A DNA stretch of 36,728 nt from Deltaproteobacteria bacterium (GTDB lineage: Bacteria > Myxococcota > JACPTQ01), in assembly GCA_016192705.1 (NCBI GenBank), contig JACPTQ010000002.1, positions 1-36,728 on the forward strand, given 5' to 3'. Each line of letters starts with the position of its first letter. Position 1 is the first letter of the stretch. Made by a program: the position numbers and the translations under genes. Shown here in pieces: positions 1 to 36,728 of this stretch. A model generated the notes under the pieces. It saw only the letters and a program-made list of their open reading frames with translations, was not told the origin of the DNA and made no database searches.

Positions 1-329
1 CGGAATGGCGAGGGCGACGGAACACCCGAGACCTTTGTGTGCTCGGAGTTGCAAATGCCGGTTGTGCTCGACCAAACTTGGTGTCGCGGCAGTGCCGCGC
101 AGCCCGCAGCCCCACCTTTGCGCAGGGTCTGCAGCGCGATATTGGCTGGGATCACCGAGCTTTCGCTTACCTTTGAACTCCGGCTCTGTCACGCGAGTCA
201 GTTCAGACCCGAGGACGTCGGCGCGCCGAAGCGGGACCTGCCGACCCTACCTAAGGAAGAGAACAGCCTGCTTATCCGGGGATCGAGGCGATTGATGCGA
301 CCCGCCGCGTTGTGTAGCATCGCGGGTTA
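1..329 (+). repeat. R2 repeat copy a in the non-coding region upstream of carB
   Basis: No credible gene is seen in this stretch. From about 79 to 292 it carries a copy of a dispersed repeat (R2). Three blocks recur elsewhere: a palindrome-containing block at 79-102 (core CGCGGCAGTGCCGCG) that returns at 14818-14841; a block at about 119-180 that returns inverted at 22099-22160; and a block at 204-235 whose 32 bases are identical, inverted, at 22046-22077. A final motif at 267-285 (GCTTATCCGGGGATCG) resembles GCTTAACCGGGGAT at 22524 and, inverted, near 22000. The copy ends about 40 bp before the carB start, so it may lie in the promoter or leader. No clear -10/-35 pair was found. Confidence 0.75.
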
Positions 330-3300
330 ATGCCGCGCCGCACCGACATTAAAACGATTTTCGTGATCGGGAGCGGGCCGATCGTCATCGGGCAGGCGTG
401 CGAATTCGATTATGCCGGAACGCAAGCGGTGAAGGCGCTGCGGGCGGACGGGTTTCGGATCGTCTTACTGAATTCAAACCCGGCGACGATCATGACCGAC
501 CCGGAGTTTGCGGACGCGACTTACATCGAGCCGATTACGCCGGAAGTCGCGGAGGCGATCATCGCAAAAGAGCGGCCGGATGCGCTTTTGCCGACGCTCG
601 GCGGGCAGACGGCGCTCAACTTGGCGCTCGCGCTGCATGAGAACGGCGCGCTCGCACGGCACGGCGTGAAGCTCATCGGCGCGTCGGTCGAGGCGATCCA
701 CAAAGCGGAAAGCCGCGAGGCGTTCAAGGAGGCGATGACGCGGATCGGGCTCGATGTACCTAAGTCGCGAACGGTGCGAAATCTTTCGGAGGCGCGCGCG
801 GCGCTTGATGAAGTCGGCGTTCCGGCGATCATTCGGCCGTCGTTTACGCTTGGCGGTTCGGGTGGGAGCATTGCGTACACGCGCGAAGAGTACGAGGGGC
901 GCGTTGAATGGGCGCTCCGACAGAGCCCGCGTGGCGAAGCGCTGATTGAAGAGTCGGTCCTTGGGTGGAAAGAGTACGAGCTCGAGGTGATGCGCGATGG
1001 CGCGGGGAACGGCGTCATCATCTGCTCAATCGAAAACCTCGACCCGATGGGCGTCCACACGGGCGATTCGATCACGGTCGCGCCCGCGCAGACGCTGACT
1101 GACAAAGAGTACCAGGTGATGCGCGACGCGGCGCTCGCGGTGCTGCGCGAAATCGGCGTCGATACGGGCGGGTCGAACATCCAGTTCGCGGTACATCCCG
1201 AGACGGGGCGGATGATCGTCATCGAAATGAACCCGCGCGTGTCGCGCTCGTCGGCGCTTGCGTCGAAGGCGACGGGGTTCCCGATCGCGAAGATCGCGGC
1301 GCTCGTTGCGGTCGGGTACCGCCTCGACGAGATCCCGAACGACATCACGCGCGTCACGCCGGCGTCGTTTGAGCCGTCGATCGACTACGTTGTCACCAAG
1401 ATCCCGCGGTTTGCGTTTGAAAAATTTCCGGGTGGCGATGCGACGCTGGGCGTGCAGATGAAGTCGGTGGGCGAGGCGATGGGGATCGGGTCGACGTTTG
1501 TCGAATCGCTGCGAAAGGCGGTTCGGTCGCTTGAGACGGGACGCACGCAACTCACCGGCGACACAACGCCGCGCGACGTCGTGATGGCGCGGGTCGGAAA
1601 ACCGCACGCGGGGCGGCTCTTTGATGTCGCACGGGCGCTCGAACTCGGCGTCGACATCGAAGAACTTTACGCGGCGACGAAAATCGATCGGTGGTTCTTG
1701 CGGCAGCTTCGCGACGCGGTGGAGGAAGAAGGAAAGGAAAAATGCAACCACAGAGACACAGAGAAACAGAGATCTGAGGGAGAAGAAAAAAGCGATAGGA
1801 AAAAGGATCTGGGTGCAGAGGCGGACGTTGCGTTTCGCAGGGTCGACACCTGCGCCGCGGAGTTTGAGGCGCAGACGCCATACCTTTATTCGACGCGCGC
1901 GCGGGGCGCGGTGTGCGAGGCGCGACCGACCGACCGGAAGAAGGTCGTGATTCTTGGCGGCGGCCCAAACCGCATCGGCCAAGGAATTGAGTTCGATTAC
2001 TGCTGTGTCCAAGCGGTGTTTGGGTTTCGCGACATCGGATACGAGACCATCATGGTCAACTGCAACCCAGAAACCGTGTCGACCGATTACGACGTATCCG
2101 ACCGCCTCTATTTCGAGCCGCTGACCGAACCCGACGTGCTCGCGATCGTGCGCCGCGAAAAACCGGAAGGCGTCGTCGTGCAGCTGGGCGGCCAAACACC
2201 GCTGAAACTCGCAGTCCCGCTCGAACGCGCCGGCGTACGAATTCTCGGCACGTCGCCCGACGCCATCGACCGCGCCGAAGATCGCGAGCGCTTCGCGGCC
2301 CTCATCACGTCACTCGGTCTCATGCAGCCCGAGAGCGGAATCGCGCGGACCGTTGACGAGGCGGCAAGTGTTGCCGCGCGGCTCGGCTTTCCGCTCCTTC
2401 TTCGTCCGTCGTACGTGCTGGGCGGACGCGCGATGCAGGTCGTTTACGACACAGATGCTTTCAGGGCCGCCATTCGCGAAGCGTTCGAAGCGTCCCGCGG
2501 GCATCCGGTGCTCGTCGACCGATTCTTGAACGACGCAACCGAAGTCGATGTCGACGCGCTCGCGGATGGCGACAGCGTTGTGCTCGCGGGCGTTCTCGAG
2601 CACATCGAGGAAGCCGGTGTCCATTCGGGCGATTCGGCGATGGTTCTACCGCCGTTTTCGCTCACGCCGGAAGTGCTTACCGCCATTGAGCGTGCGACGG
2701 TTTCTCTCGGTCGTGCGCTCGGCGTTCGCGGCCTCATGAACATCCAGTTCGCCGTCAAGGACAACGTCGTTTACGTTCTCGAAGTCAACCCACGCGCGTC
2801 GCGCACCGTCCCGTTTGTCAGCAAAGCGACCGGACTTCCCATCGCGCGCATCGCAGCGAAGCTCATGGTGGGAACGACGCTCGCCGAGTTGGAGATCCGC
2901 CACGTCCCTCGGCCGCGTTACACCTTCGTCAAGGAGTCGGTTTTCCCGTTCTCGAAATTCCCGGGAACAGACACGGTGCTGGGACCCGAAATGAAATCGA
3001 CGGGCGAAGTGATGGGTGTTGATTCGGATGTTCATCAGGCGTTCGGCAAAGCCCAGGCGGCCGCCGGAAACGCCATTCCCGCGCACGGAACTTTCTTCAT
3101 CTCGGTTAAGGCGGATGACAAAGCGGCGGCGTGCGACTTAGCGCTTCGGCTCCATTACCTCGGGTTCACACTCATCGCCACCGACGGGACCTGCGCTGCG
3201 ATCCGCGGAGCGGGAGTTCCGTGTCAGCGCGTGAACAAGGTTGCCGACGGGAGCCCGCACGTGGTGGACCGCATACGCGCTGGGTGGATTCAAGGCGTCA

Positions 3301-3494
3301 TCAACACGACCATTGGGCGCCAATCGCTCATCGATTCGCACTCAATTCGGCAGACGACGGTTGCCCACGGGGTCCCTTACTTCACGACGATCGCCGCGGC
3401 CCGCGCGGCCGTGGGCGCGATCGAGGGAACTCGAGAGAAGCGGCTCGTCGTGCGCGCGCTTCAAGAGATCCACCGTGAGCAGGCGTCGCACTAG
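330..3494 (+). CDS. carB: Carbamoyl-phosphate synthase large subunit
   Basis: Makes carbamoyl phosphate from bicarbonate, ATP and glutamine-derived ammonia for pyrimidine and arginine synthesis; the small subunit gene is not in the window. The 1054 residues align with the family from the start ([17 protein letters not shown]), which fixes the ATG. Two ATP-grasp halves are intact: GGSGGSIAY and [18 protein letters not shown] in the first, [17 protein letters not shown] and [18 protein letters not shown] in the second. A C-terminal MGS-like allosteric domain follows, from about residue 915. The oddity is the oligomerisation region. Between WFLRQL and RVDTCAAEF the usual helical segment with its GF(A/S)D motif is absent, and about 21 residues (472-492, [11 protein letters not shown] and following) come from repeat R1. 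This linker is about 18 residues shorter than in E. coli. The frame is open throughout. No good ribosome-binding site is seen. Confidence 0.97.
1744..1791 (+). repeat. R1 repeat copy inside carB
   Basis: A purine-rich segment with core CCACAGAGACACAGAGAAAC followed by AGATCTGAGGGAGAAG. The same core and tail occur inverted in batC (13721-13760) and directly at 19208-19256. It is in frame and encodes the hydrophilic peptide [16 protein letters not shown] between the two halves of CarB. Confidence 0.85.
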
Positions 3495-4116
3495 CGTTTT
3501 TCTCACGGTGGGACTGGGGTTCGCCGGATGCGCGAGCGGGCCGGTCGGCGCGGGTTTCAAGTTGCCACCGTCCCCGACGGAGTACGTATGGTCGCGCGAG
3601 TACTCGCAACGCGAGCGGAGCTGGGCCGAGGCGGTTGCGCAGCACTTGCAACTTGAGCCGGGCGTTTGGCTTGGGATCTGGACCGACGACCGAGGGACGG
3701 GGCTGCCGGCGTTTGTTCGGGCGGTGACACCGAACTCTCCGGGCGCCGATCCGGGCGTCGTCTACCTGTTTCATGGTGACACGCGGCGTCTCGCCTGGAT
3801 TCGCGCGCACAAGTACCGGCCGTTCCGACTCGCGCATGTTCGATTCGTTCAAGTTTATCCTGGCGACCGACTCATCGGCGACGGCGTCTTCGATCGACTC
3901 CTCGTGGTCGACTGGCCGGGCGATACGGGACGCACGCTGCTTTCCGCGTCGCGCCGGGCGATGGCGATGAGTGGGATACTCGGAGTTGTCGAGCGAAAGG
4001 GGGCGCCTTCCGAAGTCACGTTGCGCCGAATGGCGAAGACGCTCGGTTTGCTCTGGACCGGCAAGGGCGAACTTGGCGACGGTTCGGTCCTTCACGTTTT
4101 CTCGCGCACCCGATAA
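3475..4116 (+). CDS. Putative lipoprotein of unknown function
   Basis: The GTG at 3475 is chosen because it starts a typical lipoprotein signal: an Arg-rich n-region (VSRRRTS), a hydrophobic core ([11 protein letters not shown]) and a lipobox FAGC followed by ASG. The mature part would be about 195 residues without further membrane segments. The gene overlaps the end of carB by 20 bp, so the two are probably co-transcribed. I do not recognise the family. Visible features are a Trp/Tyr-rich start ([15 protein letters not shown]), a middle with mixed strands ([24 protein letters not shown]) and a basic C-terminal part. A role in carbamoyl-phosphate metabolism should not be assumed from position alone. 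Confidence 0.7.
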
Positions 4117-4228
4117 TCAACAAATCGTCAGCGAAACAGAACCTAACGAAACCCACGCCCCACGTGGATTTCAGGCGTCACCTTCGCTACACTTGAGTTT
4201 GGAGACCCCCGTCCTTGGGAGACGAACG

Positions 4229-5308
4229 ATGAGAGCAAGGGAATTAGAGAGTGGGCGAATTCCAACGCCGCGCCAAGTCTTTGAGGCGCTCGACCGATAC
4301 GTGATTGGGCAAACATACGCGAAGCGCGCGATATCGATCGCGGCGTACAACCACATGAAACGGCTGGTTGAGCGAGCCGCTGGAAAGAAGGGGCTTATCA
4401 AGAAGTCGAATGTGCTCATGATTGGACCGACGGGAAGCGGGAAAACCCATATTTCGCGGCAACTCGCGAAGGTTTTGGATGTACCGTTTGTGGTGGTCGA
4501 CGCGACCGAATACACCGAGGCCGGGTATTACGGAAAAGACATTGAGGTCATGGTCGCCGAGCTCTTGTTCAAGACGGGACAAAACGTTGAGGAAACGGAG
4601 CGCGGGATTATTTTTGTCGATGAGATCGACAAGATCGCGCGGAGGAGCCACGGTGCGCGAACGGGCGCGGGGAGCCGCGACATCGGTGGTGAGGGCGTGC
4701 AGCAGGCGTTGCTCAAGTTGCTTGAGGGGACGGAGGTGTTCGTGCCGCTCAATGTCACGCAACACTGGGCGAAGCACGACTTTGTTCAGGTCGATACGAC
4801 GGACATCTTGTTCATCTGCGCGGGGACGTTTTCGGATATGTATGCGTATGGCGGCGAGAAGGCGATTGGAATGCGCCCGAGGGATGGTGCAAACGACGGT
4901 AAGACGAGAGAGGCGGGGCCGGCGGCGGCGACGAAGCGCGCTTCGGAGAAGGACCTTCTTGAATACGGGATGCTGTCGGAGTTTCTGGGGCGACTTCCGG
5001 TCGTCGTGGAGCTCGGAGAGCTCACGCTTTCGGAGCTTGAGCGCGTCATGACGGAGCCGCCCGATTCGATTGTGAAGGAGTACCAGCATCTGCTTGCCGC
5101 GGACGACATCCAACTCCGCGTTGAGGCGGAGGCGGTGCGGGCGATTGCCGGTCACGCGATTCGAAAGCGGACGGGAGCGCGGGGGCTGCGTTCCATTTTT
5201 GAGCGCGTGATGCACGACGTCTTGTTCGAAGCGCCCGAGCGACGGGGCGAAACCATCGTCGTTGACGAGCGGTTCGTCGCGGAGCGTTTGAGTCAACGAC
5301 GGGAATAG
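4229..5308 (+). CDS. ClpX-like AAA+ unfoldase without N-terminal zinc finger
   Basis: An ATP-driven protein unfoldase of the ClpX type, 359 residues, against about 420 for standard ClpX. The ATG follows GGGAG at a good distance. Visible in order: the ClpX entry segment [18 protein letters not shown] (11-28), Walker A GPTGSGKT (66-73), pore-1 loop GYYG (99-102), Walker B IIFVDEID (127-134), [15 protein letters not shown], the arginine-finger segment [11 protein letters not shown] and sensor-2 [12 protein letters not shown] (314-325). Three things differ from housekeeping ClpX. The Cys4 zinc-binding domain is absent. The RKH pore-2 loop is replaced by NVTQHWAKH. The ClpP-docking IGF loop reads AIGM (212-215) followed by a charged insert. 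It may be a paralogue with altered substrates or weakened ClpP binding. HslU is less likely because there is no I-domain. Confidence 0.85.
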
Positions 5309-5350
5309 GTTATTCGCTCCGGAGGCCGATCCAGTAGACTTCGTCGTCAT

Positions 5351-5440
5351 GGAGAGATGACCGAGCGGCCGAAGGTGCACGACTGGAAATCGTGTGTCCC
5401 GCCAAAAGTGGGACCGTGGGTTCGAATCCCACTCTCTCCG
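5351..5440 (+). tRNA. tRNA-Ser (anticodon GGA)
   Basis: A class II tRNA. The acceptor stem is GGAGAGA paired with TCTCTCC, with discriminator base G. The anticodon stem ACGA/TCGT encloses the loop CTGGAAA, giving anticodon GGA. A long variable arm (GTCCC...GGGAC) is typical of tRNA-Ser. The T arm is GTGGG TTCGAAT CCCAC. The 3' CCA is not encoded. Its last 18 bases are repeated 102 bp downstream. Confidence 0.97.
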
Positions 5441-5487
5441 TACGAATTAGTTTCGCAATCCACGGTGGGCTTCGGGCACGTGCAGTT

Positions 5488-5507
5488 GCGCTCCCATGCG
5501 GGAGCGC
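5488..5507 (+). other. Perfect hairpin between the two tRNA 3'-end copies
   Basis: GCGCTCCC and GGGAGCGC form an 8-bp perfect stem around the loop ATGC. There is no following T-run, so a classical intrinsic terminator is not supported. It could aid 3' processing or termination after the tRNA, or be part of a small inserted segment. Confidence 0.5.
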
Positions 5508-5524
5508 GAGACAGAAGCGTGTAG

Positions 5525-5542
5525 CGAATCCCACTCTCTCCG
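5525..5542 (+). repeat. Direct repeat of the tRNA-Ser 3' end (att-like)
   Basis: CGAATCCCACTCTCTCCG is identical to the last 18 bases of the tRNA (5423-5440). The 84 bp between the copies hold a hairpin but no tRNA fold and no gene. This is the pattern left by integration at a tRNA 3' end followed by near-complete loss, or by a partial tandem duplication of the tRNA. Confidence 0.7.
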
Positions 5543-5633
5543 ATGATCCGTTATCGCTCCCATGACCTCGCTGCGACAGCCTTGACACCCCGGCTTGCTA
5601 AGTCCAGCGGCCGGTGTTATCGATAAAGAAAGG

Positions 5634-5655
5634 AATGAATGAGCGTTCATTCATT
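5634..5655 (+). promoter_or_regulatory. Palindromic operator of FadR/TetR type
   Basis: AATGAATGA-GCGT-TCATTCATT is a perfect 9-bp inverted repeat with a 4-bp spacer. Its core TGAATGA-N4-TCATTCA matches the layout of the Bacillus FadR (TetR family) operator, which controls fatty-acid degradation genes. It lies 25 bp upstream of the ATG of the first acyl-CoA dehydrogenase gene, where a bound repressor would block transcription. A possible -35 (TTGCTA, 5595) lies upstream, but the -10 is unclear. No TetR gene is in the window. Confidence 0.75.
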
Positions 5656-5680
5656 TTAAACGGCGAAGAGGAGGGCACGC

Positions 5681-6871
5681 ATGATCTCGTTTACGCTCGA
5701 AGAAGAAGAGCGGCTTCTCCAGGAGACGGTTCACAGTTTCGCGGAAGTGGACATCCGCCCGCATTACCGTGATTCCGAGAAAACTGGGGTGCCTGACGCA
5801 TTGCGAAAGAAGTTTCACGAGCTCGGTCTCACAGGGCTGGACCTGCCCGCCGAACTCGGCGGCACGGGACTCACATGGCTTGCGCGCAGCCTCGTTCTCG
5901 AAGAACTCGGTTGGGGCGATGCGGGCGTCGCGGTCGACCTCGCCAGTCAAGCCGGCGTGCTCGCGATCCTCGCGCTTGGGGACGCCGCGCAGCAAAAGCG
6001 CGTCCTCGCTCCCCTCGCCGCCGGAAACGCTGTCCAGAGCGCGCTCGCGTTTTCGGAGGCCAAAGCCGCACCGCAGGGCGGATTCGCAACCACGGCGCGT
6101 CGCGACGGCGATTTCTACGTCTTGGACGGTGAGAAGGCGTTCGTTCATGGTGCCGGCTCGGCCGACTTTATGGTGGTCTTCGCGCAAGTCGAACCCGATA
6201 AAGGATGGGACGGCATCGGCGCCTTTGTTGTCGACAAGGCCGCCCCCGGTCTTCGGCCCGGAGCCAACGTTGAAACGACGGGCCTTTGCGGCGTCGAGAA
6301 ACAGTCGTTGAAACTTTCGGGCGTTCGCGTTCCAGCGATGAACCGCCTTCAAGGTGGCGCGGATTTTGTCGTTGCCGCCGAGACACTCTTTCGCAGGCTG
6401 GGGCTCAAGACGTCCGCGATCGCCGTCGGGATGGCGCGGGCCGCGTACGAATATGCGCTTCGATACTCCGAAGAGCGCGTCGCGTTCGGAAAGCCAATCG
6501 GCCACTTCCAATTCATCGCGTTTACGCTGTCGGACATGGCAATGGCCGTTGACGGTGCCCGCTGGATGGTGTGGCGCGCAGCAACGGAGCTCGACCAGGG
6601 TCGCGATGGTCGCGCCGAATGCGCGATGGCGTATTCGCACGCACTCGAGACGGCGATGTACGCCGCCGATTGGTCTGTCCAGATTCTGGGTGGCCACGGG
6701 TACATCTGCGATCACCCGGCTGAGAAATGGATGCGCGATGCAAAGACGCTGGCACTTTGGGGCGGCTCGCGCGAATTCGCAAATGCCGTTGTTGCGGACG
6801 CGATCGTCGGCGCGACACCCGCCGCCTGCGATCGACTGCCGGTTCACGACATTCAACCGGTCTACACGTAA
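5681..6871 (+). CDS. Acyl-CoA dehydrogenase-like protein lacking the catalytic Glu
   Basis: A 396-residue member of the acyl-CoA dehydrogenase fold: N-terminal helical domain, central beta domain (DFYVLDGEKAFVHGAGSADF) and C-terminal four-helix bundle (YALRYSEERVAFGKPIGHFQ, LGGHGYICDHPAEKWMRDAK). The ATG is preceded by AGAGGAGG. Two hallmark sites are degenerate. The FAD/substrate loop, LTEPGAGSD in its neighbour, reads AFSEAKAAPQG. The catalytic base in the (F/Y)EG(T/S) motif is replaced, with LWGG and Gly361 at the Glu position. It is followed after 14 bp by a normal paralogue with its own ribosome-binding site, and both sit behind a FadR-like operator. It may be the non-catalytic half of a heteromeric dehydrogenase, as known for steroid-degrading FadE pairs; that is inference. 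Confidence 0.88.
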   Translation: MISFTLEEEERLLQETVHSFAEVDIRPHYRDSEKTGVPDALRKKFHELGLTGLDLPAELGGTGLTWLARSLVLEELGWGDAGVAVDLASQAGVLAILALGDAAQQKRVLAPLAAGNAVQSALAFSEAKAAPQGGFATTARRDGDFYVLDGEKAFVHGAGSADFMVVFAQVEPDKGWDGIGAFVVDKAAPGLRPGANVETTGLCGVEKQSLKLSGVRVPAMNRLQGGADFVVAAETLFRRLGLKTSAIAVGMARAAYEYALRYSEERVAFGKPIGHFQFIAFTLSDMAMAVDGARWMVWRAATELDQGRDGRAECAMAYSHALETAMYAADWSVQILGGHGYICDHPAEKWMRDAKTLALWGGSREFANAVVADAIVGATPAACDRLPVHDIQPVYT

Positions 6872-6885
6872 GAGGAGGAGCGACC

Positions 6886-8100
6886 ATGATCGATTTTACG
6901 CTCAGCGACACACATCAGAACATTCGCTCCATGGTGCATTGGTTCGCCGAGGCCGAAATGCGACCGCTTTCGCTGCAAGCCGACCGAGAGTGCAAAGTGC
7001 CCGACGAGCTCGTGAAGAAGCTCATGCAGATGGGCGTCGCGTCCGGTGGCACGCCCGAAACGATGGGCGGCAGTCCGGATGGGATTGGCGCCGACAAAGA
7101 CAAGCGCGGCAAGAAACAGATCAACCGAATTTCGGTCATCGGCTCCGAGGAGCTCGCGTGGGGCGACCCTGCGATGATTCTCGCGATTCCGGGGCCGGGG
7201 CTCGGGGCGCCACCGGTTCGCTTTATGGGAACACCAGAGCAACGCGAGCGGTTTTTCGCGCCGTTCAAGGATCTCGAGACGGCGCACTACGGCGCGTACG
7301 CGCTGACGGAACCGGGCGCGGGGTCCGATGCGGCGGCGATTTCAACGACGGCCGTCAAGGACGGGAACCACTACGTCTTGAATGGCGTCAAGTGCTTCAT
7401 CACGAACGGCGCCAAGGCGATCTGGAACGTCGTCTTTGCGACCATCGACAAATCGAAGGGGCGCGCGGGGCATCGCGTGTTTGTCGTCGAGAAAGGAACG
7501 CCTGGATTTCGCGTCGGGCGCATCGAGGAAAAAATGGGGATGCACGCGTCGGAAACGGCGGAGCTCATTCTCGAGGATTGTCGCGTCCACCAAGACAATT
7601 TGCTGGGCGGCGAAGCGCACTACGCGAGCAAAGAGGGGTTTATGGGCGCGATGAAGACGTTCGATTTGACGCGCCCACTTGTTGCTTCGATGGCAACAGG
7701 AATTGCACGCGCGGCTTACGAACGAGCGCGAGATTTTTTCAAAGAGAACTACATGACGGGGCGGCCCATCGCACGCTATCGTGTCATCGCCGATAAGCTC
7801 GCGGAGATCGCGCGCAACATCGATGCGGCGCGGCTCATGGTGTGGCGTGCCGCGTGGATGGCCGACGAGGGGATTCCCAACACGAAGGAGGCGTCGATGT
7901 CGAAGGCGTACGCGGGGCAGCTCGCGACGAAAGCGTGCATCGACGCGATTCAAGTCATGGGTGCGGCGGGGCTTTCACGCGACGGATTCGTCGAGAAGTG
8001 GTTTCGCGACATTAAGGTGTACGACATCTTCGAGGGGACGGGCCAAGCGCAGCGCATCGTCATCTCGAAGCGAATTCTTCAGAACTTGAAGTCGTTCTAG
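6886..8100 (+). CDS. Acyl-CoA dehydrogenase
   Basis: A flavoprotein that introduces the alpha-beta double bond into acyl-CoA and passes electrons to ETF. The 404 residues show the classical signatures: YALTEPGAGSDAAAISTTA in the FAD-binding beta domain, KCFITNGAKA, the RYRVIADKLAEIARNIDAAR helix and the terminal motif VYDIFEGTGQAQRIVISKRI with catalytic Glu383. The ATG lies 6 nt after AGAGGAGG, and only 14 bp separate it from the preceding dehydrogenase-like gene, so one operon is likely. Substrate chain length cannot be told from sequence. It would supply the complete active site if the two proteins form a hetero-oligomer. Confidence 0.93.
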   Translation: MIDFTLSDTHQNIRSMVHWFAEAEMRPLSLQADRECKVPDELVKKLMQMGVASGGTPETMGGSPDGIGADKDKRGKKQINRISVIGSEELAWGDPAMILAIPGPGLGAPPVRFMGTPEQRERFFAPFKDLETAHYGAYALTEPGAGSDAAAISTTAVKDGNHYVLNGVKCFITNGAKAIWNVVFATIDKSKGRAGHRVFVVEKGTPGFRVGRIEEKMGMHASETAELILEDCRVHQDNLLGGEAHYASKEGFMGAMKTFDLTRPLVASMATGIARAAYERARDFFKENYMTGRPIARYRVIADKLAEIARNIDAARLMVWRAAWMADEGIPNTKEASMSKAYAGQLATKACIDAIQVMGAAGLSRDGFVEKWFRDIKVYDIFEGTGQAQRIVISKRILQNLKSF

Positions 8101-8165
8101 ATTGTCGTGGTGCCCGCGGGCTCCGTGTGCTTGCGCTTCCTCGCACAACGACCGACAATTCGCTC

Positions 8166-8681
8166 ATGCATCGATCTCACGGCGACGGAACGGTCGATCG
8201 CGCGCGGTTTCGCCGAATCGGAACAAACGTCATTTTCGAAGTTGGCTCGCTCGTCTTTCACCCCGAGAACATCGAACTCGGCGACAACATCTATGTCGGT
8301 CACTACGCCATCCTGAAGGGCTACCACAAAAACACGATGCGGATTGGCGACGGCACCTGGATCGGCCAGCAGTGCTTCATCCACAGCGCAGGCGGCGTGA
8401 CGATCGGGCGTGACGTTGGCATCGCGCCCCACGTACGAATCTTGACGAGCGCGCACGAGGAGACCCCGCGCGGAACACCGGTCATGCACGGCCCGCTCAC
8501 ATTTGCACCGGTCGCGCTTGAGGACGGTTGCGACGTTGGGATCGGCGCCGTGATTTTGCCCGGCGTCACGATTGGTGCCGGCGCGATTGTTGGTGCGGGC
8601 GCTGTCGTCACGCGGAGCGTGGCGCCGTTTTCGGTGGTGGCTGGGGTTCCCGCGTGCTTCGTGCGAATGCGAGACGATTGA
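8166..8681 (+). CDS. Hexapeptide-repeat (left-handed beta-helix) acyltransferase
   Basis: A 171-residue protein with the [LIV]-G-X4 hexad pattern of left-handed beta-helix acetyl/acyltransferases: IELGDNIYVG, MRIGDGTWIG, VTIGRDVGIA, then a loop LTSAHEETPRGTPV and further hexads VALEDGCDVGIGAVILPGVTIGAGAIVGAGAVV, ending in the family-typical VAGVPACFVR. These enzymes use acyl-CoA to modify sugars or related groups and act as trimers. The first ATG (8166) is preferred; a GTG at 8127 would add 13 residues. No strong ribosome-binding site is seen. It lies 65 bp behind the dehydrogenase pair and could share their transcript. The acceptor cannot be named. Confidence 0.85.
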   Translation: MHRSHGDGTVDRARFRRIGTNVIFEVGSLVFHPENIELGDNIYVGHYAILKGYHKNTMRIGDGTWIGQQCFIHSAGGVTIGRDVGIAPHVRILTSAHEETPRGTPVMHGPLTFAPVALEDGCDVGIGAVILPGVTIGAGAIVGAGAVVTRSVAPFSVVAGVPACFVRMRDD

Positions 8682-8685
8682 CGGG

Positions 8686-8904
8686 CTATCGCTCGTCGTC
8701 GGCGACCTGGCATTCAGCGGGTCGCGGGACGCTCTGAAGAATGTCGAGGGTTTCTTGGCGCTCAATGTATTGGGCGAGCGCGGGAATGGCGACACTTGAA
8801 ACGAGCCCGAACGTTGCGAGAACCAGGATCAACTCGATGACGCCGAAGCGCCGGTGCCGACGGGAAACGCGATAGGAAGGGTGGGGTATTTTATTCGATT
8901 CCAT
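8686..8904 (-). CDS. Very short type IV prepilin-like protein
   Basis: 72 residues. The N-terminal part has a class III (prepilin) signal: a basic leader with RRHRRFG, predicted cleavage after Gly21, then VIELILVLATFGLVSSVAIPAL, with Glu at the canonical position 5 of the hydrophobic helix (written here as VIELI and the following 17 residues). Only about 25 residues follow the helix (AQYIERQETLDILQS and a Cys-containing tail). Normal pilins and pseudopilins are 110-180 residues, so this is either a genuine mini-pseudopilin or a truncated remnant. AGGTC precedes the start. It ends 4 bp from the convergent acyltransferase gene. No other pilus genes are nearby. Confidence 0.6.
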   Translation of the reverse strand: MESNKIPHPSYRVSRRHRRFGVIELILVLATFGLVSSVAIPALAQYIERQETLDILQSVPRPAECQVADDER

Positions 8905-9084
8905 CTGACCTATTGACTAAAGCAATCGAGATGCCAAACCGAGGCGCTGCAAAACCTCTGTGAAATCAGCGCGTGAAACCCGCGTCCTGACAGGCCGCGG
9001 CGCACTTAGGGGTCACAAATCCACACCCCATGGGGACTTTTTTACCTGGCCGGTCAATTCCGCCCGAACCGATTCGATGGCGAC

Positions 9085-9564
9085 TTAGGAGCTGAACGAG
9101 ACGTCTAGGATTTCGTATTCGCGTGCGCCATTCGGCGCTTGAACCGTCACAACGTCGCCAGCCGTCTTCCCGATGATGGCGCGCGCAACCGGCGATGAAA
9201 ACGAAATGAGGCCGTTCTTTAGGTCGGCTTCATCGACGCCCACGATTCGATAAGCAACCTCTTTGCCAGAATCGGTGTCGGCCAGGCGTACGCGGGCACC
9301 AAAGACAACTTTCTCGCCCGACAGCTTCGTCGTATCGACCACCTCGGCGTGTCCCAATTTGTGGTCGAGGTCGCGAATACGCGCCTCAACGAATCCCTGC
9401 CGCTCTTTCGCCGCATGGTACTCCGCGTTCTCTGACAGATCGCCGTGCGCCCGCGCCGTTTCGATCTCGAGGATGATCTTAGGCCGTTCGATTTCCTTCA
9501 ATCTCTTCAACTCGTCTTTCAATCGTTGATGACCTTCGACGGTCATTGGGACCCTATCGGCCAT
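9085..9564 (-). CDS. greA: Transcription elongation factor GreA
   Basis: Rescues backtracked RNA polymerase by stimulating cleavage of the nascent RNA 3' end. The 159-residue length and two-domain layout are normal: an N-terminal coiled coil with the loop GDLSENAEYH (Asp42 and Glu45 are the catalytic acidic pair) and a C-terminal FKBP-like domain (VVFGARVRLADTDSGKEVAYRIVG, SFSSPVARAIIGKTAGDVV). GGAGG stands at a good distance before the ATG. It follows the hypothetical gene and batE with very short gaps, so it is probably the last gene of the bat transcript, an unusual place for greA. The 180 bp downstream hold no gene and no clear terminator. Confidence 0.97.
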   Translation of the reverse strand: MADRVPMTVEGHQRLKDELKRLKEIERPKIILEIETARAHGDLSENAEYHAAKERQGFVEARIRDLDHKLGHAEVVDTTKLSGEKVVFGARVRLADTDSGKEVAYRIVGVDEADLKNGLISFSSPVARAIIGKTAGDVVTVQAPNGAREYEILDVSFSS

Positions 9565-9576
9565 TATTACCTCCGG

Positions 9577-10056
9577 TTACTTTTCTGAATCGGACTTCGT
9601 GTTGTTGGCGTCTCGCACAATCGGTTCCGACCGCTTGATTCGGAACTTTGTGTCCACCTTGGGTTTGACGCGGTCATGGCTCGGAACGAATCGAACTTCC
9701 GTTTTAATTTCGAACGTGAGACTCGTGAGAAGCTTTTGCACTTCCGCCCCAACGTCAACTCGATCAAGAAAGGCGCGCAGTTCACGGCCGAGAGTTTCAA
9801 CAACCTGATCTTTCGAGTGCCCCAAGCGATCGATGACGGCATCCACGGCATCTTTGGGAAGCGAAAGGTCGGTCACGGCGCGGCGAACGCTGTCCTCGGT
9901 AAGAAACACGGCGCCGAGCCCCGTGAGGAACGCGCGGCGAACGATTTCGGGGACGAGCGCCTCAATCCGATTGCGAATCGAGGGATCGTCCTTTCCCTGC
10001 TTGGCGCGCCCCCGATTTTCCGCCCCCGTTGCCCCCATGTCATCGTGTCCAGCCAT
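9577..10056 (-). CDS. Conserved hypothetical protein
   Basis: 159 residues with no signal peptide. A basic, polar start (about 25 residues) leads into a mostly helical section with a mildly hydrophobic stretch (IVRRAFLTGLGAVFLTED) and a pattern of amphipathic helices (RRAVTDLSLPKDAVDAVIDR, DQVVETLGRELRAFLDRVDV), then a basic strand-rich tail (TEVRFVPS, KPKVDTKFRIKR). This resembles phasin-like or granule-associated helical proteins only in a general way; I do not assign a function. It lies between batE (6 bp away) and greA (12 bp away) and is certainly in the same transcription unit. Confidence 0.75.
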   Translation of the reverse strand: MAGHDDMGATGAENRGRAKQGKDDPSIRNRIEALVPEIVRRAFLTGLGAVFLTEDSVRRAVTDLSLPKDAVDAVIDRLGHSKDQVVETLGRELRAFLDRVDVGAEVQKLLTSLTFEIKTEVRFVPSHDRVKPKVDTKFRIKRSEPIVRDANNTKSDSEK

Positions 10057-10062
10057 AACCGC

Positions 10063-10806
10063 TCACAACCCTACCACATCTTGGCGACGCACGAAGATGG
10101 AAAGTCCGCCCGGCCAAGGAACCCGGAACCAGTCGCCTTGGGCTTCAATCACGCGCACCTTCCGGCCCGCGCGAACGACGGCCACCGCATCCTCGCGCTC
10201 CGAGGGGCCCAGGCGAAAAGTTGCCTCGCGGGCGACGACGATCGCGGCGCGGTTCCACCTCTCGGCGTAACGTCGGCCACCCCAAAGCGCGAACGCCGCG
10301 ACGAAAAGAAGGAGCGACACGAGCGCGCCAAAAAACAGACCTACACGCAGGCCACGGCGCACGACGAAACGAAGTGCGATGAGAAGGCCAAAGAGCAGCA
10401 GCGAAGAAACCAGCAGCAGGATTTCGCTTTCCGCGGGTGAAAATCGGAGCGGAAAGTCGACCCAAAACGGAACGACCTCCTCGCGCATCTCGTCGCCCGA
10501 CCACGCGCTCCGCTCAAGCTCCTTTTTGACCCAAGAGAGGTTGTGTGCGGCGTCCGCATGCCGTGGGCGAATCCGAAGCGCCTTTTCGTACGCCGCGCGC
10601 GCGCGTGCCCAATCGCCCGTTTTTGCATGCGCGTTGCCCAAGTTGAAAGCGACGTCGGCGTTCGGGACATTTTTGAGGAGCGCTTCGTATTCGGTGGCCG
10701 CGTCGCGGTAATTTCCGGCGAGGTAGGCGCGATTCGCCGATTCAAAGGATGGCGCACCGGCGGCCGCGGCAACGAAGCCGAGCGTAACGAAAAAAGCGGG
10801 CATCAT
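10063..10806 (-). CDS. batE: BatE-like TPR/SH3 membrane protein
   Basis: Last Bat protein of the operon. The ATG at 10806 overlaps the batD stop as ATGA, which decides the start. The 247 residues show a signal-like N-terminus (MMPAFFVTLGFVAAAAG), two tetratricopeptide repeats (FESANRAYLAGNYRDAATEY; DVAFNLGNAHAKTGDWARAR and the next helix pair), two membrane helices (ILLLVSSLLLFGLLIAL and VGLFFGALVSLLLFVAAFAL) and a C-terminal SH3-like domain (ATFRLGPSEREDAVAVVRAG...GDWFRVPWPGG). Bat proteins are linked to aerotolerance and envelope stress in Bacteroides, Leptospira and Francisella, but their biochemical role is unsettled. Confidence 0.85.
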   Translation of the reverse strand: MMPAFFVTLGFVAAAAGAPSFESANRAYLAGNYRDAATEYEALLKNVPNADVAFNLGNAHAKTGDWARARAAYEKALRIRPRHADAAHNLSWVKKELERSAWSGDEMREEVVPFWVDFPLRFSPAESEILLLVSSLLLFGLLIALRFVVRRGLRVGLFFGALVSLLLFVAAFALWGGRRYAERWNRAAIVVAREATFRLGPSEREDAVAVVRAGRKVRVIEAQGDWFRVPWPGGLSIFVRRQDVVGL

Positions 10807-12617
10807 GGTTGGCGAACCTCGCGTGCAAGATCCGCGATCGCGGACAACGCGAGCTGCACCGTTGTCGCGACGACATCCGCTGAAACGGAACCCGGCGCGA
10901 AACGGGCGGACTCGCACACCTCAATGACGCGCGAAAGCTTCGCGGCGCTGGCCGCAGCTGCGCCTAAGTCCATAAGGGCTTGCTCAAGCTCAGCCCGTGT
11001 CAGGGCAACAGGCGACAGGTCCGCGCGATGGTGGACAAACTCGTTCACAACGCGAAGGACAGCCGCGCAAACTTCTGCGGGGCGGTCGGTTCCCCGGGCC
11101 AGACGCGCGAGGGCTCGCTCGGCCGCTCGGGCGGCTCCACGCTGCGCGGTGACATGTGCTCGCGCGGCACGACGACGTAGAGTGGCGAGTGCGATGAGGA
11201 CGACGAGATAGACGGCAGGCGGACCGCTCGCCACGGCGAGAAGGACACTTGGCGACGCGAAGACAGCCTCTCCCTCGGGCGCGATGGGCTCGGTGTGGAT
11301 AGGGCGAAGCGCGTTCATCGGATCAACGACCGGTGCCGCGGGTGCCGGTGCGGGAGCGGAAGGCGCGGGTGCGGACCTCGGCGCCGCTGCGGCCGGCCCA
11401 CCTTCGACTTCGATCGTTCGTGGCGGCGTCGTAACGGATTGATAGCGTCGCGCGTTGGGATCGAACCAGTGGAAAGAAACCGACGGCAGAGCAATGAGTC
11501 CGCCATGCGTCGGGACGATCGAAAAGTCGACGACCTTCCGAAAGGCGATCGAATCGCGCGTTCCGCTGTTGTCCTCGACGACCTTCGGAAAAACGCGGAA
11601 GGACGCGGTTTGCGCGGGCGCCGGAATATCGATTTGCCGTGCGGCGCCTTCTCCAGACAGCGAAACGCGAAGAACGAGGGGCGTGTTCGCGGCGACCTTG
11701 AGCGCAGGGTCGCGCCATTCGGCATCAAACTTGAGGCGGCCAACGTTGGCTTCGACAAATCCCGATGGGCGGCCGTCCGCGGGGAGCGGCCGCACCGTAA
11801 TCGTCACAGGGCGCGAGCTGCGCGAAATTTTCTTGGCGCGAAAGAAACCGAGCGAGACCGCCGTATCGACCGTCATCGCCCCGATTGTCAAGTCGCCCGG
11901 CTTTAGGGGCACAAGAATTTGGCGCTTCACGATGTGAACGTTGAAGCGATGTCCCTCGACGATGCGCTGAGAGCTGGTCCGGTCGGGCGGAACGCGAATC
12001 TCGTCGACGAGGAAATCGCTCGCGACGGGCATCTGCGGAAAGCCCGGCTGCTCCGTGATCCCTGTCGTAACGTTGATGAAGAGCTGCCACTCGACGGTGA
12101 TCGCCTCCCCAACGAAGACATCCGTCTTGGAGGCGACCGTTCGCATAAAAAGCTGGCGATCGAACGTCGGCGCGTCAACGCCTCCCATGCCTCCGCTCAT
12201 AGCGCCCCCGGCCGGCGGCTGCCCCACGCGGATCGTCAGGATGTTGCTTCGAATCGGCTGCCCGCTGACGCGCGCGGTCGCGGGACCTATGGTGTGGACT
12301 CCGGGCGTTCTGGCGCGAAGCGAGTAAGTGTGGGTTTGCGTGTGAACGTTGAGGGTTGGGCCCATCCCCATCTGGATCTTGTAACCGGACGACGTCGACG
12401 GCGAACCGATTAAATCGAAGCCCTGTCGAAAGTCGGGCGCGCGGACGCGGTCGAGCGGCTCGTTCGCGTCTCGCGAAATCTCGAACTCAACCTCGAACTG
12501 CTCACCGACCTGCACAGCGTTACGTTCGCTGCGAAGCGCGAGAGTCGCGGCGCTCGCGGACCCTGAAAACAAGAAAGCAAGAGAAACCACGGAGACACGG
12601 AAGCACCGAGGTTTCAC
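10803..12617 (-). CDS. batD: BatD family membrane protein
   Basis: A large periplasmic, membrane-anchored protein of the BatD (oxygen tolerance) family. The preferred start is the GTG at 12617, giving 604 residues with a good signal peptide (VKPRCFRVSVVSLAFLFSG, cleavage near SASA/AT). An ATG at 12680 would add 21 polar residues. Several beta-sandwich repeats follow (AVQVGEQFEVEFEISRD, TDVFVGEAITVEWQLFINVT, LKPGDLTIGAM), then a Pro/Ala-rich linker (APAPSAPAPAPAAP), one membrane helix (VYLVVLIALATLRR) and a cytoplasmic helical tail. The signal-peptide core is encoded by an R1 repeat copy read in antisense. It overlaps batE downstream and follows batC closely. Confidence 0.88.
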   Translation of the reverse strand: MKPRCFRVSVVSLAFLFSGSASAATLALRSERNAVQVGEQFEVEFEISRDANEPLDRVRAPDFRQGFDLIGSPSTSSGYKIQMGMGPTLNVHTQTHTYSLRARTPGVHTIGPATARVSGQPIRSNILTIRVGQPPAGGAMSGGMGGVDAPTFDRQLFMRTVASKTDVFVGEAITVEWQLFINVTTGITEQPGFPQMPVASDFLVDEIRVPPDRTSSQRIVEGHRFNVHIVKRQILVPLKPGDLTIGAMTVDTAVSLGFFRAKKISRSSRPVTITVRPLPADGRPSGFVEANVGRLKFDAEWRDPALKVAANTPLVLRVSLSGEGAARQIDIPAPAQTASFRVFPKVVEDNSGTRDSIAFRKVVDFSIVPTHGGLIALPSVSFHWFDPNARRYQSVTTPPRTIEVEGGPAAAAPRSAPAPSAPAPAPAAPVVDPMNALRPIHTEPIAPEGEAVFASPSVLLAVASGPPAVYLVVLIALATLRRRAARAHVTAQRGAARAAERALARLARGTDRPAEVCAAVLRVVNEFVHHRADLSPVALTRAELEQALMDLGAAAASAAKLSRVIEVCESARFAPGSVSADVVATTVQLALSAIADLAREVRQP

Positions 12618-12623
12618 GGAGGA
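12581..12623 (+). repeat. R1 repeat copy at the start of batD
   Basis: GAGAAACCACGGAGACACGG continues into AAGCACCGAGGTTTCACGGAGG, matching the R1 core CCACAGAGACACAGAG with G-for-A changes. batD runs on the other strand, so here the repeat is read in antisense and encodes RCFRVSVVSLAF, the hydrophobic core of the signal peptide. A short string ACATTTCTTAAC at 12677-12688 also occurs beside the R1 copy at 19257. Confidence 0.7.
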
Positions 12624-12687
12624 TTCTCCGCGCCATCCTTTCTCGGAATCCCCCTGTCTCCATGACAATTTCACCAACATTTCTTAA

Positions 12688-14748
12688 CTACCACGTGTAC
12701 TTCGAAGTCGGGCGCCCATTCTGGGGCGGGCGCAGCGGCGCGAGTTTCATCGGCCGCTCGGCCTTCTGCGCGGCGTCCTGCTGTTTCTTCGCCTGCTCGG
12801 GGACATTCTTATCCACCGGGTTTTGTTTTGGCTCCGTCTTCTGATCGTCTTTCTTTTGGTCTTGCTTATCGTCCTTTTTCTGGTCCCTTTTTTCGTCTTT
12901 CTTTTGGTCCTTCTTGTCGTCCTTTTTATCCTCTGGCTTTCCCCACGGAAACGCGACGAGCCCAATCCGCGCCGCATCGCCATACTTCGCAAGAACCGCC
13001 TCGACCGTCGCCTTTGCCTTTTCCCACCGCCCATGCCGCTGCATGCTCTCGCTTCGGTCGAGCACGACGACAACGTTAACCGCGCCCGCAAGATCCGGCG
13101 TCTCCTCGCCCGCCACAAGCGGCTTCGAATTGAATCCTCCGAGCGCCGCGAGCTTCGCCAGCATCCGTTCGTCACTTGCCCCCGTAAATCCAACGACCGC
13201 CGTCCGAACGCCCAACTTCGTCAGCTCCTGAATCGACTCTTCCGGCTTTCCGCCGCACGTATCGACTCCATCTGTCACAAGCACAGCAACCGACCGCTCC
13301 GCGCGATTCTTAAACGCCTTGATCCCGGCCGCCTGCTGAAGCGCCGCGCCGAGAGCCGTCTTCTCCGCGGGTTTCTGCGCCGCGACAACTTCACGAATCT
13401 TCGCCGCAGTTTTTTCCGCCGGCTCCACAACAACTTCCGCGGGCCCGCATTCGCCCGACTCCTTCTCGCGATCGTCCCACGGGAAAAGCATGAGCCCAAT
13501 CGACACGCCGTCGGACCACTTCGCATCGACGAGCGCCGTGACAAGCGCCTTCGCGTCGGTCCATTTCTCCTTATGACGCATCGACTGCGATCGATCGACC
13601 GCGACGATGACTTGCACCGGCAACCGATCGCGCGGAATCCCCGTCGTTTCTGGCGCCGCGGAGCCTTCCGCTCCCGCATCTGCAACAGCCCCCGCTTCCT
13701 CTTTCTTATCGCCCTTTTTCTTCTCCTCAGATCTCCGTGCCTCTGTGTCTCCGTGGTTACTCTTTTTCTTTTCTTCTCCCTCCACCGGCGCTAACTCCTT
13801 AATGGCCGCCTTTATCTCCTCGATCTCCGCCGCGCGATAAACCCGGTCGGCCGCGCGCCACCCAATCTTCCCCTTTTCTTGCATCGCCGTGAGTTTCGCC
13901 GGGTCCGCGCCTTTCGCGAACCCAACGACGAGCGTTGGCACCCCCGCGCGCCCAAGCGCCTCGACCGCTGCGCTCCCGTCGCCGCCGCACGTGTCCATCC
14001 CGTCGGTGACCACAACGACCGCCGTGCGATGCGCCTTGCTCGCCGTCGTCTTCAACCCCGCGATAAACCCAAGGGCCTGCGCGAGCGGCGTCTTCTCGGC
14101 TGGCTCCGGCGCATTCGCGAGCGCCTTCTTCACCTCGTCCGCACCGTTCGCCGGTGACACATACAAATTCCCCGCGAGACACTCGCCCTCTTCGACCTTC
14201 TCCTTCTCGTCGTCCTCGCGCTCCTTCTCGCGCTTCAACATCTCCTCGACGCGGAGCGCCACCTCAAGATTCCACTTCGCGTCGCCGTCGTCTGGTCGCG
14301 CCTTGAGAGCCTTCGAAAGCTCATAAATGGCGCGCTCGATGTGCTTCAACCGATCCGCCGCACTGACCGGCGTCTCCTGCCCTTCGGCCGTTTTTTTCTT
14401 CGCGACTCGAGCGAGGTTGACGAGCGTCGTTCCCGCATTGAACGTCGCGTTCGCTCGGTCGGCCGCGTCCGGTAACGCATTCGCCGCCTTCGCAAATTCG
14501 TCCTTCGCTTCCTCAAAGCGCGTTTGGCCGGCGAGCGCGATCCCGCGATTGAACCAAACGACGGGGCTGTTTTTGTGCGTCACGCCCGCGCGATCAAACG
14601 CCTCGAGCGCCTTCGCGTGGTCGCCCTTCGCGACGAGCTCTTTCCCATCCTTATTGTCGCTGTTCGGCCCCTTAAACGGATCCCACGCCATCGCCTGCAC
14701 TGCGAGCAGCACCAACAAACACCTCGCGCTTGTGCCATTCCGATTCAT
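12688..14748 (-). CDS. batC: BatC-like TPR protein with split von Willebrand A domains
   Basis: 686 residues. A signal peptide (ends near AMAWD) and TPR helices (35-165) lead into a charged segment (EKEREDDEKEK), as in BatC. The gene order and the Lys/Asp tail (KKDDKKDQKKDEK and following, 607-637) also fit BatC. Inserted between them is von Willebrand A material in an odd order. Residues 188-320 match only the C-terminal half (GEC, TAVVVVTDGMDTCGGD). Residues 378-556 form a full domain with MIDAS DRSQS (385) and VTDGVDTCGG. Residues 557-603 are only the N-terminal half (VVLDRSESM to IGLVAFPW). The linker at 329-350 (SNHGDTEARRSEEKKK) is R1-derived. The ATG overlaps the batB stop as ATGA. Tandem duplication with unequal exchange is likely; misassembly must be excluded. 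Confidence 0.85.
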   Translation of the reverse strand: MNRNGTSARCLLVLLAVQAMAWDPFKGPNSDNKDGKELVAKGDHAKALEAFDRAGVTHKNSPVVWFNRGIALAGQTRFEEAKDEFAKAANALPDAADRANATFNAGTTLVNLARVAKKKTAEGQETPVSAADRLKHIERAIYELSKALKARPDDGDAKWNLEVALRVEEMLKREKEREDDEKEKVEEGECLAGNLYVSPANGADEVKKALANAPEPAEKTPLAQALGFIAGLKTTASKAHRTAVVVVTDGMDTCGGDGSAAVEALGRAGVPTLVVGFAKGADPAKLTAMQEKGKIGWRAADRVYRAAEIEEIKAAIKELAPVEGEEKKKSNHGDTEARRSEEKKKGDKKEEAGAVADAGAEGSAAPETTGIPRDRLPVQVIVAVDRSQSMRHKEKWTDAKALVTALVDAKWSDGVSIGLMLFPWDDREKESGECGPAEVVVEPAEKTAAKIREVVAAQKPAEKTALGAALQQAAGIKAFKNRAERSVAVLVTDGVDTCGGKPEESIQELTKLGVRTAVVGFTGASDERMLAKLAALGGFNSKPLVAGEETPDLAGAVNVVVVLDRSESMQRHGRWEKAKATVEAVLAKYGDAARIGLVAFPWGKPEDKKDDKKDQKKDEKRDQKKDDKQDQKKDDQKTEPKQNPVDKNVPEQAKKQQDAAQKAERPMKLAPLRPPQNGRPTSKYTW
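13721..13760 (-). repeat. R1 repeat copy inside batC
   Basis: On the minus strand it reads AACCACGGAGACACAGAGGC followed by ACGGAGATCTGAGGAGAAG, close to the carB copy over its full length. It is in frame and encodes NHGDTEARRSEEKK in the linker between the two groups of von Willebrand A sequence. The same reading frame is used as in carB. Confidence 0.85.
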
Positions 14749-15977
14749 CGAGCCGCCCCCGCAACCGCCGATTCTTTTTTCCTACCCCCTTTTTCTTCCT
14801 CCTCCGACCTCCCCAACTGCGCGGCACTGCCGCGACACCAATTTGATTCGTGCAACTCACTTCCATGTTCGGCGCTGGGTTCTCGATCATTTTCGGGTGT
14901 GTCTCTGTGGTTTCTCTTTTCTTCTCTTCTCCTCTCCCTCATCACCGCATCAAGCAAAAACAAAAAAAACGCCGGGAACAAGAAAAACGGAAACCGATCC
15001 TCGTACCTCGTCTCCAGTCGATCCGAGATGTCGCCGCGCGCGAGCTGCTTCAAGCGCGCATCAAGCGCCGCGAGGTCAACGCCTTTCACGGGGTCGACGA
15101 AAAACGCGTCGCCCGCGCCGACCTTCGCGATCCCCGCGAGCGTCGACGTCTTCATCTTCGTCATCACGACTTCGTTCGACTGCTTGTCGCGCAAAACCCC
15201 GGCCGGCGTCCCGTCTTCAAGCGTTTCGGGCACCGGTCCACCAACCTCCGTTCCAAGCCCAACCGCGAAAACTCGAATTCCGCGCTTACGTGCCGCCTCC
15301 GCATCCTTAACGGGGTCTTCGTCGTGCCCTTCGCCGTCGGTCACAAGCACAATGACGCGCGCACGCCGTCCTTCGTCATCCGCCTCGGCGCTGGTCGCGG
15401 GCTCCCTCGCCGCGTCACTTCGCCCCTTCTCGAGCAGCTCCGTCGCCGTTTTGATCGCGATGCTGAGCGACGTCCCGGGCGTCGGTGCGTCGCCAACATC
15501 CATCGTGTCGAGGTAAAGGCGCGCGAGGTGCTGATCGAGTGTCAACGGGCACGCGACGTAGGCATCGCCCGCAAACCCTACAATCCCCACGCGATCGCCC
15601 TCGAGCATGTCGAGAAGGCGCGGCAACTCGTGCTTCGCCCACTGGAGCCGCGAGGGCGCAAGGTCTTGGGCAAGCATCGAGCGCGACAAATCGAGTGCGA
15701 TCGCGACGTCGATCCCGCGTCGCGCAAGGACTTTCTTTTCGCCCTCAGTCTGTGGGCGCGCTGCGGCGAGAACGAGAAGCGCGAGGGCTATCGAAAGGAG
15801 CACCGTTTTCAGTCGCCGGCGCCCTTCGTCAACCGACGCGAGCAGCGGGGCCACCAGCCGTGCGGTTCCAAGCGATGCCGTTAGGCGCTTTCGTCGCGCC
15901 GAGTCGAGAATTCGCGTTCCGACAAACACCGGAACAATCAACAGCCCCAGAAGAACCCATTCGTACTCAAACCTCAC
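14745..15977 (-). CDS. batB: BatB-type von Willebrand A membrane protein
   Basis: 410 residues. Two N-terminal membrane helices (WVLLGLLIVPVFVG; TVLLSIALALLVLAAARPQ) precede a von Willebrand A domain with MIDAS motif DLSRSM (96-101), followed by LVTDGEGHDEDP and a C-terminal helix (FPFFLFPAFFLFLLDAVM). This is the standard Bat/BatA-BatB layout and presumably puts the domain in the periplasm. The last 65 residues are abnormal: a polar tail (RRREEKRNHRDTPEND, then HESNWCRGSAAQLGRSEEEE) encoded by an R1 copy with a fragment of R2 nested in it. GTG is the start, overlapping the batA stop (GTGA); its own stop overlaps the batC start. Confidence 0.9.
   Translation of the reverse strand: MRFEYEWVLLGLLIVPVFVGTRILDSARRKRLTASLGTARLVAPLLASVDEGRRRLKTVLLSIALALLVLAAARPQTEGEKKVLARRGIDVAIALDLSRSMLAQDLAPSRLQWAKHELPRLLDMLEGDRVGIVGFAGDAYVACPLTLDQHLARLYLDTMDVGDAPTPGTSLSIAIKTATELLEKGRSDAAREPATSAEADDEGRRARVIVLVTDGEGHDEDPVKDAEAARKRGIRVFAVGLGTEVGGPVPETLEDGTPAGVLRDKQSNEVVMTKMKTSTLAGIAKVGAGDAFFVDPVKGVDLAALDARLKQLARGDISDRLETRYEDRFPFFLFPAFFLFLLDAVMRERRREEKRNHRDTPENDREPSAEHGSELHESNWCRGSAAQLGRSEEEEKGGRKKESAVAGAAR
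14818..14935 (-). repeat. R1 copy with a nested R2 fragment in the 3' end of batB
   Basis: Read on the minus strand, 14893-14935 gives GAGAAACCACAGAGACACAC (R1). Then come GAGTTGCAC and TTGGTGTCGCGGCAGTGCCG (14818-14841, R2 block 1, also at 79-102), and then a GGAGGAAGAAAAAGG end resembling the R1 tail. The R2 piece therefore appears to sit inside R1. All of it is translated as the BatB tail. Confidence 0.7.
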
Positions 15978-17134
15978 GGAAACGTCCTCCAGCGCGTGAG
16001 CCGCATGAGCTGTTCCAACAGAAGAAGCGCGAGCGCGGGGAACAAGAACCAGACGTACCGCTCCGACCAGCGGTAACTCGCGATGTCCTCGCGTCTCGTC
16101 TTCTCGAGCTTGTTCAAGATGTCATGAAACGTCTTCTCGAGCGCGCTCTTGTCCTGCGCCTCATAAAACTCGCCGCCCGTTTTTTCGCTCACAAGCTTGA
16201 GGAGTGGCGAGCGCGCTGCGGCCACGTCGGCGCCGAGCGCGTCGCCCTTTCCGACGAGGATTGAGTAGATGCGAATGCCGTACATCTTCGCGCGATCCGC
16301 GCCGCCCTCAGGTGCTTCGCCAAAATTGTGTTCGCCGTCGGTGAGGAGAACGATGACGCGGCTTTTTGCATCGCTGGGGCGCAGGCGATTGACGGCCGAC
16401 GTGATCGCCGCGCCGATCGCAGTGCCGTCGCGCATCGAGCCCGCCTTGTAGCGCCCGAGGATGTCGCTCATCTTGAGATCGCTAAGGATGCGTTGCAAGA
16501 CGCTGTGATCGAGCGTGAGCGGGCAGAGCGGGTACGCCTCGCTGTTAAACGCGACGAGGCCGATGCGGTCGGTGCGACGATCCTTGATGAACGCGGCGAT
16601 GACTTCCTTTGCAACGTCGAGACGGTCTTTGCGTGTTAAGCCACCGGTGCGCGTCAAGTCGACGAGATCCGGTGCCTGCATGGAGCCCGAGATGTCGAGT
16701 GCGAGCGCGATGTCGATCCCTTCGTCGGATTTTCGCTCGATGCCGGAAGTTTGTGGACGTGAGAGCGTGAAAACGAGGCCTGCGAGACCAAGGCCACGAA
16801 GAACCTTTGGCATGAAGGCGAGCCGCTGCGCAAGCGAACGACGCGCGACAGAGAGTGCGGTGACGCTTGAAAACTTGAGCCGCGCGGAGCGTTCGCGCTC
16901 AAGCGAGAAGGTGACCCAAAGCGCAAGCGGGACGGCGAGCAGAAGGAGCAGCGCCGCTTCGCGCTCAAAGCGAAAACCGAACGCATCGCGAACGATCGCG
17001 TCGAGCCCGGCGGCCCAAGCGATGAGCAACAAAACGAACGGCAGAAAAATCGCGGCCGGCTTCAGCCACGGAATGCGGGCGCGCGCGATTTCGTCGAACG
17101 CCAGTCGACTCCGCCATTTCGCGGCGACATTCAC
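15974..17134 (-). CDS. batA: BatA-type von Willebrand A membrane protein
   Basis: 386 residues. Hydrophobic segments at about 27-45 and 60-77 and a weaker one at 112-124 precede a von Willebrand A domain with MIDAS DISGSM (147-152), then VLLTDGEHNFGEAPEG and a C-terminal membrane helix (YVWFLFPALALLLLEQLM). Family members bind a divalent cation through the MIDAS and are thought to form a complex with other Bat proteins at the inner membrane. GAGGAG precedes the ATG. The gap of 94 bp to the upstream gene is the largest inside the bat cluster and holds no gene. The stop overlaps the batB GTG. Confidence 0.92.
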   Translation of the reverse strand: MNVAAKWRSRLAFDEIARARIPWLKPAAIFLPFVLLLIAWAAGLDAIVRDAFGFRFEREAALLLLLAVPLALWVTFSLERERSARLKFSSVTALSVARRSLAQRLAFMPKVLRGLGLAGLVFTLSRPQTSGIERKSDEGIDIALALDISGSMQAPDLVDLTRTGGLTRKDRLDVAKEVIAAFIKDRRTDRIGLVAFNSEAYPLCPLTLDHSVLQRILSDLKMSDILGRYKAGSMRDGTAIGAAITSAVNRLRPSDAKSRVIVLLTDGEHNFGEAPEGGADRAKMYGIRIYSILVGKGDALGADVAAARSPLLKLVSEKTGGEFYEAQDKSALEKTFHDILNKLEKTRREDIASYRWSERYVWFLFPALALLLLEQLMRLTRWRTFP

Positions 17135-17228
17135 GCCCGTATCTCCTCACCGCACGCAAGGCGCCTTTCCCCCGGCGTGATCGCGAAAGGATCCGCTCGC
17201 TGCGGCTCTCGGTAGATGGCACGCGCGT

Positions 17229-18320
17229 TCACAGTCCCCTCGCGGCGGTGCCTTCGGGCGATGTTGGCGGTGGTGGTGGCGGCGGCGACGCCGGGGACTC
17301 ACCCGTGGGCGGCCGATCGGCCGGCGACGCGTTCGCCTGAGTTGCCGGAGGTTCCGGGAGTTCGCGCGTCGCCTCAATGAAAGCGCGCACCTCGTCGATC
17401 GTTGCCGCCCCATCGGCCGCGGTCGGCTTCATCTTCGCAAACTTCACGAGGTCAGCCTCCCCGAGCAGCGATTCGACGGTTGCCATTTGGAGCCCGCGCT
17501 GTGCACCGAGGGCCGCCACGGCGCGCAAAAGCTCACGCGTCGTGCACTCGAGCGCCTCGAAGTGATAACGGTTGCCGAGGTACTCGCGGAAAACGTCGCC
17601 CACGCGAACGTAAAACTCTTTCACCCGCTCGACCGCGAAAAGGTTCTCGAGCTCGATGGCGTCGAGCTTTTCGTAGGCAATTTCGTGCGCAGGTCGGGGC
17701 GGCGGCGCGGGCGCGAGATCGGCACCTCGCTTTCGACCCAAGCGGTACGCAACGCGAACGATTCCCGCGATGAGGAGGAGCGAGCCAAGGGCGATGGCGA
17801 CGTAGAGCAGTGTCCAATTCTCCTCGATAAGATCGAGCGGCGGTCGGAGCGACTTGAGCGCCGGGTCCTTAACATCGGCGCCGATCGTTGGCAGAACCGC
17901 GATCTTCACGCGTTGCACCGCGACGGGCTTGGGTCCGAGAAGCGAAAGCTCGGGCGTCAAAAACGCTCCCAATCGATACGCCGCGATCTTGAGGGTAAAC
18001 GTTGAACCATCCGGCGTCTTCGCGAAATTGCGCTCGAGGATGTCGAAGTCACCCCACTTTTCGGCGCCGGCGACCTCGGGCGGCATAATGTAGGCGGCGT
18101 CAGCGGCGTGTTTCAGCGGAATCGTGAGCGTGATGACGTCGCCAATTTTCACGCTGTCGGCAGACAACGCGGGGCGCACGACGGCTGACGGTGCAACGGG
18201 GGCCTTGCGCCGTGCGGATGCGGGTGCCGGAGTGGTTGCGGAAGCGGCTGCGGATGCGGAAGCGGTTGCGGTTGCGGAAACCGCGGCGGCCAGCGCGAAC
18301 GTGAGCGCCAGATTCACCAT
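17229..18320 (-). CDS. DUF4381/BatD-like single-span membrane protein of the Bat operon
   Basis: 363 residues from the ATG at 18320, which overlaps the preceding DUF58 gene by 7 bp. Layout: signal peptide (MVNLALTFALAAAVSA), a Thr/Ala/Ser-rich segment made by a hexamer microsatellite, a beta-sandwich domain (VKIGDVITLTIPLKHA...WGDFDILERNFAKTPDGSTFTLKIAAYRLG), one membrane helix (LLYVAIALGSLLLIAGIVRVAY) and a cytoplasmic helical domain (FYVRVGDVFREYLGNRYHFEALECTTREL), ending in a Pro-rich tail (SPPPPPPPTSPEG). Proteins of this plan lie between DUF58 and batA in many bat clusters. The exact role is unknown. Confidence 0.8.
   Translation of the reverse strand: MVNLALTFALAAAVSATATASASAAASATTPAPASARRKAPVAPSAVVRPALSADSVKIGDVITLTIPLKHAADAAYIMPPEVAGAEKWGDFDILERNFAKTPDGSTFTLKIAAYRLGAFLTPELSLLGPKPVAVQRVKIAVLPTIGADVKDPALKSLRPPLDLIEENWTLLYVAIALGSLLLIAGIVRVAYRLGRKRGADLAPAPPPRPAHEIAYEKLDAIELENLFAVERVKEFYVRVGDVFREYLGNRYHFEALECTTRELLRAVAALGAQRGLQMATVESLLGEADLVKFAKMKPTAADGAATIDEVRAFIEATRELPEPPATQANASPADRPPTGESPASPPPPPPPTSPEGTAARGL
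18212..18288 (-). repeat. Degenerate GCGGNN hexamer microsatellite in the DUF4381-like gene
   Basis: A run of GCGGAAGCGGCTGCGGATGC-type hexamers on the plus strand (about 12 degenerate units). It encodes the ATATASASAAASATTPAPAS segment behind the signal peptide. The same hexamer class occurs at 35253-35335 and 36148-36300. Confidence 0.75.
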
Positions 18321-19189
18321 CGCCGCGCCCGTCGCAAAAAGAACCCGACGATCGCCTGCACAAACGGCGCGCCCGTGCGCAAATCGAGGGTGTCGCATTT
18401 GAGTTTGCGAAAGAGCTGGTCCCGCGCCTCGCGCGCCCGCTTGACCTCGCGCACGACGTCGTCGCGCACACCCGCATCGCTCGTGTCGATCTGCACGAGC
18501 TCACCCGTCTCCGCATCCTCGACCGTCAACAGCCCGACGTCGGGCAACTCCTCCTCAATCTTGTCCGCCAAAATCACCGGGATGAGGTCGTGTTTTTCGT
18601 GAGCGATGCGAAACGCTTTCTCGTACCCCGTCGCCATGAAATCCGAGATGAGAAACGCGACGCTCTTTCGCTTCGACACGCGCGACAGATACGACAGCCC
18701 TGCGTTCAAGTCGGTGCGCCGACTCACGGGCCTGTGATTGAGCACTTCCGAAATCGTGCGCAGAATGTGCTTCGACCCCTTCTTGGGCGGGACGACTTTC
18801 TCGACGCGATCCGTGAAAAGGATGAGCCCCACGCGATCGCCATTCTTCATCGCCGAAAAACCAAACAGCGCGACCAGCTCGGCCATCAGCTCGGCCTTCG
18901 ATTGTTCGCGCGTCCCAAACCACTGCGACCCACTCGCATCGACGAGCAGCATCACCGTCAACTCGCGCTCCTCGACAAACTGCTTCACGTACGCGTTGTT
19001 CATGCGCGCGCTGACGTTCCAGTCGATGACGCGAATGTCATCGCCCGGCTGGTACTCGCGCACCTCCGAAAACGACATCCCGCGTCCCTTGAAAACCGAG
19101 TGGTATTGCCCCGCGATCTGCTCATTCACGAGCCGCGTCGTGACGATCTCGATCTTCCGAATTCTCTTCAGCAGTTCCTTTGTAACCAT
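18314..19189 (-). CDS. DUF58 domain protein
   Basis: 291 residues, cytoplasmic, with the DUF58 signature GRGMSFSEVREYQPGDDIR followed by VIDWNVSAR (36-63) and a von Willebrand A-like fold with a degenerate MIDAS (LLVDASGSQWFG). It lies directly behind moxR, as in nearly all MoxR-Bat clusters, and is thought to work with the MoxR ATPase. Start ATG at 19189; no strong ribosome-binding site. The 139 bp between this gene and moxR contain a two-armed R1 element that would form a hairpin in the shared mRNA. Its end overlaps the next gene by 7 bp. Confidence 0.92.
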   Translation of the reverse strand: MVTKELLKRIRKIEIVTTRLVNEQIAGQYHSVFKGRGMSFSEVREYQPGDDIRVIDWNVSARMNNAYVKQFVEERELTVMLLVDASGSQWFGTREQSKAELMAELVALFGFSAMKNGDRVGLILFTDRVEKVVPPKKGSKHILRTISEVLNHRPVSRRTDLNAGLSYLSRVSKRKSVAFLISDFMATGYEKAFRIAHEKHDLIPVILADKIEEELPDVGLLTVEDAETGELVQIDTSDAGVRDDVVREVKRAREARDQLFRKLKCDTLDLRTGAPFVQAIVGFFLRRARRW

Positions 19190-19207
19190 TCGCGACGACC
19201 TACCTAT

Positions 19208-19326
19208 AGAAGAGAAACCACAGAGTCACTGAGTTCTGGAGTTCTGAGGAGAAAAAACATTTCTTAACCATTAAGTTTCTCTTTCGGGCTCCCTCGCTCT
19301 GTGTCTCTGTGGTTCCTCTTTTCTTC
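19208..19326. repeat. Two-armed R1 element between moxR and the DUF58 gene
   Basis: Left arm 19208-19233 (AGAAGAGAAACCACAGAGTC then ACTGAG) and right arm 19297-19326 (CTCTGTGTCTCTGTGGTTCC then TCTTTTCTTC) are inverted copies: 22 positions pair with three mismatches. The left arm continues with GGAGTTCTGAGGAGAAAAAA, like the R1 tail in carB and batC. The 63-base interior is AT-rich (ACATTTCTTAACCATTAAG). The right arm ends 2 bp from the moxR stop codon. It looks like a small miniature-inverted-repeat or REP-like element inserted inside an operon. Confidence 0.8.
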
Positions 19327-19328
19327 GT

Positions 19329-20357
19329 TCACGGCACTTCGACGTTCTCAAAAATCCGCTTCACGATCGCTTCGCTCGTCAGCTCCTCGGCCTCCGCCTC
19401 GTACGTCAAGATCACGCGATGCCGCAAAATATCTGGCCCAATCGCCTTCACATCTTCCGGCGTCACGTACCCACGGTGCCGCAAAAAAGCATGCGCCCGC
19501 GCCGCGATGTTCAAGTAAATCGTTGCGCGCGGTGACGCCCCGTACTGAATGTAGTTCTCGATTTCCTTTAGCCCATACTCAGCCGGCCGCCGCGTCGCAA
19601 ACACGATGTTCAAAATGTAGTCCTTAATTTTTTCATCGAGGTAAATCTGCCCGACCACCTCGCGCGCCCGCGCAATCTCCGCAGGCCCAACCACCGCATC
19701 GATTCGCGGCTCAAACCCGCTCGTCATGCGGTCCATGATTTCGCGCTCCTCGTCCTTCGTCGGGTACCCAACCTTAATCATGAGCATGAACCGGTCGACC
19801 TGCGCCTCCGGCAAAGGGTAAGTCCCCTCCTGTTCAATCGGGTTTTGCGTCGCCATGACGAGAAACGGGCTTTCGAGCTTGAACGTCTCTTCGCCGATCG
19901 TCACCTGGTGCTCTTGCATCGCTTCGAGGAGCGCGCTCTGCACCTTCGCCGGCGCGCGGTTGATTTCGTCGGCGAGCACGAAGTTCGTGAAGATCGGCCC
20001 CTTTCGCACCGAAAACGTCGCTTCGCGCTGGTTGTAAATCATCGTGCCGACAAGATCCGCCGGCAACAAATCGGGTGTGAACTGAATCCGCTGAAACTTG
20101 AGCTGCAACGCCTGTGCGACCGTCTTAATCGTTGTTGTCTTCGCGAGCCCCGGCACGCCTTCGAGGAGCACATGCCCGCCGGTGAGCAACCCAATCAGCA
20201 CGCGCTCAAGCATCGCGCGCTGCCCGACGATCACCTTCGACACTTCGGCGAGCAACCGGTCAACGAACGCGCTTTCGTTTCGCACCATCTCGTTCAACGA
20301 ACGTACGTCGCCCATCATTCCACCACTTCGCACCGCGCTTTCGATCGCTTCAGGCAT
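19329..20357 (-). CDS. moxR: MoxR family AAA+ ATPase
   Basis: 342 residues. A chaperone-like AAA+ ATPase that usually acts on von Willebrand A proteins encoded beside it. Walker A GVPGLAKTT, Walker B FVLADEINRAPAKVQSALLE, sensor region MATQNPIEQEGTYPLPEAQVDRF and the C-terminal lid domain are all present, and the length is normal. GGAGG precedes the ATG at a good distance, supporting 20357 over the Met at 20318. It is the first gene of the bat cluster and lies 67 bp behind the channel gene, which runs in the same direction, so an internal promoter is possible but not demonstrated. Confidence 0.95.
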   Translation of the reverse strand: MPEAIESAVRSGGMMGDVRSLNEMVRNESAFVDRLLAEVSKVIVGQRAMLERVLIGLLTGGHVLLEGVPGLAKTTTIKTVAQALQLKFQRIQFTPDLLPADLVGTMIYNQREATFSVRKGPIFTNFVLADEINRAPAKVQSALLEAMQEHQVTIGEETFKLESPFLVMATQNPIEQEGTYPLPEAQVDRFMLMIKVGYPTKDEEREIMDRMTSGFEPRIDAVVGPAEIARAREVVGQIYLDEKIKDYILNIVFATRRPAEYGLKEIENYIQYGASPRATIYLNIAARAHAFLRHRGYVTPEDVKAIGPDILRHRVILTYEAEAEELTSEAIVKRIFENVEVP

Positions 20358-20424
20358 TCGGGAACCTCCAGGATTTTCTGCTGTTACTCGTGTTAACCCG
20401 TGACTTCCGTTGCTTTATTCCAAG

Positions 20425-21948
20425 CTAAAAATTGAAGAACTTCTTGATCTTGTTCAAAAGCGACGACGAATGCGATCGCAGCGCGTCGTCACCTGCGGCG
20501 CCCAACTCCGCCCGCTTCCCCGCAAGCTCAAGCTGTCGCTTCGCGATAACGTCCGAAATCCGACCCGCGATATCCGGCTGCTTCTGGAACAGCTCCGCGA
20601 ACGGCTCCTTGCCGATCATGATCATTTCGCAATCGGTCGCCGCCACAACCGTCGCCGTGCGCCGTTCGCCCGTCATGACCGACATTTCGCCGAAGAAATT
20701 TCCCGGGCCGAGCGTGGCCACGACCGCGCCGCCGACGCGCACTTCAACTTTCCCCTCGGACATCAAGAAGAACGACTCGCCCTCGTCGCCTTCGCGAATG
20801 ATGGCCTCGCCCCGCGCGAAAACGAGACGCCGTGCGGAGTTCGCAAGCGCGTGAATCTCCTCGTCGGGCAAAACTTTCACGAAGTCGATCGAGTTCAGCG
20901 CCTTGATGCGCGCCTGCACGCGCCCCGCGAAAATCTCCTCCTCGGATTTCACTTCGTGCATGTAAACGTTGCGGATCGGCCACGGGATCTCGATTCGCGC
21001 GCGTTTGAAGTTGTACCAAACCGCCGTGCGCACCGCGTTTTCGACGTCGTGATAGCGCCGGAACTCGTCGATCCAAACTTCGATGAGGTACTCGATCGAT
21101 GAATCCCCAAATTTATCGGCGATGACTTTGGGCGGCGGATCCTTTACGACGTTTTCGAGATCCGCCACGGCCGCGAGAATCACGTCTCGCACGCGATTGG
21201 GAGGCACGCCATAATCGACGCCGACGTAAATCTTCCGCTTCATCGATGGCCCAGGTTTTGTGTGGTTTTGAAGCACATCGCGGTTGATTTGGTTGTTCGG
21301 GACGACGACGCGCTCGTTGTCGCGCGTGATGAGCCGCGTCGCCCGCCATGAAACCTGTTCGACGCGCCCGAGGCGCCCCTGAAACGTCACCCAGTCGCCA
21401 ATTTCGAACGGCTTTTCCATCTGAATCGCGAGCCCCGCGATCACGTTCGACAAAACGTCTTGAAGCGCGAGGCCGATGACGGCGGTGAGAATCGCGGACG
21501 TCGTGAAAAGCTGCGTGACATCGACACCCGCATTGCCGAGGATGACGAAAACGAGAACGATGAAGACGACCGACATTCCGATGTCGCGAAAAATCGATGG
21601 AATTTCAATCTTCTTTCGATGCGACAAAAAGAAATCGAGAAAGAGCGACGAAAACGCCTTGAGCGCGGCGTACGCGAGAACAAACATCATCGCCGCTTCG
21701 AACGGCGTCAGTTTGCCGTCGACCTTGCCGTGGTGGTCGCCCGCGTGCGGCAGGAGCGAATCAACGATTGCGAGGATGAGGAAGAGCGCGAACGCGAGAA
21801 TGGCGCGCGCGAGCTTTTTCGCGATGCGATCGTTTTGTGTCTTGAGCCGCGCGAGCACGAGCAGCGGAATGAGCGCGACGCTGACGATGACACCGGGCAG
21901 CGTGGCACCGGAAAACAGGTCGCTGACGAACTTTTCAACAGGTCCCAT
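20425..21948 (-). CDS. MscS-family channel with C-terminal cyclic-nucleotide-binding domain (bCNG type)
   Basis: 507 residues from the ATG at 21948, the first Met before the first hydrophobic stretch. Membrane helices at the start (LPGVIVSVALIPLLVLARL, ILAFALFLILAIV, MMFVLAYAALKAF, MSVVFIVLVFVIL) are followed by the MscS pore helix and beta domain (LFTTSAILTAVIGLALQDVL, MEKPFEIGDWVTFQG, VVVPNNQI), and a C-terminal CNB domain with the phosphate-binding cassette FFGEMSVMTGERRTATV, including the Glu and Arg that bind cyclic nucleotides. This matches the bacterial cyclic-nucleotide-gated subfamily of MscS, in which ligand rather than tension is thought to gate the pore. It is divergent from a stand-alone CNB protein gene. 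The ligand is not known. Confidence 0.9.
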   Translation of the reverse strand: MGPVEKFVSDLFSGATLPGVIVSVALIPLLVLARLKTQNDRIAKKLARAILAFALFLILAIVDSLLPHAGDHHGKVDGKLTPFEAAMMFVLAYAALKAFSSLFLDFFLSHRKKIEIPSIFRDIGMSVVFIVLVFVILGNAGVDVTQLFTTSAILTAVIGLALQDVLSNVIAGLAIQMEKPFEIGDWVTFQGRLGRVEQVSWRATRLITRDNERVVVPNNQINRDVLQNHTKPGPSMKRKIYVGVDYGVPPNRVRDVILAAVADLENVVKDPPPKVIADKFGDSSIEYLIEVWIDEFRRYHDVENAVRTAVWYNFKRARIEIPWPIRNVYMHEVKSEEEIFAGRVQARIKALNSIDFVKVLPDEEIHALANSARRLVFARGEAIIREGDEGESFFLMSEGKVEVRVGGAVVATLGPGNFFGEMSVMTGERRTATVVAATDCEMIMIGKEPFAELFQKQPDIAGRISDVIAKRQLELAGKRAELGAAGDDALRSHSSSLLNKIKKFFNF

Positions 21949-21984
21949 CGGCGCAAAGGATATGGGCGCGCCCCGCGATTGACA

Positions 21985-22165
21985 AGACCCCTTCATCCCC
22001 GGTTAAGCGGTTCGTTCGCTCTCAAGCGTGAGGGTCGACAGGGGCCCGCTTCGGCGCGCCGACGTCCTCGGGTCTGATTTAAGACGTGCGATCAATCCAA
22101 GGTTCAGAGGCAAGCGAAAGCTCGGAGGGCCCAGCCGATATCGCGCTGCAGACCCTGCGGATGCG
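21985..22165 (-). repeat. R2 repeat copy b upstream of the channel gene
   Basis: Read on the minus strand it repeats the carB upstream region in the same order: block at 22160-22099 (matches 119-180 with few changes), the 32 identical bases at 22077-22046, and the terminal motif CCGCTTAACCGGGGAT at 22010-21995. It ends about 50 bp before the channel start codon and points the same way as the gene, as in the carB copy. Confidence 0.85.
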
Positions 22166-22458
22166 CGCCTGCGCGTCGCCCCTGCCGACCCTACGCGAAT
22201 CCAGGCGGACCGCTTTCCGGAGACGTGTTTTCTGGGCTTGAGGGCGGTACGAAGGTTTCACCCGCTGGGTATCGGCTGACGATCGATCGACCCGCAAGTC
22301 TCTCAAGCGCCGTTCCAGGGAAACGGCCGACTTCTGATTGGGCGGGCCGGGATTGGGCAAGCGGAGGCTCGCGTCCGCAGGGGATGAGGTGCCGATGGGG
22401 CGTGGAATTGCCGTTCTCATGATGTTTGATTCAATCTGTGCAGACTCACATTTCATGT
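22166..22458. other. Non-coding region between divergent genes
   Basis: No gene is supported here: the short open frames have no ribosome-binding site, no recognisable residues and poor codon structure. The stretch separates two R2 copies that point outwards, away from each other. Nothing matching a known riboswitch or tRNA was seen. Confidence 0.5.
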
Positions 22459-22552
22459 CAGACCCGAGGACTTCCGCGAGCCGGAGCGAGCCAAAACCCG
22501 ACCGCCCAACGCTGGTCCTGGCCGCTTAACCGGGGATCGGGGACAAGACCCA
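22459..22552 (+). repeat. R2 repeat copy c (partial) upstream of the CNB-aroF genes
   Basis: It starts with CAGACCCGAGGAC, as in copies a and b, then diverges. It ends with CGCTTAACCGGGGATCGGGG (22523-22542), which matches the terminal motif of copy b. Orientation is again that of the downstream gene. It ends just upstream of a good promoter. Confidence 0.7.
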
Positions 22553-22569
22553 CACATTCCCGCGTGGGT

Positions 22570-22598
22570 TTGCGCGGAGCGAGGGCGCCCCTTATAAT
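22570..22598 (+). promoter_or_regulatory. Sigma-70-type promoter for the CNB protein-aroF genes
   Basis: TTGCGC (22570-22575) and a perfect TATAAT (22593-22598) are separated by 17 bp. Transcription would start near 22605, leaving a leader of about 15 nt before the GTG, with GAGAAGG as ribosome-binding site. This is the clearest promoter in the window. Confidence 0.7.
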
Positions 22599-22619
22599 CG
22601 CTGTGGATTCTGAGAAGGG

Positions 22620-23090
22620 GTGACGGTCATCGATTCGGGCAACGCAGACAGCGGCGAACGTGCGGGTGGCGTCGACGAAATCATCTCGAACCATCACTTG
22701 TTTCGATCGCTGGATGACGCAGCCCGTGCGGAGGTTCGGGCGATCGGAGCCGCCGAGACCTTTGTCGCTGACGCTGTGCTCATTCGCGAAGGTGACGCGG
22801 GCGATTCGTTTTTTATTATCACGTCAGGGAAAGTCGAGGTCACAACGGCGGCCAAGGGCCACCCCATTATTTTGGGCATTCTCAAGACCGGTGCTTTCGT
22901 TGGCGAGGTTGGGAGTTTGTCGGGAAAGCCACGGACGGCAACGGTGCGCGCGCTGACGCCGGTTTCGGTCGTGCGGTTTGAACGCGCGAAGTTGATGGCG
23001 GTGCTCGCGCGATTCCCCAAGGCGACGGAGCTGCTGTCGGCCGTGGCTCTCGCGCGGGCACAGGACACCATCTCAAAGATATCGAGGTAA
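22620..23090 (+). CDS. Small cyclic-nucleotide-binding domain protein
   Basis: 156 residues consisting almost only of one CNB domain: FVADAVLIREGDAGDSFFII, SGKVEV, and the cassette FVGEVGSLSGKPRTATVRAL with Glu and Arg in place. There is no DNA-binding domain, so it is not a CRP-type regulator by itself. It most resembles the C-terminal CNB domain of the divergent channel, which suggests a shared ligand. The GTG at 22620 is chosen because GAGAAGG lies directly upstream and a strong promoter precedes it. The stop codon overlaps the ribosome-binding site of aroF, 3 bp upstream, so translation of the two is probably coupled. Confidence 0.85.
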   Translation: MTVIDSGNADSGERAGGVDEIISNHHLFRSLDDAARAEVRAIGAAETFVADAVLIREGDAGDSFFIITSGKVEVTTAAKGHPIILGILKTGAFVGEVGSLSGKPRTATVRALTPVSVVRFERAKLMAVLARFPKATELLSAVALARAQDTISKISR

Positions 23091-23093
23091 ATC

Positions 23094-24110
23094 GTGGTCA
23101 TTGTGATGCAGGAAGGGGTGAGCGAGGAAACCGTCGCTCATGTGGTGGCGGTCCTACGGGGTGACGGCTTCGAGGCGCACCGGTCGGACGGAAAATCACG
23201 CACCGTGATTGGTGCGGTTGGCGTGAACGTCGAGGTCGACCCGCGCAAGTACCAGCTTTTGCCAGGTGTGCACGAGGTCGTTCGGATCACCGAGCCGTAC
23301 AAACTCGCGGGGCGCAAGTTCCAGCAAGAAGACACGGTTGTGCGACTTGGCGATGTGGCGATTGGCGGTCCAGAAGTGGTGCTGATGGCGGGGCCGTGTA
23401 CGATTGAGAGCCTCGAGCAGGTCGAGACGTTGGCGCCGCTCGTTAAGGCCGCGGGCGCGAAGATCATGCGGGGCGGGGCTTTCAAGCCGCGGACGTCGCC
23501 GTACAGTTTTCAGGGCATGGGGAAAGAAGGGCTGCAGATCATTCGACGCGCGGCCGACAAAAACGGGCTCAAGGTTGTGACCGAGGTGATGGACGCGTCG
23601 CAAATCGAGCTGGTATCAGAGTACGCCGATATTTTGCAAATCGGCGCGCGCAACATGCAGAACTACACGTTTTTGAAAGCGCTCGGGCAGACGCGAAAGC
23701 CGATATTGCTGAAGCGGGGAATGAGTGCGACGATTCAAGAGCTTTTGTTGTCGGCCGAGTACATTTTGGCGGGCGGAAATCGCGACGTCATTTTGTGCGA
23801 GCGCGGGATTCGAACATTCGAGAATTTTACGCGCAACACGTTGGACATCAGCGCGATACCGGTTTTGAAGTCGCTGTCGCATTTGCCGGTGGTCGCGGAT
23901 CCGAGCCACGGCACGGGAATTCGCGATAAGGTGCCGCCGATGGCGCGCGCGAGCGTCGCGGCCGGCGCCGACGGTTTGCTCATCGAGGTGCACCACGATC
24001 CCGACCGTGCCCTGTGTGATGGCGCGCAATCGCTTCTCCCCGACCAACTCAAAGCGCTCACCAAGGATTTGAAAACAATCGCTGCGGTGCTTGGGCGAAC
24101 GTTCGCCTAA
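23094..24110 (+). CDS. aroF: 3-deoxy-7-phosphoheptulonate (DAHP) synthase, type I beta
   Basis: First step of the shikimate pathway: phosphoenolpyruvate plus erythrose 4-phosphate to DAHP. 338 residues. The N-terminal 85 or so form a ferredoxin-like domain (MVIVMQEGVSEETVAHVVAV...VVRITEPYKLAGRKF) like that of Thermotoga, which gives feedback inhibition by Tyr/Phe. The TIM barrel follows with GPCTIES, RGGAFKPRTSPYSFQGMG, LLKRGMSATIQE and DPSHGTGIRD, including the metal- and substrate-binding Cys, Lys, Arg and His residues. The GTG start has GAGGT overlapping the preceding stop codon. The last bases overlap the convergent esterase gene by 4 bp. Confidence 0.96.
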   Translation: MVIVMQEGVSEETVAHVVAVLRGDGFEAHRSDGKSRTVIGAVGVNVEVDPRKYQLLPGVHEVVRITEPYKLAGRKFQQEDTVVRLGDVAIGGPEVVLMAGPCTIESLEQVETLAPLVKAAGAKIMRGGAFKPRTSPYSFQGMGKEGLQIIRRAADKNGLKVVTEVMDASQIELVSEYADILQIGARNMQNYTFLKALGQTRKPILLKRGMSATIQELLLSAEYILAGGNRDVILCERGIRTFENFTRNTLDISAIPVLKSLSHLPVVADPSHGTGIRDKVPPMARASVAAGADGLLIEVHHDPDRALCDGAQSLLPDQLKALTKDLKTIAAVLGRTFA

Positions 24111-25481
24111 TCTCCCACGACTCGATACGCCTTGACGTTCTCTCGTCGCACAACCTTGAGCTTTCCCGTCGTGGCGTTTCGAACCACTTCGATTCGACCC
24201 CATTGGCCCGTTGCTTTGACTTGCATCTCGAGCCAGTACGCGCGATTCCACTGACCGGGTCGAATTTTCCCAGCGCGGTCGCGGCGCACGCCGTTTGAAT
24301 TGGCCACGATAAAAACGCGTTCGGGGTTTGCGACGCGCTTCTCGCGAATGAACGTGAACACCTTCTCCCATCGGTCGTGGAGCAGCCGCTCCTCGTGGTC
24401 GTACCCCGGGGCGTAGTCAAACTCGATCGGAAACTTCATCTTGAGCTTCTTCGACAACTCGCGCGCCTTCTGCTCCATCCAGCGCGCCTGATTGAGCGGC
24501 GCAACGTGATCGACCGTCCCATGAATCCATAGGTGCGGCTGATGAATCCCATTCTCCGCATAAAGAAGCGGGCTGTAGCGCTCCGCCTCTTCCATCGTTT
24601 TAAAATGCCATCGAATGTACTGCTTCCAAACCGTGTAAAGGCTGTCGCCCATAAAATTCACCGACGCCGCGAAAAGATGTGGATGGTGAAACCCCGCCGA
24701 CAGCGCCCCGGCGCCGCCCATCGACGCGCCGGTGATCGAAACGCGCGCGGCGTCGATCGCCGTGCGTCGCTTTACGTCGTCAAGGCAATCGAGGATGTCG
24801 TCTTCGCCTTTGCCCGCGTAGAGGCTTCGCCCGCGTCCATGCGGAAACGCAAGCACCGTTTTGTCGCGATCCGCGTAATCAAAGGCAGCGGTGTAAAGGT
24901 ATGACGTTTCATCGCCGCTGTAGCCGTGAAGCACGATGAGGAGGGGCGCCTTCTCGCCATCTTTCAACGTCGGCGGAAGGTAGAGGGCATACGGTTGAAG
25001 GGTGTCGTCCGCGCTGGAGCGATGCTTGAGAAAAAAAAGGCCGTGGGTGCGCGTGGTTGCGGGACCGAGGCGTGGCGTACCGCGGCTCTTGGGGCCGCCG
25101 TGCCAATCGGAGAATTCGATGTCGATGGTGACGCGGTTCTCGCCCTCGCGAAGTTTGGGCGCGTCAAGGTCAAGCGGGTATCCACGCGCCTTGCCGCCTG
25201 ACACCAAGACGGGCTCGCCGTTCAGCGTGACGACTTGCTTTCCCGCGAACGCGCCGAGCTCGAGGCGTGGTTTTGACGCGAGAAGTTCCTTCGACACCGC
25301 GAACGACTTCGCGAGCCGCGCACGCCCCTTGCGACGCAGCTCTTTTCGAATCGGGAGGCGCTCGGTGCCCTGCGAAGAGCCATCCAGCTCGAAAGCCCAT
25401 CCGTCCGATAAGTCGACGGTGAGGGGCGAACGCGCATCGACCGTCGGCGCATCGAGCGTCGCCCCAAAAACCAGTAGAAGG

Positions 25482-25495
<14 letters not shown>
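24107..25495 (-). CDS. Secreted esterase with N-terminal beta-sandwich and alpha/beta-hydrolase domain
   Basis: 462 residues from the ATG at 25495, which starts a signal peptide (MFTLSLLLVFGATLDAPTVDA). A jelly-roll domain follows (TVDLSDGWAFELDGSSQG to TIDIEFSDWHG), resembling the sugar-binding domain of family 2 glycosidases, then an alpha/beta hydrolase of the poly(3-hydroxybutyrate) depolymerase/esterase D type: oxyanion segment LLIVLHGYSGDE, nucleophile elbow GASMGG (Ser258), HGTVDHVAP (Asp329) and YDHEER (His367). A basic C-terminal region (residues 385-462) is unassigned. The substrate is unknown; carbohydrate esters are a guess. It overlaps the end of ptsI by 14 bp and so belongs to the PTS operon. 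Confidence 0.85.
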
Positions 25496-27251
<1,756 letters not shown>

Positions 27252-27255
27252 GTCG

Positions 27256-27537
27256 TCAGTCCGGCTCCCCAAAACGGTTTGCGATGAGCGCAGCAATCTC
27301 GGCGACCGCGGCCTCGGCGTCCGGCCCATCGGCGCGCACGCGAATCGTCGAACCCTTAGCCGCGGCGAGCATCAAGATGCCCATAATGCTCTTTGCGTTT
27401 ACCTCGAGGTCGTCTTTCGCGATCGTGATTTCGGCTTCGAACTTGTTTGTCAGCTCGACGAGTGTCGCCGCCGCTCGCGCGTGTAGGCCGAGCCGATTCA
27501 CAATTTCAACGCCCCGCGTGACCGAAGCGACGGTCAT
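27256..27537 (-). CDS. ptsH: PTS phosphocarrier protein HPr
   Basis: 93 residues. Carries phosphate on His19 (RLGLHARAAATLVEL). The regulatory serine, Ser50 in NAKSIMGILML, is conserved, consistent with the HPr kinase encoded directly upstream. The ATG overlaps the hprK stop as ATGA, so translation is coupled; ptsI starts 4 bp downstream. Length and fold are normal. Confidence 0.96.
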   Translation of the reverse strand: MTVASVTRGVEIVNRLGLHARAAATLVELTNKFEAEITIAKDDLEVNAKSIMGILMLAAAKGSTIRVRADGPDAEAAVAEIAALIANRFGEPD

Positions 27538-28514
27538 TCGACCTCACCCGCTTCGTCGGCTCGCGTCTCGCCGGCCGCGATCGCGCGCGCCAGTTTTTCT
27601 TGGAACACCCGCGCCGAATGGTGTCCCTGAACCCGAAGGAGGTGGTCGCGCGCCATGACTTCGATGAGCGTCGCCATGTCGCGACCGTGACGGACCGGAA
27701 TGATGACCATCGGAATTTCGACATCGAGAAGCGAATAAAACCGCTCTTCGAGGCCCAAGCGATCGTATTCGTCGCGCTCGTTCCATTCGACGAGGTTCGC
27801 CACGAGTTCGATCCGTTTGCGCTCGCGCACGCTCGAAATACCGAAGATGTCCTTGATGTTGATGATGCCGAGGCCGCGGATTTCCATGTGATGCTGGATC
27901 ATCTCGCTCGATTCGCCGATGACCGTGTCGGGAATTCGTTTTCGCACCTCGACGATGTCGTCGGCGACAAGACGGTGTCCGCGGCGCACGAGATCGAGCG
28001 CGCATTCGCTTTTTCCGATGCCGCTTTTTCCAAGAAGCAAAATTCCAACGCCCATCACGTCGACGAAAACCCCGTGGATACTGGTCCGTGGGGCCAAGTG
28101 CCGCTCAAGGAACTCGGTGACAAGGCGAAAAAAACGCGACGACGGAAGCGGAGTCGCGAGAAGTGGCACGCTCGTTTTCTCGCAAACCTCGGAAAGACTC
28201 CCGGGAATCGCGAGCCCTTTGGTGACGGCGATCGCGGCAACCGGGTGCGTGCAAATCTTTTCGAGGGCCGAGCGCTGTAGCTTTTTGTCGAGCGTGCCGA
28301 GGTAGTTGATCTCTGAGGCGCCAAAAACTTGGAGCCGGTCGCTGTGCAGAAACGACGTGTGGCCCGTGAACGCCAGCCCCGTCTTTTGTATGCGCGGGAC
28401 GGTGAGGCGCCCGGCAAGGCCCGCTTGTCCGGCGACGAGGCTCAGACTGAGGGCCGCGGCGTCTGGCTCTAGGAGTCGACCAACCGTGATTGAAGTTCGC
28501 GAGCCGTCGTGCAC
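27534..28514 (-). CDS. hprK: HPr kinase/phosphorylase
   Basis: 326 residues. Phosphorylates and dephosphorylates the serine of HPr. The C-terminal kinase domain has His147 (SIHGVFVDVMGVG), Walker A GKSGIGKS (162-169), ADDIVEVRK and the family signature EIRGLGIINIKDIFG. The N-terminal domain is of normal length. GTG start at 28514, 4 bp after the ptsN stop. With HPr and enzyme I adjacent and no permease, the set looks like a signalling PTS. Confidence 0.96.
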   Translation of the reverse strand: MHDGSRTSITVGRLLEPDAAALSLSLVAGQAGLAGRLTVPRIQKTGLAFTGHTSFLHSDRLQVFGASEINYLGTLDKKLQRSALEKICTHPVAAIAVTKGLAIPGSLSEVCEKTSVPLLATPLPSSRFFRLVTEFLERHLAPRTSIHGVFVDVMGVGILLLGKSGIGKSECALDLVRRGHRLVADDIVEVRKRIPDTVIGESSEMIQHHMEIRGLGIINIKDIFGISSVRERKRIELVANLVEWNERDEYDRLGLEERFYSLLDVEIPMVIIPVRHGRDMATLIEVMARDHLLRVQGHHSARVFQEKLARAIAAGETRADEAGEVE

Positions 28515-28518
28515 GTCC

Positions 28519-28980
28519 CTATCCGTTCGCCGATTCCTCGGTCGTCAACAGCGAATAGATTTCCGATCGCGATGTCGCCAACAAAAGACGGTCGCGCACG
28601 ACGCCTTTTTTGAACACACCCGCGACACAGGCGAGCGCCTTCAGGTACTGCGCGGCGCTCGACTCCGGCGCAACGAGCGCGAAAAAAAGTTGCGATGGCT
28701 TGCCGTCGCGTGCGTCAAACGGAATGCCCGAACGGCTGCGCGCGAAGCAACCGATGATACCAGGGACCGAGGCGACGCGGCCGTGTGGGATGGCGACACC
28801 TTCGCCGATCGCGGTGGACCCCGTTTTTTCGCGGGCCCAAAGTGCGCGCGCAAGATCCGACGCGTCGGTGCCAGCGCCGTTCGCGATGGCCGCGGCAATC
28901 TCCGTGAGGACGCCGTCCTTGTCGGTCGCGGCGAGGTCGACAATGACGTTCGATTCCGAAAGGAACTCTGCGACCCGCAT
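28519..28980 (-). CDS. ptsN: PTS EIIA component (EIIA-Ntr type)
   Basis: 153 residues from the ATG at 28980 (MRVAEFLSESNVIVDL); a TTG at 28995 would add five residues. Phosphorylation site His66 lies in AIGEGVAIPHGRV, with the family segments VLTEIAAAIA, FFALVAPE and YLKALACVAGVFK. It is the fructose/mannitol EIIA fold as in PtsN, which controls K+ transport, nitrogen and stress responses in other bacteria. It is the first gene of ptsN-hprK-ptsH-ptsI-esterase. No promoter was identified in the 70 bp upstream, which hold a direct repeat. Confidence 0.93.
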   Translation of the reverse strand: MRVAEFLSESNVIVDLAATDKDGVLTEIAAAIANGAGTDASDLARALWAREKTGSTAIGEGVAIPHGRVASVPGIIGCFARSRSGIPFDARDGKPSQLFFALVAPESSAAQYLKALACVAGVFKKGVVRDRLLLATSRSEIYSLLTTEESANG

Positions 28981-29036
28981 GGGAACGATGTACAACGTTC
29001 CGCGCGGCCGCTCAAGTGCCGCGAAACAACACCAAT

Positions 29037-29071
29037 TAAGGGCGTGTCACCCGCTAAGGGCGTGTCACCCG
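29037..29071 (-). repeat. Direct repeat at the end of the RlmI-like gene
   Basis: TAAGGGCGTGTCACCCG occurs twice with an 18-bp period, followed by TAAAAAAAGTGAC. The stop codon of the methyltransferase gene and its last residues (VTRP) lie in the second copy. GGGTGACACGCCC-type strings are frequent intergenic repeats in several G+C-rich genomes. Confidence 0.8.
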
Positions 29072-30265
29072 TAAAAAAAGTGACTTGAGGTAATCGCCCT
29101 CGGTGTGTCCCGCAATCACCGGGTGATCGGCGCCGGCGCCACCACGCCAAACAACTTGGGCCGATCTCGCGGCGTCGTTCGTCGCAATCGCAACCGCGCG
29201 CTCGAGTGCGTCGCGCGAAATCGCGGCGCTGCACGATGACACGAGAAGCCATCCGTTCGGGACGACGCGCATCGCTTCGGCAACCAGTCGGCGCAAGCGA
29301 TCGAGCGCGCCATCGACGTCGGCATCGCGTCGCGCGAGTTTCGGCGGATCGACGATGACAACGTCATAGGCGTCGCCGGCGCGGCCGCGTTCCATCACGA
29401 ATCGGAGCGCGTCGTCCTCGACCCACGCGATCGATTCAAATCCGTTCAGCTTCGCGTTTTCGCGCGCGAGTAAAAGCGCAGGCCCGGAAGAATCGACGGC
29501 CGTTACATCGCGTGCGCCAGCGCGGGCCGTGTAAAGCGCAAAGGCTCCGGTGTGCGTGAAAAGGTCAAGGACACGTGCGCCGTTCGCGACTGTTGCGACG
29601 AGACTGCGGGCGGCGCGCTGATCGAAGAAGAAACCAGTCTTTTGGCCTCGTCCCGGCTCCGCGACGAAGGTGAGGCCATTTTCGAAAAACGTTGTTCGAG
29701 AAGGCGCACCATCGAGCTCGGGCGCATGACCGGGCACAAAGACCTCGCGACGCGGCGCGGGAATTCCCTCGCGCTCGGCGGCGTCGTCGGGGGCAACGAC
29801 AACAAGTGGGTTCGCGTCTGGAAATGCATCGCGGATCGCCGCACGTTCGCGCCACAAACCGAGCGACGTAACCTGCGCCACGACGGCGTTCGAGAACCGA
29901 TCGACGGTGAGGCCGGGAAGGCCATCGCCCTCGGCGTTCACGACGCGGAATCCCGTGGTTTGAGGTGACGGCAATCCGACGGCACGCCGAAGGGACAGAG
30001 CGCGCTCGATTCGGGCGCCGATGAGCTTCGCGATGGACGGTTCGTCGCCTGTGGCTTCTGGCGCGCGCCCCAAAAGGCGGACACGAATCTGCGATTTCGC
30101 GTTGTAAAACCCAAGCCCAATCGCGCGCCCGTCCGCATCAACGACACGCACGACATCGCCATCGGCCGGCGTCCCCTCGACACGCGCGACCGCGCCACTC
30201 ATGAGCCACGGGTGCCCGCACCAGAGCGGCCGCGCGCGGCCTTTCTTGACGACGACGCTGATCAC
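29054..30265 (-). CDS. rlmI: RlmI-like class I SAM-dependent rRNA methyltransferase
   Basis: 403 residues. By family, methylates a cytosine of 23S rRNA (RlmI/YccW type). An N-terminal PUA domain ([39 protein letters not shown]) and a central EEHEE-like region precede the Rossmann domain: [34 protein letters not shown] (SAM motif I), [19 protein letters not shown] and the catalytic VDPPKLARR. The usual C-terminal segment [12 protein letters not shown] ends inside a direct repeat. The exact target base is not certain. It has 160 bp of upstream space shared with divergent serC. Confidence 0.9.
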
Positions 30266-30426
30266 GCCCCATCTGTAATCGAACCGCTCACGAAGGGGAA
30301 GTACTCACCCGCTCCCGCGCCCGCTTCTCCTTCTCCCTGCGCCGTTGCGCCCACGCGTCTGAGGCGATAAGGGTCTTGGTGTTGCGGCGACTTTTTTTCA
30401 TTTCAAGCCGCGCAAGGAGGCGAACC

Positions 30427-31554
30427 ATGAACCGCGCCATCAACTTCAACGCAGGACCGGCAGCGCTCCCGCTCCCGGCGCTCGAACGCGCCGCGCACGA
30501 GCTCGTCGATTTCGCCGGCACCGGAATGTCGGTCATGGAGCACAGCCACCGAGGCAAGGATTACGAAAAAGTCCACAACGAGGCGCTCGCCCTCGTTCGC
30601 GAGCTGCTCGCCATCCCCGATTCGCACACCGTCCTCTTCCTGCAGGGCGGCGCGTCGCAGCAGTTCGCGATGGTGCCGATGAACTTGCTCGCGCGTGGGC
30701 GCTCGGCCGACTATGTGCTGACCGGGGCCTGGGGCGAAAAAGCGTTTGCAGAAGCGCAAACCGTCGCGGCGCTCGTCGGCGGCAGCGTGCGCGTCGCGGC
30801 GTCGACCGGCGAAGGCGACGGCAAAGAGAAGGCGTATCGCCGTGTTCCACGCGCGGGCGAGGTGAAGGTCGACCCCTACGCGGCGTACGTTCACCTCACG
30901 AGTAACGAGACGATTCATGGCGTAGAGTTCGGCGTGACGCCTGAAGGCGCCTTCCCGGACGCGGGGAAGATCCCGATCGTCTGCGACATGTCGAGCGACT
31001 TTCTCTGGCGAAAGTTCGACGTCGCGCGCTTCGGGCTCGCTTACGCTGGTGCGCAAAAAAACGTCGGCCCGAGCGGCATCGTCGTCGTCATCGCGCGCAA
31101 AGACCTCATCGCCGCGGCGCCCGCGGGAATCCCAAAAATCTTCCAGTACAAAACACACGCCGACAACAACTCGCTCTACAACACGCCGCCGACGTTCAGC
31201 GTCTACATGGTGCGAAACGTCCTCGACTGGCTGAAATCGCAAGGCGGCCTTGCGTGGATGGAGGCCGAGAATCGCAAGAAGGCTGAACGCCTCTACGGCG
31301 CGATCGACGCGCACGCCGATTTTTTCCGGTGCCCCGTCGAGAAGGCGTCGCGTTCGGTGATGAACGTCGTTTTCCGTTTGCCGAGCGAGGCCCTCGAGGA
31401 ACGCTTCGTCGCCGAGGCGAAAAAACAAAACATGATCGGCCTCAAGGGGCACCGCAGCGTCGGCGGCATCCGCGTGTCGACGTACAACGCCGTGAGCCTT
31501 GCGTGGATCGACACGCTCGTCGCGTTCATGAACGAGTTTGTGCGTACGGCGTAA
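30427..31554 (+). CDS. serC: Phosphoserine aminotransferase
   Basis: 375 residues. PLP enzyme of serine (and pyridoxine) synthesis. [11 protein letters not shown] at the start, [43 protein letters not shown] and the PLP-lysine motif [11 protein letters not shown] (Lys211) are typical, as are [18 protein letters not shown] and [22 protein letters not shown] lies 7 bp before the ATG, a strong site. No other serine genes are adjacent. The 160 bp upstream, shared with the divergent methyltransferase gene, show no gene and no convincing promoter. Confidence 0.97.
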
Positions 31555-31560
31555 ATCCGG

Positions 31561-32322
31561 TTATTGCGACGCTGTCGATTCACCGCGCGGCAGAAGCCAA
31601 AGAATGCCGCTCGCAAACGACGAAAGAACGACGAGCGTGGGCAACGCAAGAGACGGGAACGAAAGCCAGCCACGATCGCGCGCGATCGCGATGAATGCGG
31701 CGCCAGCGCAGAGATAAGTGAGGAACGCCGCGATAACCGCAAGCACCGTGCCGATGCGCCGCTTAAAGAGAACACCGGCCGCCGCGCCAATAAAGACGAG
31801 CGTTGCCGCCACAAGCGCCGCCGCGACCGCCGGAATTTCGCGCCACACCCCGGCCATCAACATCTGCATCGGTGTGAACGCGCACATGCCGAGGATCCAG
31901 ACGAGAACGCCTCTTTCCCAGCGGCGATAGGCGGGCCGCGCGAGGGAGCCGTGCCGCGCGAATCGACTGCGCTCGATGTGACCAACGAGCAAGATAAACA
32001 CCGCGACGCCAAATGCTGTTGCTGCGCGGAAAACGGCCTGCTGCGCCCGGTCCCACGTTGGGAGAAGCGACTCGATGGCAATGGCGACCACGGGAAGCCC
32101 CGCGAAGGTGGCGGTCCCGAGCGCGCTCGCCCACGCGTCGCGCCGTGCGCGAACATAGAAGGCGCTCCAGAGGATGGCGGCGACGCTCCACGCGAGAAGG
32201 AGCGGATGCGCAACGCGAAGGGCGATGACGTGATACTCCGCGAGCCCCGACACCGCAGCGACAAACAGCGCACCGATGCCCGTCACGCGTCGAAGCCAAA
32301 ATTCAACCGGCGACAGATTCAC
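31561..32322 (-). CDS. Polytopic inner-membrane protein of unknown function
   Basis: 253 residues with about eight hydrophobic segments (near 13-30, 37-57, 67-88, 97-116, 139-159, 163-186, 190-214, 220-244) joined by short loops. No charged residue pattern or motif of a known transporter was recognised. It converges on serC with only 6 bp between the stop codons and is divergent from the next gene across about 200 bp. Confidence 0.75.
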   Translation of the reverse strand: MNLSPVEFWLRRVTGIGALFVAAVSGLAEYHVIALRVAHPLLLAWSVAAILWSAFYVRARRDAWASALGTATFAGLPVVAIAIESLLPTWDRAQQAVFRAATAFGVAVFILLVGHIERSRFARHGSLARPAYRRWERGVLVWILGMCAFTPMQMLMAGVWREIPAVAAALVAATLVFIGAAAGVLFKRRIGTVLAVIAAFLTYLCAGAAFIAIARDRGWLSFPSLALPTLVVLSSFASGILWLLPRGESTASQ

Positions 32323-32524
32323 TTCGCGTTCTCCTCGATCGCAACCCTATCGCGAATGGTGAAAATCGGGAAGATCGACGATCGCGGCGTTCGCGTCTAC
32401 GGCACGGAGCTCGGCTGGGCATCCCGACGGAGCTCTGCGAAATCGTTTGACGGGTTAAGACCGCGTGCGGTAACCCTCGCGCGTCGTGCCGAGGGGGCAC
32501 GGCGATTCAAACCAAGGAGAACAC

Positions 32525-33349
32525 GTGAAAGCGAAAAACGATCTTGAGAAACTGCTGCCGATTCTAAAGGCCATCCCGGCGGACAAGGTGATCGAGCCCG
32601 ATCGCCCCGTTGGGATCATCGTCCAGGAGGCGTACGAACTCGCGAACGCCGCGCACCAGTATCGGCCGCACCTGCTCGCGGTCGGCGTCTCCGCCGAACT
32701 TCTCGACGGCATCGTCACGCACGCGAACGCGCTCAGTGCCGCGCAAACCGAGTGGACGCACGTCCGCGAGATGGGCTTCCCAGCGGCGCTGCACGCGACC
32801 ATCGATGCCGCGACGGTGGTTCGCCGCGACCTTGTCGACTCGTCGCATTATGCCCTTCGAAACGACGGCGACGCGCTGGCGATCGTTTCGCGCATTCAAG
32901 AGGGCGAAGGCGTGGCCGACATCTGCCAAGACTTAAAAGATCTTGCGGCACTCACCGAGAAGTACCGCGCCGAGTTTGACCGAATCGACTTCGATTTTGA
33001 AATCGCGAAGCGAGCGCGCGCGCTCGCAACCGAGGTTCTCACGGGGCACGCCGCGGCGACGACGAAAAAGGTGTCAACCGAAGCGAAGAGCATCCGCGAC
33101 CGGGCGTTCACGCATCTCGACGATGCGGTCGATGAAGTTCGCGCGGCGGGGCTTTTCGCGTTTCGGCGAGACGCCGATTCGTCGCGGCTGGCGAAGTTTA
33201 GGAGCGCCTATGCGATTCGGCGTGAGCGCCGGCGCAAGACGGGGTCGGCCGCGTCGCCGTTTTCGTCGAATGCGGCGGCGGCGACGGCGGCGGCCGCGTC
33301 GACAGGCCCGGCCGGCACCGCGCCAGCCAATAACTGCACGCCTCGATAG
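32525..33349 (+). CDS. Hypothetical helical protein
   Basis: 274 residues, GTG start with AAGGAG 6 bp upstream. No signal peptide or membrane segment. The sequence is almost entirely helical (KNDLEKLLPILKAIPADKVI, GIIVQEAYELANAAHQYR, DICQDLKDLAALTEKYRAEF) with many charged residues, and ends in a basic patch (RRERRRKTGSAA) and an Ala-rich low-complexity tail. I do not recognise the family. It could be a cytoplasmic scaffold or a nucleic-acid-associated protein because of the basic tail, but this is only a guess. The upstream 200 bp contain TTGACG at 32447 without a convincing -10. Confidence 0.7.
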   Translation: MKAKNDLEKLLPILKAIPADKVIEPDRPVGIIVQEAYELANAAHQYRPHLLAVGVSAELLDGIVTHANALSAAQTEWTHVREMGFPAALHATIDAATVVRRDLVDSSHYALRNDGDALAIVSRIQEGEGVADICQDLKDLAALTEKYRAEFDRIDFDFEIAKRARALATEVLTGHAAATTKKVSTEAKSIRDRAFTHLDDAVDEVRAAGLFAFRRDADSSRLAKFRSAYAIRRERRRKTGSAASPFSSNAAAATAAAASTGPAGTAPANNCTPR

Positions 33350-33369
33350 CTAATTTTCTCAGTTTTTCC

Positions 33370-33575
33370 CTCCCGTGGGCCCACGGACGCGGTTTCCATG
33401 AAAAAAGCGCCTCCCGTGGCCCCACGGACGCGATTCCTGCGCAAGAAATGGCTTCCGTGGCCCCACGAACAGCGGTCCCGACCGAAAGCCGGCTCCCGTG
33501 TGCCCACGGGACGGCCTCCGCTCCCCACGGACGGCTCCCAGCGCGGGCTGAAGCAAGCACGCAACCCCTTCAAGC
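33370..33575. repeat. Array of about five 41-bp tandem repeats with hairpin cores
   Basis: Units begin at 33370, 33411, 33452, 33493 and (degenerate) 33535. The first three share C(T)CCGTGG(G/C)CCCACG(G/A)AC followed by about 20 variable bases; the fourth reads CTCCCGTGTGCCCACGGGAC. Each core is an inverted repeat (CCGTGG/CCACGG) able to fold. A period of 41 is not a multiple of three, so it is not a protein repeat. It lies between two convergent genes. Confidence 0.8.
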
Positions 33576-33637
33576 GAAACCCGCACCGCGCCGCCACCGC
33601 TATCGCCCATAGTTTCATTGCGTCTCCTCTCACTCCT

Positions 33638-33714
33638 ACCTGGTCCTGGACCTAAACTTGGTCCTGGTCCTGGACCATCAGGAGTCCACGTCCAGGTCGA
33701 GGTCCAGGTCCAGG
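33638..33714. repeat. Inverted hexamer repeat (CCTGGT/CCTGGA) forming a long hairpin
   Basis: Left arm 33638-33675 is made of TGGTCCTGGACC-type hexamers; right arm 33686-33714 of GTCCAGGTCGAGGTCCAGG. The arms are complementary over most of their length with a short interior (ATCAGGAG). It sits 20 bp behind the stop of the minus-strand lipoprotein gene, so it could act as a 3' hairpin for its mRNA. No T-run follows. Confidence 0.75.
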
Positions 33715-33734
33715 AAAGATCGCTAACCGCACGT

Positions 33735-35561
33735 CTACGGCGCGCACCATAACGCTGTCATGTAGATCTCGTTGTTCGCTAGGTTCCGCCTATCGTGCCA
33801 TGCCACAGCGTATCCATCGCCGTTCCAAACGAGCGACGCCGCCTCCGATATCTGCCCATCCCCCCCTCCATCATTAAGATTGCTCACCCTCACCTCGTCG
33901 CCCCGCAGCCCGCCATCCCAGTCCACTCGCCTAAAATAGATTTCCCCATCCGTCCCCCCCGCGCCCCCCTTCGTATCCCTCCACGCCACAGCCACCTCGC
34001 CAAAGCCCACCGCGACGCTCGGCTCGCTCGCCGTGTTCACGACACTCACGTTCACGGCGCCGCCAATGCCCGTAACACCCCCGTCCTCACGCCCAACCCG
34101 CTGCAGGTAAACCGTCGGCCCTTCCTCATATGCGAGCGCATACTCCCCTCGCTCTCCGTCGTACCCGAGCTTCGGATTGCTCCGCGCCGCGCCCCCCCCA
34201 AAATTCCTTGTCCCCGCCCCCCCTCCGCCCGGCCACCTCTCCATCACCCCAACCCCATCCCTAAAAAAGATGTCTCTTACCGCCCCGTTCTCATCATCCC
34301 CCCAAACCACCATCACCCCCGCATCCCCGTCGCTCGCCCTCCCGTACCCGACCCACGCGTCCACCGACGTCTCCCCTCCGTCGTCGTACCGAAATTCCGC
34401 CGCTCCAAACGCACCCCCATCGATCTCCACCGCCACCGTCGTCACGTACACGCTGTTCGTCATCGTCGACCACCACCCCACGTAATACGTCTCGAAGCCG
34501 CCGCTCACCCCACCGGCCACCATCACCGGCCCACGCGTCGCCGCTACTGGAAATCCCCCATCCACGATCACCGTCTCCGCCTTCACCGCCCCTCCATCCC
34601 GGTCCATCCGCAAAAACACGACGCTCGTCCCGTTCGAAACCGCCGCGTACGCATACCCTCCATCCACCGCGACGAGACTCGGCCGCGTCGTCGCCCCGCC
34701 CAGCGTCGACACCCGCTTCTCCCACCCCACAACCCCACGCCCCTTGCAATCGCCACTCCCCACCTCACACCCCTCGCACCATCGCCCCGCATCCCCACAC
34801 GCCGTCTTGCAACAGACCCCTTGCGCGCAAATATTCGTCACGCACGAATTCGCCCCCGCATCCGCGCACACAGCCCCCGCATCCTGCCGATAGTTGCAGT
34901 TCCCGTCGTTGCAGAATGCTCCACTCACGCACGCGCTGTCCGCGCCACACGACGACGGACACGCCCCCGCGTCCGCAACGCAACTGTACGATCCACATGA
35001 CACGGCGTTCGGCACAACGACGCCTCCATCCCCATTACATGTGCTCGCTCCTTGATAGGTATTCACTCCAGGACAACTCGACGTTATCACCACCGTCCCC
35101 AACACCCACTTCCGACAACTCCCCGTCCCGTCGCACCGCCCGTCGTTTAAGCACGTCGATGCGTCTTGCCCCACGCAGTAACTCGTAACCGTCGGCTCTT
35201 CCCCCGCGTCCACGCTCACGCACCCGTTCACTGGCCCCGCGTCGCCTGCGTCCGCACCCGCGTCTCCTCCCGCGCCCGCATCCGCCACCGCACCCGCATC
35301 CGCTCCAGCATCCGCGCCCCCGTTCCCTCCCGCATCCCGCACGCCCGCCGCGCAGAATCCGTTCGATTGGCAAATCGCCCCAGCGCCGCAAGTTGCATCG
35401 TTCGTGCAAGACTTCGCGAGGCACCGCCGCGACGCACTCCCACAGTACTCCCAGCCGTTACAGTCGGAATCGGTGTTGCACGGCGTCCCACCCACCTCCG
35501 TCAAACAGCCACAGCCCAAGACCAGCGCGAACAACGAAGCCAGCCGAACGAAACTCTTCAT
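33735..35561 (-). CDS. Cys-rich lipoprotein with Asp-Ala-Gly linker
   Basis: 608 residues from the ATG at 35561, which has GGAGG and GGAG upstream and begins a lipoprotein signal (MKSFVRLASLFALVLGCGC). A disulphide-rich section follows (PCNTDSDCNGWEYCGSASRR, CTNDATCGAGAICQSNGFC), then an Asp-Ala-Gly linker (DAGADAGAVADAGAGGDAGA), a second Cys-rich section to about residue 270, and a C-terminal half of repeated strands with GYAYAAVSNG, GEYALAYEEG and GYAVAWHDRRN motifs that suggest a beta-propeller. This architecture is common among surface lipoproteins of Myxococcota; the function is unknown. The plus strand is extremely C-rich here because of Gly and Val codons. It follows the PEGA-like gene by 20 bp. 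Confidence 0.85.
   Translation of the reverse strand: MKSFVRLASLFALVLGCGCLTEVGGTPCNTDSDCNGWEYCGSASRRCLAKSCTNDATCGAGAICQSNGFCAAGVRDAGGNGGADAGADAGAVADAGAGGDAGADAGDAGPVNGCVSVDAGEEPTVTSYCVGQDASTCLNDGRCDGTGSCRKWVLGTVVITSSCPGVNTYQGASTCNGDGGVVVPNAVSCGSYSCVADAGACPSSCGADSACVSGAFCNDGNCNYRQDAGAVCADAGANSCVTNICAQGVCCKTACGDAGRWCEGCEVGSGDCKGRGVVGWEKRVSTLGGATTRPSLVAVDGGYAYAAVSNGTSVVFLRMDRDGGAVKAETVIVDGGFPVAATRGPVMVAGGVSGGFETYYVGWWSTMTNSVYVTTVAVEIDGGAFGAAEFRYDDGGETSVDAWVGYGRASDGDAGVMVVWGDDENGAVRDIFFRDGVGVMERWPGGGGAGTRNFGGGAARSNPKLGYDGERGEYALAYEEGPTVYLQRVGREDGGVTGIGGAVNVSVVNTASEPSVAVGFGEVAVAWRDTKGGAGGTDGEIYFRRVDWDGGLRGDEVRVSNLNDGGGDGQISEAASLVWNGDGYAVAWHDRRNLANNEIYMTALWCAP
35253..35335 (-). repeat. Degenerate hexamer/DAG-encoding low-complexity segment
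   Basis: CCCGCATCCGCCACCGCACC-type hexamers on the plus strand. They encode the Asp-Ala-Gly linker of the lipoprotein. The base pattern is that of the hexamer runs at 18212-18288 and 36148-36300 but is read in a different frame. Confidence 0.65.
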
Positions 35562-35581
35562 CTCCACAATCCTCCGAAGTT

Positions 35582-36728
35582 CTAAAACCCGCCCATCACC
35601 GTGAGTCCGGCAGCCGAGGGGACAACGACCACAGACTTCTTGCCGACACCGTAAACAATCGCCGTCACAATCGACGCCGCGAATGTCACTCCCGAGGCGA
35701 CCCAAAATATGTCGCGGCGCTGTAAATCGAGATCGCGCTTAAGGATCAGCGCCAATTCCGCATCCGGCGTTAATGCACCCTGCGCCCCATTGAACTTGTC
35801 AGCCCATCCCGCCGCATTTGCCCCATTGACGGCTCCAACAACCCCAAGCCCAAACGCCGCGGCGCCGAGGCCGATGGACGTCCAGAGGAGCGCTGGGGCA
35901 CGGCGAGTCCGGGTCATGCGCTTAGCGATAAGCGGGGGCGCGACCGGGCCAGCGATGTCGACGAGCGATGCGACGACTTCGTTTTCAACCCAGGGCTGAA
36001 CTTTGAGCTCGTGGCGAAACGCGACTTTGCCGGGCGCTTCGACGGTGACGATGGTGCGTCCGGGGCGCGCGCGGCAACGGTGAATCGCATCGGGCAAAAG
36101 GTCGCCGCCCCGACGCAAACGGCCGGGGCCGTCGGTGGCGACGAGACCTGAATCCGCAACCGCTCCCGCTGCCCGCACCCGCTGCCCGCTTTCCGAAGCC
36201 GCTGCCGCTCCCGCCTCCGCGCCCGCACCCGCGCCCGCACCCGCTCCCGCCTCCGCACCCGCGCCCGCTCCGGCTGCCCGCATCCGCTTCCCGCTGCGGC
36301 GATTTTCTCTTCCCATAGTCCTCTTCTCTGCGCCTCTCGTGGTGCACGCCTTCCCCCCCACCATCACGCGCACGCCCTCGACGCGCGCTGGCACGCGCAC
36401 CACGACCCAGCCGTACGCGTCAAAAAGCTCCGCGACCCACGCGTCGATGACATCGATTCGCGCCGACGGATCGGCCGGCAACCGCCTCCACTCGCCGCCC
36501 CGCGCAACCGCGCCCTCGACGCTCGTCAACCGGATCTCCGACCCCTTCACCTCGGCGCCGATCACCCGCGCGACGCGCCGCTGCTCGCGAAACGCCTTCA
36601 CGCACGCCAGATCGAGTTCGTTGCACCCCGACGCCACCAAAACGCTTTCATCCGACACCGCCCGCTCCGCGAGCACATAGCGCCGCGACGCCCGTGCATG
36701 ATGCAATATCCGCGCGCGAACCTCGGTC
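35582..36728 (-). CDS. PEGA-like membrane protein, 5' end outside the window
   Basis: The frame is open to the window edge, so the N-terminus is missing. The first visible part (AERAVSDESVLVASGCNELD and the following AEV) resembles the signalling-type domain in front of many myxobacterial PEGA proteins. A PEGA-like beta domain (VVVRVPARVEGVRVMVGGKA ... RPGRTIVTVEAPGKVAFRHE) is interrupted by about 60 residues of low complexity (AGAGAGAEAGAGAGAG) from a hexamer microsatellite and a degenerate R1 copy. Two membrane helices end the protein (LLWTSIGLGAAAFGLGVVGA; FWVASGVTFAASIVTAIVYG). It is probably co-transcribed with the Cys-rich lipoprotein. The role is unknown. Confidence 0.75.
   Translation of the reverse strand, partial: TEVRARILHHARASRRYVLAERAVSDESVLVASGCNELDLACVKAFREQRRVARVIGAEVKGSEIRLTSVEGAVARGGEWRRLPADPSARIDVIDAWVAELFDAYGWVVVRVPARVEGVRVMVGGKACTTRGAEKRTMGRENRRSGKRMRAAGAGAGAEAGAGAGAGAGAEAGAAAASESGQRVRAAGAVADSGLVATDGPGRLRRGGDLLPDAIHRCRARPGRTIVTVEAPGKVAFRHELKVQPWVENEVVASLVDIAGPVAPPLIAKRMTRTRRAPALLWTSIGLGAAAFGLGVVGAVNGANAAGWADKFNGAQGALTPDAELALILKRDLDLQRRDIFWVASGVTFAASIVTAIVYGVGKKSVVVVPSAAGLTVMGGF
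36148..36346 (-). repeat. Hexamer microsatellite plus degenerate R1 copy in the PEGA-like gene
   Basis: 36148-36300 is a long run of CCGCAACCGCTCCCGCTGCC-type hexamers encoding the Ala/Gly/Glu insert. Next to it, 36321-36346 (CTCTTCTCTGCGCCTCTCGT then GGTGCA) resembles an R1 arm (CTCTTCTCTGTGTCTCTGTG) with several changes. Both are translated inside the PEGA-like domain. Confidence 0.65.

Follow-up and report, generated by a model that had tools for sequence, protein, structure and literature searches.

A BatC protein with von Willebrand A half-domains in permuted order on either side of a complete domain

Introduction

BatC normally serves as a plain scaffold in the Bat (Bacteroides aerotolerance) membrane complex, which is widespread. 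In von Willebrand A (vWA) domains, a DxSxS motif, a Thr and an Asp together form the MIDAS. A vWA domain and a TPR part within one chain are found in Leptospira biflexa, where BatB and BatC are fused (PMC3557215), and three of the loci that we sampled (L030, L038 and L045) encode BatB-BatC fusions as well. In these fusions, a complete BatB vWA lies ahead of the TPR part, whereas in the protein described here vWA pieces of a secreted type lie past the TPR part and batB is a separate gene. The protein resembles ordinary BatC in its place between batB and batD, its TPR part, its charged tail and its C-terminal Trp, but the post-TPR part of ordinary BatC has no vWA.

Two further systems share single traits with this protein. 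Swaposin, an insert in plant aspartic proteases, arose from tandem saposin domains (PMC3320104); the likeness would lie in an out-of-register piece of a tandem array inside another protein, with swapped half-domains. However, the fold is a different one, and swaposin consists of one C-half followed by one N-half, whereas here a whole domain stands between the halves. PTMP1 of the mussel byssus (4cn8) carries two vWA domains in one chain, but its sequence-matched vWA is contiguous (chain residues 51-216) and not split. Among the papers that a literature search brought up, none describes a circularly permuted vWA; the one that combines both terms deals with a permuted GTPase beside an ordinary vWA.

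Results

A vWA-bearing BatC in an intact bat operon

The window, a stretch of 36,728 nucleotides, is an entire contig (C52) of a 5.2-Mb assembly of 88 contigs with 96.65% completeness. It contains an intact bat operon on the reverse strand, which reads in the order moxR (AAA ATPase, 19329..20357), a DUF58 gene (18314..19189), a gene for an unnamed membrane protein, batA (15974..17134), batB (14745..15977), batC (12688..14748), batD (10803..12680) and a gene for a BatE-like protein with TPR and SH3 domains (10063..10917). The assignments come from Pfam, joined by NCBIfam for the vWA proteins BatA and BatB; BatD matched PF13584 with 106 bits. The batC frame of 686 codons is uninterrupted, its ATG start overlaps the batB stop, and the batD frame starts 7 nt past its end. 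A gene for an MscS-type mechanosensitive channel fused to a cyclic-nucleotide-binding domain (20425-21996) adjoins the moxR end of the operon.

We assigned the 686-aa frame to batC because it lies between batB and batD in an operon with moxR, DUF58 and bat genes, has a TPR part and carries a charged tail ending in W. Residues 1-186 (14191..14748, reverse strand) comprise a putative signal peptide and a TPR region that is orthologous to ordinary BatC, as indicated by a Pfam TPR_2 match at residues 64-94 and by a BatC TPR profile (9e-38). The putative signal region contains a hydrophobic stretch, CLLVLLAVQAMA, recognized by eye, and no 19-residue window reaches a mean hydropathy of 1.5. At the other end, residues 603-686 (12691..12942, reverse strand) form the charged tail, which we counted as a BatC tail even though it ends in SKYTW and not in EKDW or similar, as in the relatives. 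The DNA of this tail is a tandem repeat with a 12-nt period and about 7 units (12833-12939). BatC proteins usually, although not exclusively, have no folded domain past the TPR part, and this one has three vWA stretches there. We take these pieces as a departure within the BatC family and not as grounds for exclusion from it.

For comparison, bat regions were sampled broadly from the 157 genomes in which BatD was found and were combined with earlier loci, giving 63 other distinct BatC proteins, a few of them from other phyla. None of the 63 carries a vWA past the TPR part, and the permuted plan, for which the initial annotation knew of no described precedent, is thus absent from every other BatC examined. 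No second protein of this layout turned up when 195 genomes from the phylum were searched directly. In 62 of the 63 proteins, the post-TPR part measures 33-234 aa, compared with 505 aa in the vWA-bearing BatC and 709 aa in the remaining one (L011). The latter is a BatB-BatC fusion of 1361 aa (L011:374-4456) from a record labelled Klebsiella pneumoniae, which its gene content does not suggest. Its post-TPR part consists of a repeated cysteine-containing module unrecognized by Pfam, followed by the usual charged tail with a KDW end. L011 and the vWA-bearing BatC together indicate that the post-TPR site took up a foreign array at least twice.

Two half-domains that tile one vWA

A Pfam scan detected three vWA stretches in BatC, and the whole protein scored 94 bits against a PF00092 cut-off of 23.8. 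We then used a profile of 40 vWA domains from other proteins, with this BatC left out. Residues 187-319 aligned to profile positions 54-189 (74 bits), residues 379-540 to positions 3-166 (107 bits) and residues 558-607 to positions 3-53 (30 bits). Both searches agree with the order proposed from the sequence at the outset, namely C-half, whole domain, N-half. The first piece, C1 (residues 187-320; 13789..14190, reverse strand), runs from GEC through TDGMDTCGG to the last helix. It is followed by a flexible linker, charged and Ala-rich (residues 321-377; 13618..13788, reverse strand), with low pLDDT. The complete domain consists of an N-half, N2 (residues 378-424; 13477..13617, reverse strand), with a DRSQS MIDAS motif and an FPW end, and a C-half, C2 (residues 432-556; 13081..13455, reverse strand). 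The last piece, N3 (residues 557-602; 12943..13080, reverse strand), again has a MIDAS motif (DRSESM) and an FPW end, and there is almost no linker between C2 and N3.

C1 (positions 54-189) and N3 (positions 3-53) tile exactly one vWA, with neither gap nor overlap. The C-half stands ahead of the N-half to which it is complementary on the family profile, which is the arrangement of a circular permutation. Both halves are cut at the same place, the loop of the β2-β3 hairpin between FPW and GEC. When N3 and C1 were joined into one string, the relatives' profile gave 121 bits, against 112 bits for N2C2. N2-C2 matches PF00092, has the MIDAS elements DxSxS, T and D in normal order, and has a hairpin of a length within the range of natural relatives.

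Both N-halves retain the DxSxS of the MIDAS (D385/S387/S389 in N2, D564/S566/S568 in N3), and both C-halves retain its Thr and Asp (T220/D249 in C1, T464/D493 in C2). The first half-domain had been described as lacking a MIDAS; this is correct for DxSxS, but T220 and D249 are in place. Metal binding at these sites is predicted from the motif. Also retained are the family cysteines (C190/C254 in C1, C434/C498 in C2), which do not vary among the aligned relatives; the protein has just one more cysteine, at residue 10 within the signal region.

C1 and N3 are not obviously decayed, judging from their sequences. An unlikely alternative is that the complete vWA alone is functional, with C1 and N3 as leftovers from an array that was rearranged; they would then be either unfolded or no more than tolerated by a flexible linker. 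The layout occurs once, BatC linkers are of low complexity and vary widely in length, and the predicted confidence of C1 does not depend on N3 (see below), all of which would suit leftovers. Against this, both halves retain the residues that are strongest in the family. C1 has also kept an open frame and a score of 74 bits despite its ancient divergence from C2 (53% DNA identity), which is unlike decaying sequence.

The copies are too diverged for a collapsed repeat

C1 and C2 share 41% of their residues, N2 and N3 about 47%. The alignment scores were 186 for C1/C2 and 97 for N2/N3, compared with best scores of 74 and 45, respectively, in 300 shuffles. These scores bear out the initial observation of two units that start with GEC, pass through TDGxDTCGG and reach a MIDAS (DRSxSM) and FPW. 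At the DNA level, C1/C2 are 53% and N2/N3 58% identical, and their longest common words are 13 and 10 bp.

Such a layout could in principle arise as an artefact, if a set of complete vWA domains had been collapsed or joined into a chimera during assembly. The assembly is fragmented (88 contigs), and it is the sole genome with such a gene. However, copies that are 53-58% identical, with common DNA words of at most 13 bp, should not confuse assemblers, both junctions are in frame within an intact operon, and both cuts fall in the same structural loop. A collapsed repeat is very unlikely given this divergence, and we rejected it; an artefact of any of these kinds is very improbable. Neither finding that would have spoken against the layout from the start turned up: the copies are diverged rather than collapsed, and no relative among the 63 BatC proteins has complete domains in this place.

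The inserted domains resemble secreted, cysteine-bearing vWA proteins

With a vWA profile seeded with the complete domain, secreted Cys-vWA proteins scored up to 190 bits, many of them being inside the profile, compared with 21-39 bits for Bat vWAs. On these sequence comparisons, the inserted domains are assigned to a secreted, cysteine-bearing, CglB-like vWA family and not to BatA/BatB. The two cysteines and the FP hairpin are common to the BatC pieces and their secreted relatives. NF033757 (CglB, adventurous gliding motility lipoprotein) is among the two best NCBIfam matches, but with 39 bits against a cut-off of 200 the protein is not CglB, and its vWA pieces are permuted and embedded. Two sources were rejected: duplication from BatA or BatB, given the scores above, and a recent copy of another gene of the same genome, since its best vWAs are merely 29-36% identical. 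Among the loci covered by this comparison, no donor protein with a tandem array of CglB-like secreted vWA domains was found.

In a tree with 39 relatives, C1 and C2 were sisters (98/93), and so were N2 and N3, weakly (83/58, few columns), as expected for an internal array. C1 and C2 sit on long branches and have an unusual composition, which keeps the tree from resolving the exact donor. The sister pairs are best explained by an internal array that would go back to an old duplication and have been excised out of register.

The junction between the TPR part and C1 and the hairpin of the complete domain are 84% similar over 19 nt (family D9), and the charged stretches ahead of both GEC motifs are correspondingly alike (DDEKEKVEEGEC / DDREKES-GEC). 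A recombination site would account for this similarity, as would duplication of a [linker-C-N] unit. Duplication of this kind would suit two tandem permuted vWAs, a C1-N2 pair that spans the linker and a C2-N3 pair, if one permuted [C-N] insert had later been duplicated with a bit of charged linker. The tandem repetition of the GEC...FPW units and the direct run of C2 into N3 also suit it. As a present fold, we consider it unlikely: the N2-C2 hairpin is of natural length, and N2-C2 is predicted as a normal domain with pLDDT above 90, although the alignment used favours that pairing. It may nonetheless describe the history correctly while today's protein folds as N2-C2 and C1-N3.

Structure prediction and pairing of the halves

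AlphaFold2 was run on residues 178-612 with relatives aligned on N2-C2 only and none on C1 or N3. The pLDDT exceeded 90 across much of N2-C2, was about 75-84 for most of C1 and 78-86 for N3, and fell below 50 in the linker. The last helix of C2 was missing or very short in the model, and N3 begins right there. In a control without N3, the pLDDT of C1 was unchanged; C1 lost the short β3, had a shorter β4 and gained β6. Loss of β3 and shortening of β4 are what loss of pairing with β2(N3) and β1(N3) would give. Structure prediction thus yielded halves of moderate to good quality (pLDDT mostly 75-86), but since the confidence of C1 is independent of N3, it is no proof that the two pair. A PDB search by single sequence gave no match, and the best PDB fold match with Foldseek was PTMP1 (4cn8).

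Pairing could instead occur intermolecularly, with N3 supplying the part that C1 lacks in the next BatC molecule, which would give dimers or head-to-tail chains. The exact complementarity of the halves and their location at opposite ends of the insert would suit this, but with a flexible linker of 57 aa a single chain can readily close on itself. We regard pairing between chains as improbable. Exchange of half-domains that joins BatC chains or switches them between open and closed states, and thereby provides metal-dependent Bat assembly by domain complementation, is likewise a long shot.

A dispersed repeat in and around batC

A repeat of the type CCACRGAGACACRGAGGCACRGAG (up to 2 mismatches) has 28 copies in the genome, compared with 0 for the reversed control pattern. 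One copy, CCACGGAGACACAGAGGCACGGAG, lies in the C1-to-N2 linker (13733..13756, reverse strand) and is read in frame as part of NHGDTEARR. Further copies in the window are at 12587-12610 and 1748-1771, and several copies are intragenic and translated. The start of the batD frame (12587-12680) overlaps a copy, read as SVKPRCFRVSVV, so the true batD start may be further downstream. BatB has a C-terminal extension past its last membrane segment (EKRNHRDTPENDREPS..., 14745-14900), which also looks derived from this repeat.

Discussion

We see an even chance that this BatC is functional and carries part of a tandem vWA array that was cut out of register, with C1 and N3 closing in cis as a permuted vWA. 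The array, of secreted, cysteine-containing vWA domains, would have donated this slice to the linker that separates the TPR part from the charged tail. N2-C2 would fold as a normal vWA, and C1, on its flexible 57-aa linker, would close onto N3 of the same chain. The second, circularly permuted vWA formed in this way would take the DxSxS of its MIDAS from N3 and the Thr and Asp from C1, with its new ends in the β2-β3 hairpin loop. Each C-half would contain a disulphide, and there would be two MIDAS sites. With export to the periplasm, BatC would change from a TPR adaptor into one that bears, in the periplasm and next to BatA and BatB, two domains for metal-dependent ligand binding. We infer cis pairing, metal binding, export and function.

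The complementarity of C1 and N3, the kept residues and the open frame in an intact bat operon count in favour of this explanation. So do the pLDDT of C1 and N3, reached with no relative aligned to them, the short β3 and longer β4 of C1 in the model with N3, the sister pairs in the tree, and the higher scores of secreted Cys-vWA proteins than of Bat vWAs. Against it count the steady pLDDT of C1 without N3, the β6 strand of C1 that appears in the N3-less model alone, the absence of the last helix of C2, a possible sign of decay, and the occurrence of the layout in one genome only. The initial idea that the halves complete each other is therefore sound in that they match exactly, while their pairing goes beyond what the models show. 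Likewise, a Bat assembly with three metal-binding domain types had been envisaged; the third type would come from the secreted CglB-like family, with metal binding predicted from its motif.

Should C1 and N3 indeed complete one another, this chain would combine a naturally occurring, circularly permuted vWA with an unpermuted sister copy and would represent an intermediate on the way to permutation through duplication. The BatC linker would then also be revealed as a place for installing accessory binding domains, a second example being L011 with its unrelated repeat array. Such insertions would offer a way of learning what is bound by the Bat complex, of which little is understood.
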